From Anaerolineales bacterium (lineage in GTDB: Bacteria > Chloroflexota > Anaerolineae > Aggregatilineales > UBA2796): a stretch of 64,000 nucleotides of DNA. This document shows, piece after piece, positions 1 through 64,000 of this stretch (positions within the stretch are counted from its first letter, which is position 1; each line of letters starts with the position of its first letter). The notes beneath the pieces are model-generated. The model saw only the letters and a list, made by a program, of their open reading frames with translations. It ran no database searches and was not told the origin of the DNA. The stretch spans positions 124,001-188,000 of the forward strand of contig JABTTZ010000004.1 of NCBI GenBank assembly GCA_015075625.1, in the 5' to 3' direction. Both the position numbers and the translations under genes were made by a program.

Positions 1-139
1 GCGGTTGAAAAAGGTGGAAATTACGCCGGTCAATCAAGGTAATTGCCGCCTTTGCCCGTTGGAGACGTTTTGCCACCTCCAAGCCCCCAAACCCCCCGCC
101 AACAATCACAATTCGCTCAGTTGTCTGCTGTGTTTGCAT
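1..139 (-). CDS. ndh: Type II NADH dehydrogenase (NDH-2), N-terminal fragment cut by window edge
   Basis: Only the first 46 residues lie in the window; the gene continues past base 1. The ATG at 139-137 follows a strong Shine-Dalgarno (AAGGGGAG, 6 nt spacing). The peptide begins with a FAD dinucleotide-binding loop, VIVGGGFGGLEVAKRL, then a second strand TLIDRRNFHLFQP. That combination is characteristic of single-subunit, non-proton-pumping NADH:quinone oxidoreductases of the membrane surface. These oxidise NADH and reduce quinone using FAD. The upstream region carries a Rex-box-like sequence over the likely promoter, and rex itself lies in this window, which fits the role. Other members of the pyridine nucleotide-disulphide oxidoreductase superfamily cannot be fully excluded from so short a fragment, but the NFHLFQP stretch favours NDH-2. 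Confidence 0.88.
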   Translation of the reverse strand, partial: MQTQQTTERIVIVGGGFGGLEVAKRLQRAKAAITLIDRRNFHLFQP

Positions 140-234
140 GGTTCTCCCCTTCTTTTGCTGGTTCTCGCCTCTGCCTCGGCTGCCTGTGGTTGGTGGTGTT
201 CTTCGTCATTTCTTTGACGCATCGCTCATCGTGA

Positions 235-266
235 AATTTACCACAATATTGTGATAAAAGTCACTA
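235..266 (-). promoter_or_regulatory. Likely ndh promoter overlapped by Rex-box-like operator
   Basis: Read on the minus strand, GTGACT (264-259), an 18-nt spacer and TAAATT (240-235) form a plausible sigma-70 promoter about 100 bp before the ndh ATG. Across its -35 element and spacer lies TTGTGATAAAAGTCACTA (249-266, plus strand), which matches 11 of the 14 fixed positions of the Rex consensus TTGTGAA-N4-TTCACAA. It abuts a perfect 12-bp palindrome CACAATATTGTG (242-253). The position would let a repressor block RNA polymerase. That Rex is the repressor is an inference. Confidence 0.5.
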
Positions 267-432
267 GAAATAGTAATAAAGACTATAGCTACGATTTTAA
301 GCTATGGTTGCGGTGTCTTTTCACGAATAGCCTTGCTGCCTTTCTATCTCTTTCAGGATCATCGGCTATACTTGCTAAGGATAGTGAGATGAGTATCCCT
401 CAGAGCATCGATGGGCATGGAGATGTTTTGTT
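265..432. other. Intergenic region between ndh and the PD40 lipoprotein
   Basis: AT-rich compared with its surroundings near 265-300, then mixed. A TATACT hexamer (367-372) could be the -10 of the lipoprotein gene but has no good -35 partner at 17 nt. No gene or stable hairpin was recognised. Confidence 0.4.
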
Positions 433-1614
433 ATGGCGCGTAGGACATACACGGGTAAACAGATAGGGGTGGCAGCGCTGATAGGAATCATGGCGCTCGT
501 TTTAGCGGCGTGCGGCGGCGGTGGCGCGGCAACCCCCACAGCCGGTGCAGGGATTCCTCCCACTATTGATCCGGCGGCGACGCTCGTGGTGACCTCAGCT
601 GTGCCAACGGCAGTGGCGATGGTGAACGAAGTTTTGCCCACGAACAGCCTGATTCTCACCCAACTGAGCCGCCCCCTTGCCCAACTCCCCGATGGACGGG
701 TGGTCACGCTCAGCGAGGATCGCTTCGGGGCGCAAGGCTCTCCTGATGGGCGCTATGGCGTGCGGACAACCCTTATCAACAGCACCTTCACTCTTGAACT
801 TGTCGATTACAGCGATGGGCAAGGCGGCACGGTGACAGCTATTCCCGAAGGGGCAAATTTCTATGGTCCGGGCATTACTTGGAAAGCCGATTCGTCGGGG
901 TTTGCCTTTTTCGATTTTCCGCCACCAGGGGGAGCAAACCGCACCACTAGCAAAACAATCTTCTATTTTGACGTTGCCAGCAAACAAACCCGCCGCCTGA
1001 TTCCCGACCTGAAAACGCCGGGGAAAATCGCCGCCTCGTTCGCCTTTGCCCCCAACGGCAGCCTACTGCTTTATGTGGTGGGCGATGCCAATGCCGAGGG
1101 GATAGGCGGTCCAGACTCGCAGCCCGTCGTTCTCGATTTGGCAACCAGCCAAAGCACATCGATCTCTACGGAATCGTTCTTAGGGTTTAGCCAATGGCTG
1201 CCCGATTCCAGCGGCTTTGTCACTCTGAAATTTGATGACACAGGCGCAAGCGGCGTCTATCTTTACAAGCTGAACGATACGGGCAGCCCCAAACGCTTGA
1301 CTCCCACAACCGATTCGGATTTTCTGGTCGATGTCTCGCCCGATGGCAAGTTCATCGCTACCACCTCGGTGGGGACAAGCGGGAACGTTGTCAATGTCTA
1401 CCGCATGGGGATTGATGGTGGCGGACGGACGCAACTGACGAGTTTTGAAGACCCGCAACAGACGATCACCGGGTTGGTGTGGGGTGTCGATGGCGTTTAT
1501 TACAGCCTGACCGGGGGGGATGGCGAAGATACCATTTGGCGCGTTGACCTTGACGGGCGAAACCCTACGCAGGTTGCTACCGGAACGCTCTACCGCATCG
1601 TTGGTGTAGGTTAA
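433..1614 (+). CDS. PD40/TolB-type beta-propeller lipoprotein
   Basis: 393 residues. The N-terminus has a lipoprotein signal: basic n-region, hydrophobic core IGIMALVLAAC and a lipobox cysteine near residue 27, followed by a Gly-rich and Thr/Pro-rich linker. The rest is a repeated beta-propeller of the PD40 (WD40-like) class, seen in recurring blocks such as GSPDGRYGV, WLPDSSGFVTL and VSPDGKFIATT. Such proteins sit on the outside of the cell membrane and usually act as binding or scaffold modules; no catalytic motif is visible. It is followed at 23 nt by the MaoC gene, which has its own Shine-Dalgarno, so co-transcription is possible but no functional link is evident. Ligand unknown. Confidence 0.8.
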   Translation: MARRTYTGKQIGVAALIGIMALVLAACGGGGAATPTAGAGIPPTIDPAATLVVTSAVPTAVAMVNEVLPTNSLILTQLSRPLAQLPDGRVVTLSEDRFGAQGSPDGRYGVRTTLINSTFTLELVDYSDGQGGTVTAIPEGANFYGPGITWKADSSGFAFFDFPPPGGANRTTSKTIFYFDVASKQTRRLIPDLKTPGKIAASFAFAPNGSLLLYVVGDANAEGIGGPDSQPVVLDLATSQSTSISTESFLGFSQWLPDSSGFVTLKFDDTGASGVYLYKLNDTGSPKRLTPTTDSDFLVDVSPDGKFIATTSVGTSGNVVNVYRMGIDGGGRTQLTSFEDPQQTITGLVWGVDGVYYSLTGGDGEDTIWRVDLDGRNPTQVATGTLYRIVGVG

Positions 1615-1637
1615 ATTAAAAGGGAGAGACGTGCTGT

Positions 1638-2114
1638 ATGTCGGATGCAGAAAGCCGCTTTCGTGGGCTGTGGTTTGAGGAATTCACCCCAGGGTTGATG
1701 ATCCAAACGCGGGGACGGACGATCACCGAGACAGACCTTGTGAATTTCGCTGGTGTCTCTGGGGATTACAACCCCATGCACACGAACGCGGACTATGCCC
1801 AAACCACCGATTTCAAGGCACGGGTCGCACACGGCGCGTTGATCTTCAGTGTGGCAACCGGGCTGGCATACCAACTGGGCATTTTAGAAGGAACGGTTAT
1901 TGCCTTTCGGGAATTCGGAATGAAGCTAAGCCTCCCCGTGTTCATTGGCGATACGATTCATGTTGACCTGACGGTGAAGGAAAGCAAGCCGATGGCGCGT
2001 TTGGGCGGCGGTCTGGTCGTCCTTGATGTGCGCGTTATAAACCAGCGTGATGACGTGGTTCAGCGTGGAGATTGGGCAATTTTGATGAAAGCAGCCCCAA
2101 AAACACCGAAATGA
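1638..2114 (+). CDS. MaoC-like dehydratase (hotdog fold)
   Basis: 158 residues, one hotdog domain. The R-hydratase motif region is present: an Asp and an Asn near residues 43-46 (GDYNPMHTNADYAQ) with the catalytic-type His, then an AHGALIF segment. MaoC-family enzymes hydrate trans-2-enoyl thioesters, so an enoyl-CoA or enoyl-ACP hydratase role in fatty-acid metabolism is likely; the substrate cannot be read from the sequence. AGGGAGAG lies upstream of the ATG. The gene ends 7 nt before the SUMF1-type gene, so these two are probably co-transcribed. Confidence 0.85.
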   Translation: MSDAESRFRGLWFEEFTPGLMIQTRGRTITETDLVNFAGVSGDYNPMHTNADYAQTTDFKARVAHGALIFSVATGLAYQLGILEGTVIAFREFGMKLSLPVFIGDTIHVDLTVKESKPMARLGGGLVVLDVRVINQRDDVVQRGDWAILMKAAPKTPK

Positions 2115-2121
2115 GTAAAGG

Positions 2122-2955
2122 ATGCCAACGCCGGATCAACAACACCTGATTGATGCCCTTTTTGATATGCGGCGCACGCCCCCCGAACGCGCCGAAATTG
2201 GCGTTCGCCTCGCCACATTGGGGGATTCGCGTCCCGGCGTGGGTGTTCGCCCCGATGGACTTCCCGATCTCCTTTGGACAGTCGTTCCAGAGGGAGTTTT
2301 TCTCTACCGCGCAGATCGGAAACGCGAGCATTTGCCCACCTTTCGGATCAGCATTTATCCCATTACGTACAGCCAATTTGAAACCTTTTTGGACGCTCCC
2401 GACGGTTTTAGCGAGCCACATTGGTGGATGGGCTTGGCGCGGACGGAAAAAATGCCCGGCAAAGCCCATAATACATGGGGAAATCACCCGCGTGAGTCCA
2501 TCAATTGGTTTGAGGCAGCCGCCTTTTGCCGCTGGCTAAGCGTGAAAATGAACATGACCATCCGGCTTCCCCACGAGCGCGAATGGGAGAAGGCAGCGCG
2601 GGGCATCGACGGGCGCTTGTACCCCTGGGGCGGCGATTACGTCAGCGGCTATGCCAATGTGGACGAAGTGACCAGCCAAAGCGGAAGCTATCATTTAGGG
2701 CGTACAACGGCGGTGGGGATTTACCCGCCGACAAGCGCCTCCCCTTATGGCGCGTTTGACATGGTGGGCAATGTTGCCGAATGGTGTACCAACGGCTTTA
2801 GTGATGAGGATACGACGGGCGTCAGTGATCGAGTCGTTCGCGGCGGCTCATACGAGGATCAACCCCTCAATGCGACCATCCCAAGCCGTGCAATGGTGCC
2901 AAGCCGCTTACGCTATGAACGGATCGGCTTTCGCGTGGTGGCAGAGACTACCTAA
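2122..2955 (+). CDS. SUMF1 (formylglycine-generating enzyme fold) protein, probably not an oxidase
   Basis: 277 residues. After a short N-terminal stretch that ends LPDLLWTVVPEGVFLY, a complete FGE-sulfatase (SUMF1) domain follows, with the landmarks INWFEAAAFCRWLS, RLPHEREWEKAARG, YPWGG, GNVAEWC, RVVRGGSY and IGFRVV. The two redox cysteines of genuine formylglycine-generating enzymes, normally in the segment after GGSY, are absent (the segment reads SRAMVPSRLRYE). It therefore belongs to the large non-sulfatase part of the family, used as a C-type-lectin-like binding fold or as iron enzymes on other substrates. It sits between the MaoC and TrmH genes in a tight plus-strand run. Function unassigned. 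Confidence 0.8.
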   Translation: MPTPDQQHLIDALFDMRRTPPERAEIGVRLATLGDSRPGVGVRPDGLPDLLWTVVPEGVFLYRADRKREHLPTFRISIYPITYSQFETFLDAPDGFSEPHWWMGLARTEKMPGKAHNTWGNHPRESINWFEAAAFCRWLSVKMNMTIRLPHEREWEKAARGIDGRLYPWGGDYVSGYANVDEVTSQSGSYHLGRTTAVGIYPPTSASPYGAFDMVGNVAEWCTNGFSDEDTTGVSDRVVRGGSYEDQPLNATIPSRAMVPSRLRYERIGFRVVAETT

Positions 2956-2967
2956 GTGTATCGTCCC

Positions 2968-3771
2968 ATGATCACTAGCACGACAAACCCCCTCATCAAA
3001 CGCCTTCGCGCCTTACGCACCCGCAAAGGGCGCGACGAGGCGGGCGCATCGTTAGTGGAGGGTATTCGGCTTGTCGCTGCTGCTGCCGAAAGCGGTGCTA
3101 TCTTAGAGTCAATCATTATTGCCCCGGATCGGCTCACCAGCCTCTTTGCCCGCGATCTCATCGCCACCCAAGCGGCACGAGACATCCCTATCGCAGAGGT
3201 TTCGGCGGCTGTTTTCGAGAGCTTTTCTGGCAAGGAAAATCCCCAAGGGATTGCTGCCATCGTCCGCCAATCATGGACACCCCTCACGGCGATCCAACCA
3301 GAGAATGCCCTTTTTTGGGTGGCGCTACGGGCGGCACAAGACCCAGGCAACATCGGGACGATCCTCCGCACCTGTGATGCGGTGGGCGCGGCGGGGGTGA
3401 TTTTCCTTGACGGTGGCGCTGATCCCTATGACCCCTCAGCCATCCGCGCCAGCATGGGGGCGCTCTTTGCTCTGCGCGTGGCACGGGCATCCTTTGAGTC
3501 ATTCGCGGCGTGGGTTCAGGGCGGCGGATGGCAGGTTGTTGGGGCGGCGGATCATGCCGCGCACAGCTACCGCGCCTATGCTTACCCCGCTCCCTTGATT
3601 CTGCTTATGGGCAGCGAACGGGAAGGGTTGACCACCGAACAACAAGCGCTTTGCACGGCGATGGTGGCAATTCCCCAAGTGGGAAGCGTCGATTCCCTGA
3701 ATCTGGCGGTGGCGACAGGCATCTTGCTCTATGAGATTTTTCACCAGCGCCGGACTGTGCGTATCGAATGA
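2968..3771 (+). CDS. TrmH/SpoU-family RNA 2'-O-methyltransferase
   Basis: About 267 residues from the ATG at 2968. A GTG at 2956, abutting the preceding stop codon, is also in frame, but the family usually begins like MITSTTNPLIKRLRAL, which favours 2968. An N-terminal substrate-binding domain (roughly 1-95) is followed by the SPOUT methyltransferase domain with the three knot motifs: motif 1 LRAAQDPGNIGTILRTCDA, motif 2 ILLMGSEREGL and motif 3 VDSLNLAVATGILLYE. These bind S-adenosylmethionine and dimerise. The family 2'-O-methylates ribose in 23S rRNA or tRNA; which nucleotide cannot be told here. Confidence 0.9.
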   Translation: MITSTTNPLIKRLRALRTRKGRDEAGASLVEGIRLVAAAAESGAILESIIIAPDRLTSLFARDLIATQAARDIPIAEVSAAVFESFSGKENPQGIAAIVRQSWTPLTAIQPENALFWVALRAAQDPGNIGTILRTCDAVGAAGVIFLDGGADPYDPSAIRASMGALFALRVARASFESFAAWVQGGGWQVVGAADHAAHSYRAYAYPAPLILLMGSEREGLTTEQQALCTAMVAIPQVGSVDSLNLAVATGILLYEIFHQRRTVRIE

Positions 3772-3849
3772 CCCCAGCGCGGGTTTTTCTTCCCGAATAA
3801 TATAGACTGGAATACGTTAGCGAAACCGTGAACAATACGGAGACACTCT

Positions 3850-4767
3850 GTGCAGGTGGACGCAATCTCGAAACCCAATGCCTCGAAACTTCGGGGGTTA
3901 CTCCGGCTTACGCGCTGGACAGAATTTGTCCCTTATGTCTTTCCCCTGACGACCTTCGGGGCGCTTATGGCAACAAAGGCGACAGGAACGGCGATTGATG
4001 GGCGATTGATCGTTGCCATTCTCGCCAATCTGTTGGTGGGCGCTTATGCCTTCATGATCAATGATATTGAAGATGCCCCTGACGATGCCTTTGATCCGGC
4101 GCGTGCGGCGCGGAATCCCGTTGCCGCCGGAGAGATCAGCGCCCGCGAGGGCTGGCTGGCAACGCTTGCCTGTGGAGCGCTTGCTCTCGTCTTGTTTGCC
4201 CTGTTGGGTCTGCCGGTGCTGCTCACTGGCGGCTTGAATCTTGTCCTTGCCCACCTCTATTCGTGGAAGATTATCCGCCTGAAGGCATATCCGGTGGCAG
4301 ATGTCGTCTCCCACGCCCTCATGTTGAGCGGCTTGGTGTTCCTGATCGGCTATTTCACCTTTCACAATCAACCCGGCGCGGTGTGGTGGATTGTCCTCTC
4401 CATGACCCTTGTGTCGTGTTATGGGCAGTTGTATAACCAAGTCCGCGATTTCGAGGCAGACAAAGCCGCCGGCTTGCACAACACGGCAATCCTGATTGGG
4501 GAACGCGCCGCACACCTTTTGGGCTATGCCTTTGTTGGGGCGGCTGTCGTCATTTTGATCGGGGTGTTCATCAGCGGACTGATCCCTTGGTGGGTCTTGA
4601 TCGCCCCGTTGGCTGCTTTGCCATTGTTCCTCATCATTCGCCCCCAACGCGATATGCGCGGCGGCGAGGCGGCAAATCTCAGCGGAAAAATGCAGTGGGC
4701 AACGATGCTGCTCTACAACCTTGCCATTGGTGTCTGGTTCATCGCCGCTTTGTTAAAATTGTGGTGA
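3850..4767 (+). CDS. UbiA-family membrane prenyltransferase
   Basis: 305 residues with about eight to nine hydrophobic helices. The two Asp-rich motifs that bind Mg2+ and the prenyl diphosphate are visible: NDIEDAPDDAFDPAR (about residue 73) and NQVRDFEADKAAGL (about 197). The family transfers an isoprenoid chain to an aromatic or polar acceptor in the membrane, as in quinone, chlorophyll, haem O or ether-lipid synthesis. No other quinone or chlorophyll gene adjoins it, so the acceptor is unknown. The GTG start at 3850 has a GGAGA Shine-Dalgarno at about 7 nt. The SDR gene begins 55 bp downstream on the same strand and may act on the same pathway. Confidence 0.88.
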   Translation: MQVDAISKPNASKLRGLLRLTRWTEFVPYVFPLTTFGALMATKATGTAIDGRLIVAILANLLVGAYAFMINDIEDAPDDAFDPARAARNPVAAGEISAREGWLATLACGALALVLFALLGLPVLLTGGLNLVLAHLYSWKIIRLKAYPVADVVSHALMLSGLVFLIGYFTFHNQPGAVWWIVLSMTLVSCYGQLYNQVRDFEADKAAGLHNTAILIGERAAHLLGYAFVGAAVVILIGVFISGLIPWWVLIAPLAALPLFLIIRPQRDMRGGEAANLSGKMQWATMLLYNLAIGVWFIAALLKLW

Positions 4768-4822
4768 TGGTATACCTCTCTCACCGTCACCCTCTGCTCA
4801 TTCAGATGGTTCAAGGCACGTC

Positions 4823-5794
4823 ATGATTATCGTCACTGGCGGGGCGGGTTTTATCGGGCGTCGGCTTGTGGCGCGGCTGCTCCGTGAGGGGTATACGGTG
4901 CGCGTGATCACTCCCCCCCTGCGAACGATTCTTGGTGGTCGCTCCCTCCCCGCCACCTTTGAAGGGCTGGCGGGCGCAGAGCGGCTAACCGTTGTGCCGG
5001 GCGCCTTGGAGAATGTTGAGGCGCTTCATCGCGTCATGCTGGGGGTGCATACCGTGTTTCATCTCGCCAGCGCGGGTTGGGAAGGGCGCCCCCGCGACCT
5101 GAAAACAGTAGACCTCGGCGGGATGCAGAATATCATCGCTGCCGCGCGTTCGGCGCGGGTGGGGCGGGTGATTGTCCTCAGCCACTTGGGAGCGTCGCCC
5201 GCCTCAGGCTTTGCCCTGTTGAAGATCAAAGGGGAAATTGAGGAAGCGGTCAAGACAAGCGGGCTTGCCTATACCATTTTTCGCTGTGGGGTTGTCTTTG
5301 GCGAAGGCGATCAGTTTGTCAATGGCATTGCCCGCCTGCTCCGCGCCAACCCGCTGCTTTATTTTCAGCCGGGGCATGGTGAGGGGCTGCTACACCCCAT
5401 CTACATTGACGATCTGATCGAAGCCCTCATCCGCTCCCTCGATCACCTTGATACGGTCGATGCCCTTCTCTCCGTTGGGGGGCCCGAATACGTCACCTAC
5501 AACGAGATGGTACGGACGATCATGCGTGTTACACGGGCGCGACGGACGATTGTGAACATCCCTCCCTATCTGCTCCGGGCGATCAACCGCCTGACACACC
5601 GCTTGTTTCCCGCCTTTCCGGGGTCGCCCCAATGGTTTGACATCCTCGCCGGAAACCGCACTGCGCCGATGGGGACGCTCTACAATGTGTTCGGTATCCA
5701 TCCCGTCCGCTTTGAGGATACCATCCTCACCTACATGCCCAAACGCCGTTACCGCGCAGAGTTGATGCGCACCTTGCTGCGGCGGCGGGCATAA
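4823..5794 (+). CDS. Atypical SDR / NAD(P)-dependent epimerase-dehydratase family protein
   Basis: 323 residues. The N-terminus is a Rossmann fold with VTGGAGFIGRRLVARLL (residues 4-20). HLASAGWEG and VLSHLGASPA follow. The usual YxxxK catalytic pair is not evident where expected (LLKIKGEIEEAVKTSGL is found instead), and FRCGVVFGEGDQF plus HPIYIDDLIEAL resemble the atypical SDRs related to complex I subunit NDUFA9 or nucleoside-diphosphate-sugar epimerases. It probably binds NAD(P); a catalytic role is uncertain. AAGG lies 7 nt before the ATG. Possibly co-transcribed with the UbiA gene. Confidence 0.8.
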   Translation: MIIVTGGAGFIGRRLVARLLREGYTVRVITPPLRTILGGRSLPATFEGLAGAERLTVVPGALENVEALHRVMLGVHTVFHLASAGWEGRPRDLKTVDLGGMQNIIAAARSARVGRVIVLSHLGASPASGFALLKIKGEIEEAVKTSGLAYTIFRCGVVFGEGDQFVNGIARLLRANPLLYFQPGHGEGLLHPIYIDDLIEALIRSLDHLDTVDALLSVGGPEYVTYNEMVRTIMRVTRARRTIVNIPPYLLRAINRLTHRLFPAFPGSPQWFDILAGNRTAPMGTLYNVFGIHPVRFEDTILTYMPKRRYRAELMRTLLRRRA

Positions 5795-5839
5795 AGCGCA
5801 CCGCCCCCCGCTAAGGATGAGTCGCCGTACAAGACGTAG

Positions 5840-5845
5840 TACAAT
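5840..5845 (+). promoter_or_regulatory. Candidate -10 box of elp3 (leaderless start)
   Basis: TACAAT, 7 nt before the ATG at 5853. This spacing would place the transcription start at or next to the start codon. No clear -35 hexamer is seen 17 nt upstream, so this is tentative. Confidence 0.4.
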
Positions 5846-5852
5846 AGAGGGC

Positions 5853-7712
5853 ATGATACCCTACCGTCCCACGCTTGATTTAACCACACACCGCGCCCCC
5901 CTGCTGGCGATTCTTCGCGCCGTGATCGCTGCTCCCACCCTCTCGCGCCACGCCCTTGAAGGGCTTTTGCGCGTCCATTTAAAGGTGGTTGAGGGGCGGA
6001 GGGTGTTCTTCACCAACGATGAGCTTGTCCGCGCCTATCGTGAATTCACAGCGTCGGGCGACCTACCGCCCTTTGATTCTGCCGTCTTAAAACGCCTTCG
6101 GCTGAAACCAATCCGCACAGCGTCCGGCGTGACCACCGTGACCGTCCTCACCAAACCCTTCCCCTGCCCCGGTGAGTGTATCTTCTGCCCCAACGATGTA
6201 CGGATGCCCAAAAGCTACCTTGCCGATGAGCCGGGCGCTCAGCGGGCGGGGCAAAACGCCTTTGACCCTTACCTCCAAACTCACTCCCGCCTGACGGCGT
6301 TGGATCGGATGGGCCACCCTACCGAGAAAATTGAGGTGATCATCCTCGGCGGCACATGGTCGTTTTACCCCGAAACCTATCAAATTTGGTTTGTGCGCCG
6401 TATTTTCGACGCGCTGAACGACTTTGGGCGTGGAGTTGATCAGAGCGCCGAGGTGCGAACGGCGTTGGCGGTGGGGTCGCAGTTTCAGCCGACGCTTGGC
6501 GGGCAAAGCGCCTCCCCCATCACCCTGCACGGGGAAACCCTTACTGAAAGCTACAATCAGGTTGTTCAGGCGCTCTACCGCGAGGAAATACATCGTTCGC
6601 GTCAGGGCGCTGAGGCGGTGGCGCGGGGCGACCTCCCCCGAACGCCGATCACCGAATACGCCACATGGTCAGAGTTGGCAGCGGCGCACCGAGCGAACGA
6701 AGATGCCCCTTCGCGCTGCGTTGGGCTGGTTGTTGAGACGCGCCCCGATCACCTCAGCGTGGAAGAAGTCCTCCGCATCCGCCGCTTGGGGGCGACAAAA
6801 GTGCAGATCGGCTTTCAAAGCCTCTCCGATGACATTCTCCGGCTGAACAAGCGCGGGCATACGGTTGCCGCCACACGCCGTGCGGTGCGTCTTTTGCGGG
6901 CGGCGGGCTTCAAGATTCATGCCCACTGGATGCCCAACCTCTATGGGGCAACGCCCGCCTCCGACGCCGGGGAATATCACCGCCTGTTTGCCGATCCCGA
7001 TTTTCGCCCTGACGAATTGAAACTCTACCCCTGCTCGCTGATCGAGAGCGCCGAACTGATGACACACTACCGCGCCGGACGTTGGCGTCCCTACAGCGAG
7101 GATGAATTGATCACCCTGCTGGAGACCTGCTTTCGCCACACGCCCGACTACTGCCGTCTGACGCGGGTGATCCGCGATATTCCCGGCACGGATATTGTCG
7201 CCGGAAACAAACGCACCAATTTACGCCAGCTTGTCGAAGAACGGATGGCGGCGCGGGGCGAGCGCGGGACGGATATTCGCGCCCGTGAGATCAGGGGAGA
7301 TCCCGTCGCCCCCGACGAGCTACGTCTTGACGTTCAAGCATATGATACCAGCATGGGACGGGATTACTTTCTCCAGTTCATCACAACAGATAGGCGCATT
7401 GCCGGATTTTTGCGTCTCTCGCTGCCAGACCGTCACACCGCGTCGCTCACCGAGGAACTGACCGACGCAGCGATCATCCGTGAAGTCCATGTCTACGGAC
7501 AGTCGCTGCGTATTGGCGAGGCGGGCGAAGGGCGGGCGCAGCACACCGGATTAGGGACGCGCCTGATCGACCGTGCGGCGCAGATCGCCACCGAAGGGGG
7601 CTACCCACGCCTTGCCGTTATTTCGGCGGTTGGCACACGGGGCTACTATCGTGCGCGGGGCTTTGCCGATGGGTTGCTCTATCAGGTGCGGGCGCTGCAT
7701 CCGGCTATCTAG
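5853..7712 (+). CDS. elp3: Bacterial Elp3: tRNA uridine-34 carboxymethylation enzyme (radical SAM + GNAT)
   Basis: 619 residues from the ATG at 5853. The radical SAM domain has a CPGECIFC iron-sulfur motif (Cys105, Cys109, Cys112). Later landmarks are IILGGTWSFYP, VGLVVETRPD, GATKVQIGFQSL and NKRGHT; the C-terminal GNAT acetyltransferase domain includes REVHVYGQ and a GLGTRLIDRA acetyl-CoA loop. The family makes 5-carboxymethyluridine at the tRNA wobble position from acetyl-CoA and S-adenosylmethionine. In eukaryotes it is the catalytic subunit of Elongator; archaea and a few bacteria, including Dehalococcoides, have it alone. No other Elongator subunit is present here. A TACAAT box ends 7 nt before the ATG and there is no Shine-Dalgarno, so the message may be leaderless. 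An in-frame start at 5817 would add 12 residues that look unrelated to the family. Confidence 0.93.
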   Translation: MIPYRPTLDLTTHRAPLLAILRAVIAAPTLSRHALEGLLRVHLKVVEGRRVFFTNDELVRAYREFTASGDLPPFDSAVLKRLRLKPIRTASGVTTVTVLTKPFPCPGECIFCPNDVRMPKSYLADEPGAQRAGQNAFDPYLQTHSRLTALDRMGHPTEKIEVIILGGTWSFYPETYQIWFVRRIFDALNDFGRGVDQSAEVRTALAVGSQFQPTLGGQSASPITLHGETLTESYNQVVQALYREEIHRSRQGAEAVARGDLPRTPITEYATWSELAAAHRANEDAPSRCVGLVVETRPDHLSVEEVLRIRRLGATKVQIGFQSLSDDILRLNKRGHTVAATRRAVRLLRAAGFKIHAHWMPNLYGATPASDAGEYHRLFADPDFRPDELKLYPCSLIESAELMTHYRAGRWRPYSEDELITLLETCFRHTPDYCRLTRVIRDIPGTDIVAGNKRTNLRQLVEERMAARGERGTDIRAREIRGDPVAPDELRLDVQAYDTSMGRDYFLQFITTDRRIAGFLRLSLPDRHTASLTEELTDAAIIREVHVYGQSLRIGEAGEGRAQHTGLGTRLIDRAAQIATEGGYPRLAVISAVGTRGYYRARGFADGLLYQVRALHPAI

Positions 7713-7732
7713 GGCGTGTTCACCCCAGTGAT

Positions 7733-7782
7733 CCCGCCGCTAAAGCAGCGGGCTGAAAACAGCCACCCCTTCGGGGCTTGGA
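7733..7782 (-). repeat. Triple-hairpin repeat R1, copy 1 (complete)
   Basis: Three abutting stem-loops: CCCGCCGC-TAAA-GCAGCGGG (7733-7752, 8-bp stem with one G-T wobble), GGCTG-AAAA-CAGCC (7751-7764) and CCCC-TTC-GGGG (7766-7776). Almost the same unit recurs at 48071-48117, and partly at 38040-38090 and 44100-44119. It lies between elp3 and the HD-domain gene. Confidence 0.85.
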
Positions 7783-7879
7783 AACTCCACCCTTCCCCAT
7801 AAACAGAGAGGGGGTTAGGAGATGAGGGCAACGACGTGCCACCAGTTTGTAGGAAAACAACAAAGGACAAACATCTACC

Positions 7880-8446
7880 ATGAACCGTGCTGAGGCTTGG
7901 GCGACAGTCTGCGAATTCGTTGCCTCCGATAGTCTGCGAAAACACATGCTCTCTGTAGAAGCCGCCATGCGCGGCTATGCCGATCATTATGGGGAGGACG
8001 CCGAAAGTTGGGGGCTTGTCGGCTTGCTCCATGATTTTGATTGGGAGATACATCCCTCTCTGGAGCAGCACCCCATGGACGGAGCGCCCATCCTGCGGGC
8101 GCGGGGAGTTTCTGAGGATGATATTCGTACCATCCTTAGCCACGCCTCCCGAACGGGCGAGGAACGAATCACCCTGCGCGATAAGGCGCTCTATGCCGTT
8201 GACGAACTGACCGGCTTGATCACGGCGGTCACGCTCGTTCGTCCCTCACGGAATATTGCCGATGTCGGCGTCGATTCGATTCGTAAAAAGTGGAAAGATA
8301 AAACCTTTGCAGCGGGCGTTATACGGGCGGATATTGAACACGGCGCAGCTCAGTTGGGCGTTGACCTCTGGGGCTTTCATGTGCCGCTCGTCTTGAAGGC
8401 GATGCAAGCCTGTGCTGCCGACCTCGGCTTGGCGGGGGATTCCTGA
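7880..8446 (+). CDS. HD-domain hydrolase
   Basis: 188 residues. A small metal-dependent phosphohydrolase of the HD superfamily. The early His in SLRKHMLSVEAAMRGYA and the His-Asp pair in GLLHDFDWEIHPSLEQH supply the metal ligands, with further His in LSHASRTGE and a late Asp in ALYAVDELTGLITAV. This is the compact single-domain type often annotated as a predicted HD-superfamily hydrolase acting on nucleotides or other phosphoesters; its substrate is not known. AAAGGA lies about 10 nt before the ATG. The flavin reductase gene starts 2 nt after its stop codon, so the two form an operon. Confidence 0.82.
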   Translation: MNRAEAWATVCEFVASDSLRKHMLSVEAAMRGYADHYGEDAESWGLVGLLHDFDWEIHPSLEQHPMDGAPILRARGVSEDDIRTILSHASRTGEERITLRDKALYAVDELTGLITAVTLVRPSRNIADVGVDSIRKKWKDKTFAAGVIRADIEHGAAQLGVDLWGFHVPLVLKAMQACAADLGLAGDS

Positions 8447-8448
8447 CG

Positions 8449-9072
8449 ATGATCGTGAATCCGGCTGAGATTGACAACACCCTTCGCTACAAGGTTTTGA
8501 TCGGGAGCGTCGTCCCCCGCCCAATTGCCTGGGTGAGTTCGATGAACCGCGAGGGGGCGTTGAATCTTGCCCCCTTTTCCTTTTTCACGGTGGCGTCTAC
8601 CGACCCCATGACGCTCATCTTCTGCCCACAGTTCGCCATCAAAGGTGGGCGTCCCAAAGACACCCTTTTAAACGTTCAAGATGTTCCCGAATTCGTCATT
8701 AACCTAACGAACGAAGACACTGCCGAGGCAATGAATCGCACCGCCACCGAACTCCCACGCGGGGAGAGCGAGTTTGCCTGGGCGGGGGTGACGCCCCTCC
8801 CTAGCCAGACCATCCGCGTTCCCCGCGTTGCCGAAGCGCCCATTGCCTTTGAATGTCGTTTGCAGCGGGTGGTGATGATCAGCGATCAGCCCGGCGGGGG
8901 GGCGGTGGTCTTTGGTGAGGTGCAGATGATTCACCTCCGCGACGATCTCTATAGCGCTAATGGACGGATTGCCCTCGATCTGCTCAAGCCCATTGCCCGT
9001 CTTGCCGGGGCAAGCTATGCGCGGGTGACGGATACCTTTGATCTCGAACGTATCCCCCCGCCCTTAGCCTAA
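8449..9072 (+). CDS. Flavin reductase-like FMN-binding protein
   Basis: 207 residues, a split-barrel FMN-binding domain of the DIM6/NTAB (flavin reductase-like) family. Recognisable segments are LIGSVVPRPIAWVSSMN, LNLAPFSFFTVASTDPMTLIF and the DTLLNVQDVPEFVINL strand. Proteins of this class bind FMN and reduce flavins or quinone-like acceptors with NAD(P)H, often as small partners of monooxygenases. No monooxygenase adjoins it. It is translationally close to the HD hydrolase upstream (2-nt gap). The C-terminal part, LARLAGASYARVTDTFDLERI, is typical of the family. Confidence 0.85.
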   Translation: MIVNPAEIDNTLRYKVLIGSVVPRPIAWVSSMNREGALNLAPFSFFTVASTDPMTLIFCPQFAIKGGRPKDTLLNVQDVPEFVINLTNEDTAEAMNRTATELPRGESEFAWAGVTPLPSQTIRVPRVAEAPIAFECRLQRVVMISDQPGGGAVVFGEVQMIHLRDDLYSANGRIALDLLKPIARLAGASYARVTDTFDLERIPPPLA

Positions 9073-9290
9073 CGAACGCAATGCGGCGGGGCTGCCATAC
9101 CCCCCGCCCGCACCCCTATGGGACTTAGAAGGCAAAAAACGCCCTTCGTCTTTCCCCCTCTCCGTCTGCGGGAAACGGATTAGGGCGTAAAAAGCCACCT
9201 GCGATAGGTTTGGAATTTGCCCAAGATTATCCGAACGCCTATACTTTTCTCAGCGTTTTCGGAGAAATTAACCAGAGGATAAGAAGCGAC

Positions 9291-10655
9291 GTGGACGCAC
9301 CAAAAACCGCCCCACCCCCACGCCAACCGTCATCCCAACCCGGGCAACCAGCCCCACGCCCCCCACAAGGGCAAAGTGGTGGCGAAGCGGATGTCTGGAA
9401 CATCCTCCGCCCGCGTGAAACCCTGGAAGATTACGGCGTCCCCCCAACAATTATCTATGACCTGCTCATGCGGATGCTGTTCCAAGAAGGGGAAGTCAGC
9501 ATCAAGCGCTTCATGGATGTGATCCGCATCAGTTTTCCGGTGGTTGATGCGATCATGCTCAAAATGCAGCAGGATCATCAGGTGGAAATTGCCCGTGCGG
9601 GCAACCTCGGACGCGCCAGTTACATTTACCGCCTCACCGACGAAGGGGCGGCACGCGCCCGCGATTCGCTGGATCGCAACCAATATGTCGGACCGATCCC
9701 CGTTCCAGTGGAAGTCTATAATCAGATGATTCTGATGCAAACCTCCACCCGTGCCAAGATTTCCCCCGATGATGTGCAGAAAGCGATTGCCCATCTGATC
9801 CTGCCCGATGGCTTTCACCGCCGTATCGGACCCGCCCTCAACGGCGGTTCGTCACTGTTTCTTTACGGTCCGCCGGGCAATGGCAAGACGACGGTGGCGC
9901 AGGCAATCGCCGGCATCCTCGCTGGCACAGACCCCATTTGGCTGCCCTATGCGGTCACAGCAGGCGGGCAGATCATCAGCATTTATGATCGCCTTGTTCA
10001 CAAACCCTACGAACCAACGAAAGAACAGGCGGAAAACCTCGGTGAATATGACCGCCGATGGGGACTCTTTGATCGCCCGGCGGTGATGGTCGGCGGCGAA
10101 CTGACGATGGAAGGGCTAGACCTTCGCTATGACGAGGTGAGCAAGTTCTATGAAGGACCGCTCCAATTAAAAGCAAACGGCGGCATGTTCCTCATTGATG
10201 ACTTCGGACGCCAGCAGATGGAGCCGCAGCAGCTTCTCAACCGCTGGATCGTCCCACTCGAATCCGGGTTTGACTTCCTTCGACTGCGGACGGGGCAGAC
10301 CATCCAAATGCCCTTCCGCCAATTGATCGTATTCAGCACCAACCTTGATCCCAATCAACTGATGGACGGGGCGTTTTTGCGCCGGATTCAGATGAAGGTG
10401 CAGATCGAAAGCCCCGATATTCGGATGTTCCACATCATCTTCGAGTCGATGTGCCGCCGCATGGGGGTTGAGCCGAACACCGATGTGTTCAAACACTTGG
10501 TAGAGGAATGGTATCGGAAGCCTAAGCGGACGCTCCAATCTGTCCACCCCCGCGATATTTTGAAGATCGTCCGTTCTCTGTGCGATTATGAAGGGAAGCC
10601 CTTCCAACTGACCCCCGCCCTCATTGACGAGGCGTGCCGCTGCTACTTCGTCTGA
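9291..10655 (+). CDS. AAA-type ATPase with N-terminal winged-helix-like region
   Basis: About 454 residues from GTG 9291. That start is preceded at about 10 nt by an AGAGGAT Shine-Dalgarno; a TTG at 9210 would add 27 residues but has no ribosome site. A Pro/Gln-rich linker leads to a helical domain (about residues 45-140) with a winged-helix-like look (ILRPRETLEDYG to YRLTDEGAARA). The ATPase core has Walker A GPPGNGKT, Walker B MFLIDDFG, a sensor segment IVFSTNLDP and an arginine region FLRRIQMKV. A C-terminal lid carries SVHPRDILKIVRSL. Relatives are annotated only as AAA ATPases with chaperone-like activity. It probably remodels a protein partner; no partner is identifiable nearby. A 400-bp gap follows. 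Confidence 0.75.
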   Translation: MDAPKTAPPPRQPSSQPGQPAPRPPQGQSGGEADVWNILRPRETLEDYGVPPTIIYDLLMRMLFQEGEVSIKRFMDVIRISFPVVDAIMLKMQQDHQVEIARAGNLGRASYIYRLTDEGAARARDSLDRNQYVGPIPVPVEVYNQMILMQTSTRAKISPDDVQKAIAHLILPDGFHRRIGPALNGGSSLFLYGPPGNGKTTVAQAIAGILAGTDPIWLPYAVTAGGQIISIYDRLVHKPYEPTKEQAENLGEYDRRWGLFDRPAVMVGGELTMEGLDLRYDEVSKFYEGPLQLKANGGMFLIDDFGRQQMEPQQLLNRWIVPLESGFDFLRLRTGQTIQMPFRQLIVFSTNLDPNQLMDGAFLRRIQMKVQIESPDIRMFHIIFESMCRRMGVEPNTDVFKHLVEEWYRKPKRTLQSVHPRDILKIVRSLCDYEGKPFQLTPALIDEACRCYFV

Positions 10656-10761
10656 TGGCTGCTCTGCCTAGCCTGCTCTCCCCTTGCCGCTGTGCGGGGC
10701 GAGGGTGAGTTAGACCGCTCTGGGAGGCTGTGCCTCCCACCCACCCTCACATAGATACCTG

Positions 10762-10790
10762 TTGACAGCGCACGCTCTTTTCCCTAAAAT
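10762..10790 (+). promoter_or_regulatory. Strong sigma-70-type promoter of the ABC-F leader
   Basis: TTGACA (10762-10767), a 17-nt spacer and TAAAAT (10785-10790). This is the best consensus promoter in the window. It would start transcription near 10797, about 265 nt before the ABC-F start codon, leaving a long untranslated leader. Confidence 0.75.
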
Positions 10791-10863
10791 ACCCCTTAGT
10801 GTTGGTGGATGTCTGTTTGAACATCTCCCGCACCTCTCAACCACAGAGTCAAGGATTACCCTC

Positions 10864-10890
10864 ATGAGATTGCTCGGCACAACAGCTTAA
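10864..10890 (+). CDS. Putative 8-residue leader peptide MRLLGTTA upstream of ABC-F
   Basis: A short frame ATG...TAA encoding MRLLGTTA, with a good Shine-Dalgarno (AAGGA, 10851-10855, 8 nt spacing), inside the ABC-F leader. Peptides beginning MRL are the minimal arrest sequence known from the ErmD leader, where macrolide-bound ribosomes stall. The tract CCCCAC right after its stop codon is complementary to the strand that would cover the ABC-F ribosome site. Translation of this frame is inferred, not shown. Confidence 0.5.
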   Translation: MRLLGTTA

Positions 10891-11050
10891 CCCCACACGG
10901 GTCTGCCTGTCTTTTGCCGACGATCTGGCGCGTCTTTTCGCGCCTCCCACCCATCACGCATACGATGCGCCACCTTCGGCATACGGCTAGGTCACCTTTC
11001 GTGGGGATCAGTTTCCTTTACCTGATCTACCTTCCCAAACCCGCGAAAGG
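10891..11050 (+). promoter_or_regulatory. Putative translational attenuator of ABC-F
   Basis: The segment CCTTTCGTGGG (10995-11005) pairs over 11 bp (one G-U) with CCCGCGAAAGG (11040-11050), which contains the AAAGG Shine-Dalgarno of the ABC-F gene. The loop holds another stem, GATCAG/CTGATC (11006-11011 with 11022-11027). The competing strand CCCCAC (10891-10896), directly after the leader stop codon, can pair with GTGGGG (11001-11006) and open the masking stem. A further hairpin, GGCGCG/CGCGCC (10927-10944), lies between. There is no U-tract, so control at translation rather than termination is the better model. Confidence 0.55.
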
Positions 11051-11061
11051 ACTCAGCAGCC

Positions 11062-12702
11062 ATGCAGTTGACTGTTTCTAATCTCTCAAAATCCTACGGT
11101 GTTCACACCGTTCTTGATTCCGTCGGGCTAACGCTTGGCACAGGGCAGCGCATCGGTCTCGTCGGCGCAAACGGTGTCGGAAAATCAACCCTCCTGAAGT
11201 GCCTCATCGGGGAGATTGAGGCGGATAGCGCTGCGATTACGCTCACCCGTGCGGCGCGGATCGGCTATCTCGCCCAGACGATGGATGGCTTTGGCGGCGC
11301 GACTCTAGGGGATGTGATCGAGGCAGCCATTGCCCCCATCCGCGCCTTAGAGCAGCGTCTTCGCCAGCTTGAAGGGGAGATGGCGCTGCGCCCCGCCGCC
11401 CTAAGCACCATTCTTGATTCCTACGCCGAATGTCTAGAGGCTTACGAATGGGCGGGTGGGCATGACCTTGCCTACCGCATTGAGCGCGTTCTGAGCGGCT
11501 TGGGCGTTGCCCATCTCCCCCGCCAGCGCCTTGTGGAAACGTGTTCTGGTGGGGAAAAAGCGCGTGTCCGCCTAGCGATGCTGCTTTTGGGATCGCCCGA
11601 TATGCTGCTCTTAGACGAACCCACGAATCATCTCGATGCGCTGAGTTTGGCATGGTTGGAGCGCTATCTGGCTGCCTCCCACAGTGCCATGTTGATCGTC
11701 TCTCATGATCGGCATTTCCTCAACCAGACGGTGAACGCCATTTTGGAAATTGATGAACACACCCATGCCCTAAAACGCTACAGTGGGAACTATGACGCCT
11801 ACCTTGAGGCAAAACGGCTGGAACGCGCCCGCTGGCTTGAGGACTATGCCCGCCAAGAGGAACAAATCAAGGAACTCCGCCATGCAATCAAGGTGGAGGC
11901 GCGGCAGGTTGCCCACAACCGCCCCCCGAAAGATGGCGATAAATTGGTCTACAACGGGAAAAAGGCAAATGTCGAATCGACCATCGCCCGCCGCGTCCAC
12001 AACGCGGAGGAACGCTTGCGGCGGATTGAGGCAGATCCCGTCCCCAAACCGCCCGATCCGTTGATCTTTGATGCCGATTTCGATCCCGCCGCTTTTGCTG
12101 GTCAGTTCCCGCTGATCGTCTCTGGAGTAGAGAAGGCATTTGGTGGGCGGTGCATCTTGCGCCATGTTTCCTTCGTCGTGGGAACACAAGCACGTATTCT
12201 GATCATCGGTGAAAACGGGGTGGGAAAGTCAACCTTGCTGCGCATCTTGGCGGGGGTGATGCCCCCCGATAGAGGGAGCATCACGCGCCACCCGCAAACA
12301 CGACTTGGCTACCTTGATCAGGAATGTGAATCGCTCTCGCCAACGCTGACGCTCTTTGACGCCTACCGCGCCGGACTGCTCGGAACAGAACAGCAGCACA
12401 AGGCGGTCTTGCTCTCCTCTGGCTTGTTTCGCTATGCCGATCTCGACAAGCGGATCGCCGCGCTCAGCAGCGGGCAAAAACGGAAGGTGCAGATCGCCCG
12501 CACCATTGCCGAACGCGCCAACCTCCTGCTAGTGGACGAACCGACGAACTACATCAGTTTTGATGTCTTGGAATCATTCGAGGCGGCACTTCGTACCTTC
12601 CCCGGCGCGGTGATCGCCGTCTCTCATGATCGTCGTTTTCGGGAGGCATTTGCCGGAGAGGTATGGGAGTTGCGGGAAGGGGCGCTGCACACCCTTTCAT
12701 AA
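11062..12702 (+). CDS. ABC-F family ATPase, probable ribosome-protection type
   Basis: 546 residues, two ABC domains and no membrane segment, as in ABC-F proteins that bind the ribosomal E site. Domain 1 has Walker A GANGVGKST (35-43), signature CSGGEKARVRLAM and Walker B LLLDEPTNHLD. A charged inter-domain linker follows (about 240-330), then domain 2 with Walker A GENGVGKST, signature LSSGQKRKVQIA and a divergent Walker B LLLVDEPTNYISFDVLE. The second half (EPTN-x-x-S... then TFPGAVIAVSHDRRF) resembles the macrolide/lincosamide-resistance ABC-F group of actinobacteria (TlrC, CarA) more than housekeeping EttA or Uup. The regulated leader supports an antibiotic-inducible role. Substrate class is inferred; a housekeeping ABC-F remains possible. 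Confidence 0.85.
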   Translation: MQLTVSNLSKSYGVHTVLDSVGLTLGTGQRIGLVGANGVGKSTLLKCLIGEIEADSAAITLTRAARIGYLAQTMDGFGGATLGDVIEAAIAPIRALEQRLRQLEGEMALRPAALSTILDSYAECLEAYEWAGGHDLAYRIERVLSGLGVAHLPRQRLVETCSGGEKARVRLAMLLLGSPDMLLLDEPTNHLDALSLAWLERYLAASHSAMLIVSHDRHFLNQTVNAILEIDEHTHALKRYSGNYDAYLEAKRLERARWLEDYARQEEQIKELRHAIKVEARQVAHNRPPKDGDKLVYNGKKANVESTIARRVHNAEERLRRIEADPVPKPPDPLIFDADFDPAAFAGQFPLIVSGVEKAFGGRCILRHVSFVVGTQARILIIGENGVGKSTLLRILAGVMPPDRGSITRHPQTRLGYLDQECESLSPTLTLFDAYRAGLLGTEQQHKAVLLSSGLFRYADLDKRIAALSSGQKRKVQIARTIAERANLLLVDEPTNYISFDVLESFEAALRTFPGAVIAVSHDRRFREAFAGEVWELREGALHTLS

Positions 12703-12757
12703 GGACGAGAAACCCGATTGTATAGTCTATGGGCGGTTCGATACCGCCCTCCTATGC

Positions 12758-12982
12758 CTACCCCTTTTTCGAGGGATTCTGTTTAAAAAAGATTTCGCGT
12801 CCGGCTTCTTGGGCAAGCAGGCGCAGTTCCAACACTTCGTCATGATGAAAGACGTGTTCTAGGGCAGAAAGCGCGGCAGGGTCGCCCAATAAACGAAGCT
12901 GCTCAATTGAGTCTTTGCGAATATCGGGATTCTTGTTCTTCAACCGTTCGAGATGGTATTCCACCAAGCGGCGCGTTGCCAT
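12758..12982 (-). CDS. Small HEAT-repeat protein (third of a tandem trio)
   Basis: 74 residues. One HEAT-like unit: helices around HLERLKNKNPDIRKDSIEQL and LGDPAALSALEHVFHHD, ending LRLLAQEAGREIFFKQ. The same sequence logic (LGDPAAL...LAVLF...D...ETRRLAQLAG+xIY) occurs in the gene 4 nt upstream and, more divergently, in the next one. The three look like paralogues from tandem duplication. AAGGAA lies before the ATG. HEAT units bind proteins; no partner is known. It is probably translated from one transcript with the other two. Confidence 0.7.
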   Translation of the reverse strand: MATRRLVEYHLERLKNKNPDIRKDSIEQLRLLGDPAALSALEHVFHHDEVLELRLLAQEAGREIFFKQNPSKKG

Positions 12983-12986
12983 GAGG

Positions 12987-13277
12987 CTATTTTCCTTTCT
13001 TCAGTTGCGCCTTCGCCAAAATATCCGCAGCGCGGCGGCGTTCTTCTTCCGATGCGGGCGTTTCTGTCATCCGTCTTTCCTGTGCGTGGTAAATCGCTTT
13101 TCCGGCAAGCTGTGCCAAGCGACGCGTCTCCAGATCGGGATCAAGGGCGAACAAAACCGCCAGCTTTCCCAACGCAGCGGGATCGCCAAGCATCTCCAAT
13201 TGGCGGATTGCCTCACGACGCACCGCTATTTCAGGGTCACTCAGCCTTCCCGTCCATAATTCCACAAGATCAGGCAT
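12987..13277 (-). CDS. Small HEAT-repeat protein (second of a tandem trio)
   Basis: 96 residues. HEAT-type helices in LWTGRLSDPEIAVRREAIRQLEMLGDPAALGKLAVLFALDP form are followed by RRLAQLAGKAIYHAQE and a basic, Ala/Lys-rich C-terminal helix. It is closely related in layout to the 74-residue gene downstream. GAGGGG sits 7 nt before the ATG, and the frame overlaps the end of the upstream gene by 8 nt, so translation is probably coupled. Cytoplasmic; no signal peptide or membrane segment. Probably a small adaptor, function unknown. Confidence 0.7.
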   Translation of the reverse strand: MPDLVELWTGRLSDPEIAVRREAIRQLEMLGDPAALGKLAVLFALDPDLETRRLAQLAGKAIYHAQERRMTETPASEEERRRAADILAKAQLKKGK

Positions 13278-13806
13278 CGTTCAACCCCTCGAAAAAATCG
13301 TCTGAAAGTCCCGCGTCCAAGAGCTCCAAAAGGGTCATATTCGTCCGCGTGGCAACGGGGGGGCGGCGCGGCTTGCCCGAACTGAGCAGCCCCGTCTGCC
13401 CGGTTTTGATCGTCGGGACGGGCGAGACAGGCGGGGGCGCCGGGCGGGGTGTGCTTGCCCCTCCGCGCAGTTCGTCCAAGAGTTCTTGTGCCAAAAGCTG
13501 CCCTTGCATCACGCCAAAGGTGCGATGATCTTTTTCCACAAGGCTGGCGAGGAAGGCTTCTTCTGCCGCGCTCATTTCACGAGGGGCAGTTGTTGCCACT
13601 TGGCTTTGCTGTTTCAGGGCAGCATAGACAATACGCCCCGCCCATTGGGCAATCTGGCGCACGCCGGGTTCAGGATCGTTCTTGAACACCTGCTCAATAT
13701 CGCGTAGGGTGCGGGTTTCCTCAACCATCGCCAAAATTCGCAAGGCTTCAACCCGCGCCCATTGATCGGGATCGCGCAGTTTTTCGCGCAGTTCGTCCAG
13801 CAGCAT
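13270..13806 (-). CDS. HEAT-repeat protein with Pro-rich C-terminal region (first of a tandem trio)
   Basis: 178 residues from ATG 13806, which has a GAAGGGG Shine-Dalgarno. A TATACT hexamer lies about 25 nt further upstream, inside the longer frame that would begin at a GTG (13854), so the shorter start is preferred. Residues 1-75 form a HEAT-like pair of helices (LREKLRDPDQWARVEALRIL, then LRDIEQVFKNDPEPGVRQIAQWAGRIVYAAL). A linker helix and a Pro-rich segment (PRPAPPPVSPVP) follow, and the end is a short acidic helix. First gene of the trio; it overlaps the second by 8 nt. Confidence 0.68.
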   Translation of the reverse strand: MLLDELREKLRDPDQWARVEALRILAMVEETRTLRDIEQVFKNDPEPGVRQIAQWAGRIVYAALKQQSQVATTAPREMSAAEEAFLASLVEKDHRTFGVMQGQLLAQELLDELRGGASTPRPAPPPVSPVPTIKTGQTGLLSSGKPRRPPVATRTNMTLLELLDAGLSDDFFEGLNDA

Positions 13807-13859
13807 GTCCACCCCTTCACACTCTATATTAGTATATGGAGGAATGTCCGGCACGGCAA

Positions 13860-14930
13860 CTAGGGCAGCAGCCCCCGCAGCACTGTTGGCAAATAGGGCT
13901 TGAGAACATCAATAAAGAGCGGACCCATCAGCAGATCATTCCCGCGCAAGCCCGGTACATCGCCCCGCAAAATCACCCCTTCTTGCTTCAGGCACAGCCC
14001 CAAAATTGCCAGTGACCCATCGGGACGGCTGATCGAAAGCCGAACGTGATCGGGACACGCCGTATCGCGGGCAATGATGAAGTTGGCAATATTCAGCACC
14101 TCCACAAATTTCAGCAGTTCGGGCGTGTTTGCCACTAGCGTCACCGTTCGCTGGTACGATCCACTCAGCGGGTCAAGGACATCCAGCGCCAGACCATTCA
14201 TATTTTCCAACTGGGCATTCGCGTAGGGGTTTAACACCGTCCCAATGACCGATGGATCGCTCACACTCGTTGTTGGCACGAGCGCATCAGGCGTGGAGGT
14301 GACGATCAGCACAATATCGGTGGGGGTCACAAAAACTGCTGGTGTGGGCGTTGCCGGAGCGGGAAGAGGGCGTCCGGCAATGAACAAGACGACGCACGCC
14401 GCCACAACACACAGCGTGGTGAATGCCCCTCCCGCCGCCAGTAGGGTCAAAATGTTGGGGTCGCGGGGGAACCATGGCGGCATACTATCCAGCCACCCCC
14501 GTGCAGGCGGGATAGGTGGCACATCGTTCCCCTGTGCGGGCTGCCCACCGTAGCCCGGCGTTGGCGGGTAGTTTTGGTAGGGCGCGTTCGGATCGCCAAA
14601 AGGACTTGGCACGGAGGATTCTTGATAGCGCGGGGAGATTTGCTGCTGTTGGTAACGATTCGGATCGTACTGTTCTGGCGGCGGATAATTCACATGGAGG
14701 TGCGGTTGGGTCACCGCCGCCTCTGGGCGTGGTGGTTGGGCGGGTGGCTGCGGCGTTGATGGCTGCGTAATTTGGGTCGGTTGGGGCGGCGGTGTTGGCT
14801 GTGATGGCGAATCGCCGCGCTCCTGTGCGCCTCGTTCGATCTGCCCACCCGTCCCTTTAATATGCGGCGAGAGTGGGGTTGGGCGCGGTTTTTTATCCTT
14901 ATTCGGATCGTTTGGATCGTTGGGGGGCAT
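13860..14930 (-). CDS. Pro/Gln-rich single-pass membrane protein
   Basis: 356 residues from ATG 14930 (GAGG at 6 nt). The first 175 residues are low-complexity, rich in Pro, Gln, Thr and Asn (PQPTQITQPSTPQPPAQPP) and should be cytoplasmic and disordered. One membrane helix follows (about 185-207, LLAAGGAFTTLCVVAACVVLFIAG), then a Thr/Pro linker and an extracytoplasmic domain of about 130 residues without a family I recognise. It lies divergent to the Ser/Thr kinase and just upstream of the HEAT trio. A cytoplasmic Pro/Thr-rich tail beside a kinase gene makes it a conceivable kinase substrate, but that is speculation. Confidence 0.72.
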   Translation of the reverse strand: MPPNDPNDPNKDKKPRPTPLSPHIKGTGGQIERGAQERGDSPSQPTPPPQPTQITQPSTPQPPAQPPRPEAAVTQPHLHVNYPPPEQYDPNRYQQQQISPRYQESSVPSPFGDPNAPYQNYPPTPGYGGQPAQGNDVPPIPPARGWLDSMPPWFPRDPNILTLLAAGGAFTTLCVVAACVVLFIAGRPLPAPATPTPAVFVTPTDIVLIVTSTPDALVPTTSVSDPSVIGTVLNPYANAQLENMNGLALDVLDPLSGSYQRTVTLVANTPELLKFVEVLNIANFIIARDTACPDHVRLSISRPDGSLAILGLCLKQEGVILRGDVPGLRGNDLLMGPLFIDVLKPYLPTVLRGLLP

Positions 14931-15024
14931 GGTCGCCTCACTTTGCCATAGACAGTTCACAGATACCCTTCAAGGTATCCACCCAAACCTTAACCGATTT
15001 TTCTGTTTTTGGGCAATGGCGGTT

Positions 15025-15052
15025 TTGCCTTTTCGCTGATTCTGCGTATAGT
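15025..15052 (+). promoter_or_regulatory. Candidate promoter of the Ser/Thr kinase gene
   Basis: TTGCCT (15025-15030), 16-nt spacer, TATAGT (15047-15052), about 50 nt before the GTG start at 15102. It lies in the 170-bp divergent region shared with the Pro-rich membrane protein gene. Confidence 0.5.
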
Positions 15053-15101
15053 CTTGGCACACACAGGCAGCATCTTAGATTAAGTGAGCGGAGGCGGGGA
15101 C

Positions 15102-17426
15102 GTGTCAGATTTGAGCGGAGCGCAGATTGGGAATTATCGGATAGTCGGCTTGCTTGGCAAAGGCGGGATGGCAGCCGTCTATCGCGCTCAGCAGTTGAAC
15201 ATCAACCGCGAAGTGGCGATCAAGGTCATTAAAACAGAACTTGCTAATGACCCAGAGGCGATTCAGCGCTTCAAACGCGAGGCGGAGACTGTCGCTGCCA
15301 TGCGCCACCCGCATATCGTCAAGCTGTTCGATTACGGGCAAGAAGGCGATACGATTTACCTTGTCACCGAGCTTATGCCCGGCGGCAACCTCGGTGATCT
15401 GCTCCGCCAAGAGAAACTCACCGCCGCCCGCGCCCTGAGTCTGATCCGGCAGATTGGGGACGCCCTTGATTACGCCCATATGCGCGGGGTGATCCACCGC
15501 GATTTGAAACCAGCAAATGTCCTTCTTGACGAGCAAGGGAATGCCTTCCTCACCGATTTCGGAATCGCCAAATTGGTCGATGTTTCCTCAATGACGCTTA
15601 CCCAACCCGGAACGGCGATGGGGACGGCGGCTTACATGGCGCCTGAACAATGGGTAGGACAGCCTGTAGACGCCCGCACCGATTTATATGCCTTTGGGAT
15701 CATGATCTACGAACTGCTTGCCGGGCGGATGCCTTTTGACGCCGACACACAGCACGTTTTCATGTTCAAGCATGTTAACGAGCCGCCCATCCCGATTCAA
15801 TCGCTGAATACGAGTCTGCCGCCAGCCCTTAATGAGGTTATGACGCGGGCGCTGGCAAAACACAAAGAAGATCGCTATGCCTCTGCCCATGAGACAACAG
15901 AAGCAATCCTTGAAACTTTTGGCGCGGTAGGGGCAACAGGGGTCCGCCAGATCACCAGCAACCTTTCTCAAACTGCATTAGGGCAAATGGGCGCAGCAAC
16001 GTCATTGCGCGGTCCAGCGCCAGCCATGCCCACCGCTGATGACGAGGTAGTGGCAAAGCGCGGAGGTTCACCGCTGCCTTTGATCCTTGCCGCCGTCGCT
16101 GCTATTGCCGTGATTGCAGTGGTGGGATTATTCGTCATAAACAACAATAACAATGCCATCGAAGCTGTTTACCGCTGGCAAACACAAACGGCGGTGGCGG
16201 CGTGGGAAACAGCAACCGCCGCCTTTGTCCCTAGCGAGACTCCAACACTCACCCTCACATCATCGGTCACGCCGACGGAGACTCCCACCGCCACCTTTAC
16301 GCCCACCGAAACACCGACGATAACCCCCAACCTGACGGGGACGGCAGCAGCCCATGCCAACGAAACCTTCGCCGCGCAGAGTGGGCAAACTGCTACCCAA
16401 GCGGCGGCGCATCAGACCGACACCGCCCAAGTGATCCGTCTGACGGAACTTTTTCAGACGGCGCAAGCGGTGATCTTCCTTGACCTGACAAGTACGGCAA
16501 CGCTTTGGACGGCAACGCCCACCTTCACCCCCACCCCGACAAACACATTGACCCCAACGCCTACCTTCACACCATCGAATACCCCGACAGAGACCTTCAC
16601 GCCCACGCCTACGCTCACCTTCACACCCACCGCGCCGCCGCCCTTGCCCACCGATAAAATCGTGTTCACCTCGGATCGGGAGGGCGTTAACGCCTTATTC
16701 ACCATCAACCCCGATGGGACGGGTCTAACGCGCATTCAACCACCCGACTCGGCACAGCCGGCGTGGTCGGCAGACCATACAAAGGTTGCCTTTATGCGTT
16801 GGATGGGGCGGGCGGAACTCTACATGGCAAACGCCGATGGCGGAGGACGACGCGGTGTTTTTGCCGGGCGTGTGGGGGCATGGTGGCCCTCGTGGTCGCC
16901 CGATGGGATGGCGATTGCCTTCACCTTAGGGAATGACCCAGCCTCTGGCGAGATTAACATCATTGATGCCGGGGGGACAGAGTACCGCCAGTTGACAAAG
17001 ACAGGGAACACCGCTGGCTTTGCCGTATGGTCGCCCGATGGTCAGACAATTGCTTACGTCGCCCGCCCCGATGGGGTGGGGAGTATCTACACCATCTCCG
17101 CTTATGATCCCAATGCACAGCCGCAACTGATCATGCGCGATGCCGAAACGCCATCGTATTCCCCGGATGGATCGCAGATTGTCTTTTCTTCCAAGCGGGA
17201 TGGACGCTCCGACATTTACATCATGAACAGCGATGGATCGAATGTGCGGCGCATTACCTTTAACGATCTGTATAATTACGAGCCGCAGTTCTCGCCGGAT
17301 GGTAATTACATTGTCTACACTATCCTTGCCGGGCAGCAATGGTATCTAGTGATCTCAACAACGGACGGGGCATACGTGCGCACCGTGATCAAAGATGAAT
17401 TCAAAAACGCCGAATCGGATTGGTAG
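15102..17426 (+). CDS. Membrane Ser/Thr protein kinase with extracellular PD40 propeller
   Basis: 774 residues from GTG 15102, which has GGAGG at about 8 nt; a GTG at 15084 would add six. The kinase domain (about 5-265) is complete: Gly loop GLLGKGGMAAVY, ATP lysine in VAIKVIK, catalytic HRDLKPANVLL, DFGIAKL and APEQW. One membrane helix follows (about 325-345, LPLILAAVAAIAVIAVVGLFV). Outside is a helical and Thr/Pro-rich stalk (TPTETPTATFTPTETP and similar) and a C-terminal beta-propeller of PD40/TolB repeats (WSPDGMAIAFT, WSPDGQTIAYV, YSPDGSQIVFSS, FSPDGNYIVYT). This is the PknB-like sensor layout in which the propeller may detect an envelope signal. The glycosyltransferase gene overlaps its stop codon, so the two are co-transcribed. 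Confidence 0.92.
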   Translation: MSDLSGAQIGNYRIVGLLGKGGMAAVYRAQQLNINREVAIKVIKTELANDPEAIQRFKREAETVAAMRHPHIVKLFDYGQEGDTIYLVTELMPGGNLGDLLRQEKLTAARALSLIRQIGDALDYAHMRGVIHRDLKPANVLLDEQGNAFLTDFGIAKLVDVSSMTLTQPGTAMGTAAYMAPEQWVGQPVDARTDLYAFGIMIYELLAGRMPFDADTQHVFMFKHVNEPPIPIQSLNTSLPPALNEVMTRALAKHKEDRYASAHETTEAILETFGAVGATGVRQITSNLSQTALGQMGAATSLRGPAPAMPTADDEVVAKRGGSPLPLILAAVAAIAVIAVVGLFVINNNNNAIEAVYRWQTQTAVAAWETATAAFVPSETPTLTLTSSVTPTETPTATFTPTETPTITPNLTGTAAAHANETFAAQSGQTATQAAAHQTDTAQVIRLTELFQTAQAVIFLDLTSTATLWTATPTFTPTPTNTLTPTPTFTPSNTPTETFTPTPTLTFTPTAPPPLPTDKIVFTSDREGVNALFTINPDGTGLTRIQPPDSAQPAWSADHTKVAFMRWMGRAELYMANADGGGRRGVFAGRVGAWWPSWSPDGMAIAFTLGNDPASGEINIIDAGGTEYRQLTKTGNTAGFAVWSPDGQTIAYVARPDGVGSIYTISAYDPNAQPQLIMRDAETPSYSPDGSQIVFSSKRDGRSDIYIMNSDGSNVRRITFNDLYNYEPQFSPDGNYIVYTILAGQQWYLVISTTDGAYVRTVIKDEFKNAESDW

Positions 17427-18574
17427 CGCATCCCTTGCATATCGCCTTTAATGCTTGGTTTTGGAATCAGCCCTACTCTGGAAGCGGGCAATACCTCCGG
17501 GCGCTTGTCGCGGCGCTGCGGCGCTTTCACCCCGCGCTGCGGCTCAGCCTCGTCCTACCGGGGGAGCGTTCAGCCGATGTCCCCACTGAGGTGAACACTG
17601 TCGCCCTAAAGATAGGGCGCGGGCAGCTAGGGAAGGTGCTGTTTGAACAACGGGCATATCCCGCGGCTGTGCGCCGCCTCCGCGCCGATATTGCCCATGT
17701 CCCCTATTGGGGCGCACCGCTCAGCAGTCCGGCGCGGCTGATCGTCACCGTGCATGATGTGATCCCGCTCAGCCTCCCCGTCTATCGTGGTGGGCTGAGT
17801 GGGTCGTTTTACTTCAGCCTTGTCCGCGCCAGCGCAAAGGGTGCCGGACATATCCTGACCGACTCCACCTTTTCCAAATCGGAAATCATGGCATATATCG
17901 GCGTCCCCGCTGAGCAGATCACAGCGATCCCCCTTGCTGCCGGAGAGATGTTCCATCCCAAACTAGGGGCAGAGCGCGACGAGGCAATTCGTGTCAAATA
18001 CACCCTCCCTAAAGAAGGTTATGCCCTCTACTTGGGCGGCTACGACATTCGGAAAAATGTCCGTGCGCTAATTGCCGGCTATACCTTTGTGGGTCCGTCT
18101 GCGGGCGATCAGTACCCGCTCATCCTTGCCGGAAGCCCGCCGACACAATGGGGATCCGCCCGCTTCCCTGACCTTCCAGCGGAAATCGCTGCCCGCCCCG
18201 GATTGGATCAATGGGTGCGTTGGATTGGGGCGGTAGCAGAGGAGGATAAGCCAGCGGTCTACCGTATGGCGCGGGTGTTTGTGTTCCCAAGCCGTTACGA
18301 AGGCTTTGGCTTGCCACCCTTAGAGGCAATGGCGTCGGGAACGCCCGTCGTCGCTGCCAATGCCTCCTCCATCCCAGAGGTCGTCGGGGAAAGCGCCTAT
18401 CTAGTCGATCCCGACGATGCCCGAAAAATGGGCGGGGCGATCATCGCCGTGATGATTCAAGATGATCTGCACGCCAGCCTGCGAGCGGCGGGCTTGGCGC
18501 GGGCGACGGCGTTCAGTTGGGAACGCACCGCCCGCGAGACCGTCGCTGTGTACGAGGATGTCATGCGGCGGTAG
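17420..18574 (+). CDS. GT4-type glycosyltransferase (group 1)
   Basis: 384 residues, a GT-B fold enzyme. The N-terminal half contains a Gly-rich acceptor-side loop (NQPYSGSGQYLRALVAAL) and VTVHDVIPLSLP; the C-terminal half has the donor-binding segment YEGFGLPPLEAMASGTPVV, including the E-x7-E pair, and SSIPEVVGESAYLVDPDD. Such enzymes transfer a sugar from a nucleotide donor, typically mannose or glucose, during polysaccharide or glycolipid assembly in the cytoplasm. Start is TTG 17420, overlapping the kinase stop codon; TTG 17435 is an alternative. The kinase neighbour suggests cell-surface glycan work under signalling control, which is inference. Confidence 0.87.
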   Translation: MVAHPLHIAFNAWFWNQPYSGSGQYLRALVAALRRFHPALRLSLVLPGERSADVPTEVNTVALKIGRGQLGKVLFEQRAYPAAVRRLRADIAHVPYWGAPLSSPARLIVTVHDVIPLSLPVYRGGLSGSFYFSLVRASAKGAGHILTDSTFSKSEIMAYIGVPAEQITAIPLAAGEMFHPKLGAERDEAIRVKYTLPKEGYALYLGGYDIRKNVRALIAGYTFVGPSAGDQYPLILAGSPPTQWGSARFPDLPAEIAARPGLDQWVRWIGAVAEEDKPAVYRMARVFVFPSRYEGFGLPPLEAMASGTPVVAANASSIPEVVGESAYLVDPDDARKMGGAIIAVMIQDDLHASLRAAGLARATAFSWERTARETVAVYEDVMRR

Positions 18575-18608
18575 CGTCCATTCAAACACCAGAAAGGGTG
18601 GATGGGTC

Positions 18609-18941
18609 GTGACTGATCACCAAAACTACGAAGCCATTGAAAAAGTTCGTCAGCAAATCATGCGCCTCCGTGAACTGCTGGCAATACTGACCCAAACCGT
18701 GCGCGACGGTGAAGGGCGCTATGCCCAGCTTTTTTCGGCTTGTTCCGAGGAGGATAAGCAGCGTTTGAAGGAAAAAGACTTGCAGTGGAAAGCTGCCGAG
18801 CATCTTCTGACGAATCGCGCCGCCCTGAGCCGAACCGCCTTACACCTTCGTATAGCCACCAGAGATATATCGCGCAGTTTTGAGGAACTCTACGACATTA
18901 TCGAGAGTCCCCCCGACGCACTAGACGAAATAGACAGCTAG
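18609..18941 (+). CDS. Small coiled-coil protein of unknown function
   Basis: 110 residues from the GTG at 18609; the frame is open further upstream but only as a shadow of the glycosyltransferase gene. The protein is largely helical and charged, with heptad-like Leu/Ile spacing (YEAIEKVRQQIMRLRELLAIL and later AALSRTALHLRIATRDISRSF). There is no signal peptide, membrane segment or Cys cluster of note. It starts 34 bp after the glycosyltransferase and could be the last gene of the kinase operon. I recognise no family. Confidence 0.55.
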   Translation: MTDHQNYEAIEKVRQQIMRLRELLAILTQTVRDGEGRYAQLFSACSEEDKQRLKEKDLQWKAAEHLLTNRAALSRTALHLRIATRDISRSFEELYDIIESPPDALDEIDS

Positions 18942-18958
18942 AAAAGACTCCGCTGTCC

Positions 18959-19978
18959 CTACACCGCTGCACCCTCCAACACTGGGGCAAAAATCGCTAC
19001 AACATCTGCCATGTTCTCCGCCTGCATCAGCCGATCTCGCATGAGGGCGGCATGGGGTGTCCCTAAGTGGTATTTTGTCAACTGCCCGCGCAGTTCATGG
19101 ACGGTGCGCTGCTCGCCAATCCGCGAGGTTTCCACCGCCAACCGCGCATGGCGAAGCGCCGCCGCCGCTAAATCGAGCGCTGTTGGTGGGGGGAGGTGTT
19201 CGCCCGTCCGCATGTAATGGGCAATCTGCCGGAATATCCAGGGGTTGCCGAGCGCCCCCCGCCCAATCATGACGGCATCACACCCCGTCTGGCGGAACAT
19301 CCGGGCGGCGTCCTCCGGTATCTTAACATCGCCATTCCCAATCACCGGAATCCCTACTGCCGCCTTCACCTCCCCAATAATTCCCCAGTTTGCCTGCCCG
19401 CTGAAGCCCTGCTGCGCCGTCCGCCCATGGACAGCAATGGCGCTGACGCCGGCTTGTTCCGCTGCTCGCGCAAAAGGGACGGCGGTCAAGGTGTCGTCAT
19501 CCCAACCAGCGCGAACCTTCACCGTGACGGGGACATTCACCGCCCGCACTACCGCCTCAACCACCGCCGCCGCCGTGCAAACATCACGCAAGAGCGCCGC
19601 ACCTGCGCCCGTCTTGGCAACCTTTGGCACCCAACAACCCATGTTGATATCCACAATGTCCGCGCCCAGATCGACCACGAAGCGTGCCGCCTCTGCCATA
19701 ATGACTGGATCAGCCCCGTAGAGTTGGACGGCGAACGGGCTTTCTGTGGGATGCCAATCGAGCATGTCGTTCGTTTTTTTGCTTTTGTAATGGATTGCCT
19801 GCGAACTGATCAGTTCGGTACAGACCAAGCCGCAGTCGCCCATCTCCCGACAGAGGGCGCGGAGGGGGTATGCCGTCTGCCCTGCCATGGGGGCAAGCGT
19901 CAGCGGCATTTGAATCTGAACAGCCCCAATGGTGAAAGGGGCAAAGGGGGTCAATAGGGAGAAAGGAGTCACTGTCAT
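18959..19978 (-). CDS. dusB: tRNA-dihydrouridine synthase (DusB-like)
   Basis: 339 residues, an FMN TIM barrel plus C-terminal helical domain. Landmarks are LAPMAGQTAYPLRALC, ADIVDINMGCWVPKV, VKVRAGWDDD, IAVHGRTAQQGF, VIGNGDVKIPEDAARM and MIGRGALGNPWIF. The catalytic Cys (115) follows the NMG motif, but the residue after it is Trp where Dus enzymes usually have Pro. The enzyme reduces uridine to dihydrouridine in tRNA with NAD(P)H. Its 5' leader contains two hairpins (19992-20060). The GNAT gene lies 113 bp upstream on the same strand. Which of the Dus subfamilies it belongs to is a best guess. Confidence 0.88.
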   Translation of the reverse strand: MTVTPFSLLTPFAPFTIGAVQIQMPLTLAPMAGQTAYPLRALCREMGDCGLVCTELISSQAIHYKSKKTNDMLDWHPTESPFAVQLYGADPVIMAEAARFVVDLGADIVDINMGCWVPKVAKTGAGAALLRDVCTAAAVVEAVVRAVNVPVTVKVRAGWDDDTLTAVPFARAAEQAGVSAIAVHGRTAQQGFSGQANWGIIGEVKAAVGIPVIGNGDVKIPEDAARMFRQTGCDAVMIGRGALGNPWIFRQIAHYMRTGEHLPPPTALDLAAAALRHARLAVETSRIGEQRTVHELRGQLTKYHLGTPHAALMRDRLMQAENMADVVAIFAPVLEGAAV

Positions 19979-19991
19979 GTCCTGAATACCA

Positions 19992-20060
19992 TCACCTTAT
20001 GCTGTTAGGTGAACACCGTTAAGATTTATGGTTAAAATATCCATCATTCCCTTAACGGTG
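19992..20060 (-). promoter_or_regulatory. Two tandem hairpins in the dus 5' leader
   Basis: A perfect 10-bp inverted repeat, CACCGTTAAG (20014-20023) with CTTAACGGTG (20051-20060), is followed toward the gene by TCACCT (19992-19997) with AGGTGA (20007-20012). Both lie between the GNAT stop codon and the dus start. The first could terminate the GNAT message weakly, or both could fold in the dus leader. Confidence 0.5.
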
Positions 20061-20091
20061 CAAACCGAACGATGGCAGAGGCGCATCGGGC

Positions 20092-20973
20092 TTAGGGCGA
20101 GTTCCGCCACAAGAAGCGGTTTAGGCGGAATTCCAGCAAGCGAAAGCCAATGCGTTGGTAGGTGCGAATGCCCATCTCGGAAGCGAATAAGACACCGTAA
20201 CGGTAGCCCTCGGCACGCGCTTCCAGCAGCGGCTTGAGCGTAATCGCCCCGCCAATGCCCTTGCCGCGTGCCTCGGCAATGGTTCCCACCCCATAAACAG
20301 CAGCAACTCCAGCCCCATTAAAGAGGATGTTGGAAGCAACGGGCTTGCCATCTAGCTTGCCAATAAAGATGCGCCAGGGGGTGCGCCCGATCCCAATATG
20401 GAGGGTGGCATCTACCCATGCTTGTCCTGCCCATTCGGGTATTTCGTAACTTTCGAGGAACACCTTTTTGAAAGCGTACAGGGCGGTTTCGTCCTGCACT
20501 TCCTCAATGACAAACCCTGATGGGACTTGGGTAAGGGCGTCTTCGTTCATCTGACGAAGGTCGGCAGCCATGCCCGGTGCGCCCAAACTGGTCGATTTGA
20601 TCCCCGGCGCCAGCGCCTCCATCTGCGCTTCCATCGAGAGTAAGCCGCGCCCTGTCAAACGCAGACCCAAATCGCCTGGGGTGGTTAGGGAGCTTGTCCA
20701 CCAAAAGAAGAAGGGGGCATTTCGCGCCTTGAACCACGCAATCGTTTCGTCAATGGCGCGGTCAGCCTGATCCGCATTGAGGCGTGTTCCCCAAACACCC
20801 TTAAACATGGGATTTGTGGGAGCGCTGAAATGACGACAAAGCACCTCTGATTCGTCTAGCTGCCCTTCAGGTAGGTTAACAGCCATTGCCCGAAAGAGAT
20901 CATAGAGATTTTCCTCAACGGCAGCCGAAAGTTCGGCGTCTGAGGGGGAGGCTAGGATTGTATGTGTAGGCAT
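20092..20973 (-). CDS. GNAT-family N-acetyltransferase
   Basis: 293 residues. The C-terminal GNAT domain (about 150-290) has a substrate strand ASNILFNGAGVAAVYGVGT followed by the acetyl-CoA loop ARGKGIGGAITL and the late strand GVLFASEMGIRTYQRIGF. The N-terminal half (NLPEGQLDESEVLC... to WWTSSLTTPGDLG) looks like a degenerate GNAT-like or substrate-recognition domain. Substrate unknown. There is no Shine-Dalgarno; TAAACT (20985-20980 on the minus strand) ends 6 nt before the ATG, so it may be a leaderless message. Confidence 0.8.
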   Translation of the reverse strand: MPTHTILASPSDAELSAAVEENLYDLFRAMAVNLPEGQLDESEVLCRHFSAPTNPMFKGVWGTRLNADQADRAIDETIAWFKARNAPFFFWWTSSLTTPGDLGLRLTGRGLLSMEAQMEALAPGIKSTSLGAPGMAADLRQMNEDALTQVPSGFVIEEVQDETALYAFKKVFLESYEIPEWAGQAWVDATLHIGIGRTPWRIFIGKLDGKPVASNILFNGAGVAAVYGVGTIAEARGKGIGGAITLKPLLEARAEGYRYGVLFASEMGIRTYQRIGFRLLEFRLNRFLWRNSP

Positions 20974-21248
20974 TACTTTAGTTTATCCTTGCCTTTTTCT
21001 ATGCCTAAAACTGAGTGTTTTTGTGAATGTTTTGGCAATCGAACTGTCTATCGATTGCTGTGCGACATGGGAAAAGTATAATACCAAAACGAGAGGGAGA
21101 GGGGGCTTCCCCCTCAAACCCCTCTTTAGATTTAGAATCCCTACCCCTCCCTCTTCCTTTACCTGTGGGCGAAGGGAAAGGGTCGGACGACTTTTTCCTT
21201 CAAGCCCCGCAGAGGTAGTTGATCTCACCCCGGCGCTTTGGCAGGGGG
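20974..21248. other. Intergenic region between GNAT and carB with a hairpin repeat
   Basis: Holds GAGGGGG-CTT-CCCCCTC (21099-21115), a member of the G/C-tract hairpin family that fills other gaps here. A -10-like box for the GNAT gene lies at its left end. No gene was recognised. Confidence 0.5.
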
Positions 21249-24200
21249 TCACTCGATGCGATTCACCGCGTAGTGCTGTTGCAAACTGCGCACCCGCAGA
21301 GGCTTCCGCCGGAGGGCGGTGATCCCCAACACAGATGCTTGTGCCGCCGTCAGGGTGGTGATGATCGGGATGCGGAAACGGTAGGCAGCGTTCCGAATGG
21401 CGATTCCATCATCGTGGCTTTGCCCTCCATACGAGGTGTTGATCACAATGTGGATGCGCCCATCGCGGATCATATCCAAGATCGCCGTTGAGCCTTCGCT
21501 CACCTTCCCCACAGACTCAACGGGCAAGCCGACTTGGGTGAAGTAAGCCGCCGTCCCTTTGGTGGCAATGATCGTGAAGCCCATCCGGTGAAGATCGCGG
21601 GCGATCTTCGCGGCGGCGCTTTTATCAAAATCGTTCACCGTGATCAGCGCTGCGCCTGAGATGGGGAGAGTCATATCCGCCGCGATCTGCGCTTTGGCAA
21701 AGGCATGTCCAAACGACGAGGCGTGACCCATCACCTCGCCCGTGCTGCGCATTTCAGGACCCAAGCGAGCATCGGCGCCGGTGAGCTTGCGGAAGGGCAG
21801 CACTGCCTCTTTGACAAAAAAGCCATCAATGAGCGGCTCACGGGTAAAGCCAATCTCGGCAAGCGTCCGTCCGGCGGCAATCATCGCCGCATAGCGAGCA
21901 AGGGGGATGTTCGTCGCCTTGCTGACGAACGGTGTCGTCCGGCTGGCGCGGGGATTCACCTCTAGGACGTAAACGACATCCGATTTGATTGCCAACTGAA
22001 TGTTGAACAAGCCGCGCACGCCCAACGCCAAGCCGATCCGCTCGGTGTATTCGCGGATTTGATCAAGGTAGTAGTAGCTGATTTTGTAGGGGGGCAGCAC
22101 ACAGGCGCTATCGCCGGAGTGAATCCCCGCTTCCTCAATATGCTGCATGATCCCGCCAATGACGACGCGTTCCCCATCACACAGAGCGTCTACATCCACC
22201 TCAAAGGCATCGTCAAGGAATTCATCGATGAGGACGGGTTTTCCATCCCACTCAATCTCATCCTGCGCCAAGACCGCATCCAACGCCGGACGGTCAAAAC
22301 AGATTGCCATACCTCGCCCGCCGAGGACATAACTGGGGCGCACCAAGACGGGGTAGCCAATCCGTTCGGCGGCGGCGGTCAGTTCTTCTTTGCTCTGCGC
22401 GGTAAAGCCAAGCGGCTGCGGAATATCCATGCGGCTCATGAAGGTGTTGAACAGGTTGCGATCTTCGGCGCGTTCGATTGCCTCAATGGGCGTTCCCCAG
22501 ATTGGCACACCAGCATCGTGCAGTTGGCGGGCAATGTTCAGCGGGGTTTGCCCACCAAAGCCGACCAGCACGCCGACGGGTTTTTCTTTCTCGATGACGT
22601 TCATCACATGCTCGAAGGTGAGCGGTTCAAAATAGAGCCGATCTGCCGTGTCGTAATCGGTGCTGACCGTCTCCGGGTTGCAGTTAATCATGATCGTCTC
22701 GTAGCCGAGATCGCGCAGGGCGAAGCAGGCATGGACACAACAATAATCGAACTCAATCCCTTGCCCAATGCGGTTTGGTCCGCCGCCTAAAATGATCACC
22801 TTCTGGCGTTCGGTGGGGGCGGCTTCGCAATCGCGTTCGTAGGTGCTGTAGAGGTAGGGGGTGAATGCCTCAAACTCCGCCGCGCAGGTATCGACGCGGT
22901 AGAAATTGGCGACGGCATGGGGCAGGCGCAGACGGCGGATAGTCTGTTCATCGGTCTTGAGGACTGCCGCCAAAAAGCGATCTGAAAAGCCGAGTTCTTT
23001 GTACCGCCGCCATTCCGTCGCGATGAGCGATTCCGCCGTTCGTGCGGCTGATTCCAAGGCCGTCCGTGCCGTTTCAATCGCCGCTAACTGCTGGACAAAC
23101 CACGCATCGTATCCGGTCAAGCGGCTGATGGTCGCTTCGTCCGTCCCATTGCGGAGCATAAGGGCAACCTGTTGAAGGCGCTGCGCCGTTGGCGTGGCGA
23201 TCTCGGCAAGAGGAACGTTGTAGGCAGCATCGTTGGGTTTTGCCCCAAAGCCAAAAACGCCGATCTCTAAACTGCTGATTGCCTTTTGGAGCGCTTCAGG
23301 GAAGGTGCGTCCAATCGCCATGACTTCCCCAATTGCTTTCATTTGGGGTCCGAGGGTGTTATCTGTCCCCCGAAACTTTTCAAAGTTCCAGCGGGGAATC
23401 TTCACCACGACGTAATCTAGAGAGGGTTCAAAACTTGCCTTTGTCTTGCGGGTGATGTCGTTGGTGATCTCATCAAGCGTGTAGCCAACGGCAACCAACG
23501 CGGCAATCTTGGCAATGGGGAAGCCCGTCGCTTTGCTTGCCAACGCCGAGGAGCGCGACACACGGGGGTTCATCTCGACAATCAAGACCTCACCCGTCGC
23601 CGGATTGATGGCGAACTGTACATTTGCCCCGCCCGTCTCCAGTCCTACACGGCGGATGATCAGCCGTGCCATATCGCGCAGGCGCTGCATCTCGCGGTCT
23701 GTGAGGGTTTGGATGGGGGCAACAGTGATGCTATCCCCGGTGTGGACGCCCATCGCATCAAGGTTTTCGATAGAGCAGACGACGACGAAGTTATCCTTCC
23801 TGTCGCGCATGATCTCCAGCTCATATTCCTTCCAGCCGACGACAGATTGATCGACCAAAATTTGGTGGATGGGGCTTTCGACCAGCCCAATATCGGCAAG
23901 GCGGTGCAGGTCTGCGGCGTTTTCGGCAATCCCGCTGCCTGTCCCGCCTAAGGTGAAGGACGCCCGCACCAAGACGGGGTAACCCACCCCCTCGGCAAAC
24001 GCCAAGGCCTCCTCAACGCTTGTCACAGCGCGGCTGGCGGGCATGTTCAAGCCGATTTCCGCTATTGCCCCTCGAAAGCGATCTCGATCTTCGGCAATAT
24101 CAATCGCTTCCGCCGTCGCCCCGATCATCTCGATTCCATAGGTATTGAGTGTTCCATCACGAAAGAGCGCCATTGCCAGATTTAGCCCCGTTTGCCCGCC

Positions 24201-24470
24201 CATTGTGGGGAGGATGGCGTCTGGCTTTTCTTGTTCGATGATCAGGCGTAAAACATCGGGGGTGAGCGGTTCAATGTAGGTGACATCGGCAAAATCGGGA
24301 TCGGTCATGATCGTTGCCGGATTGCTGTTGATCAAAATGACACGGTAGCCTTCGCGCCGGAGTGCTTTGCACGCCTGTACCCCACTGTAGTCAAACTCGC
24401 AGCCTTGCCCGATCACAATCGGACCTGAACCGATCACAAGGATCGTGTGAATGTCTGTACGTTTTGGCAT
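21249..24470 (-). CDS. carB: Carbamoyl-phosphate synthase large subunit
   Basis: 1073 residues, full length for CarB. The N-terminus, [20 protein letters not shown], and two homologous ATP-grasp halves are clear. The carboxyphosphate half carries [12 protein letters not shown] and [20 protein letters not shown]; the carbamate half has [51 protein letters not shown] and the C-terminal allosteric MGS-like domain ([27 protein letters not shown]). The enzyme makes carbamoyl phosphate from bicarbonate, ATP and ammonia, for pyrimidines and arginine, with ammonia from the glutaminase subunit CarA. No carA is present in this window. GAGGGG precedes the ATG; the gene diverges from rex. Confidence 0.97.
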
Positions 24471-24547
24471 TGCCCCTCAAGCGTCTAACCCAACCTAAAA
24501 CCCGATCCCTTAGGATAACGCAAAGCGGGGGAAAAATCCGCTCCCAT

Positions 24548-24576
24548 TTGATCGGCACATTTGTGCATGGTACACT
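24548..24576 (+). promoter_or_regulatory. Candidate rex promoter
   Basis: TTGATC (24548-24553), 17-nt spacer, TACACT (24571-24576). The spacer contains GCACA-TT-TGTGC. Just downstream, 24577-24594 ends in a perfect Rex half-site TTCACAA (24588-24594), but the other half matches only 3 of 7, so autoregulation by Rex is only a suggestion. Confidence 0.5.
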
Positions 24577-24684
24577 ATGTACGTCGTTTCACAAATACAA
24601 CTTTTCGCGCACAATGCGCAGCATTTAACGAACGAAACGTTCCCCAACCCGAAACGAACCATCACATGGTAAAGGCAAAAGCAT

Positions 24685-25323
24685 ATGGCCACGCCAACGA
24701 AATTTGCTGATATTCCCGATATTGTGATCGGGCGCTTGCCGATTTACCTCCGGGCACTGACGCAGATGCAGAGCGCCGGACAGCAGATTACCTCGTCCCA
24801 CGAATTAGGGCAGCGGCTTGGCATTAGCTCAGCACAAATCCGCAAAGACCTCTCCCACTTTGGGGAATTTGGCAAACAAGGGACGGGCTACCAGATCACC
24901 CATCTGATTGCCCAATTAAAACAGATTTTGCAGGTGAATCATGAGTGGGGGATGGTGATCGTTGGGGCAGGTGATCTGGGGCGGGCGCTGGCACACTATC
25001 GGGGTTTTGCCGCACGCGGGTTTCGCGTTGTGGGTGTCTTTGATAACGACCCAACGAAGCTGGGGACAGGCAACAGCGAATGGCAAGTGATGCCCATTGA
25101 CAGCATGGCGGAGTTTGTGCGAAGGCACAAGATCAAGATTGCTATGCTTGCCGTCCCTGCCGAAAGCGCTCAAGCGGTATGCGATACATTGATTGAGTCG
25201 GGGGTTCGCGCCATTTTGAATTACGCGCCGATTACGCTCGTCGTGCCGTCCGATGCCTACGTGGAGTACATCGATCCGGTGATGCACCTGCAACACATGA
25301 CCTACTACCTGAAGCCAGATTAG
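24685..25323 (+). CDS. rex: Redox-sensing transcriptional repressor Rex
   Basis: 212 residues. An N-terminal winged helix (about 15-70) contains the recognition segment SSAQIRKDLSHFGEFGKQGTGY, characteristic of Rex. A Rossmann domain follows with VIVGAGDLGRALAHYRGF (GAGDLG at 94-99) and VVGVFDNDPTKLG. The end, EYIDPVMHLQHMTYYL, is the domain-swapped helix region of the dimer. Rex binds DNA when NAD+ is high and lets go when NADH rises, controlling NADH-reoxidising genes. NAD synthetase lies directly downstream, and a Rex-box-like sequence lies over the ndh promoter at the left end of the window. Confidence 0.95.
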   Translation: MATPTKFADIPDIVIGRLPIYLRALTQMQSAGQQITSSHELGQRLGISSAQIRKDLSHFGEFGKQGTGYQITHLIAQLKQILQVNHEWGMVIVGAGDLGRALAHYRGFAARGFRVVGVFDNDPTKLGTGNSEWQVMPIDSMAEFVRRHKIKIAMLAVPAESAQAVCDTLIESGVRAILNYAPITLVVPSDAYVEYIDPVMHLQHMTYYLKPD

Positions 25324-25385
25324 CCCTTCGTTCCAAATGGGATTAGGCTTTAGGCGTGAGTGTGTCCGTCAAAGGGATAGAAGAA

Positions 25386-26249
25386 ATGATAAGAGTTATT
25401 ATCGGAAAAAGCGTCAAGCCCGATGTGGGGGAGATGCTGGCGATCAACACCGATCTCGCCCATCAGGTGCTTGTTGAATTCATCCGCGATGCGGTGAGGA
25501 AAGTGGGATTCTCCAAAGCAGTGATCGGGCTTTCAGGGGGAATTGATTCGGCGCTTTCGGCGGCGTTGGCGGTGGAGGCGCTTGGGGCGGAAAATGTCCT
25601 GTGTATACGGATGCCCTATAAGACCTCCTCGGAGGGCAGCCTGATCGATGCCCAGACATTGATTGACCAACTGGGGACGCCTGCTGACACAGTGGATATT
25701 TCGCCTATGGTCGATCCCTTGATCGCCCGCTTTTCCGATATGGACGGGCTGCGGAAGGGCAATATCATGGCGCGGATGCGGATGATCGTCCTCTACGATC
25801 AATCCGCTGCATGGCGAGGGTTGGTCATTGGGACAAGCAACAAAACCGAGGCACTCCTCGGCTACACCACACTTTATGGCGACAGCGCCGCCGCCCTTCA
25901 ACCGATTGAGGATTTGTACAAGACCCAGATTCGGCAGCTTTCCGCGGCGATGAACATCCCTGCCTCTATTCTGACGAAACCCCCCTCGGCGGATTTATGG
26001 TTAGGGCAAACCGATGAGGGTGAGCTTGGCTACACCTATGCTGAAGTGGATAAGGTTCTCTATTTGCTGGTTGAGGGACGTTACAGCGTGGAGGAGATAG
26101 CCGAACAGGGCTATGATCAAGCGTTCGTGGCGAAGGTGTGGCGGCGGGTACGGCTGAATCATTTCAAGCGGACGATGCCGAATGTGGCAAAGCTAAGCCG
26201 CCGCAGCATTGGGCATGATTTTCTCTATATGCGTGATTGGTCGGGGTGA
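25386..26249 (+). CDS. nadE: NH3-dependent NAD+ synthetase
   Basis: 287 residues from the ATG at 25386, preceded by AAAGGG; a GTG at 25356 would add ten residues. The ATP-pyrophosphatase loop GLSGGIDSALSAALAVEAL is clear, and VIGTSNKTEALLGY, PIEDLYKTQIRQL and PSADLWLGQTDEGELG are standard NadE landmarks. There is no N-terminal glutaminase (nitrilase-like) domain, so it should use free ammonia to turn nicotinic acid adenine dinucleotide into NAD+. The gene begins about 60 bp after rex with no terminator visible, so the NADH sensor and the last step of NAD+ synthesis are probably co-transcribed. Confidence 0.94.
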   Translation: MIRVIIGKSVKPDVGEMLAINTDLAHQVLVEFIRDAVRKVGFSKAVIGLSGGIDSALSAALAVEALGAENVLCIRMPYKTSSEGSLIDAQTLIDQLGTPADTVDISPMVDPLIARFSDMDGLRKGNIMARMRMIVLYDQSAAWRGLVIGTSNKTEALLGYTTLYGDSAAALQPIEDLYKTQIRQLSAAMNIPASILTKPPSADLWLGQTDEGELGYTYAEVDKVLYLLVEGRYSVEEIAEQGYDQAFVAKVWRRVRLNHFKRTMPNVAKLSRRSIGHDFLYMRDWSG

Positions 26250-26309
26250 TTTGCCCACAAGAAGATTGCCCTGTTGGGTGATGATTGTTTGTTGAAAGGA
26301 TTTTTTCTG

Positions 26310-27089
26310 ATGAAACGGCTTGCTTTGATTCTTGTTCTGCTGTGCGCGGTGTGTGTCTTAGGCGTTGTCCCTGTTGCCCGCGCCGATGATCCAACCTCGT
26401 TCGTAACGACGGAGATTGTTATCCCTGCACCGGATGCCGAGGGTCCGACCTACTTAAAAATCACCGTCCAGATGGATGCCCCACCTCGCGCTCGTTTTCG
26501 GATGGAATTTCCCAATTTGATTGATGGCGACGGGGTGAATGGTTTCAACACGGCGATCAATGGGTTGATCACGGAATCATTCAGCGCGTTTAGCCAGAGT
26601 CTGGCCGAAAACGACACCAACATCCCACTGACAGATGTTTCCAGCGGCAGTTTTTTCCAATTGACAACGGAGAATCTGTATTGGGCGGCTGATCTGCTCA
26701 GTGTCAAACTCACTTTTGGCTACTACTATGCGGGGGCAGCGCACCCTTCCAGTTTTAGCCGTACCCTCACCTATAGCCAAACGCTGGACAAAGCGTTGGC
26801 GCTGAGTGATCTATTCATCGCCAAGAGTGATTACCTTCAGCAGATAGCTGCGTTTTGCCAAAATGATCTCAAGGCACAGGATTTCTTAGTGTTTCCCGAT
26901 GGGGCAGAACCCAAAGCGGAAAATTACCGGAGTTGGAATCTGACGGGGGAGGGGCTGCAAATTAACTTTGACGACTATCAGGTTGCACCGCACGCGGTGG
27001 GTCCGTTGACGGTGGTGATTCCCTACTTTGACTTGGCGCAGATGGGGATTGTCGATCCTGAGGGACCCATTGGGACATTTGTTCAATAA
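26310..27089 (+). CDS. Secreted DUF3298 (RsiV-like C-terminal domain) protein
   Basis: 259 residues from ATG 26310 (AAAGGA upstream). A classical signal peptide (MKRLALILVLLCAVCVLGVV, Ala-x-Ala cleavage near residue 25) points to export. The mature part resembles DUF4163/DUF3298 proteins: a first region with YYYAGAAHPSSFSRTLTYS and a C-terminal block LQINFDDYQVAPHAVGPLTVVIPY, which is the DUF3298 hallmark found in the anti-sigma factor RsiV and many extracellular proteins. No cytoplasmic anti-sigma domain is present, so it is a free exported version. Function unknown; ligand binding on the cell surface is a guess. Confidence 0.8.
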   Translation: MKRLALILVLLCAVCVLGVVPVARADDPTSFVTTEIVIPAPDAEGPTYLKITVQMDAPPRARFRMEFPNLIDGDGVNGFNTAINGLITESFSAFSQSLAENDTNIPLTDVSSGSFFQLTTENLYWAADLLSVKLTFGYYYAGAAHPSSFSRTLTYSQTLDKALALSDLFIAKSDYLQQIAAFCQNDLKAQDFLVFPDGAEPKAENYRSWNLTGEGLQINFDDYQVAPHAVGPLTVVIPYFDLAQMGIVDPEGPIGTFVQ

Positions 27090-27398
27090 TCACAGCGCCC
27101 ATCGTTAACACTCTCTCTGGCAAAGAGAGGGGCAATCAGAACGCCTAAATACGCCTCGCCCCTCTCCACAATGGAGAGGGGAAATGAATTTTCTCTGCCG
27201 CACCTGTATTCTGTTTTAAGCCCCAATAGAGCGGATCACCCCCAGCACGGTGACCTTAAGTCCTGCGCCCTCCAGACAAACCCCGTCCACCCATTCTCGT
27301 CCCATTTCAAACCGCCCTCGTTTCATGTTCCCGCAAATCATTGCCGGTTGGTACAATGTTCCTAAAGACCTGTTTTTTGTCTTTTGAAAGTAGGGTTT
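27090..27398. repeat. Intergenic hairpin-repeat region before the M42 operon
   Basis: Includes a perfect 9-bp stem CCCCTCTCC-ACAAT-GGAGAGGGG (27159-27181) and a smaller CTCTCT/AGAGAG stem before it. A TACAAT box (27352-27357) may serve the first M42 gene. No coding sequence was recognised. Confidence 0.6.
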
Positions 27399-28493
27399 AT
27401 GCCTTTTGATGTATCTGAGCATTTGAAAACGCTGATCACGCTCCACGCGCCGTCGGGATTTGAAATGCCCGTCGCCCAGGCATTGCGTGAGGCGTGGACA
27501 CCTTATGCCGACTCGCTGACGATAAGCCCTTTAGGGGCGCTGACCGCTCTACGGCGCGGCACACAGACAGAGACGGCGGAAACGCCGCGTCGCCGTGTGT
27601 TGATCACCGCCCACATGGATGAGATCGGGATGCTTGTCCGCAAGGTGCGCGATGGTTTTCTACAGGTCGTCTCCTTAGGGGGTATTGACCCAAGCACGCT
27701 GCCTGGGAGTTCCGTCCTCGTTCACGGACGGCAGACGCTTCCAGCGGTGATCGGTGCGCCACCGTCATGGGCGCTCCCCATCGATGCCCGCAAACGTTTT
27801 CCCACCCTTGATGAACTGTACATCGACACGGGGCTACCGGCGGCGGACGTCGCAGCGCTGGTGCGAATTGGTGATCTGGTCACCCTTGAACAGACGCCAT
27901 TTTCGCTTGGGGAAAACCTTTTGAGCGGTAAGGCAATGGATGATCGCGCCTGCCTTGCGGCGATCACTGTGATGCTCGATCACCTTTCGCGCCGCTTGCA
28001 TGAATGGGATGTCCTTGCCGTTGCTGCCGTTCAGGAGGAAGTTGGGGCAAATGCGATGGTGGTGGAAACCGCCCATCTAAAACCGGATATTGGGATTGCC
28101 CTTGATGTCACCTTTGCCACCCAACCTGGGGTCATTGGGGAGGGGGCATTCAAGCTAGGTGCGGGTGTGCCGATCAGCTTGGGGGCAAACTTTCATCCCG
28201 CCCTATACGAAGCGATCCGAGAGGCGGCAAAGCGCCTAGAGATGGAACTGCCCGTAGACCCTCTGCCTATGCACAGCGGAACGGATGCGTGGGACGTACA
28301 GGTTGCCGGAGAGGGCGTCCCAACGGCGCTGTTAAACCTCCCCATTCGGAACATGCACACGGCAATTGAAACTGTTCATCTGACCGATGTGACGCGCTTG
28401 GGGCGCTTACTGGCAGAATTCGTCTGCGGGCTAACGCCTGAGTTTATGGCGACCATCGTTTGGGAAAAAGCGAAAGAAGAAAACCCCTCATGA
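27399..28493 (+). CDS. M42-family metalloaminopeptidase, paralogue 1
   Basis: 364 residues from ATG 27399. The family metal and catalytic residues are in place: LITAHMDEIGM, KAMDDRACLAAI, the Glu-Glu pair in AVQEEVGANAMVV, IALDVTFATQ and the late His in NMHTAIETVHL. M42 peptidases bind two Zn2+ or Co2+ and form large tetrahedral dodecamers that trim peptides in the cytoplasm. It overlaps the next gene by 4 nt (ATGA), and the third paralogue follows directly, giving a three-gene operon. An upstream TTG (27384) in frame is a less likely start. Confidence 0.9.
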   Translation: MPFDVSEHLKTLITLHAPSGFEMPVAQALREAWTPYADSLTISPLGALTALRRGTQTETAETPRRRVLITAHMDEIGMLVRKVRDGFLQVVSLGGIDPSTLPGSSVLVHGRQTLPAVIGAPPSWALPIDARKRFPTLDELYIDTGLPAADVAALVRIGDLVTLEQTPFSLGENLLSGKAMDDRACLAAITVMLDHLSRRLHEWDVLAVAAVQEEVGANAMVVETAHLKPDIGIALDVTFATQPGVIGEGAFKLGAGVPISLGANFHPALYEAIREAAKRLEMELPVDPLPMHSGTDAWDVQVAGEGVPTALLNLPIRNMHTAIETVHLTDVTRLGRLLAEFVCGLTPEFMATIVWEKAKEENPS

Positions 28494-29524
28494 GCGACCT
28501 AAAAACGCATCTCAAGGCGCTTTCCGAAGCGCTTGCCGTGAGTGGGGACGAGGCGGAAGTACGCACCTTGATCCGCGAGTGGATCACGCCCCATGTCGAT
28601 TCCTACACGATTGACGCACTGGGCAACCTGACAGCAGTGAAAAAAGGGACGGGCGACTCAGCGCTAAAGGTGATGATCGCCGCTCATATGGACGAGACAG
28701 GCTTCATGGTCACAAGCTGCGATGCTGGACTCTGCGATGTGAAACCCATAGGCGGGCATGACATGCGTTTTGCCGCAGCGAAGCGGGTTGCTGTGAGTGG
28801 TGCGAAAACACCGGGTGTCATCCTGCATGTGCCGATTCATAAAACACATGGGGAGGGAAGCCCACCTGACCCCGATGGAATTACGGTGGATTTGGGATCG
28901 GGAAGCGCGAAGGCGGGAGACCGAATCGCTTTTGTGGGCGATTATGCGGAACTTGGCGAGACGGTGATCCGAGGGAAGGCGTTTGAAAGCCGTGCCGGAT
29001 GCGCCATCTTGCTTGAACTACTGGCGGGTGAGCCACTGCCCGTTGATCTGATCGCCGCTTTCACCGTTCAGGCACACGTTTATGGACGGGGGGCAAAGGT
29101 GGCAACACAACGTTACCGCCCTGATGCAGCGATCATCCTGCGGGGATCGGCATGTAACGATTTTCCCGCCGAGGAAGACGCCACGCCGGATGATGAGAAC
29201 GCCCCCCGTCTGCGGCTTGGGGGGGGCGTTATCTTGGTGGGAAAAGAGAGTTGGATCATCACTAGCCGCCCACTGGGAACACACCTTCGCCAAACGGCGC
29301 TCACAAACGGGATCGCTGTTCAAGCGGAGGCAGCCCACACGACTTTTAGTGAGATTCAAAGCGTTGCCAACAGCCCAACAGGGACGCCCACGATGGCCGT
29401 AGCAATTCCCATTCGCTATCCGCAGAGTCCAAACGGCTTGATCGACAGCCGTGATATGGACGCTGCTGTTCACCTTTTGCGTACCGCCCTTCGCACGTTG
29501 ACCGCCGAGTCCTTGAAAGAGTAA
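28490..29524 (+). CDS. M42-family paralogue 2, apparently catalytically inactive
   Basis: 344 residues. Fold and length match M42, and the first His is kept (IAAHMDETGFMV). Other key positions are changed: the bridging Asp region reads KAFESRAGCA instead of K-x-x-DDR; the catalytic Glu-Glu motif reads FTVQAHVYGRGA; the ligand block ALDVT is ILRGS; and the late ligand His is gone (IRYPQSPNGLID). It should not bind two metals normally. It sits between two intact paralogues, with ATGA overlap on one side and a 4-nt gap on the other, so it may be a non-catalytic subunit of a mixed oligomer. No frameshift or stop, so it is maintained. Confidence 0.87.
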   Translation: MSDLKTHLKALSEALAVSGDEAEVRTLIREWITPHVDSYTIDALGNLTAVKKGTGDSALKVMIAAHMDETGFMVTSCDAGLCDVKPIGGHDMRFAAAKRVAVSGAKTPGVILHVPIHKTHGEGSPPDPDGITVDLGSGSAKAGDRIAFVGDYAELGETVIRGKAFESRAGCAILLELLAGEPLPVDLIAAFTVQAHVYGRGAKVATQRYRPDAAIILRGSACNDFPAEEDATPDDENAPRLRLGGGVILVGKESWIITSRPLGTHLRQTALTNGIAVQAEAAHTTFSEIQSVANSPTGTPTMAVAIPIRYPQSPNGLIDSRDMDAAVHLLRTALRTLTAESLKE

Positions 29525-29528
29525 CCCA

Positions 29529-30539
29529 ATGACGATTGATCTTAACTTAATTCGCAGCCTTGTCGAAGCGTGGGGTCCCTCTGGACGGGAACAAGGCGTG
29601 CGGGCATTGATTGAAGGCTATGTGAGCGACCTTGCTGATGAAATGCGGGTGGATACCGCCGGAAACCTAATCTGTCGGATGGGACGGGCGGGCGAAGGCG
29701 GCAAGAAGATTATGGTTGCCGCCCATATGGACGAGATCGGGATGATTATCAGCCATGTCGATAGCAAAGGCTTTGCCCGCTTTGTGAATGTTGGCGGCTT
29801 GTTGACGAACACCCTGCACGGAAACCGTGTCCGTCATGAAAACGGGATGATCGGTGTGATCGGCTTGGACGATGGCTTGAACTTCGGACGGATCACCGTC
29901 CCTCCCCTCGCTGAATTTTTCATCGATTTCAGTGATGGGTCGGGCGTACCACAGGTACAGGTTGGGGACATGGCGACGCTCTGGCGAACGATGGATGTCA
30001 ATGGGACACGGGTGATCGCCAAAAGTTTGGATGACCGCATCGGCTGTGTTGTAGCAATTCAAGCGATGCGGGCGTTGAAAGGAAAGACCGTCCCCAATGA
30101 ACTTTACTTCGTCTTTACCACCCAAGAGGAAGTGGGGATTCGTGGGGCGCGGGTGGGGGCATTTGGGATCATGCCTGATTTGGGCATTGCCCTTGACGTG
30201 ACAAGCTGTGGACACCTGCCTAAGCAAGGGCGCGGCTCATCAGCGCGGATGGGTGGTGGTGCATCAATCAAGGTCTTTGACGTGGGGCATATTGTCCCCG
30301 TCTCCGTGCGTGATTTGTTCATTCGCCGTGCCGAAGAAGGGGGCATCCCCTATCAATTGGAAGTGCTGACCGTTGGTTCAACGGATGCAGCGGCAATTCA
30401 GGTGACGGGTGGGGGTGTTCCCAGTGGGACGATCTCGATTCCCTCGCGCTTTGTCCACACGACGAGCGAGACAGTGGATGTGCGGGATGTGCAAGCCTGC
30501 GTTGATCTACTGGTGGCGGTGACGGCAAATCCTATTTAG
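29529..30539 (+). CDS. M42-family metalloaminopeptidase, paralogue 3
   Basis: 336 residues, the most canonical of the three. Visible residues are the His in VAAHMDEIGMIISHV, KSLDDRIGCVVAIQAM, the catalytic pair in FTTQEEVGIRGARVG, IALDVTSCG, the STDAAAIQ segment and the late His in SRFVHTTSETVD. It should be an active di-metal aminopeptidase. Its gene begins 4 nt after paralogue 2 ends and closes the operon. The last 90 residues, with GGGVPSGTISIP, are typical of the family. Confidence 0.92.
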   Translation: MTIDLNLIRSLVEAWGPSGREQGVRALIEGYVSDLADEMRVDTAGNLICRMGRAGEGGKKIMVAAHMDEIGMIISHVDSKGFARFVNVGGLLTNTLHGNRVRHENGMIGVIGLDDGLNFGRITVPPLAEFFIDFSDGSGVPQVQVGDMATLWRTMDVNGTRVIAKSLDDRIGCVVAIQAMRALKGKTVPNELYFVFTTQEEVGIRGARVGAFGIMPDLGIALDVTSCGHLPKQGRGSSARMGGGASIKVFDVGHIVPVSVRDLFIRRAEEGGIPYQLEVLTVGSTDAAAIQVTGGGVPSGTISIPSRFVHTTSETVDVRDVQACVDLLVAVTANPI

Positions 30540-30716
30540 TTCCTAACCTCAAAGATTTCTAGAAGAACCTCTAACCCCCGTCTCCTTTCCTCGCTGGTAG
30601 GGGAAGGGGGTGAATGCCTTCTCTCTCTGTGTACGGAGAGAGTGCTAGGGAAGTATAGTCAAGCTCAGTGGGGGTTATTTCTAGCCCGATGGTGTAACCT
30701 CTGACGTGTTTTTACG
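30540..30716. repeat. Intergenic hairpin-repeat region between M42 operon and GntR gene
   Basis: C-tract and G-tract segments (30570-30612) and a perfect CTCTCTC/GAGAGAG stem (30621-30627 with 30636-30642). It lies between convergent genes, so it may also act in transcription end formation. No gene seen. Confidence 0.55.
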
Positions 30717-31400
30717 CTACGAAGCAGTCTCACGACGGGCGAGAAACTCCATCAAGGTTTGGCGGCTGCGGTCAATATGCTCTTTCATCAACCGTTCGGC
30801 GTTGGCTGGATCGTTGTGGGCAAGCGCTGCCAGAATGCCTTGATGTTCGGCATTGTCTTTTTGTTCGCGGTCTGGCGGATCACTCTCCATCGGCAGGTAC
30901 TGACTCCACAACATAGTCGGAAACCACGTCCAAATCGCCCGCATAGTGCGGATCAGGTACTTTCGTCCAGAAGCTTCGACAATTCCCAAATGAAAACGCT
31001 GGTTCAGTTGGCGCACCTCTGGCAGGCTCTCACGTCCCGAAAGGGCAGTCATCTGCTCATGGAGTGTGCGTAATTGGGTAATTTCTATTGGCGTGATGCG
31101 CGTCGCCGCTGTCGCCGCCGCCAAACCCTCCAAGTCGATTCGCATCGTGTAAATATCAAGTAAATCTTCCATGGTGAACTCGACGACCCGCACCCCACGA
31201 TAGGGGATATGTTCTACCAAGCCTTCTGCCTCAAGCTGTTTCAGCGCCTCCCGAACCGGTGTAAAACTCGTCCCTAGCTCTCGTGCTAGAGGGTCTTGCC
31301 GAATCCATGTTCCCCCTCGTAGGCGACCCTCTGCAATCATCCGCCGAATGGCATCTGCCACCCGTTCCCGCAGTTGGACATGATTTCCGCTCTCGGTCAT
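30717..31400 (-). CDS. GntR-family (FadR/FCD type) transcriptional regulator
   Basis: 227 residues. The N-terminal winged helix (about 8-75) has LRERVADAIRRMIAEGRL, then LARELGTSFTPVREALKQLEAEGLVEHIPYRGVRV, the standard GntR signature. The C-terminal all-helical FCD domain has the metal and ligand positions in MRIDLEGLAAATAA, NQRFHLGIVEASG and AEHQGILAALAHND. FCD regulators respond to small acids or amino-acid derivatives and usually repress neighbouring catabolic genes. It is divergent from the zinc deacylase at 31487, and the 86-bp shared region holds an AT-rich palindrome, so that gene is its likely target. Confidence 0.92.
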   Translation of the reverse strand: MTESGNHVQLRERVADAIRRMIAEGRLRGGTWIRQDPLARELGTSFTPVREALKQLEAEGLVEHIPYRGVRVVEFTMEDLLDIYTMRIDLEGLAAATAATRITPIEITQLRTLHEQMTALSGRESLPEVRQLNQRFHLGIVEASGRKYLIRTMRAIWTWFPTMLWSQYLPMESDPPDREQKDNAEHQGILAALAHNDPANAERLMKEHIDRSRQTLMEFLARRETAS

Positions 31401-31486
31401 GGAGTCGCCTCGTTTCGCCTTTCCCGTTATTTATATATATATTATATATAATTTCCAGAGACAGGTGGAGTAGGAGAAAAAATCGA
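31401..31486. promoter_or_regulatory. Divergent control region with AT-rich palindromic tract
   Basis: Between the GntR gene and the deacylase. Bases 31425-31452 are nearly all A and T, alternate in TATATA fashion and are close to self-complementary, the most AT-rich stretch in the window. It could hold both promoters and the GntR operator. The downstream Shine-Dalgarno TAGGAG is at 31471-31476. Confidence 0.5.
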
Positions 31487-32617
31487 GTGACCGCATTACG
31501 ACCTCTCATTGACGCAGAGGGAATCACCATTGGAACGGCGAAAAGCGCCCCCGGCAGCTATGCTTATGGGGAGTTTCGCGCCTTAGACCTTCCTAGCGGC
31601 GGGACGGAGGTGTTTCCCGTCGTCATTGCGCAGGGGGAACAGCCCGGCCCGATTCTGTGGGTGACAGGCGGTATTCATGGCGATGAATACACCGCCTTGG
31701 GGATCATCCAGCGCCTTCTGACGCCCGAGCTTCCCAAGCAGATCAGTGGGGCAGTCGTCTTTATTCCCACCTTGAACCCCGCCGGCTTACGGGTTGGCGA
31801 GCGCTACGCCTATTATCAAAAACGGCAAGACCCCAACCGTCTTTTTCCCGAACCGCGCCACACCCCCCCCGCCGAAGATGAAGACTCGCTTCATCTTTTA
31901 GAAGGCGCTTACGCCCGTCTTTTTGAGGTGATTAAAGCAACAGCGTCCGCCTTGATCGACTTTCACAATTACTCTATCCAATCGATCCCTTTTGTCTTTC
32001 GTGATCCTGTCTACTATTTCAAAGACGATGAGAGCGATAAAGGCGCGGCACAAACGCTTTGGAATCAAACTGAAGCCCTTATTCAAGCCTTTGGTTTCAC
32101 TGCCATCAATGAATTTGCCTCTCGCTCCTACCTGCGCAAGAGCCTGCATCGCTCGGTAAGTGGGGCTGCCCTCCAAGTGGGGCGAATTCCCGCCTTCACC
32201 GCCGAGATGGGCGGCTATCTGACGATTGATCCAATTATTGCCGATGCCGCCGCTGCCGGCACTCGCAACGTGATGCGCCAGATGGGTATTCTTGGCGGCG
32301 CACGGGAAACTCTGACGGGCATTACCCCGCTCGCCCTTGATTACTCCGTGCGCCGCACGCAAGCCATCCATGTACCCCATACGGGAATCGTCCGCTTTCT
32401 GATTCGCCCCGGCGTGTTTCTGCGGGTGGGCGATCCAGTGGCAGTTCTGACCGATATTTGGGGGCGTCCGCTGACGAGTGAGGCGGGGGTGATTTGTGCC
32501 GATGAGGAAGGCTATGTCATTGGGTTGTCACAAGGGGCAGCCTTTTATGAAGGGGAACATCTTGTTAGTTTGGCAATCCGTGATGAGAGTAACCCCGTCT
32601 TGCTTTACCCAGATTAG
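31487..32617 (+). CDS. Succinylglutamate desuccinylase/aspartoacylase-family zinc deacylase
   Basis: 376 residues from GTG 31487. Zn ligands: His and Glu in VTGGIHGDEYTALG, and a later His in LIDFHNYSIQ; the segment IPTLNPAGLRVGERY is typical. The C-terminal beta domain (about 285-376) includes VRFLIRPGVFLRVGDPVAVLTD. The family removes acyl groups from N-acyl amino acids, as in AstE, aspartoacylase and the ectoine-degradation enzyme DoeB. The divergent GntR/FCD regulator suggests it is induced by its substrate or product. No other ectoine or arginine-catabolism gene is adjacent, so the substrate is open. Confidence 0.85.
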   Translation: MTALRPLIDAEGITIGTAKSAPGSYAYGEFRALDLPSGGTEVFPVVIAQGEQPGPILWVTGGIHGDEYTALGIIQRLLTPELPKQISGAVVFIPTLNPAGLRVGERYAYYQKRQDPNRLFPEPRHTPPAEDEDSLHLLEGAYARLFEVIKATASALIDFHNYSIQSIPFVFRDPVYYFKDDESDKGAAQTLWNQTEALIQAFGFTAINEFASRSYLRKSLHRSVSGAALQVGRIPAFTAEMGGYLTIDPIIADAAAAGTRNVMRQMGILGGARETLTGITPLALDYSVRRTQAIHVPHTGIVRFLIRPGVFLRVGDPVAVLTDIWGRPLTSEAGVICADEEGYVIGLSQGAAFYEGEHLVSLAIRDESNPVLLYPD

Positions 32618-32763
32618 GGCGCATTGCCTTTCCAAGCTCCAAAGGTGAGCGATAGCCCCATGCTCAATGGTGGGGTCGCCCCTATGGGGGTGCTAGGGTA
32701 CGATTGTGCCGGAACGAGAGCAGGCTGTGCCTTCGCTGGAAGCGGAACAGGGAACACATCATC

Positions 32764-34929
32764 ATGAACGGCTTACCATCGGAAAAGCGGGATCGGTTCG
32801 TCACTGTTGGCGTCTTTCTCGCCGCCCTGATCGTCCTCTTTCACCGCCTGCTGCTTGGTGAGGTGCTGTATTGGGGGCTACCCTCCCTCCAATTTTACCC
32901 CTGGCGCGAATTCGGCTTTAGCGAAGTCCTCGCCGGACGCCTGCCCCTGTGGAATCCCTACAATGGGGCGGGGGCGCCGCTCTTGGCAAACTATCAAAGC
33001 GCCTTGCTCTACCCCCCTCATTGGCTGCATCTGCTCATTCCCGACCCCCGCCTGATGGGGTGGATAGGGATCGGACATACCCTTTGGGCGGCGCTTGGGA
33101 TGTGGCGCTTTGCCGGACGACTTGGCGCAGCCCCCTTAGGGCGCGGCATAGCCACGTTAGCCTTCCCGCTCAGCACGGCGCTGATCACCCGCTTGGGGAC
33201 GATCCCCATGCTGGAGGTTGCTGCGTGGCTGCCCTGGCTGATGCTCTGCGTTGAGGGCGTCCTCAGCGAGGAAACGCCGCAAACCCGCCTCAGCGCATGG
33301 TGTGGGCTGGCGCTCAGCGCGGCATTCATGCTGCTTGCCGGACACGCCCAATGGGCGTTCTATGGGCTGCTCTTGGCGGGCGGTTATGCCCTCTGGCGAA
33401 CACCCCTTGAGCGACGCCCCCTTCGACGCCTCACCCTCTGCGGCGGCGCGGTGGCGCTGGCAGTGGGCATCGCTGGAGCGCAGCTGCTCCCCACTGCGGA
33501 GTTGCAGCGGCTTTCCCAACGGGCGGAGGGCGTCACCGAGGCATTCGCCCTCAACTTTTCATTCTCCCCTTTTCAGATATTCACCCTCCTCTACCCCGAT
33601 TTTTACGGGAATCCCGGGAAAGGTGTTTACAAGATCGGCGGGGCATTTTTCGAGGTTGCCGCCTATATCGGCGTCTTTCCGATGCTGCTCATCCTTGTCA
33701 TTGGTTGGCGAACCATGTGGCGAACGGTATGGCGCGGGGGGCGGCGTCCTAAACAGGCGGCGGGAGATGGCAAAGACGCCCTTCGTCTCTTTTTCGGGGG
33801 CGTCGCCGCGCTCTCGTTCCTCTTGGCATTGGGACAGTTCACCCCCGCGTTTCCCTTTTTATATCGCCATGTGCCAACCTTTAGCCTGTTTCAAGCACCT
33901 GCCCGCTGGCTTTTGCTAACCGTCTTTGCCCTTGTCATGATCGCTGCGCTCGCCCCCTTAAAGGGCGGGCGGCGCGTCCGCTTTTGGGGGCGCTTGGGCG
34001 TCGTCTTGGGGCTAGGGATGGCGCTCATCAGCCTGATTGCCGCCAGCCTTGCCGCCCTCAGCGGCTTCGCGGCGGATATTGCGATGGGTGTGTTTGGGTT
34101 GGGAGCGGCAGTTGCCGTTGGCTCGCTTGTCTTTGTGGCGCAGCCCCTCCCCGCTGCGCCGGAGCAGGCGCAGCAGCGCTGGCGGTGGGGCGTTTTGGTG
34201 CTGCTTGCCGTTGATCTCGTCTGGGCAAATTGGGGGGCAAACCCAACCACCGCCGCCGCCTTTTACTCCCCCCGTCCCAACACGAGCGAGGGGCGGGGCG
34301 TTTGGCTTGAAGCGGACATCAGGGCGACTCAGTTTGATACCTACCTACGTCTTGATAATTACAGCGCCGTGAGCGCCGCCGAGAGCCTAGACGCCTACCG
34401 AGGGGCAGGACTTCCCAACCTGAATCTTCTGGATCGCCACCCCCTGCTCAACAATTTCGATCCCCTCCGCCCCTCGTGGCACGAAACCTTCATGGCACAG
34501 TTCAACGATCCAGCACAGCGCGAGCAACTAGAACCCCTCGCCGGACTTGGCGGGGAGCGCCTTTGGATCGTCCCTCGCGGCAACCCCACCGAGGATCGGT
34601 TGCCCCCTGTCGGCTATGGTAGTGCCGCGATCATCACTGAAACGCCGTTGGCGCTGACGATCACCGCCGACTCCCCCGACGGGGGCTGGCTGATCCTTGC
34701 CGATACCGATTATCCGGGGTGGGCGGCGTGGGTCGATGATCACCCCACACCTATCCAGCGGGCGAACGGGGCATTTCGGGCGGTGGCGCTCCCCGCTGGC
34801 AGGCATACCGTCCTCTTTCGCTATGAGTCCCGTCCCTTTCAGGTGGGGGGTATCCTCAGTGGCACGGCACTGGCGGTTTTGATTGTTGTATGGGCGGTGG
34901 GACGACTGATGATCCGTCGCACCCCGTAG
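32764..34929 (+). CDS. YfhO-like multi-spanning membrane protein
   Basis: 721 residues from ATG 32764. About 11-12 hydrophobic helices. An early loop contains FYPWREFGFSEVLAGRLPLWNPYNGAGAPLLANYQ, the pattern of GT-C/YfhO proteins. The C-terminal extracytoplasmic beta domain (about 610-690: GGWLILADTDYPGWAAWVDD, FRAVALPAGRHTVLFRY) is diagnostic of YfhO (PF09586). Members are implicated in glycosylation of cell-wall polymers, with a lipid-linked sugar as donor. The stop codon TAG lies inside a GTAGGG-type hairpin (34925-34943). Frames starting earlier (32704) lack a ribosome site. Confidence 0.85.
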   Translation: MNGLPSEKRDRFVTVGVFLAALIVLFHRLLLGEVLYWGLPSLQFYPWREFGFSEVLAGRLPLWNPYNGAGAPLLANYQSALLYPPHWLHLLIPDPRLMGWIGIGHTLWAALGMWRFAGRLGAAPLGRGIATLAFPLSTALITRLGTIPMLEVAAWLPWLMLCVEGVLSEETPQTRLSAWCGLALSAAFMLLAGHAQWAFYGLLLAGGYALWRTPLERRPLRRLTLCGGAVALAVGIAGAQLLPTAELQRLSQRAEGVTEAFALNFSFSPFQIFTLLYPDFYGNPGKGVYKIGGAFFEVAAYIGVFPMLLILVIGWRTMWRTVWRGGRRPKQAAGDGKDALRLFFGGVAALSFLLALGQFTPAFPFLYRHVPTFSLFQAPARWLLLTVFALVMIAALAPLKGGRRVRFWGRLGVVLGLGMALISLIAASLAALSGFAADIAMGVFGLGAAVAVGSLVFVAQPLPAAPEQAQQRWRWGVLVLLAVDLVWANWGANPTTAAAFYSPRPNTSEGRGVWLEADIRATQFDTYLRLDNYSAVSAAESLDAYRGAGLPNLNLLDRHPLLNNFDPLRPSWHETFMAQFNDPAQREQLEPLAGLGGERLWIVPRGNPTEDRLPPVGYGSAAIITETPLALTITADSPDGGWLILADTDYPGWAAWVDDHPTPIQRANGAFRAVALPAGRHTVLFRYESRPFQVGGILSGTALAVLIVVWAVGRLMIRRTP

Positions 34930-34943
34930 GGACGCCCCCTACG
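34925..34943. repeat. R2 hairpin overlapping the YfhO stop codon
   Basis: CGTAGGG-ACGCC-CCCTACG, a perfect 7-bp stem. The TAG at 34927-34929, the stop codon of the YfhO-like gene, lies in its left arm. Same family as 37728-37746 and 38196-38220. Confidence 0.7.
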
Positions 34944-35038
34944 CCCGCCCTTTTAGAAATTGGTGTGGCAAGGGCGCACAAGGCAAGGGATACTCTGCCT
35001 GTTTCCCTTGCCCACCTGAGTCTAAGGAACGTCCCGCC

Positions 35039-35824
35039 ATGCGTTATGATTCGATGCACGCCCCCATTGCCTTGCAGCTTTATTCCGTCCGTGATCGCCT
35101 CAGCGCCGACTTCGAGGGGACGATCCGCACCATCGCCAGTTATGGCTACCGCGCTGTGGAGACGGCGGGTGTCTACGGCGAATCGCCCGCCCGTGCCGCC
35201 GTCCTTTTCAAGGAGTTAGGAATTCAGGTGGTCAGCCTTCATGCGGCGGTTGATCCTGACGATGCGAGCAAACTGGCACAGGTTGTCGAAAGCGCCGCCG
35301 CGTTTGGGGCGAAAACGATTGTCCATCCCTGGTATCCCGCCGAACACTTCACCACCCTCGATGGCGTAGAGCGCATTTGCGAGCAGTTGAACCGCAGCCA
35401 TGCGCAGTTGGCTGCGGCGGGGCTGACATTGGCATACCACAACCACCATTTCGAGTGCCTTTCCCTCCCCGATGGGCGGCTGCCCCTGTTGCACATGAAA
35501 GAGCGCCTCGATCCGGCAATCCTCTTTGAAGTGGATACCTATTGGGTACAGACTGCTGGCGTAAATGTGATTGCCCTGTTGGATGCGCTTGGGGATCGTA
35601 CCGCTCTGCTGCATATCAAGGATGGCTCAACCGAACTCGATCAGCCAATGGTGGCGGTGGGCGATGGGGTGATGAATTTTCCCGCGATCCTTGCTGGCAG
35701 GCAAGTTTCCGCCTTGATTGTGGAGTTGGATCGCTGCGCGACAGACATGCTGGCGGCTGTTGAAAAGAGCTACCGCTATGTAAGCCAACTCGTCGGGCGG
35801 TTGGGAATGGGGGATGGGGCATAG
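35039..35824 (+). CDS. Sugar phosphate isomerase/epimerase (xylose isomerase-like TIM barrel)
   Basis: 261 residues. Starts with IALQLYSVRDRLSADFEGTIRTI, a common opening of this family. Metal-site regions are LAYHNHHFEC, ILFEVDTYWVQTAGVN, LLHIKDGS and LIVELDRCATDM, giving the expected Glu, Asp, His and Glu ligands. These enzymes isomerise or epimerise free sugars, sugar phosphates or inositol derivatives. AAGGA lies 9 nt before the ATG. It stands alone between YfhO and the metallo-beta-lactamase-fold gene; the Gfo/Idh/MocA oxidoreductase, a frequent partner, is 2.4 kb downstream on the other strand. Confidence 0.88.
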   Translation: MRYDSMHAPIALQLYSVRDRLSADFEGTIRTIASYGYRAVETAGVYGESPARAAVLFKELGIQVVSLHAAVDPDDASKLAQVVESAAAFGAKTIVHPWYPAEHFTTLDGVERICEQLNRSHAQLAAAGLTLAYHNHHFECLSLPDGRLPLLHMKERLDPAILFEVDTYWVQTAGVNVIALLDALGDRTALLHIKDGSTELDQPMVAVGDGVMNFPAILAGRQVSALIVELDRCATDMLAAVEKSYRYVSQLVGRLGMGDGA

Positions 35825-35967
35825 GCAGGTGTTTTTTTTGACAATTTTTACTATGCGCGGTGCTGTGAACGCCCCAGGGGGCGACCCTACGGGGTGCGGG
35901 GGTTAGGCATTGGGCAATGTCGTTTAGACAGCCTTATCATTAATCATGATTGCAGCGGGCAAGTTGC

Positions 35968-35996
35968 TTGACGGCAGCCGTTCTAATCACTATACT
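35968..35996 (+). promoter_or_regulatory. Promoter of the metallo-beta-lactamase-fold gene
   Basis: TTGACG (35968-35973), 17-nt spacer, TATACT (35991-35996), 63 nt before the ATG at 36059. Confidence 0.6.
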
Positions 35997-36058
35997 GTGC
36001 GCCCATTCGCTGAGGTCTGATCGTAGTCGTTCGTTGCAGTCGTGGGATAAGGCGAGTT

Positions 36059-36901
36059 ATGCATCGTGAGCGCGTCGCAGATGACATTTATGTATTCACC
36101 AGCGAACGGTATGCCCAAGTTACCGCTGGCATTGTTCTCACCACCGATGGCGCCGTTCTCATAGATACCCTTCTTTTTCCCGAAGAAACGCTGGCACTTA
36201 AGCAGTATGTCGAAACACGCCTTCGCCAAAAAGTCCGCTATGTGATCAATACCCATTACCACGCTGATCACACCTATGGGACGTATTTGTTTCCCAACGC
36301 GACGGTTATTGCCCACGCCAAATGTGCCGATCTGCTGGAAACACGCGGGCGGGCGGCGTTGGCTGAGGCACGGGTGGGAAGCACCGAACTGGCAGAGGTA
36401 GAGGTGATCCTCCCCCAAGTTGTTTTCAACGAGAGTGAATTCTTACTGACTATTGGCGATAAATCCTTTCAATTGACCCACACCCCCGGACACAGCCCCG
36501 ATTCGATCTGCGTCTTGGTGCGTGAGGATCGCGTCCTCTTTGCGGCGGATACACTCATGGCGATTCCCTTTTTCGTGGATGGTGATTACAGCGCCTTCCG
36601 CGAGTCTTTGCGGGCGATTCCCTATCAGCTTTTGGAAAATATTGTTCAAGGTCACGGTGAGGTTGTTTTGCGTGGCGAGATCGAGGGCAAGATTCGCAGC
36701 GATCTGCGCTATCTTGAGGAAGTTCGCAAACATGTTGAGATCGCCCACAGTAAGGCAGACCCTGAGAAATATTTCGATGGCATTGACCTTGAAAAGTTTG
36801 GTAAAAGCCGGATTCTGTTGGGCGGCAAGGTGCGTGCGCTTCATAGAGCAAACCTACAAGCACTCTACCACCGCCTCTATGATCACGCCTCAGCGGGCTG
36901 A
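36059..36901 (+). CDS. Metallo-beta-lactamase-fold hydrolase
   Basis: 280 residues. The Zn motif is intact: INTHYHADHTYGT (HxHxDH near residue 72-77), THTPGHSPDS, and AADTLMAI with the bridging Asp. The fold starts at residue 5 with DIYVFTSERYAQVTAGIVLTTDGAVLIDT. A C-terminal helical extension (about 220-280, RSDLRYLEEVRKHVEIAHSKADPEKYF) follows the core. The family covers thioesterases, glyoxalase II, ribonucleases and others; the substrate here cannot be told. It has its own promoter, and the methyltransferase gene starts 28 nt downstream. Confidence 0.85.
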   Translation: MHRERVADDIYVFTSERYAQVTAGIVLTTDGAVLIDTLLFPEETLALKQYVETRLRQKVRYVINTHYHADHTYGTYLFPNATVIAHAKCADLLETRGRAALAEARVGSTELAEVEVILPQVVFNESEFLLTIGDKSFQLTHTPGHSPDSICVLVREDRVLFAADTLMAIPFFVDGDYSAFRESLRAIPYQLLENIVQGHGEVVLRGEIEGKIRSDLRYLEEVRKHVEIAHSKADPEKYFDGIDLEKFGKSRILLGGKVRALHRANLQALYHRLYDHASAG

Positions 36902-36929
36902 TCCCTCACACCCCAAACGAGTGCCGACG

Positions 36930-37733
36930 ATGGGCGACAAACCGAATCCAAAGGATCCGAGCCTTCCACCAGATTATCGGGCAGCCTTTTTTACCGCTTA
37001 CCACACGACAAACGATCTCCCCACCACCGCGGATCCCGCCACCTATGCGGCGGCGGCGCGACAATATGCCGGACGCTGGGCGCAGTGGCTGCCCTCCGAA
37101 AAAAATGTCCCCATCCTTGATCTTGGCTGCGGGGCGGGGGAGTTCCTTCATTTTCTGTGGGGGCGAGGCTATCATACTCTCTATGGCGTTGATTTGAACG
37201 CTGAGGGGCTTGCCTTAGGGCGGACCATGGGCTTGCCCAACCTTAGCGAGGGCAACCTGATTACCTATTTGGTGAATCACCTCGCGGCGGAGCGTCCCCC
37301 CTTTGGGTTGATCGCCGCCTTGAACGTTTTTGAGCATTTGCACAAGGCGGAGATCATCACCCTCTTGGGGCTGATCCGGCGGGCGCTGACGCCTTCGGGT
37401 CGGCTCATCGCTGTGACCCCCAACGGACTCTCCCCTTTTGGCGGGGCAACACGCTACTGGGACTTCACCCACGAGACGGGCTTCACGCCAGCCGCATGGC
37501 GTCAGTTAGCGCGTCTGACGGGCTTTTCCGCGCCGATTTTTGAGGAATATGGGGCGATCCCTCATTCATGGCGAGGGCGGCTTCGGGCGCTTTTGTGGCA
37601 GCTGATCAAAACCGGAATCACCCTCTATGATCGGGTGGAGATCGGCGCCCCCCGCGATGCCAGCCGCGTCTACACGGCGGATATGAAGATCATCCTCTCC
37701 TCCCGTCAGGGTAGCGGTGCGGACGCGCTGTAG
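36930..37733 (+). CDS. Class I SAM-dependent methyltransferase
   Basis: 267 residues from ATG 36930; an upstream GTG (36921) and an ATG inside the preceding gene are alternatives. SAM-binding motif I is ILDLGCGAGEFLHFLWGRGY (about residues 66-85), with acidic motif VDLNAEGL, then LIAALNVFEHLHKAEI and LTPSGRLIAVTPN. Layout is that of UbiG/Hma-like methyltransferases that often modify glycans, lipids or small metabolites. C-terminal helices include LRALLWQLIKTGITLYDR. It may share a transcript with the metallo-beta-lactamase-fold gene. Its stop codon TAG lies in an R2 hairpin. Confidence 0.82.
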   Translation: MGDKPNPKDPSLPPDYRAAFFTAYHTTNDLPTTADPATYAAAARQYAGRWAQWLPSEKNVPILDLGCGAGEFLHFLWGRGYHTLYGVDLNAEGLALGRTMGLPNLSEGNLITYLVNHLAAERPPFGLIAALNVFEHLHKAEIITLLGLIRRALTPSGRLIAVTPNGLSPFGGATRYWDFTHETGFTPAAWRQLARLTGFSAPIFEEYGAIPHSWRGRLRALLWQLIKTGITLYDRVEIGAPRDASRVYTADMKIILSSRQGSGADAL

Positions 37734-37746
37734 CGTGTCCCTACAG
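37728..37746. repeat. R2 hairpin overlapping the methyltransferase stop codon
   Basis: CTGTAG-CGTGTCC-CTACAG. The TAG at 37731-37733 ends the methyltransferase frame. The arm and loop resemble the GTAGGGACGCC family. Confidence 0.6.
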
Positions 37747-38195
37747 GGGATGCGGGGGGGTAAAACACGGGGCGACGAGCGCATACAATGCGCCGCTACC
37801 AAAAACAGGGTTTCGGTCTTTCCTTGCTTTCAGCCCCGTCCTTTAGGTCTTGTCCGTAAATAGAAAAGGACCATCTGCCAAGAAGGGGAACCCTCAAAAG
37901 AGACCAACTAGGTTGTGTTGACGTTTTTGGTTCAGAACCCCTATCCGCCCCGGTTACTGCGCAGCAGTCGCCTTTTCCCGCAGACAGGGAAAGGGGGAGA
38001 GAGGCCCGGTCTCTGTTTACAAAGTGGGGGTTAGGGCTTCCAAGCCCCGAAGGGGTGATTGCTTTCAGCCCGCTGCTTTAGCGGCGGGCGCTCACGGGTG
38101 GCGATGGGCGCAAGCATTGCGCCCCTACAAGAATTACCCGATCACCAGAACCTAGCCTGTGGTAACGTTCTAACCCGCCATTCCGCCCGCACCTT
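37747..38195. repeat. Long intergenic region of hairpin repeats between convergent genes
   Basis: About 450 bp without a gene. Includes G/C-tract repeats (37960-38010) and an R1 copy (38040-38090) whose first and third stems are intact, CCCC-GAA-GGGG and CCCGCTGC-TTTA-GCGGCGGG, while the middle stem is degenerate. Confidence 0.6.
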
Positions 38196-38220
38196 CGTAG
38201 GGACGCCCCCTCAGTCTACG
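38196..38220. repeat. R2-type repeat enclosing the Gfo/Idh/MocA stop codon
   Basis: GTAGGGACGCCCCCT followed by a short closing arm; CGTAG (38196-38200) pairs with CTACG (38216-38220). The minus-strand stop TGA (38213-38211) lies in the loop. Confidence 0.6.
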
Positions 38221-39368
38221 GTGATGCGCGTCCCTGTCGCGGCGGAGTGCAATGCCGCCTCCAAAACCTTGGTAGCGACGACGCCATCCTCAAAATTGGG
38301 GCGAATTTCCGTGCCGGACGCCACCGCCTTCAAAAAGTCAACGACGGCATGGGTGAATTCATGCTCATAGCCGATGATATGACCGGGGGGCCACCACCCC
38401 TCCATATAGGCATGACCGCGCTCTGTTGCCAGAATGTCACGGAAACCCTGTGCATAGGCGGGGTCGTCGGCAGAAAAATACTGAAGTTCGTTCATCCGCT
38501 CAAGGTTGAACAGCAGACTTCCCTTGCTCCCGTAAATCTCGAAGGCGTTGTAATTTTTTCGTCCAGTGGCAAAGCGCGTCGCCTCAAAGGATCCCAACGC
38601 ACCATTGGCAAACTTGACGACGAGGAAGGCGGCATCTTCCACGGTCACCTCGCCCCTCGAGGTAGTCTCCCCGCTGCCCGCGCTAAAGGTTGCCGCCCCC
38701 TTGCCGGGGAGTGGGCGCTCCTTCACAAAATTTGTGGTCATTGCCATTACGGTGCTGATTTCCCCTACCAAAAAACGCGCCAGATCGATGCTGTGCGAAT
38801 TCAGATCGCCGTGTGGTCCCGATCCGGCGGTTTCTTTGCGTAAATGCCATGTGAGCGGAAAATTGGGATCGACCACCCACGATTGAAGGTAGCAGCCCCG
38901 CCAATGAAAAATCCGCCCGATTTTGCCCTCGTCAATCAACTGTTTTGCCAACATAACGGCGGGGACGCGGCGATAATTATGATTCAGGTAATGGACGATT
39001 CCGGCACTCTTTGCCGCCTCATACATGCTCTCCGCTTGGGCAAGGTTCAGCGCCAGCGGTTTTTCGCAGAAAATGTGTTTGCCCGCTTTTGCCGCTGCCA
39101 CCGCCACCTCATGATGAAGGTGCGTTGGGAGGGCAATATCCACGATATTCACATCATCGCGGGCAATCACCTTCCGCCAATCGGTTTCCACCGCTTGCCA
39201 GCCCCACCGCGCAGCAAAAGCGGCAAGGGCGTCGCCATCTTGCCCACAAGCAACCTTCAAGACGGGGTGAAGGGGAACATCGAAAAAACGGGGCGCGTTC
39301 AGCCATGCGCTGCTGTGCGCCTTGCCCATAAATTTTGTGCCAAGAATGGCGATATTGATTTCGTCCAC
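38211..39368 (-). CDS. Gfo/Idh/MocA-family oxidoreductase
   Basis: 385 residues from GTG 39368. An in-frame GTG at 39386 lies in the repeat element next door and lacks a ribosome site, so it was not used. The N-terminal Rossmann domain has INIAILGTKFMGKAHSSAW and VDIALPTHLHHEVAVAA, followed by the hallmark GKHIFCEKPLALN with the catalytic Lys. The C-terminal domain contains GDLNSHSIDLARFLVGE, with the active-site Asp and His. The family oxidises sugars or inositols with NAD(P)+. It may work with the sugar isomerase at 35039. Upstream is R3 copy B. Confidence 0.9.
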   Translation of the reverse strand: MDEINIAILGTKFMGKAHSSAWLNAPRFFDVPLHPVLKVACGQDGDALAAFAARWGWQAVETDWRKVIARDDVNIVDIALPTHLHHEVAVAAAKAGKHIFCEKPLALNLAQAESMYEAAKSAGIVHYLNHNYRRVPAVMLAKQLIDEGKIGRIFHWRGCYLQSWVVDPNFPLTWHLRKETAGSGPHGDLNSHSIDLARFLVGEISTVMAMTTNFVKERPLPGKGAATFSAGSGETTSRGEVTVEDAAFLVVKFANGALGSFEATRFATGRKNYNAFEIYGSKGSLLFNLERMNELQYFSADDPAYAQGFRDILATERGHAYMEGWWPPGHIIGYEHEFTHAVVDFLKAVASGTEIRPNFEDGVVATKVLEAALHSAATGTRITVD

Positions 39369-39387
39369 ATTCCCTCGTTGTAACACC

Positions 39388-39551
39388 TACAGCATTTTTC
39401 AAGGAGATTGACCCCTTAGTGGTTGACAGTCCCGCTTATCACGATATACTTACCAATGGGCTAGGCGGTGGTGATCTAAAGCGTAAACGAACGACGCCCG
39501 CCCTTCTTGTAAGAAGGCTGGTTGCAGCCCAACCAGTGAGGGTACTGCAAT
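39388..39551 (-). repeat. R3 element, copy B
   Basis: 164 bp, inverted relative to copies A (43048-43211) and C (50698-50846). In its own orientation it begins ATTGCAGTACCCT, then the stem CTGGTTG-GGCTG-CAACCAG and the stem CCTTCT-TAC-AAGAAGG region, and shares GGTAAGTATATC and CTCCTTGAAAAATGC-type blocks with copy A. No open frame. It ends at the start region of the Gfo/Idh/MocA gene. Confidence 0.85.
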
Positions 39552-39574
39552 AGAAACACTGACTACCTCTGTAG

Positions 39575-39653
39575 GGGCGACCCCACGTGGTCGCCCGCCT
39601 GCTATCTCCCCACCACACCCCTGTAGGGATGCCACCTGGGGGCGTCCCTACAG
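39575..39653. repeat. Two R2 hairpins in tandem
   Basis: GGGCGACC-CCACGT-GGTCGCCC (39575-39596), a perfect 8-bp stem, and CTGTAGGGATGCC with GGCGTCCCTACAG (39621-39653), a 13-bp stem with one G-T. They fill the gap before the lipoprotein stop codon. Confidence 0.75.
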
Positions 39654-39725
39654 AGGGCTGGCTTTCCCCCTCAGCCTTGCGGGCTAGGGGGTGAGGGCGT
39701 TAAATGGAATGCGGATGATGGGCGA

Positions 39726-41156
39726 CTACTCCTTGAAAGGACACATCTCGGCAAGGCTGTAGGTACGGTTGGCATAGCCATAGCTGTTCAAATAGATCAG
39801 GGTTTCAGGGCGGGCGGGCAGCGCGGCAACTGCGGCGGCGCACGCCTTTCCCACATTCCGCGTTTTGTTCAGCGTATCAATGAAGGCTTGCCCAATCACA
39901 ACGTAGCCCTCGCCCGGTGTGCCGGGGGGATTTTCCGTTTTGATCCGCTCTAGGGTGAGCGTTGCCGTCCGGCGCTGCTCGTTGAACGCCTGAATCAACA
40001 TTTTTCGATAGGTGGCATATGCCTTCAACATGATCGCCTCGTTGGGGAGATTCCATGCTTGAAGATTGCGCCCCAAACGAACGGCATCATACTTTTCTAA
40101 GGCTTCTTCCCATGCTTGCAAGGTGAACAGCGTATCGGCATCGTGGACGGCGTGGATCAGGTAGGCAGCCGGTGGGAGCGCCGTCATTGCCATACGGTAG
40201 ACACTCCCATCCCAATCCCAATAATCCACCGCCTGCCGCGTCGGTCCAGAGCTTGCCGTCAGCGCCGGATTGTAGGTGACGGTAAGTTCCAACACGCCGT
40301 CCCCGTCGGGGTCGCCAATGCCGACTTTGCCCCCCGTCGCGTTGATGGGAATGGTGTTCAGCGTCTTAAAGACGCCGAGCGTCGCACTCCACGAATAGAT
40401 GTTGGCGATCAGGTCGCAGCCAAGCGCCGTACAGGTGGCTTGGGTAAACACGAGTTCGGCGCGGGCATCGCCGTTCATATCGCCCACGCGCTTTAATTCG
40501 GGGAGGATCACCGTTGGGCTATAGACGGTGTTGAACAGCAGCCGATAGCCCCCCTGCGCACAGCCATAGACAAGCAGCACGCCGGGCGATGCCTGCCCTT
40601 CCACAAACGCCAACGGGTCATAGAGAGCGATCACGATCTCGGCAATACCATCCCCGGTGAGGTCAGTATCGGCTTGGACGAGCGCCCCCTCGCGGATTGA
40701 CCCCCAACTGCGCAAAACACCCTCCAACAACGCGGGCGAGCCGCCCACCGAAAGGTATTGACCGATTGCCTCTGGGTACTGGGTGAAAGAGACGGGCTTA
40801 TCCGGCGGGAGCGGCGACGCTGGATTTGGGCAAGCATCCGGCACATAAAAGGGGAGGTTTGGGGTGGCGTTTGCCGCCGCCGTCGCCGCGATGACGGTTG
40901 CCGCCAAGACGGTTGCTGTTGCCGCCGGAGCGACAATCTCCCCGAATGGGATTGGCGTTTGGCGTCCGGGGGCGGCGTTTGTCCCAATCATCACCGAGAC
41001 GCGCCCGCCGGGGGTGGCGGTGGCAAAAGGTTCAGGCGTGGGCGTTGGACGGGCAGGGCGCTGCCCAACGACATCGTTTAGCCCGCTGCACGCTAAGCCT
41101 GTCGCCACCATGAGCGCCACCAGCATGGCAATCCGCCGGCGCTTCCCGCCAATCAT
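39726..41156 (-). CDS. Lipoprotein with FG-GAP/VCBS-like repeats
   Basis: 476 residues from ATG 41156; ATG 41177 is also in frame and would overlap the upstream gene by 17 nt. The basic n-region KRRRIAMLVALMVATGLAC ends in a lipobox Cys, then a Thr/Pro/Ala linker. The middle contains Asp-rich calcium-binding-type repeats: TDLTGDGIAEIVIALYD, VGDMNGDARAELVFTQ and IGDPDGDGVLELTVTY, as in integrin-like FG-GAP propellers. A helical C-terminal part (about 330-430, LFTLQAWEEALEKYDAV...) looks TPR-like. It is exported and anchored, probably binding surface components. Likely co-transcribed with the GT-C glycosyltransferase. Confidence 0.75.
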   Translation of the reverse strand: MIGGKRRRIAMLVALMVATGLACSGLNDVVGQRPARPTPTPEPFATATPGGRVSVMIGTNAAPGRQTPIPFGEIVAPAATATVLAATVIAATAAANATPNLPFYVPDACPNPASPLPPDKPVSFTQYPEAIGQYLSVGGSPALLEGVLRSWGSIREGALVQADTDLTGDGIAEIVIALYDPLAFVEGQASPGVLLVYGCAQGGYRLLFNTVYSPTVILPELKRVGDMNGDARAELVFTQATCTALGCDLIANIYSWSATLGVFKTLNTIPINATGGKVGIGDPDGDGVLELTVTYNPALTASSGPTRQAVDYWDWDGSVYRMAMTALPPAAYLIHAVHDADTLFTLQAWEEALEKYDAVRLGRNLQAWNLPNEAIMLKAYATYRKMLIQAFNEQRRTATLTLERIKTENPPGTPGEGYVVIGQAFIDTLNKTRNVGKACAAAVAALPARPETLIYLNSYGYANRTYSLAEMCPFKE

Positions 41157-41160
41157 GTGC

Positions 41161-43044
41161 TTACCACGATTTGACATAGATCATCCCAATCGGGAGCAGG
41201 GTATCCGGCGTCACGCCCGGCGCCGTCACCCGCACCCCATCCCACCACTGGTAAACGGAGAGCATGATTGCATAATTCCCTGTGAGCAGGGGATAGGGAA
41301 GGGTCAGGGGGCGTTCTTCTACATAGTATTGCCCCACCGTCCAGCGCGAGGTAGCCGGATCGCCACTGAGCAGCGCGGGTGCGCCGTCGGCTTGCGCGGT
41401 GACGCCCTTGCCTTCCTCCCAGAAATACACGCCGATGCTGAAATCGCGCTCTTGCGGGGCGGCGGCTGACCACCACAGGCGCACCCGCACCGTATCACCC
41501 TCCCGCCAGACAAGGGGGAGTCCAGCATCATTGAGCAGTTCTGCCCCGTGAAAGCGAATCCCGTTCACAAACATAATCCCCTCTGGGTTGGGCGGGGCTT
41601 CGTAGCGGGTGAAGGTGAACACCACATCGCCAAAGGTTTCCCCTTGGGCGCGTCCGTTTTCAGCCCGAAGGCGGTAGTCCTCACGCCCTTTTCCGGTAAA
41701 GGTGACCAGCCACAGGCGCGGATAGCGCTCTGGGGTGGCGTCGATCTGCTCCGCTGTGACAAAGGTCAAGCCGCCGTGTGGGAAGTAAGCGCGGGTGAAG
41801 TAATCCCATTCCTCGGCGTCAATAGGGATGCAGCCAGCACAGGTCAGGTCAAGCAAGAGCGCATCCCCATCGCGGTGACGTCCTTGCAGTTCGCTGAACA
41901 TGGTAACGAAGGGGAGGCGCTGTACGGTCTCGTAACGCTCATCGAGCGGCAGACGGTCAAACATCCCAACGGCAAACACGGCGGCACAGGCGATGAGCGC
42001 CGGACGCGGCAAAAGCGCCAACCCCGCCCCAATCCACAAGGCAAAGCCCACCATAACCCACGCAAGGTGGCGCGCCTGAAAGCCATCAATCCCCGCCGCA
42101 ATCCACAACAAGGCAACTGGCGCCAGCACCCATGCGGTCATGGCAAGCATGCGCCGCCGAACTCCCCACCGATCCCAAACCAGCGCGGCGGCGATCAGGA
42201 AAAGGGCGATCCATAAGGCGGGCTGCCCACCAACATAATCCAAATAGTGATTGACCAAACGCTCTCCGGGGGGTACATAGGGAATGTATTTTTCGACAAT
42301 CTCACGCTTTTGGCGAATGGCATCCAGCTTGGAAAGCGCCTCCGGCAGACACAAGAACGCCGTGATTGCGGCGGGGATCAGCCAGCGGCGGATGAATTCC
42401 CACAGTGGGCGGCGGTTCGTGATCAGGGTATAGAGTCCGATCATTGCCATGCCGAAGATCGCCGTGTTATGGACGTAAAACATCCCCGCCATGACGACGC
42501 CGAGGCACACCCCCCGCAGCCGCGAAGGGTGCGCCTTTTCCATATAGCGCAAGGCAAGGATCATCGCCCACACCCACACCGTCAGGTGTAAGACGTAGCC
42601 GCGCACCACCGTGCTGAGCAAGATCATGTAGGTGAAGGCGCTGAACGCCCCCGCCGTGAACACCCCTGCCCGCGTCCCAAAGAGCCGCATCCCCAAGCGG
42701 TAGACGAGGGCGACGCACAGCAGCATCGTGAGGATCGTTGAGAAGCGCATGGCAAAGGGGCTGATTCCGGTCAGGACGCGCCAGCCATGAACAAGGAGGA
42801 AATGCGCGGGGGGCCAATCATAGCCGACCCAATCGAGGGTTTGACGTACCGTCCCAAGCGTGATCCAGACCGTCCATACCTCATCTTTTTGGAGGTTGAG
42901 CGTCTCAAGGCGCAAAATACGGCTAGCAGTGACCAACAGCAAGATGCCGACCATCGCCCACAACGCCCACCGCGCTCGCTGCGGGGAGAGTGGGGAGGTA
43001 AAGGCTAAACGGAGATGGGGAAAAATTGCCTTGCTCGTGAACAT
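41161..43044 (-). CDS. GT-C membrane glycosyltransferase (PMT/ArnT-like)
   Basis: 627 residues from ATG 43044. The frame stays open upstream through R3 copy A and into the opposite gene, but that part is not coding. About 11 membrane helices. After the first helix comes LNLQKDEVWTVWITLG with the acidic pair expected for GT-C catalysis, then YDWPPAHFLLVHGW. Helices FMARF... to RPALIACAAVFAVGMF follow, and an extracytoplasmic C-terminal domain (about 400-627) ends the protein. Members use polyprenyl-phosphate sugars to glycosylate lipids or proteins outside the membrane. The acceptor is unknown; the lipoprotein downstream is an obvious candidate only by position. Confidence 0.83.
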   Translation of the reverse strand: MFTSKAIFPHLRLAFTSPLSPQRARWALWAMVGILLLVTASRILRLETLNLQKDEVWTVWITLGTVRQTLDWVGYDWPPAHFLLVHGWRVLTGISPFAMRFSTILTMLLCVALVYRLGMRLFGTRAGVFTAGAFSAFTYMILLSTVVRGYVLHLTVWVWAMILALRYMEKAHPSRLRGVCLGVVMAGMFYVHNTAIFGMAMIGLYTLITNRRPLWEFIRRWLIPAAITAFLCLPEALSKLDAIRQKREIVEKYIPYVPPGERLVNHYLDYVGGQPALWIALFLIAAALVWDRWGVRRRMLAMTAWVLAPVALLWIAAGIDGFQARHLAWVMVGFALWIGAGLALLPRPALIACAAVFAVGMFDRLPLDERYETVQRLPFVTMFSELQGRHRDGDALLLDLTCAGCIPIDAEEWDYFTRAYFPHGGLTFVTAEQIDATPERYPRLWLVTFTGKGREDYRLRAENGRAQGETFGDVVFTFTRYEAPPNPEGIMFVNGIRFHGAELLNDAGLPLVWREGDTVRVRLWWSAAAPQERDFSIGVYFWEEGKGVTAQADGAPALLSGDPATSRWTVGQYYVEERPLTLPYPLLTGNYAIMLSVYQWWDGVRVTAPGVTPDTLLPIGMIYVKSW

Positions 43045-43047
43045 ATC

Positions 43048-43211
43048 ATTGCAGTACCCTCGCTGGTTGGACTGCAACCAGCCTTCTGACAAGAAGGACG
43101 GGCGTTTATTACTTTCCCCCTTGATCACTGCCACATGCCCATCGGTAAGTATATCATGACGATCAGGGGCGTCAACCAATAAGGGGGTCAGTTTCCTTGA
43201 AAAATGTTGTA
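43048..43211 (+). repeat. R3 element, copy A
   Basis: 164 bp, starting 4 bp before the glycosyltransferase ATG on the other strand and ending about 70 bp before the SIMPL gene. Stems CTGGTTG-GACTG-CAACCAG and CCTTCT-GACA-AGAAGG are perfect. It aligns along its whole length with copies B and C. Confidence 0.85.
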
Positions 43212-43279
43212 AGCGATTCCGCGGCGATTCACAAGAAAACCATTCCGCCTTCGTTATTGACTGTTCAGGAGGATTAATC

Positions 43280-44077
43280 ATGGTTACCAAGCGTATTTTC
43301 CTTGTTGTAGCGGCATTTGTGGTGCTGGCTGCCCTCTCCCTGTTTCCCTCGGCGCGGGTGGGGGAAGCCCTTGCACAAGGGGGAACATTCGACGAACCGG
43401 GGGTGATTACCGTCACCGGAAGCGCCGAGATTCGCGTTGTCCCCGATGAGGTTGTTCTGACGTTGGGGGTAGAGAGTTTCGCCAAAGATTTAAAACTGGC
43501 GACATTAGATAACGATACGCGGGTGGCAGCGGTGCTGAAACTTGCCGAGACATTCGTCATTGCCGCCGAGCAAGTAAAAGTTGATTTCATCACTGTTGAA
43601 CCGCACTACGTCTACAACAGCGGCGAGGTCAAATACCGCGATGGCTATTTTGTCCGAAAGACCATCGTCTTTACCTTGAAAGATATTTCAAAATTTGATG
43701 CGCTGCTCTCAGCAGCGCTTAACGCCGGCGCGGATTACGTCCATGGGATTGATTTCCGCACGACGGAACTGCGCAAGTACCGTGACCAAGCGCGGGATTT
43801 GGCTATCAAAGCGGCGCAGGAGAAGGCAGAAGCGCTTAGCGGGGCATTGGGACAGACGATTGGACGCCCCACCTCGATTCAAGAGTATGGCGCGGGGTGG
43901 CAGTCCTTTTATGGCTCATGGTGGGGGAGAGGAAACACAAATAACATAAGTCAAAACGTGATTCAATCGGTGAGCAGCGATCCTGCCCCCGAAATCGAGG
44001 GGACATTTGCGCCGGGGCAGATCGTCATCAGCGCGACGGTGGGCGTCACCTTTGAGATGCACACAAACGCCAAATAG
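43280..44077 (+). CDS. Exported SIMPL-domain (DUF541) protein
   Basis: 265 residues. A signal peptide (VTKRIFLVVAAFVVLAAL..., cleavage after VGEALA) directs export. The rest is one SIMPL domain: ITVTGSAEIRVVPDEVVLTLGVES at the start, then ISKFDALLSAALNAGADYVHGIDF and RDQARDLAIKAAQEKAEALSGALG, ending VIISATVGVTFEM. These proteins form periplasmic or extracellular oligomers and are linked to stress or signalling, without a known enzymatic role. AGGAGG lies at ideal distance before the ATG. Single gene between R3 copy A and an R1 remnant. Confidence 0.9.
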   Translation: MVTKRIFLVVAAFVVLAALSLFPSARVGEALAQGGTFDEPGVITVTGSAEIRVVPDEVVLTLGVESFAKDLKLATLDNDTRVAAVLKLAETFVIAAEQVKVDFITVEPHYVYNSGEVKYRDGYFVRKTIVFTLKDISKFDALLSAALNAGADYVHGIDFRTTELRKYRDQARDLAIKAAQEKAEALSGALGQTIGRPTSIQEYGAGWQSFYGSWWGRGNTNNISQNVIQSVSSDPAPEIEGTFAPGQIVISATVGVTFEMHTNAK

Positions 44078-44099
44078 GACGGTATATTGGGGAGTGTTG

Positions 44100-44140
44100 C
44101 CCGCCGCTAAAGCAGCGGGCTAGGGCTGTCCACCCCTAGG
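44100..44140 (-). repeat. R1 repeat, truncated copy
   Basis: Has CCCGCCGC-TAAA-GCAGCGGG (44100-44119), identical to copy 1, but what follows has lost the second stem and most of the third. It lies between the SIMPL gene and RidA, which converge. Confidence 0.7.
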
Positions 44141-44192
44141 GAGCTTGAAAGGTAATGTGCTGCGCTGCTTCAGGCTGCTTGGGGTAATTTTT

Positions 44193-44579
44193 TCACCCTG
44201 CCGCCATCGCCTCTACCTCTAACTTCCAGCGTGGGTCAAGAAGCTGCGCACAGACGACAGTTAGGGTTATGGCGTGCGTCCCTAAATACTTTTTCCGCAG
44301 CCGGACATTAGCGTCATCGTACTCCGGGCTTGCCAGATAGGTTCTGACCGAGATCAAATTTGTGTAGGTCATCCCTGCCGAGGCAAGAATTGCCCCCAAA
44401 TACTGCCAGATGATCTCACCTTGTTCCTCAAAGGTTTCGGGCATCGTTTGCCCATCCGCTAAATAACCGTTGAGTCCACTGATAATCAGAAGGCGTGCGC
44501 CGCTCGTGATTTCAACAGCATGGTTGTAACAGGTGTACTGGGGATACAGCCCCACTGGGTTGTGAGTGATGATGGACAT
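44193..44579 (-). CDS. RidA/YjgF-family imine deaminase-like protein
   Basis: 128 residues from ATG 44579, which has AAGGAG at about 7 nt; a longer frame starts at 44636 without support. The segments LIISGLNGYLADGQTMP, EEQGEIIWQYLGAILASAGMTYTNLISVRTYL and the terminal LDPRWKLEVEAMAA follow the Rid fold. The key Arg that binds the carboxylate lies in the VRTYL strand (SVRTYLAS). Rid proteins hydrolyse reactive enamines and imines. The gene upstream in the same operon encodes a flavin amine oxidase that makes imines, which gives it a likely role as scavenger. Trimeric and cytoplasmic in the family. Confidence 0.87.
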   Translation of the reverse strand: MSIITHNPVGLYPQYTCYNHAVEITSGARLLIISGLNGYLADGQTMPETFEEQGEIIWQYLGAILASAGMTYTNLISVRTYLASPEYDDANVRLRKKYLGTHAITLTVVCAQLLDPRWKLEVEAMAAG

Positions 44580-44604
44580 TTCTGCATCTCCTTTGTTTAG
44601 ATGT

Positions 44605-45738
44605 TTAGAGAGTAAATCGCCGCACTGACAGGGCATCTATTGGTAGGGTTGGGGTTTCCCCCCGCGCCAACTGCGCGGCAACTTTACCACTCAGAATCCC
44701 AAACTTGAACCCATGCCCCGAACAAGGCGAGGCGAGGATCACGTTGGGATAGGCGGGGTGACGATCCAACAGAAAATGGGAATCGGGCGTCATTGTGTAG
44801 AGGCAGACGCGCATCTCCTTCACCGAGGTATCGACAGCGGGCAGGTATGCCCGGACGAACGCCGCCACCCGTTCGGCATAGGCGGGGTCGCCGCTCCGTT
44901 TCACGGCGTCGGGATCGGTATCTTCGTGGTTGCAGTGAACGCCAACCTTCATCCCGCTTCCGCGCACATCGGGCAAGCCATAGAAAAAGCCATCATGCCC
45001 AATAAACACGGGCAGTTCGCCAAGCCGGTAGCCCGCTCTGGTATCAAAATAGACAACTTGTTCGCGGGTGGGCTGAAAAGGGAGTGCCAGATCAAGCCCG
45101 CGCAACAATCCGCTCATCCATGCTCCCGCTGCCATGATCACCGATCCCGCCTCGAACGCTCCGCCCGTCGTCTCCACGCGGACATGATCGGCGCCGGGGA
45201 GGATGCGCGTCACCTGTGTGTCGTAATGGAGCGCCGCGCCATGTCGTGCCGCCATTTTCGCCAGCGCATGGACGCACTCCGAGGCGATCAGGACACCCGT
45301 TTCCGCTTGGTAGAGGGTCTCCATGGTTGGTGGAGGGCGAAACTGCGGGACGCGCCGTGCCACCTCCTCAGCCGTCAAGACCTCGAAGGGGACGCCTTCG
45401 GCACTCATTGCTGCCCGCGTTGCTGCATACGTGGGAATCGACTCATTGCCGAAATCGTAGCCGCCGGTGATATGCAGTAGCCGCCGCTCGGAATCCTGTT
45501 CCATGGCTGCCCACGCCAGATATGCCTCGCGCACCCATTGGATGTATAGGGGCGTGTCATAGGCATAACGGATGATCCGCGATTCGCCGTGCGAACTGCC
45601 AAAGGTGTGATTAGGGTGGAACTGCTCCAGTCCAACCACGCCGACTCCGCTGCGGGCAAGCTGATAGGCTGCCGCTGAGCCAACAACGCCTAAACCAATG
45701 ACAATCACATCAAATGACCCAGCGGATGTACCCATCAT
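44605..45738 (-). CDS. Monomeric sarcosine oxidase / N-methyltryptophan oxidase-type flavoenzyme
   Basis: 377 residues. FAD loop DVIVIGLGVVGSAAAYQLAR (about 9-28), then FGSSHGESRIIRYAYD and YIQWVREAYLAW, typical of MSOX/MTOX. The Cys in MRVCLYTMTPDSHFLLDRHP matches the covalent FAD attachment site. The C-terminal block ASPCSGHGFKFGILSGKVAAQL is standard. The enzyme oxidises an N-methyl or secondary amino acid with O2, giving an imine, formaldehyde and H2O2. The ABC-ATPase stop codon and its GGAGG sit directly upstream, so it is translationally tied to the exporter. ATG 45735 is an equally good start. Which amine is used is unknown. Confidence 0.9.
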   Translation of the reverse strand: MMGTSAGSFDVIVIGLGVVGSAAAYQLARSGVGVVGLEQFHPNHTFGSSHGESRIIRYAYDTPLYIQWVREAYLAWAAMEQDSERRLLHITGGYDFGNESIPTYAATRAAMSAEGVPFEVLTAEEVARRVPQFRPPPTMETLYQAETGVLIASECVHALAKMAARHGAALHYDTQVTRILPGADHVRVETTGGAFEAGSVIMAAGAWMSGLLRGLDLALPFQPTREQVVYFDTRAGYRLGELPVFIGHDGFFYGLPDVRGSGMKVGVHCNHEDTDPDAVKRSGDPAYAERVAAFVRAYLPAVDTSVKEMRVCLYTMTPDSHFLLDRHPAYPNVILASPCSGHGFKFGILSGKVAAQLARGETPTLPIDALSVRRFTL

Positions 45739-46518
45739 TCAGCCTCCATGTAACGCCCGTTCATAGGCGCTCAGAACATTCTCGGTTGCCCCATCGTGCT
45801 GGATGCGCCCCTCGTGCAGCCAGATGCTCCGTTCGCAAAGCGCACGCACGCTCTCTGCCGCGTGGGAGACGAACAAAATCGTGTGACCATCTGCCTTCAA
45901 CTGCGCCACCCGTGCGAGGCATTTTTCTTGAAAGGCAGCATCACCCACCGCTAGGACTTCATCTAGAAGGACGACATCGGGCAAGATGTGAACGGCGACG
46001 CTGAACCCCAAGCGGGCGATCATCCCACTGGAATAATGCTTGACGGGTGAATCGATGAAGGGACGAATCTCAGCAAATTCAATAATCGCCTCGATAATTT
46101 CGTCGGTCTGGCGAGGGGGGACGCCGTGAATAGCGGCATTCAGGTAGATATTCTTCCGCCCAGAAAGATCAGGCAGGAAGCCCGCCCCTAACCCTAAGAG
46201 CGCAGCAAAGCGCCCCCGTATGCTGACCGTCCCCTGTGTGGGGGGCATGATTCCGGCGATTAGGCGGAGCAGCGTCGTCTTGCCCGAACCGTTGCGCCCA
46301 ACAATGGCGACGCACTCGCCGGGCTGGATGCTGAAATGGACATCTTCCAGCGCCCAGAACAAATGGGATTCTAAGCGCTCCCCGCCCCGGTTGAGCAGGC
46401 GACGAAGGGCGGTTGCCGCCTCGTGGCGCAGGCTAGGGCGTGACTCCCGACGGGCATAGCGTTTATAGACGTGATCAATGGTGATAATCGGCACACACTC
46501 AGCGGCACGTTTAGGCAT
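45739..46518 (-). CDS. Polysaccharide-export ABC transporter ATPase (Wzt/TagH-like)
   Basis: 259 residues. Walker A GRNGSGKTTLLRL, signature YSSGMIARLGFSVAVHI and Walker B VVLLDEVLAVGD are those of the O-antigen, capsule and teichoic-acid export ATPases; the preceding N-terminal stretch with FWALEDVHFSIQPGECVAIVG fits too. There is no C-terminal carbohydrate-binding domain, so the substrate end is not recognised by this subunit. It energises export of a lipid-linked glycan with the permease, which it overlaps by 8 nt. Start ATG 46518. Confidence 0.93.
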   Translation of the reverse strand: MPKRAAECVPIITIDHVYKRYARRESRPSLRHEAATALRRLLNRGGERLESHLFWALEDVHFSIQPGECVAIVGRNGSGKTTLLRLIAGIMPPTQGTVSIRGRFAALLGLGAGFLPDLSGRKNIYLNAAIHGVPPRQTDEIIEAIIEFAEIRPFIDSPVKHYSSGMIARLGFSVAVHILPDVVLLDEVLAVGDAAFQEKCLARVAQLKADGHTILFVSHAAESVRALCERSIWLHEGRIQHDGATENVLSAYERALHGG

Positions 46519-47680
46519 AGTCGGTTACCCGATCTTTGTTGGCAAGGAAGAAGGCATAGCCCGTGTAGAGCAGAGCCGCCGCCACCACCGCCGGATAGTA
46601 GAGCGTCAGAGGATCGGGCGGGCGGGCGTAGAGGATCACATCACGCACACCCTGAATGACCCCCGCCAAGGGGTTGATCAAGACCAGTACGCGGAGATGG
46701 TCAGGAATGCTTGCCACCGGATAGAGAATCGGCGTCAGGTAGAAGAATAATTGCAGGATGACGGACACCAGTTGCGGCATATCGCGGACGATCACCGTCA
46801 GGCAGCTAACGATGCACATAATCCCTAAAGTGAAGGCGATGAAAATAGCGAGCAGCGGGATCAAGTAGACATAGTAAGCGTTGGGGAAAATCCCATTCAG
46901 GGCGTTGACGATGAGCATTGCGCCAAAGGTGAAGATCAGGTCTACCAGTGCCTCCCCAAGTGCCAGTAGAACGGGAATCTCGCGGGGGAGGGGGACTTGG
47001 TTTAGCAAGCCCATCTTGGCGACGAGCGCCGTCAGCCCGTTCAGCGTCCCCTGACTGAGCAAACCCCAAAAGACCAAACCAGAGAGGAAGAACGAGACGA
47101 ACGGCACGCCGAATTCCACCCGCAAAATTTGGGAGAACGCCAGCGCCAAAACAAGCGAGGTTGCCAGAGGCAGCAAAATGATCCACAAAATGCCCAGGAG
47201 TGTCTGGCTGTAGCGGGCTTGGATGGTGTAGCGCAGCCACAGCCCCACCAGCGCTCGATTGGTGACGAGAGTACGCAGGTTTGCCCACAACGCGCCGGGC
47301 GGCTTGTGGCGCATAAGGCGGTTGGGGTAGGCGACGGTGAGGAGTGCCAAAACAACGCCGGTTATCCCAAAATAGATCATCTGCAATTGGGAGACATCTG
47401 GCAGCAGGACGACCACGCCGAGTGCCATCAGCACTAACGAGGTGAGGGTAGGGAGGAGCGTCAGGCGATAACGGGACAGCGGATGCGTCCCTAAGCGATG
47501 CGCCATTGCCGTAATGAGGAAAGTCAGCAGCGCCGTGCCGAGGGCGATCCCATAGATCAGCGGCGGGTCGCCTTGATACTCTGCGCCGAGGGAGTTTCCC
47601 CAAGGAATCCGCAAACGAATCTGAAGGGCAACGAGGTGCGCCCCAACTAAAAGAGCAAGGTTGGCGAGGAGGGCGATCAT
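46511..47680 (-). CDS. ABC-2 polysaccharide export permease with extra N-terminal membrane domain
   Basis: 389 residues. The C-terminal 260 residues are a Wzm/TagG-type ABC-2 permease: LWLRYTIQARYSQTLLGILWIILLPL, VPFVSFFLSGLVFWGLL, LNQVPLPREI, and LFFYLTPILYPVASIP. Ahead of it are about 125 residues with four hydrophobic helices (MIALLANLALLVGAHLVAL to IYFGITGVVLALLTV) that resemble the membrane part of WbaP-like sugar transferases (IRLRIPWGN...). This addition is not part of the usual permease. The start has no Shine-Dalgarno; an extended -10 box (TGGTAGAAT) ends 9 nt before the ATG, so the message may be leaderless. First gene of the export-oxidase-RidA run. Confidence 0.87.
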   Translation of the reverse strand: MIALLANLALLVGAHLVALQIRLRIPWGNSLGAEYQGDPPLIYGIALGTALLTFLITAMAHRLGTHPLSRYRLTLLPTLTSLVLMALGVVVLLPDVSQLQMIYFGITGVVLALLTVAYPNRLMRHKPPGALWANLRTLVTNRALVGLWLRYTIQARYSQTLLGILWIILLPLATSLVLALAFSQILRVEFGVPFVSFFLSGLVFWGLLSQGTLNGLTALVAKMGLLNQVPLPREIPVLLALGEALVDLIFTFGAMLIVNALNGIFPNAYYVYLIPLLAIFIAFTLGIMCIVSCLTVIVRDMPQLVSVILQLFFYLTPILYPVASIPDHLRVLVLINPLAGVIQGVRDVILYARPPDPLTLYYPAVVAAALLYTGYAFFLANKDRVTDYA

Positions 47681-47689
47681 AGGGAGGGG

Positions 47690-47698
47690 ATTCTACCA
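47690..47698 (-). promoter_or_regulatory. Extended -10 promoter of the ABC-2 permease operon
   Basis: TGGTAGAAT on the minus strand (TG-n plus TAGAAT), 9 nt before the ATG at 47680. An extended -10 can work without a -35 hexamer; none is seen. The initiation point would fall at or very near the start codon. Confidence 0.5.
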
Positions 47699-48354
47699 TA
47701 CCTCGGAAAAATCCCCACCCCCTGCATCCCCGTAGGGACGCCCGCCGCTGAAGGCGTGGGCTAAGGCTAACCACCTCTATGGGGCTAGTCATCCGTCAGA
47801 AAGATTTCTAAAAGACCCCCTATCCCCCACCCCCTTTCCCCGTACACAGGGAAAGGGGAGAAATTCTGCGGGCGAGGGGGTGAGGGGAAGCCCCCTCAAA
47901 GACGTGATTCTCCCTTCTCTCACAGGGAGAGCGGGTACACACCGAAGGTGGGTCGCAGGGGGATGAGGACTGTCTCTCTCTATGATTACCTTCTTGATGG
48001 TCTACTAAGTACAAACAAAAAAGCCCTTTGGGGTGGGGACGACGGAAAAGCCCATACGGATATGCCTTTTAAGCCCCGAAGGGGTGGCTGTTTTCAGCCC
48101 GCTGCTTTAGCGGCGGGATCATACGTCAGCCCGCCTTTTCAATGTGGTGGTACTTAGGAAGCCATTTCCCCTCAACTTTGGGGGTTTATGCACAACGCCT
48201 AGTCAATCTTGCACCTTTGTGGTATGCTAATGGACGTGGTTGTAGACAAAATCAAGAAATAATACATTTGAAATGTCAAAATAAATAAAGCGCTATTAGT
48301 CTTGCCTGTGTCTGGGAAGTTTATGTCTCTCAAGGGAGATAATCGAAGAAGTCT
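47699..48354. repeat. Long intergenic repeat region before the KimA-like gene
   Basis: About 650 bp without a gene. Contains a degenerate R1/R2 piece (47735-47800), the perfect 10-bp stem CCCCTTTCCC with GGGAAAGGGG (47831-47858), other G/C-tract repeats to about 47945, and a complete R1 copy at 48071-48117. From about 48180 the sequence becomes AT-richer and should carry the promoter of the permease; a weak -10 (TATGCT, near 48223) is visible. Confidence 0.65.
48071..48117 (+). repeat. Triple-hairpin repeat R1, copy 3 (complete)
   Basis: Same three stems as copy 1 in the other orientation: CCCC-GAA-GGGG, GGCTG-TTTT-CAGCC and CCCGCTGC-TTTA-GCGGCGGG. Copy 1 is at 7733-7782. Confidence 0.85.
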
Positions 48355-50430
48355 ATGACCACCCTTGCTACGAAGCCACCGCGCACCATAGCCGGAAAAC
48401 TGTGGCGCTCCATCGTTGGGAAACCCTTAGCCACGAAAGACCTGCCCCATCAGGCAATCAGCCGTTTTGTGGGGTTGGCAGTATTCGCCTCTGATGCGCT
48501 CTCCAGCACCGCCTACGCCACCGAGGAAATTCTCGTCATCCTCGCCTTCGCGGGGACGGCAATCGGCGCGAACTCCTTTGGAGTCTCCATTCCCATTGCC
48601 ATTTGCATCGCCGTCCTTCTAGCGATTGTGACGATCAGCTACCGCCAGACGATCATGGCATATCCCAACGGTGGTGGAGCGTACATTGTCGCCCGCGATA
48701 ACTTTGGAGAAACCGCTGCGCAGGTGGGTGGGGCAGCACTGCTCACCGATTACATTCTGACTGTCGCCGTGAGCATCAGTGCGGGAGTGGCGCAGATTGT
48801 CTCCGCCGTGCCAACCTTATCGCCCTATCGCGTCCAGATTGCGGTAGCGGTGATCGTCCTCATGACGCTGATGAATCTGCGCGGCGTGAAGGAATCCGGG
48901 CGGGTATTCGCCGTCCCCACTTATTTCTTCGTCAGCATGGCATTCCTCATGCTCATCGTCGGCGGGATCAGCGCGGCAAGCGGCAACTTGGGAATGATGC
49001 AGCCCTGTGCCGAGGGGTTACGAACCCCCGGTTGTGTGGAAGTCGTTCATTACGCTTTGATCGAGCCATTGACATTGTTTTTGATTCTGCGAGCGTTTTC
49101 CTCTGGGTGTACCGCGCTCACCGGGATTGAGGCGATCAGCAACGGGATCACTGCTTTCAAAGACCCCAAAAGCAAGAACGCCGCTGCCACCCTCGTTGCC
49201 ATGTCAACGATCCTGATCACCCTGTTTATTGGGTTTACCTTGTTGGCAAATGCTGTCCATGCCTTCCCTTCACATCAAGAAACCGTCATTTCTCAAATGG
49301 CGCGGGGGGTCTACGGGCAAGGGCATGTTTTGTATTTTGCCACCTTGCTTGGCACAACGCTGATCCTGTTAATGGCGGCAAACACCAGCTATGCCGATTT
49401 CCCGCGTTTGGCGGCGCTGATTGCCGGAGATGGCTTCCTCCCCCGTCACCTCACGATTCGCGGCTCGCGGCTGGTCTATTCCGTTGGGATTGCCACCTTA
49501 GGTTTGTTCTCAATTTTGCTGGTCGTCTTTCTAAACGCCCAGACCAGCGCCCTCATTCCGCTCTATGCCATTGGGGTGTTTCTCAGTTTTACCCTCTCAC
49601 AATCGGGGATGGTCGTCCGTTACCGCAAGATTGCACGCATGATGAAACGGGGCATCCTCACCCCAGAGCAACCGGTGAAAACAAGATCGAGCGTCCTAGC
49701 GTATGATCCTCATTGGCGCATTCAAATTGTAGTGAGCGGATTAGGCGCCGTGTGTACGTTCTTCGTTATGCTCATCTTTGCCGTGACGAAGTTTTCCTCT
49801 GGGGCGTGGTTGGTCGTGTTTTTAATCCCCACTTTAGTAGCGGTTTTCTTTCGTATCCACAACCACTACAAAGAGGTGGCAAAGCAGCTTTCCGCACAAG
49901 GGCGGCAGTTGGATCGCAGCCACCATGTTGTTTCGACGGTGCTGCTCATTGATGATGTTCACATTGGAACGCTGCGCCTTGTAGAGTATGCCCGCTCACT
50001 GGGGACGCCCTGGACAGCACTGCACATCGCACTCAGCGAGGATCGCGTTGACATAGTGAAGAAAAAGTGGGCGGATCGCATTGGTGGCGAAGATTTAGAT
50101 AAGTTGGTGGTCATCGAGTCTCCCTTTCGCCACCTTGTTGAACCGATCCGCGAGTATGTTACGGCCGAGCGGAATAAGCACCCCGATGGCTATGTGAATG
50201 TAATTATGGGACACCTCGTCATGGATAGCGCATGGGAGCAGGTGCTGCACCAAAACAGTGCCTATATCTTCAGCTTAGGGTTGCAGAACATTGATCACGT
50301 CGTTGTGACTACTGTCCCTTACCAACTGCGCATCGAAAATGGGAACGGGCATGGGAAGGGCAACGGCAATGGGCATGGGAAAGATGCACCCAATGCTGCA
50401 CCGAGCAATGCCTCTCAAGAGACACCTTAG
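48355..50430 (+). CDS. APC-superfamily permease, KimA-like (putative K+ importer)
   Basis: 691 residues. About 12 membrane helices in the first 480 residues, starting with FVGLAVFASDALSSTAYATEEILVILA, a motif typical of KimA (YdaO) potassium importers, and YPNGGGAYIVARDNFGE. The cytoplasmic C-terminal region (about 520-650: VVSTVLLIDDVHIGTLRLVEYARSL to IDHVVVTTVPYQL) resembles the regulatory domain of KimA. The protein ends in a Gly/Asn/His-rich tail, GNGHGKGNGNGHGKD, that is not usual in the family and could bind a metal. K+ import is inferred by similarity; amino-acid transport is the alternative. No c-di-AMP (ydaO) riboswitch was found upstream. Confidence 0.85.
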   Translation: MTTLATKPPRTIAGKLWRSIVGKPLATKDLPHQAISRFVGLAVFASDALSSTAYATEEILVILAFAGTAIGANSFGVSIPIAICIAVLLAIVTISYRQTIMAYPNGGGAYIVARDNFGETAAQVGGAALLTDYILTVAVSISAGVAQIVSAVPTLSPYRVQIAVAVIVLMTLMNLRGVKESGRVFAVPTYFFVSMAFLMLIVGGISAASGNLGMMQPCAEGLRTPGCVEVVHYALIEPLTLFLILRAFSSGCTALTGIEAISNGITAFKDPKSKNAAATLVAMSTILITLFIGFTLLANAVHAFPSHQETVISQMARGVYGQGHVLYFATLLGTTLILLMAANTSYADFPRLAALIAGDGFLPRHLTIRGSRLVYSVGIATLGLFSILLVVFLNAQTSALIPLYAIGVFLSFTLSQSGMVVRYRKIARMMKRGILTPEQPVKTRSSVLAYDPHWRIQIVVSGLGAVCTFFVMLIFAVTKFSSGAWLVVFLIPTLVAVFFRIHNHYKEVAKQLSAQGRQLDRSHHVVSTVLLIDDVHIGTLRLVEYARSLGTPWTALHIALSEDRVDIVKKKWADRIGGEDLDKLVVIESPFRHLVEPIREYVTAERNKHPDGYVNVIMGHLVMDSAWEQVLHQNSAYIFSLGLQNIDHVVVTTVPYQLRIENGNGHGKGNGNGHGKDAPNAAPSNASQETP

Positions 50431-50443
50431 AGCGGCGGGATTG

Positions 50444-50469
50444 CCCGGATGCCTCAGGAGGCGTCCGGG
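50444..50469 (+). terminator. R2-type hairpin after the KimA-like gene
   Basis: CCCGGATGCC-TCAGGA-GGCGTCCGGG, a 10-bp stem with one G-T, beginning 14 nt after the stop codon. No T-tract follows, so as a terminator it would be atypical; it also fits the R2 repeat family. Confidence 0.5.
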
Positions 50470-50697
50470 TGCAGGGCGGCATTCGTTCCTTCTCTTGTTG
50501 CCGAAAAGAGGACAATAGGGCGAGGGTGGATTGCTAAGCTGCGTAGGGGTGGTCAGCCTTAGCCCGACGGTTTCGCATTGGATGTGTGTAGGTATGCTGT
50601 GGCGCAAACGAGCAAGGTAAGGGGCGTGCTTAAAGAACGCCCCAATGGGCGGGAAAAACCGAGGCAGCGATCTCTGTGCGGGTGAGGATTGCAGTAC
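50470..50697. other. Intergenic stretch without recognised features
   Basis: Between an R2 hairpin and R3 copy C. I see no gene, promoter or stable hairpin of note. Confidence 0.4.
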
Positions 50698-50846
50698 CCT
50701 CTCTGGCTGAAGGGCAACTAGCCTTCTTACAAGAAGTATGGGCGGAGTTGTTTTATCCTTGATCACCACAGCCTGCCGCAATCCAGAAGTACAGCGTGAT
50801 GAGTAGGCATGTCAAGCAATAAGGGGCAATCTCCTTGAACAATGCC
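50698..50846 (+). repeat. R3 element, copy C
   Basis: About 149 bp. Starts ATTGCAGTACCCT like the others, keeps CCTTCT-TAC-AAGAAG and the right-end block AAGGGGCAATCTCCTTGAA. The first stem is partly degenerate (CTGGCTG against CAACTAG). It is the most diverged copy. Confidence 0.78.
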
Positions 50847-50923
50847 CTAGATAGCTAAACTGCCCCTTGCCAAAGATGCGGGCAGTGAAAGTCGCGGCAT
50901 ACTCCGCAAATGCTTGCGCCTTG

Positions 50924-51847
50924 CTACTTTTTCCCGCTGGTTGTTAAGGTGCGCTTGAAAATCTCCTCTTGCTGCTGGCGGAGCTTCTCATTGGCGCTGC
51001 GCTTGTTCTCGCGCTTGCGTTTGTCTTGTTTGCTTCCCGCCGCCACATTTGCTAACGCTTTTTCCACTTCGGGGAAGGCGTCGTCCGTCTTTGCCATAGC
51101 ACGGCGCAGGGCAATCTCAAAGGCGCTCAGGGGTTTTTCAGAGGGCGTTTCTTCAACGGGCATTTCAATCTTTTCTTCCAACGCCTTCAGGCTGAGGTCG
51201 ATCTGCTTCTTGCCCTTGTTCAGCTTGATCACCTTTGCCGTCACCGTATCGCCTACTTTGACGATTTCTTCCGGCGAACTGACATAGCCGCTGGCAAGCT
51301 CGGAAACATGCACCATGCCGGGGCGTTCTGCGCCAATATCGACAAACGCGCCAAATTTCTCCAAGCGCACCACCGTGCCGCTGTAGGTTTGCCCAATGGC
51401 AAGTTCGTTCCACAACAAACCGGGCATTTCGATCATGGTTAGGTCAAGGCGTTCGGCGTTTGTGTCAACCTTGCGCACCCATACCGTCACTTCTTGCCCA
51501 ACAGTCAGCGCGTCGTTCACATTCTTTACAGGCTCTTCCCGAATCTGGGAAATGTGAACCAACCCATCGACACCCACCCCGACATCAACAAATGCGCCAA
51601 AGAGTTCAAGGCGCGTCACTTTGCCTTGCAACTTTGCTTTTGTCTTTAATTCGGCAAGGGGAGAAACAGATGTGGTTTCAGTGAGGGGTTCAGCGACAGT
51701 CTGTGTGGTCGTCTCAGTGGTTGTCTCAGCGGCGGTTGCTAGTGGCATCTCCACAACCGCTTCCCGGGTTACTTCCGGGGCGGCTTCTGCCACAGGCGCA
51801 GAGAGTTCCGTGTCCACCGGGGTGGGGACGTCGTGTTCTGCGGTCAT
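50924..51847 (-). CDS. S1 RNA-binding domain protein (two S1 domains)
   Basis: 307 residues from ATG 51847 (AAGGAG at 8 nt). A Thr/Ala/Glu-rich leader of about 65 residues is followed by two S1 beta-barrels: residues about 73-142 (GKVTRLELFGAFVDVGVGVDGLVHISQI) and about 155-225 (GTVVRLEKFGAFVDIGAERPGMVHVSEL). A highly charged tail ends the protein (SKQDKRKRENKRSANEKLRQQQ). It is shorter than ribosomal protein S1 (four to six repeats), so it is a separate RNA-binding protein, perhaps a regulatory or ribosome-associated factor as in YugI-like proteins. Confidence 0.88.
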   Translation of the reverse strand: MTAEHDVPTPVDTELSAPVAEAAPEVTREAVVEMPLATAAETTTETTTQTVAEPLTETTSVSPLAELKTKAKLQGKVTRLELFGAFVDVGVGVDGLVHISQIREEPVKNVNDALTVGQEVTVWVRKVDTNAERLDLTMIEMPGLLWNELAIGQTYSGTVVRLEKFGAFVDIGAERPGMVHVSELASGYVSSPEEIVKVGDTVTAKVIKLNKGKKQIDLSLKALEEKIEMPVEETPSEKPLSAFEIALRRAMAKTDDAFPEVEKALANVAAGSKQDKRKRENKRSANEKLRQQQEEIFKRTLTTSGKK

Positions 51848-51971
51848 GATGTCAACTCCTTGTCTCATTTGATGGGGGGGATTTTCTGGTTTTGGTTCAG
51901 TTTGTTTTGGGTAGAAAAGTGATGTGTGTTAGGATTTTACACCTGTGTTCGATGAAGATCAACCGCAAAAA

Positions 51972-52000
51972 TTGCCGACCCCACCTATCGTCGGTACAAT
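51972..52000 (+). promoter_or_regulatory. Promoter of the winged-helix pair operon
   Basis: TTGCCG (51972-51977), 17-nt spacer, TACAAT (51995-52000), 67 nt before the TTG start at 52067. Confidence 0.6.
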
Positions 52001-52066
52001 AGCCTACACGACTTTCAGAGATTTCAGACAACTTCGTTCACCAATTGCATCGTGGAGTAGCCGCCG

Positions 52067-53635
52067 TTGCCAGTTTCTGCACAACCGACGACGTGGGATA
52101 ATTTTCGCCTTACCCGCGCCGATCTCGATCACCTATTTTCACGTTTCCTTGAAGGGGAGACCCCGCTCACCATCCGCGAACTTGCCCTCAGCCTGATCGA
52201 TTATCGCTTAAAGGATGCCGAAGATACCCTTCGCCACCAGATTAAAAAGGCAGAACTCTTTCAGCCCCGTCATACCTATATGGTAGGGCAACAGCTTGTT
52301 TTTCCTGCCCAAGCCTTTGCCATGGGCAAGGTCGTTGCTGAGCGTGCCGGCAACAACCCCGAACACGGACCGTTCACCGTCATTGAGGTGGAGTTTGAAT
52401 CAGGCAAGCGCCGTGAATATGCCAGCGCTATCACCACTCCGCACCGCCTGAACAACGACGACGGCATCGAAACCTACCTCCGCCAGCGCCGACCCTCTGT
52501 TGAATCCATTTTTGAGGATTATGGGGAAGCGATTATGGAGGAAATTGAAGCCGGTCTGGTTGAGGAAGCCGATGCGGTCTCCATAAGCAATACGTGGTTT
52601 TTGCGCTCTCTGTTGGCGGAAGTCAATGTGGGGCATTTGCACCTTGCCGAGGCGGTCATTGATCTTGCCGGCGGAGCGCCTCTGCCAACGGTGGAAATTT
52701 TGGAACAGGTTGATATTGCCCCCAATATTCCGGCTGCCCTGCGTGAGTTTTCGCTCAGCGTTGCCCTTGCCCAAGATGAGCGCTTCGATAATGTTGGCGC
52801 GGTGGGACACGCCCGTTGGTTCTTGCGCCGGCTTGCCCCGCCAGAGGTGAACCGCATCCCCCCCCGTTTGGAATACCAGCCAGAGCCGTACAATCCTGCC
52901 TCACTTACCGATGAACTGCGGATGCTCGAAGCTGAACTGACGGACGAATATTCGCCCGCCCCCGCCCCAGAGGGGGTAGTGACCGATGTCACCTCATACC
53001 TGATCTACCCTCACCGCCGGACGGGATCGCTTGGCTTGAGCGCGGCATTGGCGAAACTGCTCCCTGTCTCCGAAGAATCGCCGCGCATTTTGCTGACGAT
53101 GATCGATGGGCAGACGAATCAACCCTTTCCTGTCTGGGTTCTGCGTGATGCGAAATACCTGTACGGGCTAAGCGACTTTTACCGTCGCAACCGCCTCCCT
53201 GTGGGCGGCTCTGTGTCTATCCGCAAAACGAACGAGCCGCTCAGTTTTGTGATCAACTTCAAAGCGCACAAAGCACGCACAGAATACATTCGGCTGGCGA
53301 TTCCCAAAGAGGGGAAACTTCGTTTTGATAACTTTAAGCGCTCCATAGGTGCAGATTACGATGAACTCTTAATTTTGGGCGCAGAGGACATTGATGGGGT
53401 GGACGAGGTGTGGTCGCAAATGCGTTCCCGCCGCCGCAAGCTGGTGGAGATTATGATCGACCTGATCCCCGAATTGGGGCGGCTTAACCCGCAGAACGCT
53501 GTTCATGCCAAGACTCTCTACAGCGCGGTCAATGTCCTCCGCCGCTGCCCGCCGGGACCGATCTTTGCCGCTCTAGCCACGCGCCCGGAATTTTCCCATG
53601 TGGGTGGACCTTATTGGCGGCTCTCAGAAGGATAG
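52067..53635 (+). CDS. Unknown protein with two winged-helix-like modules
   Basis: 522 residues from a TTG start with GGAG about 10 nt upstream. I recognise no established family. Two segments end in the same pattern: ALAQDERFDNVGAVGHARWFLRRL (about 227-250) and LATRPEFSHVGGPYWRL (about 502-518). Both resemble the C-terminal strand of HARE-HTH winged helices (DGRF-x-x-LG-x-x-x-WGLR in RNA polymerase delta). Between them is a beta-rich region (LPVGGSVSIRKT, LSFVINFKAHKARTEYIRL). The N-terminal region is helical. It is probably cytoplasmic and nucleic-acid binding; this is inference. A 438-bp gene of similar style follows 7 nt later. Confidence 0.6.
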   Translation: MPVSAQPTTWDNFRLTRADLDHLFSRFLEGETPLTIRELALSLIDYRLKDAEDTLRHQIKKAELFQPRHTYMVGQQLVFPAQAFAMGKVVAERAGNNPEHGPFTVIEVEFESGKRREYASAITTPHRLNNDDGIETYLRQRRPSVESIFEDYGEAIMEEIEAGLVEEADAVSISNTWFLRSLLAEVNVGHLHLAEAVIDLAGGAPLPTVEILEQVDIAPNIPAALREFSLSVALAQDERFDNVGAVGHARWFLRRLAPPEVNRIPPRLEYQPEPYNPASLTDELRMLEAELTDEYSPAPAPEGVVTDVTSYLIYPHRRTGSLGLSAALAKLLPVSEESPRILLTMIDGQTNQPFPVWVLRDAKYLYGLSDFYRRNRLPVGGSVSIRKTNEPLSFVINFKAHKARTEYIRLAIPKEGKLRFDNFKRSIGADYDELLILGAEDIDGVDEVWSQMRSRRRKLVEIMIDLIPELGRLNPQNAVHAKTLYSAVNVLRRCPPGPIFAALATRPEFSHVGGPYWRLSEG

Positions 53636-53642
53636 GTGGTTC

Positions 53643-54080
53643 GTGGATAACCCTGTACGCATCAGTGAGCGGCTGAAACCAACGCTGAACACGAAATTTC
53701 ACATTGATTACACCTGGTGGGAGCGCGACGAGCGGGACTTACGTAGTTCGCTGATCAGCCAACTGCTCCCCGAACAGCGCAGCCAGTTTGAATCGCTGAA
53801 AGACGAACCAGAGATTGATTTCATCGATCCAAACACGGGTGAAGTCCGCCGCGTGGATGCCCTTCAGCAGGCGTTGGCGAAAGCCGCCCAAGATCCCAAT
53901 TTCATCACCGACCGGATGACCATTGTCGATGCTGTTTTTCGCCTGTTTATCGCCAACGGAAACACTCCACTAACGCCATTGGAGATTGCCGAGCAGACGA
54001 GACGTTCGGCGGCAACCATCCTGAAAACCTTTGCCGGAACTACCGTTTACAAAGGGATTCGCCCTCTGATTGAGGGCTGA
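53643..54080 (+). CDS. Unknown protein with C-terminal helix-turn-helix-like region, partner of the upstream gene
   Basis: 145 residues from GTG 53643, with AGGATAGGTGG in the Shine-Dalgarno position. The first half contains KFHIDYTWWERDERDLRSSL and a hydrophilic FIDPNTGEVRRVDALQQAL. The end, NGNTPLTPLEIAEQTRRSAATILKTFAG, looks like a winged-helix recognition segment, as in transcriptional regulators. It begins 7 nt after the 522-residue gene stops, so the pair is co-expressed and may form one complex. No family recognised. Confidence 0.62.
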   Translation: MDNPVRISERLKPTLNTKFHIDYTWWERDERDLRSSLISQLLPEQRSQFESLKDEPEIDFIDPNTGEVRRVDALQQALAKAAQDPNFITDRMTIVDAVFRLFIANGNTPLTPLEIAEQTRRSAATILKTFAGTTVYKGIRPLIEG

Positions 54081-54107
54081 GACCAATCACCCATAGGACA
54101 AGCTTAC

Positions 54108-55334
54108 GTGGCGAGTTCACGACGGCGGCATGTCACCCCCCACACCGAACCCCCAAAGGGGGAAGGTACGCCCAAGCGAGCGGCGCATTGGTATCACCCT
54201 GCCATCCCTCACCAGCCGCCCCCAGAAGCAGACGACGGCGATCCTCATCGCGGACGCGCCCGCGAACGACTCCGCCGCCGCCAAGAAGACCGCCACCTTC
54301 CCCAAGTCGAATGGACATGGGGCGTCATTGCCCTCGCTGTTGTTGGCGCTCTTGCCGTGATTGCCCTTCTCTTGTTGACGGTGACGAATACCCCTGACCG
54401 CGCTGGGGGGGTCAGCAGCACCGCCGCCAGCGGTGAGACGCCCACTCCGGGCGGCTTGCAGGCTGTGCCAGTGGAGCTTTTGCCAACCGTTGAGATCAAG
54501 ACCTTTAACGGCACTCAGCGCCTCACCATCCTGTTGATGGGCTTGGACAAACGCCCTGGCGAGGAAGGGCGCGGCTTCCGCTCCGATACGATGATGATCC
54601 TCAGCCTTGACCCGACCAGTGGACGGCTGAGTATGTTGAGCATCCCCCGTGATATTTATGTCCCTATTCCGCTCTCTGGCGAAACCGAGATGCGCCCGAT
54701 CAACACCGCCTATGTTTTGGGCGAACTTCGCCGTCCGGGATATGGACCCGGCTTGGCGGCAGAGACGGTGGAATACAACTTTGGGATCAAGATCGATTAT
54801 TATGTTGTCCTTTCCTTTGAGTCCGTGATCTACCTTGTGGACGCTATTGGGGGGATTGATATTGATGTTCCCACCGAGATCGATGATCCCGAATTCCCCG
54901 ATTTCTACACCTATGGCTACGATCCGCTCTACATCCCCGCCGGACGTATTCACATGGATGGCGTGCTAGCGCTCAAATATGCCCGCACCCGCCACCAAAC
55001 GAGTGATTTTGACCGCGCCCGCCGCCAACAGCAAGTGATCCTTGCCCTGCGCGAACGGGCGACAAAAGCCGAGGTCTTAGCTGCCCTCGTGCCGCGCATC
55101 CCCGAAATGTGGGGCGAGGTGAGCAAAGGCATCCTCACCGATCTGCCTTTCGATCAACTGCTGAGTATTGGCTGGTTTGTCAAAGATATACCGCTCACCA
55201 ACCTCCATCGGGGGGCAGTAGATGGTCCATACATTCGGGCGCTGATGCAAGGCGGATACTCCATCCTCACGGTGAATCGGGAGACGATTAGCACGCTGAT
55301 GCTGGAGGTTTTTGGGGAAAATTATAGCCAGTAA
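54108..55334 (+). CDS. LCP (LytR-CpsA-Psr) family cell-wall glycopolymer ligase
   Basis: 408 residues from GTG 54108. A Pro/Arg-rich cytoplasmic segment (about 1-68), one membrane helix (about 70-92, GVIALAVVGALAVIALLLLTV), then the extracellular LCP domain (about 130-340): LTILLMGLDKRPGEEGRGFRSDTMMILSL, SIPRDIYVPIP, INTAYVLGE, and the closing LKYARTRHQTSDFDRARRQQQV. Conserved Arg and Asp residues bind pyrophosphate-linked polyprenyl glycans, which LCP enzymes attach to peptidoglycan or other acceptors. Follows the winged-helix pair by 27 nt. Confidence 0.93.
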   Translation: MASSRRRHVTPHTEPPKGEGTPKRAAHWYHPAIPHQPPPEADDGDPHRGRARERLRRRQEDRHLPQVEWTWGVIALAVVGALAVIALLLLTVTNTPDRAGGVSSTAASGETPTPGGLQAVPVELLPTVEIKTFNGTQRLTILLMGLDKRPGEEGRGFRSDTMMILSLDPTSGRLSMLSIPRDIYVPIPLSGETEMRPINTAYVLGELRRPGYGPGLAAETVEYNFGIKIDYYVVLSFESVIYLVDAIGGIDIDVPTEIDDPEFPDFYTYGYDPLYIPAGRIHMDGVLALKYARTRHQTSDFDRARRQQQVILALRERATKAEVLAALVPRIPEMWGEVSKGILTDLPFDQLLSIGWFVKDIPLTNLHRGAVDGPYIRALMQGGYSILTVNRETISTLMLEVFGENYSQ

Positions 55335-55440
55335 GATTGGGGGGTTCCGTATTCGCTGGTTGGGAATGTGGATTCCGACGTGAGTAGCCCTAGCCGGTGA
55401 CAAGTGCGATGGTTTGGGGTGGCATAATCTCCCCAACAGC

Positions 55441-55507
55441 GATTCCCCCTTTTCCCTGTGAGAGAAGGGGGAATCACGTTTTGAGGGGGATGAGGTTGCC
55501 CCCTCAA
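55441..55507. terminator. Two perfect hairpins between LCP and pdxS
   Basis: GATTCCCCCTT with AAGGGGGAATC (11 bp, 55441-55451 and 55465-55475), then TTGAGGGGG with CCCCCTCAA (9 bp, 55481-55489 and 55499-55507). They lie between convergent genes and are G/C-tract repeats; a bidirectional terminator role is plausible. Confidence 0.55.
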
Positions 55508-55511
55508 GCGC

Positions 55512-56429
55512 TTACCAACCGCGTCCAGCGATCTTTTCCCCTTCGGACATACCCGACACATTAATACCGACCATCGGCTCGCCCAAATTTTGGCTGACCT
55601 CTGCCAAAATCTTCGGATCGTTGTAGTGTGTCACCGCTTGGACAATTGCTTTCGCCCGCTTTGCCGGATCGCCGCTCTTGAAAATGCCGCTCCCCACAAA
55701 GACGCCATCGACGCCCAACTGCATCATCAGTGCCGCATCTGCCGGCGTTGCCACGCCCCCCGCCGCAAAGTTGACAACGGGCAAACGCCCCGCCTTCGCC
55801 ACCTCGGAAACAAGCGCGTAGGGGGCTTGAATGTCCTTCGCATAGGTGAACAATTCGTCCTCATCCATTGCCGTCAGCTTGCGAATCTCGCGCAGGACGG
55901 CACGGGCATGACGCACCGCCTCTACAACATCGCCTGTCCCCGCCTCGCCCTTCGTGCGCAGCATTGCCGCACCTTCGCCAATCCGCCGCAAGCCTTCGCC
56001 TAAATTTCGGCAGCCGCAAACAAAGGGGACGCGAAATTTATGCTTGTTCACATGGTTTTCCTCGTCGGCGGGCGTCAACACCTCTGATTCATCAATGTAA
56101 TCAATGCCGATTGCCTCTAAAATTTGCGCCTCCACAAAATGCCCAATGCGGCATTTCGCCATGACGGGGATGCTCACCGCTTCCATAATTTTGAGGATCA
56201 TCGAGGGGTCGCTCATCCGTGCCACGCCGCCATCTTTGCGAATATCGGCGGGGACGCGCTCAAGGGCCATCACCGCGCAGGCGCCGGCATCCTCGGCAAT
56301 TTTCGCTTGGTCAGGGTTGACCACATCCATAATCACCCCGCCCTTGAGCATCTGTGCCAAGCCGCGATTCAGCATAAGCTGATCGGCTGGCTCATGCCCA
56401 TTGTGGTGTCCATTCGTCTGCGTTTCCAT
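55512..56429 (-). CDS. pdxS: Pyridoxal 5'-phosphate synthase lyase subunit PdxS
   Basis: 305 residues. The characteristic start of the barrel is [32 protein letters not shown], followed by [26 protein letters not shown] with the catalytic Lys, and [24 protein letters not shown] near the end. PdxS makes pyridoxal phosphate from ribose 5-phosphate, glyceraldehyde 3-phosphate and ammonia; the ammonia comes from PdxT, whose gene is not in this window. A short His/Gly-rich N-terminal segment (NGHHNGHE) precedes the fold. Cytoplasmic dodecamer in the family. Confidence 0.96.
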
Positions 56430-56550
56430 TGGTTTCTATCTTTCTTCGTCAAGCGGATAATGATTGAAGGTGATCATAAACGAACCGCGCTATTCCTTCT
56501 AAGTCCAAGTAAGTCCAGAGGGGCAAGGCGGGCTGCCACCGGATACTCGT

Positions 56551-57486
56551 TCACTGCTGCACCGCCCGCCACACGGCATCCAACGCGATCAGGGCGGAGA
56601 GGTCGTGGACGCCGTAGCCCGTTGTAAAGGCACGCGGCTGCCGCCAATCGTAAGCATAGAAGTTCGTCAGGTGAATTCGATCCGTCCACAAGCCGCGTCC
56701 GGGAATCGTCCCTGCCAGGAGATCAAAATCCCACAGGGGAATGCTGTATTCCTTCGCCACTTGGCGCATCACATCGTTGTAGGCGTCGCTCCCCTCGTGG
56801 CGGTCTGCCTTCGTCCCGATGATGGGGATCACCCCCTGTTGGATGCAGTATTCAACAATGCGCCGAAAGTTCCCCAAAATGTATTCTGCCGTTGCCGTCT
56901 CGTTAGAGCCAATACGGATGAAGATTACGATGGGGTTTTTCCGCCGCAATTCACAGGGTAAAACACCCTCATCGCCACGACAGTAGCGGGCGTCCGACCA
57001 CGCCGGATCAAAGACCATACTCGTGCGCAAGCCGCGCCGCACCGCCGCACTGTTGTAATCAAACGATCCACGAAATTGGTCAATCGTCGCCTGAAGATAG
57101 CCGTAATCACCGAGATTGTACGCACCCTGCTGGTCAAAGCGCGTCATGAAGTAGGGGTATTCAATTGTGCTGTCGCCTAATTTGGTGAAGGCATTCGCAT
57201 TCCGTCCAGCGGCAAGCCCTTGCTCATAGATCACCCGCACGTTGCGGATTACCTCCGGAGGCATCATCACAAACAAGCCCGCCGAAAGCCCGTTCACCGT
57301 CACATTCAGCGGGACCGGCGTCTCCGGCGTCAAAATCAGCGGCGAGATGGTCGGAATAAACAACGTTGGCGTCGCCGTTGCCCTATCGGCTGTCCGCCCC
57401 GCCGTAACGCGCCCTGCCCCCACCAGCAAAGCAATGCTTGGGATCACCAACAGGGCAACCGCAAGAATCACCCGCAGCGATTTCAT
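56551..57486 (-). CDS. Exported SGNH/GDSL-type hydrolase-like protein
   Basis: 311 residues from ATG 57486. A signal peptide (MKSLRVILAVALLVIPSIALL...) precedes a Thr/Pro linker. Block I is KLGDSTIEY (catalytic Ser), block III is IRIGSNE, then GVIPIIGTKADRHEG, and block V is WTDRIHLTNFYA with the Asp-x-x-His pair. This is the SGNH fold of lipases, esterases and O-acetyl-polysaccharide esterases. Exported and near glycan genes, a deacetylase of surface polysaccharide is reasonable but unproven. Its start lies just after the LutA-like stop codon. Confidence 0.8.
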   Translation of the reverse strand: MKSLRVILAVALLVIPSIALLVGAGRVTAGRTADRATATPTLFIPTISPLILTPETPVPLNVTVNGLSAGLFVMMPPEVIRNVRVIYEQGLAAGRNANAFTKLGDSTIEYPYFMTRFDQQGAYNLGDYGYLQATIDQFRGSFDYNSAAVRRGLRTSMVFDPAWSDARYCRGDEGVLPCELRRKNPIVIFIRIGSNETATAEYILGNFRRIVEYCIQQGVIPIIGTKADRHEGSDAYNDVMRQVAKEYSIPLWDFDLLAGTIPGRGLWTDRIHLTNFYAYDWRQPRAFTTGYGVHDLSALIALDAVWRAVQQ

Positions 57487-57509
57487 GATCCCAACCTGTT
57501 CAAGGGCGC

Positions 57510-58274
57510 TCACACACCTTTGCCAGCTAGGAGATCGGCAAGGTGGACAACCCGTTTGGTACTCCCACTGCGGCTTAGCCCGCCGTTGATCTGTGTCAGG
57601 CAGCTTGCATCACAGGTGACGACGATCTCTGCTACATTGTCCTCTATCGCCGCCACCTTATCGCCAAGCATGGCGGTGCTAATCTCCGGCATTTTCACGG
57701 CGAACAATCCGCCAAACCCACAGCATTGCTCGCAACCGGAGAGTTCTTCAAGGGTGACATTCCCTGTATTTTGGAGCAGCGTTCGCGGCTGCTGGCGAAT
57801 ACCCAAGCCCCGCAGCCCATGACAGGCATCGTGAACAGTGAGCGTCACGGGGTGTTGGAGCGCCGCGCCAACATCGGTGATTCCCAAGCCATCCACGATG
57901 AACTCACTGAGTTCCCAGGTGATTCCCGCGATACGCTCCGCCAACCCGCACCATTGGGTGTCTTCCGCGAACAACTGAGGGTAGAAGTGGCGCACCATTG
58001 ACGCACATGACCCCGATGGGGTGACGATCACTTCGGCGTGCTGGAAGGTTTTCAAAAAGTGGATCGCCACCGCTTTGGCATCCTCGCGGTAGCCAGCGTT
58101 GAAGCCCATCTGTCCGCAGCAGGTCTGCCCTTCGGGGAACTCGACGGCGACGCTCAAGCGCTCCAAGACCTCTACGGTGGACATCCCCGTTTGAGGGTAG
58201 ATCATGTCCACAAGACAGGTGACAAACAAACTCACCCGTTTGCCCTTCACGGGGGGACGTTTTGGGTCTGCCAC
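57510..58274 (-). CDS. LutA/YkgE-like Cys-rich (CCG) iron-sulfur protein
   Basis: 254 residues. Two CCG-type motifs, EGQTCCGQMGFNAGY (about 51-65) and GCEQCCGFGGLFAVKMPEIS (about 184-203), are the ligand clusters of the LutA family. In the lactate utilisation complex LutA works with LutB and LutC as an L-lactate dehydrogenase. Those partners are absent here, so its electron partner is unknown. The GTG start has GGAGG 7 nt upstream and overlaps the HEAT gene stop codon by one base, showing translational coupling. Confidence 0.85.
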   Translation of the reverse strand: MADPKRPPVKGKRVSLFVTCLVDMIYPQTGMSTVEVLERLSVAVEFPEGQTCCGQMGFNAGYREDAKAVAIHFLKTFQHAEVIVTPSGSCASMVRHFYPQLFAEDTQWCGLAERIAGITWELSEFIVDGLGITDVGAALQHPVTLTVHDACHGLRGLGIRQQPRTLLQNTGNVTLEELSGCEQCCGFGGLFAVKMPEISTAMLGDKVAAIEDNVAEIVVTCDASCLTQINGGLSRSGSTKRVVHLADLLAGKGV

Positions 58275-61200
58275 TAGATACCTCCAGCGATCTGCACTAA
58301 CGCCCCATGCAATGCCTGATCCAGGCGCGTCAGGTAATCGGGACGATAGGGGTCTTCCTTCCCACCGCCACCGGCAAGGATATACACCCCTCGGCGCGAA
58401 CGGGGATTCTTCACCGCCCTTGCCAACGCCGCCAAAATTGCCGTCCGCTCATCGGGTTTTGTCCGTTCGCTGCGCCCAATCGCTGCCAGCAAGTTTGCGG
58501 TGATGTAGGCAGTGAGGGCGCTTTCCCCTTCCAAAAGGGCAAAGAGCGGCGGCAAGACATCATCCAACAAATCCCCTTTGATCTTGCGGATATGCGGCGC
58601 GGTTTCGCGCATTGCCTCTTGGACGAAATCCACATCACTGAGCGCCGCTTGAATCGCCTCGATGATCCTCACATCGACGCTTCGCAAGTAGCCCAAAAGA
58701 TAAACCGCCGACACGCGCCCCCAAAAACTATCATGTTCAATGATCGCTTCCCGAATTAGGGTGTCGAACGTTTCGCCGCCGCTTTTCTCGCTCAGTTTAT
58801 CGGCGTAATCGGCAAAGATGGCGGGCATCGTCGTGGCGATCTCCATGAACGCCCGCAGCGCCTCCAAAAGTTGAGCGGTCAGGGTGAAATAGCGCACCTT
58901 GTCTTGGATTTTTCGCGCACGCAAGCGAGTATAAAGCCAATCCATCAATCCCTTTAGATGCTTTTCCGAGGCGCTGAAGGGCTGCACGGCGTTCAAGGAT
59001 TGGCGATAGCTGCTATCCGTTCCGCCGATGAAGTAGTACATGGAACGCCCCAATGACTCTGGTTTGGCGTCGTAAATGGGCGTCATGTGGGTACGCAGCG
59101 CCGCCTCTGCTGCCTTCGCCCGCACCTCCGGTGGGGGCGGGGTTTCCCCATCTTCTGCCTTAAGCACCTGCTCAAGGGCGTCCATCACCGCCGCCGTGCG
59201 CCCTTCTAGCATATACCAGCCGGTCTGTCCGCTTTGCTCGACTTCGGTGGTGGCGGCTGTCCATACCGCCTCGCCATCGGCATCCACCGCCGCAAAGAAT
59301 TCATCAGGCAGTTGGGGGAGTTTGTCCTTGTTGTGAAGTGTTCGTGAGGCGGCGATAAGCAGCGCCCGCTTTAGGAGCATCGTCTGTGCCGTCTGGTAAA
59401 CATCGACCATCGCCCGCGCTGCCTCTGGGGTGATGTATTCCATGCCAGAGAGAATGCGCAAGGCTATCTCCCGCTTAACGCCGTCCTCGCCTTCGGCACG
59501 GCGGGCAATTTCCCGTAGGATTTCACCATCGTCGTGAATCACATTGGAGTTGAACCAACCAACGACTTGCGCCGCCGCCGGGTTTTTCCCAATCCACCGC
59601 GCCCCCATGTAGTAGATCGCCCACAGGGCGTTGATCCCTAACGAACTGGTGCGGTAATCGCGGCTGACTTTTTTGCCATCCACCCATATCCCATGCAAGA
59701 GGATGCTGGCACGGTAGCGAGTGCGATCTTCGGCGCTTGCCACAAGACGCAATACTCCGGCGGCGGTTGGTTCGGAAACGCCCGTCAACTCGGCAAGGTA
59801 AAGGGCGGCGTGGTCCGCATAGCGGCGGTGGAGCGCCCCTTTACCCTCGGCATTGGCAAAGGGCAGCCAACTTTCCAAAATGGGCAGCGCCGCCGGATCG
59901 GGCAGCTTTAGGAGCGGCAGCAGAACGGCGACATCCTCTAATGCCAATGTGTCATCTCGCATCAGAAGGGCATCGAGCGCCGCCGCTCCGGTGGTGGAAA
60001 GCGCCAACCCATCGCGTAACCCAGCATCCAACAAAGCGCGGAGGGCGTTTTTCCGTGTGGAGGGGTCAAGCAGCCCCTCCCACCGCCCGTTGAGATCATC
60101 CGCTTCTTGGAAGTGATCGCTGACAGCATCCAGCGCCATGAGCAAGATGAAGGGCGACCAATCCGCCGCATTTTTTAGGGTGGGGTGAACTGCCAGCGCC
60201 CGCAAGCCAATTAACCCTGACGCCTTCTGTCGCAGCCAGACATCCTCCACACCGTTTAGGAGCGCCGCCAAGCGCTGCGCCAGTTCGGGGAAGGGCATCA
60301 GGAAGGGGCGGATGAGAAGCGCCGTCTCCACCTTTTGGCGGGCATTGGCAACCGTTTCTAGTATGGTCAGCGCCTCGCTGTAAAGCGCAGCTACTGCTTG
60401 TGATTCTTCCTCATAGCCCGCCAAGCGCCCTAATGCCCGCACTTGGTTTTCGGGATCGTCAATCTGCCGCGCCGCGCTGAGCGCCGAGGCAAGCAAACCG
60501 CCCCGTTCGCGGCGGGGAGCAACTTGCAACAGCCGTTCATAGGCGCGTTCGCGGGGGAGCGCATCGGGAATGGCATCTGCCGAACGAAGGGATTCATCCC
60601 ACAACATCGGACGACGAAGGTTGTTCCCCAACCGCCACAAGGCGCGGGCGCGAATGGCGGGGTTCGTCTCCCCCAACGCCTCGCGCATGATCACACGAGG
60701 GATTTCCCCCTCGGCGTAGTCGCTCAGTTTTGGGTTGATCACCTTCAGGCATTGCGCTGCCCATTCGGCATTAAAGCTCAGCGCGGCGGCTTGGGCATCG
60801 ATCAGCAGTTCGGGGTGAGATTTTAGGCGCGGCTTAATTGCCGTATCCAATATTCCACTTGATCCAAGGTCTTCCAGCCGCCCGTAAGCGCTGCCTTCCA
60901 TAATCGTTAGCAGATCGCCACACGCCTCAATCACGTCCGTGTGGCGCGGCGGGATCGCCTCCAAGCGCCAGCCCGGATGTTTTTCATAGGCAAGGTTTTG
61001 CGCCCGATGGGCAATCGCAAAGGGAGCGACGGGATCAATCTTTTTGCCAAGTGTGTCCAACACGACAGCGAAATTGTATTTCGCATCGTCGCCATACCCA
61101 GAGAGCCAATACGCCCACGCTTCGGCAAGGTAATAGGGGTGGCGGGCATAACTTGTGGCGGGGATGCTCAGCGGCACGCGCCCCGCCCGCAGTAGGGTGC

Positions 61201-62200
61201 GCAGCGCCGCTTCGATGAGGTCTGTCTCCCGTTGGGGGTCATTATCCTCGGCAAAAAAGGCATCAGCAAGGCGCTCTAGGGAAATTTGTCCGGTCAGGTG
61301 GGAGCGCGTCACCGCATCCCGAATACCAAGCGCCGCCGCTTTGATCCGCCGCAGGGCCGCCCGCCCCGCCAGTTCCTCTTTGGGGTCGCCTAGCGCACGC
61401 CGCAATTGCGCTGTAATATCCACCCCCAACGCCAGCAGCGCCGCCAGCGCGTCGCCACGCAGTTCAGGTCGCCCGCCACTGCGCCAGTAATCCTCAAACT
61501 GCGCTTTGAGCGTCTCTGGTTTTGCCCGTCCTTCCAACGTTGCCAGAATATCGGCGGTGATCTCCTTTGCCGCATCGCGGTAAATTTGGGCGGGGGTGAA
61601 CATGGCGGGGATTTTCGTCAGTTCTTTCTTCCCGTCCTGCCCGTTATCAAGGTATTTCGCCATGACCATCGTGGGGTCATCACCCGCCTCGTTCGACCAA
61701 CGCTTTGAACCCCACTTCTCGGCATAGAGGGGGTTATTCACATATTGATCGCGTGCGAATGATTCCATCCCCAAAAATTCAGCGATCTCTTGGTATTCGA
61801 TCAGCGTCTCCGCCGTCCCAAAGTCGGCATAACCACCGTAGAGTATAGCGCACAGGCGCAGCCAGAGCGGGTCGCCCCGCACAAAGGCGGCAAGGTTCGG
61901 ATTGGCTTGGAGTGCCGAACGGAAGGTCAACCCGCCCAGAGGGGCGGTGATGTTGTGGAACTGATCCAGCGCCTGATTATAAGCACTCAGCGCCTTTTCA
62001 TAGTCGCCGTCAATGATTGTCTTGCGCTCTTGCAAGCCTTTTAACTGCGCCTCAAGCCGGTTTTTGGCGACACCGCTCTCAATGTTTTGTAACCGATCCC
62101 GAAGTGCCTTCAGCCGCTCTGCCGGGGATTGCAGCGGCGGCGGCGGCGAGGGACGCAGCGGTGGCAGTCCAGAGGGTTTGGGTGGTGGTTTGTCGGTCAT
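58274..62200 (-). CDS. Large HEAT/ARM-like repeat protein
   Basis: 1308 residues from ATG 62200 (GGAGGA at 9 nt); an ATG at 62218 would add six. A Pro-rich start is followed by a coiled-coil-like stretch (about 25-80, SPAERLKALRDRLQNIESGVAK). The rest is helical repeats typical of HEAT/ARM solenoids, for example LLRAGRVPLSIPATS, ARALWRLGNNLRRP, LAALLNGVEDVWLRQKASGLIGLRAL, KREIALRILSGMEYI and WGRVSAVYLLGYLRSVDVRIIEAIQAAL. It has no membrane segment or enzyme motif. Size suggests a scaffold. It is translationally coupled to the LutA-like gene. Small HEAT proteins occur at 12.7-13.8 kb, but I see no close sequence relation. Confidence 0.75.
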   Translation of the reverse strand: MTDKPPPKPSGLPPLRPSPPPPLQSPAERLKALRDRLQNIESGVAKNRLEAQLKGLQERKTIIDGDYEKALSAYNQALDQFHNITAPLGGLTFRSALQANPNLAAFVRGDPLWLRLCAILYGGYADFGTAETLIEYQEIAEFLGMESFARDQYVNNPLYAEKWGSKRWSNEAGDDPTMVMAKYLDNGQDGKKELTKIPAMFTPAQIYRDAAKEITADILATLEGRAKPETLKAQFEDYWRSGGRPELRGDALAALLALGVDITAQLRRALGDPKEELAGRAALRRIKAAALGIRDAVTRSHLTGQISLERLADAFFAEDNDPQRETDLIEAALRTLLRAGRVPLSIPATSYARHPYYLAEAWAYWLSGYGDDAKYNFAVVLDTLGKKIDPVAPFAIAHRAQNLAYEKHPGWRLEAIPPRHTDVIEACGDLLTIMEGSAYGRLEDLGSSGILDTAIKPRLKSHPELLIDAQAAALSFNAEWAAQCLKVINPKLSDYAEGEIPRVIMREALGETNPAIRARALWRLGNNLRRPMLWDESLRSADAIPDALPRERAYERLLQVAPRRERGGLLASALSAARQIDDPENQVRALGRLAGYEEESQAVAALYSEALTILETVANARQKVETALLIRPFLMPFPELAQRLAALLNGVEDVWLRQKASGLIGLRALAVHPTLKNAADWSPFILLMALDAVSDHFQEADDLNGRWEGLLDPSTRKNALRALLDAGLRDGLALSTTGAAALDALLMRDDTLALEDVAVLLPLLKLPDPAALPILESWLPFANAEGKGALHRRYADHAALYLAELTGVSEPTAAGVLRLVASAEDRTRYRASILLHGIWVDGKKVSRDYRTSSLGINALWAIYYMGARWIGKNPAAAQVVGWFNSNVIHDDGEILREIARRAEGEDGVKREIALRILSGMEYITPEAARAMVDVYQTAQTMLLKRALLIAASRTLHNKDKLPQLPDEFFAAVDADGEAVWTAATTEVEQSGQTGWYMLEGRTAAVMDALEQVLKAEDGETPPPPEVRAKAAEAALRTHMTPIYDAKPESLGRSMYYFIGGTDSSYRQSLNAVQPFSASEKHLKGLMDWLYTRLRARKIQDKVRYFTLTAQLLEALRAFMEIATTMPAIFADYADKLSEKSGGETFDTLIREAIIEHDSFWGRVSAVYLLGYLRSVDVRIIEAIQAALSDVDFVQEAMRETAPHIRKIKGDLLDDVLPPLFALLEGESALTAYITANLLAAIGRSERTKPDERTAILAALARAVKNPRSRRGVYILAGGGGKEDPYRPDYLTRLDQALHGALVQIAGGI

Positions 62201-62383
62201 TGCGGTGCGTTCCTCCATTGGGCAGTGAGGTGCGACGTTTCACTCCCTAGTTTTAACCGATAGAGGGCGTTTTATGCAATCACGCTCTCACCTGCGCCAC
62301 CCTCGGCGGAAAGAACCTTACCCCTCAGCGCATCCAATGGCTATTGCAGAGGCTTCTCAAACAGGGAGGACATCAACGAACCG

Positions 62384-63457
62384 ATGACCATTCAAGGGCT
62401 ACACCATATCACACTTGCCGCATCCGATGCGCAGCAAACGATTGACTTCTACAGCGGTGTCTTGGGCTTGCGCTTCACAAAACAGACGGTGAACTTTGAC
62501 GATCCAACAAGTTATCACCTCTATTTTGGCAACAAAAATGCCGATCCTGGCTCCGCGATCACCTTTTTTGAGTGGCGCGATGCCCCACGCGGCTATCCGG
62601 GCATGGGCGGGACGCATCACTTCGCCTTGCAAGCAGCGAACAGCGACGCCCTTTTGAAGTGGAAACGCCGCCTGACTGATCTCGACATTGCGGTGAACGG
62701 TCCGTATGATCGGCACTATTTCACCTCGATCTACTTCCGCGATCCCGACGGGGCGCAGTTGGAAATTGCCACCGTTGCCCCTGGGTTTGCCGTTGACGAA
62801 CTCGCCGAGTCGCTTGGCAGTCAGCACCTTAGCCCACCTCCGGCGATGATCCTTGCCAACCGTGACGAGGCACGCATCCGCGCCCAAACATGGGGCGAAA
62901 GCGTCCCGACGATCACCCCCGACATGGCACTTGAAGGGGGGATGCACCACATCACGGCGATCAGCAGCGATATTCAGCGCACCGATGCTTTTTATCGGGG
63001 TCTGTTGGGCATGGATCGCGTCAAAATGACCGATAATTTCGATGACCCGGGCTCGGCACACTGGTATTGGGGGGTGAATGGCGGCACACCGGGGACGCTG
63101 ATCACGTACTTTGAACGCGGCGCGGCGGGCAAACGCATGGCACGGATGGGTGTTGGGCAAACGCACCACTTCGCCTTGAAGGTTGCCGATGACGATGCGC
63201 AATTGGCGTGGCGGGAGAAAATCATCGCCGCCGGAATTCCCGTCTCGCCGGTGATGAACCGCGTCTACTTCAAGAGCATCTACACCCGCGACCCCGATGG
63301 GCATATCGTGGAGATTGCCACTGCCGGACCGGGCTTTGCGGTGGATGAGCCGTTGGATGGGTTGGGACGCACGCTTCAACTTCCGCCATGGTTGGAAGTC
63401 CATCGCGCCGAGATCGCCAGCGGGTTGATCCCGCTCAAACTACCGGCTGAAGGGTAA
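62384..63457 (+). CDS. Two-domain VOC ring-cleaving dioxygenase (MhqO/MhqA-like)
   Basis: 357 residues, two vicinal-oxygen-chelate domains. Domain 1: GLHHITLAASDAQQTIDFYSGVLGLRF with a metal His, and DGAQLEIATVAPGF with the metal Glu. Domain 2 begins near 187: GGMHHITAISSDIQRTDAFYRGLLGM, then GQTHHFALKVADDD and DGHIVEIATAGPGF. This arrangement is known from MhqO/MhqA and related Fe-dependent ring-cleaving dioxygenases that open hydroquinone-type aromatics. Substrate is inferred. GGAGGA lies 12 nt before the ATG. A clear terminator follows. Confidence 0.88.
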   Translation: MTIQGLHHITLAASDAQQTIDFYSGVLGLRFTKQTVNFDDPTSYHLYFGNKNADPGSAITFFEWRDAPRGYPGMGGTHHFALQAANSDALLKWKRRLTDLDIAVNGPYDRHYFTSIYFRDPDGAQLEIATVAPGFAVDELAESLGSQHLSPPPAMILANRDEARIRAQTWGESVPTITPDMALEGGMHHITAISSDIQRTDAFYRGLLGMDRVKMTDNFDDPGSAHWYWGVNGGTPGTLITYFERGAAGKRMARMGVGQTHHFALKVADDDAQLAWREKIIAAGIPVSPVMNRVYFKSIYTRDPDGHIVEIATAGPGFAVDEPLDGLGRTLQLPPWLEVHRAEIASGLIPLKLPAEG

Positions 63458-63468
63458 GGGTAGACGTC

Positions 63469-63497
63469 GGACGCCCCAGGCGGCGTCCCTTGTTTTT
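63469..63497 (+). terminator. Intrinsic terminator after the VOC dioxygenase
   Basis: GGACGCC-CCAGGC-GGCGTCC followed by CTTGTTTTT. A 7-bp GC stem and T-rich tail. The stem belongs to the R2 repeat style. Confidence 0.75.
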
Positions 63498-63504
63498 GAA
63501 ACCC

Positions 63505-64000
63505 TCAGATTTCTGATCCCACTTTCGTCTTCACCAACGGGCGTTCTAGCGTGCTGGCGATAGCCACCGCCGTGCGGGTGGCAAAGATGCGCACCCGTTC
63601 AAAGGCTTTTTGGTCGCGGGCATGATCGCGCATATATGCCATATCGTTTGCCGAGGTGTCTAAATCCGTCCGAGCGCCGGTGTTCATCTTCAGGCGGCGG
63701 CGCTGCAACTCACTAGAGGTGAGGTGTTGCGCTTGGAGGAGCAGCAGCGCCTCTTCGGGCAGCGTGAGGTAAACGCCAAAGGTATGCGTCGTGAAGGTGA
63801 CATCCACCGCCAAGCCATCTTGCCCTTGTTCCACTTTTGACTCAAGGGTGATCGTATGGCGAATTTCGATGTTGCGCACCTGACTAAAGGAGATGCTCCG
63901 CCCCGCTGCGCCAAAAAACATGCCGAGTAAGCCCGTTGGCGGAACAAGACGAATGGTCTGGGCATTTTTATCGATGATCACTTGTTGATAGGCGGGCGCT
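63505..64000 (-). CDS. PH-like-domain protein, C-terminal fragment cut by window edge
   Basis: The frame is open to the right edge (64000) with no certain start; a GTG at 63981 is possible but the preceding codons read on (APAYQQ). The visible part has IIDKNAQTIRLVPPTGLLGMFFGAAGRSISFSQVRNIEIRH, a beta-rich stretch like bacterial PH-type domains, and a long helical end (RDHARDQKAFERVRIF). No catalytic residues are evident. Function unknown; convergent with the VOC gene. Confidence 0.55.
   Translation of the reverse strand, partial: APAYQQVIIDKNAQTIRLVPPTGLLGMFFGAAGRSISFSQVRNIEIRHTITLESKVEQGQDGLAVDVTFTTHTFGVYLTLPEEALLLLQAQHLTSSELQRRRLKMNTGARTDLDTSANDMAYMRDHARDQKAFERVRIFATRTAVAIASTLERPLVKTKVGSEI

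Follow-up and report, generated by a model that had tools for sequence, protein, structure and literature searches.

Drug-responsive leaders of ABC-F genes are known from Firmicutes and Actinobacteria, and translational attenuators of the ermC type follow a logic in which hairpins 1:2 and 3:4 alternate with hairpin 2:3 and the Shine-Dalgarno (SD) sequence is masked. Two ABC-F genes, vmlR of Bacillus subtilis and lmrC of Streptomyces lincolnensis, are controlled by ribosome-mediated attenuation (PMC9226507; PMC8546547). The vmlR leader combines an anti-antiterminator, an antiterminator, a terminator and an SD hairpin (PMC9226507): its short upstream open reading frame (uORF), whose sequence is largely interchangeable, lies within the anti-antiterminator stem, a stalled ribosome permits the downstream antiterminator, and a further hairpin sequesters the ABC-F SD until it is opened by alternative pairing. 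Lincosamide, streptogramin A and pleuromutilin act as inducers of lmrC, whose uORF overlaps the terminator and has to be translated for termination to occur (PMC8546547). A leader peptide also precedes the ABC-F gene msrD (PMC10314930), and both erm and msrD leaders rely on specific arrest peptides (PMC10314930, PMC8298421).

Here we analysed the leader of an ABC-F gene in a 64,000-nucleotide stretch of DNA, hereafter the window. We propose, with a probability of about three in four, that it is a ribosome-mediated attenuator of an ABC-F ribosome-protection gene and that it acts at translation in this genome. Judged from the sequence, its logic would be that of vmlR and its output that of the erm translational attenuators; the open-licence literature that we searched describes no such leader in this lineage. 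Set beside the window leader by description, vmlR differs in having a terminator in addition to its SD hairpin and a 3-codon uORF, whereas the window has an 8-codon uORF, an anti-mask helix of about 44 nt and no recognisable terminator. This last trait also separates it from lmrC, with which it would share ribosome-mediated attenuation of an ABC-F gene. Like ermC- and ermD-type leaders, it shows the potential for 1:2/3:4 versus 2:3 pairing and an SD mask but, unlike the erm and msrD leaders, it belongs to a set of relatives with no conserved peptide.

Promoter, uORF and ABC-F gene

The upstream part of the leader and the gene itself comprise the following features.

10762-10790, + strand: sigma70-type promoter TTGACA-17-TAAAAT (TTGACA at 10762-10767, 17-nt spacer, TAAAAT at 10785-10790)
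10799-10833, + strand: predicted 5' hairpin (minimum free energy, MFE, fold), aligned with the 5' segment (GGCG...CCCC) that relatives conserve
10851-10855, + strand: SD of the uORF, AAGGA
10864-10890, + strand: uORF MRLLGTTA*, ATGAGATTGCTCGGCACAACAGCTTAA; relatives carry one of 7-12 codons in the equivalent position
11062-12702, + strand: ABC-F ATPase of 546 aa, ribosomal protection-like (NCBIfam NF000355, 417.6 bits, cut-off 380)

The promoter is the sole sigma70-like match in the region (0.2 expected), and its -10 box lies 73 nt from the uORF. Both the promoter and the 8-codon frame with its SD were found where an earlier note on this DNA had placed them. The putative uORF, a short frame with an SD between the promoter and the ABC-F gene, is conserved in position among relatives.

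The gene at 11062-12702 is probably a ribosome-protection (ABC-F) gene, and we infer a function in resistance. The top-scoring model for its product is TlrC/CarA/OleB/SrmB, at a score below the cut-off of that model, and a search of the contigs of the genome with this single protein gave remote matches only. By score, the nearest relatives of solved structure are EttA and YbiT, which, together with the variety of uORF peptides described below, would suit a housekeeping ABC-F gene whose leader senses a non-drug cue such as amino-acid starvation or general translation stress. We consider such a cue unlikely: NCBIfam models of the producer/ribosomal-protection type scored 454.8 and 417.6 bits compared to 308.5 bits for EttA, the uORF contains no run of regulatory codons, and known ABC-F leaders of like build sense ribosome inhibitors.

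Predicted folding and proposed switch

Downstream of the uORF start, the leader RNA can be divided into four strands and two additional hairpins.

10867-10879, + strand: strand 1, the 5' half of the uORF and 5' arm of stem P1 (MFE, simulated transcription, swap test)
10891-10936, + strand: strand 2, the anti-mask, from the first base past the uORF stop; includes CCCCAC (10891-10896)
10915-10926, + strand: 3' arm of P1, inside strand 2 (MFE, swap test, simulated transcription)
10927-10944, + strand: hairpin GGCGCG-TCTTTT-CGCGCC (MFE; also in the same-genus relative L010)
10962-11006, + strand: strand 3, which can pair with strand 2 (-49.4 kcal/mol) and whose 3' end forms the masking strand
10995-11005, + strand: 5' arm of the SD-masking stem, CCTTTCGTGGG, complementary to CCCGCGAAAGG at 11040-11050 with one G-U
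11006-11027, + strand: inner hairpin GATCAG/CTGATC stacked on the masking stem (arms 11006-11011/11022-11027, 6 bp)
11040-11050, + strand: strand 4, CCCGCGAAAGG, 3' arm of the masking stem, with AAAGG as the ABC-F SD

The SD of the ABC-F gene is thus predicted to be sequestered in a stem, and a segment further upstream could pair instead with the 5' arm of that stem, as in an ermC-type translational attenuator. The 11-bp masking stem with one G-U had been reported in the earlier note and lies at the place given there; the inner 6-bp stem extends the mask. The complementarity of CCCCAC with GTGGGG (11001-11006), also reported before, is present and forms the end of the helix between 10891-10936 and 10962-11006. 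Taken alone this pairing is unremarkable, with p = 0.0015 when the target was shuffled and 0.26 when the short strand was shuffled. The entire strand 2:3 helix, a complementarity of about 44 nt in the window, compares with -26.5 ± 3.8 kcal/mol for shuffled sequences; none of the 2000 shuffles, whichever strand was shuffled, reached its stability (z about -6). This helix, the inner stem, P1 and the GGCGCG-CGCGCC hairpin are additions to the elements described earlier. The MFE of the whole leader was lower than that of all 200 shuffles (z -3.8) and the mask hairpin also stood out from its shuffles (z -3.6), while P1, considered in the window alone, was marginal (p about 0.03-0.06).

We then folded the growing transcript. 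Without a ribosome, P1 had a probability of 0.86-1.0 and the outer strand 2:3 pairing one of 0.03-0.13 once its 3' partner existed. When the RNA was covered up to 10882, the outer 2:3 pairing reached 0.88-1.0 from the transcription of 11008 until 11047 appeared. Once strand 4 was complete, the mask won over the outer pairing at equilibrium (-69.4 vs -61.5 kcal/mol, P 0.99), whether or not a ribosome was present. These simulations predict mutually exclusive structures that are set by occupancy of the uORF, with an equilibrium that closes the mask. Since equilibrium favours the complete mask over the outer pairing, the ON state must be kinetic; and since the long helix overlaps the masking strand, the window leader looks like a translational version of the switch.

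In the mechanism that we propose, a ribosome in drug-free cells would complete the 8-codon uORF and depart, P1 would form and strand 3, left free, would mask the ABC-F SD (off). A drug-bound ribosome stalled on the first uORF codons would instead cover strand 1, so that strand 2 would capture strand 3 during transcription, and strand 4 would emerge unpaired and permit ribosome loading (on) while the kinetic trap lasts. Because the mask wins at equilibrium, this would work only if ribosome loading on the emerging SD outpaces strand exchange. The earlier proposal that CCCCAC opens the mask gains strength, as this motif lies within the long complementarity, which is predicted to pair when the uORF is covered, though at equilibrium the mask prevails. 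Its OFF state, a ribosome covering CCCCAC, has to be corrected: such coverage would not be the sole cause, P1 forming after the ribosome has departed. A mask that closes at equilibrium in every state, together with the loss of the terminator, could also indicate that the switch has decayed here and that the SD stem merely sets a low constant expression. We regard such decay as improbable, as it would hardly leave 44-nt near-complementary strands overlapping the mask, and the promoter, the uORF and their spacing are intact.

Between uORF and gene, the best hairpin in the window had -9.4 kcal/mol and was poorer as an intrinsic terminator than the shuffle median (-12.3), and neither the masking stem nor the GGCGCG hairpin is followed by a U tract; a weak candidate is formed by 10915-10930 plus GTCTTTT. 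The window copy appears to lack the terminator common to most of its relatives, a combination of SD mask and missing terminator that is known from one sequence, the same-genus leader L010 ending in a terminator-like element. Given the terminator-like elements of relatives, that of L010 included, and the weak candidate, transcription might be attenuated in the window as well, through a weak or cryptic terminator. The poor quality of the best hairpin and the missing U tracts make this doubtful, and we favour control at translation.

Leaders of homologous genes

We compared the leader with those of about 45 homologues (49-62% identity) from genomes of the same order and class. Upstream of most of the genes from the same order, a TTGACA/TATAAT promoter is followed by a conserved GGCG + CCCC segment, a GAAAGG and an ATG-started uORF; past the stop codon there is often CGGATTACCCCGG-TGCTG and then a terminator ending in GGCGTTTTTGATTC. 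The uORFs mostly have 7-12 codons and, in most of 40 homologous leaders, the end of the -10 box lies 62-80 nt 5' of the uORF. When this geometry (promoter, spacing, SD and short uORF) was tested automatically, 28 of 42 close homologues had it, against 1 of 420 shuffles, as did 4 of 14 intermediate ones and, in a second ABC-F clade (~35% identity), 8 of 15 genes; among all 710 shuffles there were 2 passes. In the genome itself 35 places match promoter and ATG; among the 30 loci retrieved, a short uORF preceded by an SD was found at just two places besides the window leader. In homologous genes of another order (family f45) the leader is not clearly present, and neither the window leader nor 14 relatives matched Rfam at gathering score. 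The leader belongs to a set of putative RNA switches that is widespread in the order and apparently undescribed.

Pairing was then examined across these leaders. The 5' half of the uORF pairs better with its own than with swapped post-stop RNA (p = 3.8e-7 for 40 curated leaders, uncorrected for kinship), and so does the 5' arm of the terminator with its own rather than a swapped post-stop strand (p = 2e-5 and 9e-7 for 28 leaders including the window, kinship again uncorrected). Terminators of -18 kcal/mol or lower occur in 27 of 40 leaders compared to 15 of 200 shuffles. Base changes that preserve pairing are seen between L053 (GATTATCCT/AGGATAATC) and L061 (GATTACCC/GGGTAATC); alignment-wide covariation was sought with RNAalifold on 36 leaders and gave no consensus structure. 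In most relatives, a terminator lies downstream of the uORF and P1, and its 5' arm would act as strand 3, making the leader a transcription switch. A conserved GATTC directly 3' of the terminator U tract (TTTTTGATTC) was observed in about 28 leaders, e.g. L055, L065 and L047; it sits past the usual termination point.

The earlier note had looked to conservation of both the peptide start and the stems. The architecture, namely promoter, uORF and post-stop switch strands, is kept, but the MRL start is not: among the 40 leaders it is found in the window only, the others encoding peptides as diverse as MTTDSSSK, MRRTSNNR, MENRSNNR, MEIASNNR and, in the same genus, MRAISHK. The note had related this start to macrolide arrest as in ErmD. 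In an arrest of the ErmDL kind, an MRL nascent chain would stall the ribosome beside a macrolide and the peptide sequence would be the sensor. Many relatives do start with MR, but this recurrence (ATGCGC) is equally explicable by P1 pairing. Moreover, MRLLGTTA lacks the second positive residue of the +X+ (Arg/Lys-X-Arg/Lys) macrolide motif of the ErmDL and MefAL arrest peptides. ErmDL-type ketolide stalling uses Arg-X-Arg, and stalling by telithromycin requires Arg-Leu-Arg where the window has MRLL; with erythromycin the motif is less critical (PMC8298421), so a macrolide response may still occur. Such peptide-specific arrest is very unlikely, and MRL was rejected as the sensor. As the amino acids encoded by the uORFs vary among relatives, a response to drugs, which we infer, would more likely involve inhibitors of the peptidyl-transferase centre (lincosamides, pleuromutilins, streptogramin A) than macrolides. 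Several different uORF sequences supported the induction of vmlR, and the inducing drugs stall ribosomes at initiation (PMC9226507).

Other ABC-F leaders

In the second ABC-F clade (about 35% identity; L025, L026, L031, L033, L034, L037 and L038), leaders of the same geometry sit some 200 nt 5' of the gene; their -10 boxes read TACAAT, the 5' segment is GTCGGGGCGGGA, and the uORFs have 8-9 codons, e.g. MVRNEVNNR. A different, attenuator-like leader precedes the other ABC-F gene of the genome (L127, at G000:C2:492702-494348, 32% identical); of 154 genomes from the order, 93 have an orthologue of this gene. In L127 and the orthologues L128-L156, a simple scan found a leaderless-looking uORF about 7 nt past the -10 box at 27 of 30 loci. 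These uORFs have 22-31 codons and encode a peptide starting M[IV]YF S...LS, with third codon positions varying most; near their end, GTGCGCC has its complement, GGGCGCAC, in a terminator lying downstream.

Whether ribosome-mediated attenuation is general for ABC-F genes in the order, across at least three clades, with two unrelated designs and exchange of terminator and SD mask, appears evenly balanced to us. One of the two designs has a short uORF behind a fixed 5' segment, the other a leaderless uORF of 22-31 codons with a conserved peptide start. If the generalisation is true, the window exemplifies a shift from transcriptional to translational control by swapping the terminator for an SD mask. 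With some 40-50 natural leaders of constant geometry and varied peptides, one could ask whether drug class, codon or RNA is the cue and by what route a terminator output gives way to an SD mask or the reverse. Their retention suggests that environmental bacteria with no known role as drug producers or pathogens encounter ribosome inhibitors so frequently that such switches are maintained.

Further arrangements were observed at more distant loci. In L084 and L086, from another order of the class, tandem hairpins CGGTCACGGG..CCCGTGGCCGTTTTT lie upstream of the homologous gene, following the ORF MKFNHTGMVLSFLLERAC in L086, which suggests a third design. In L018, a distant homologue (39%), the gene is preceded at about 100 nt by a 4-codon uORF, MFIQ, whose end, TTCAGTAACAA, is complementary to TTGTTACTGAA, which overlaps the SD of the gene; this is possibly another translational version.
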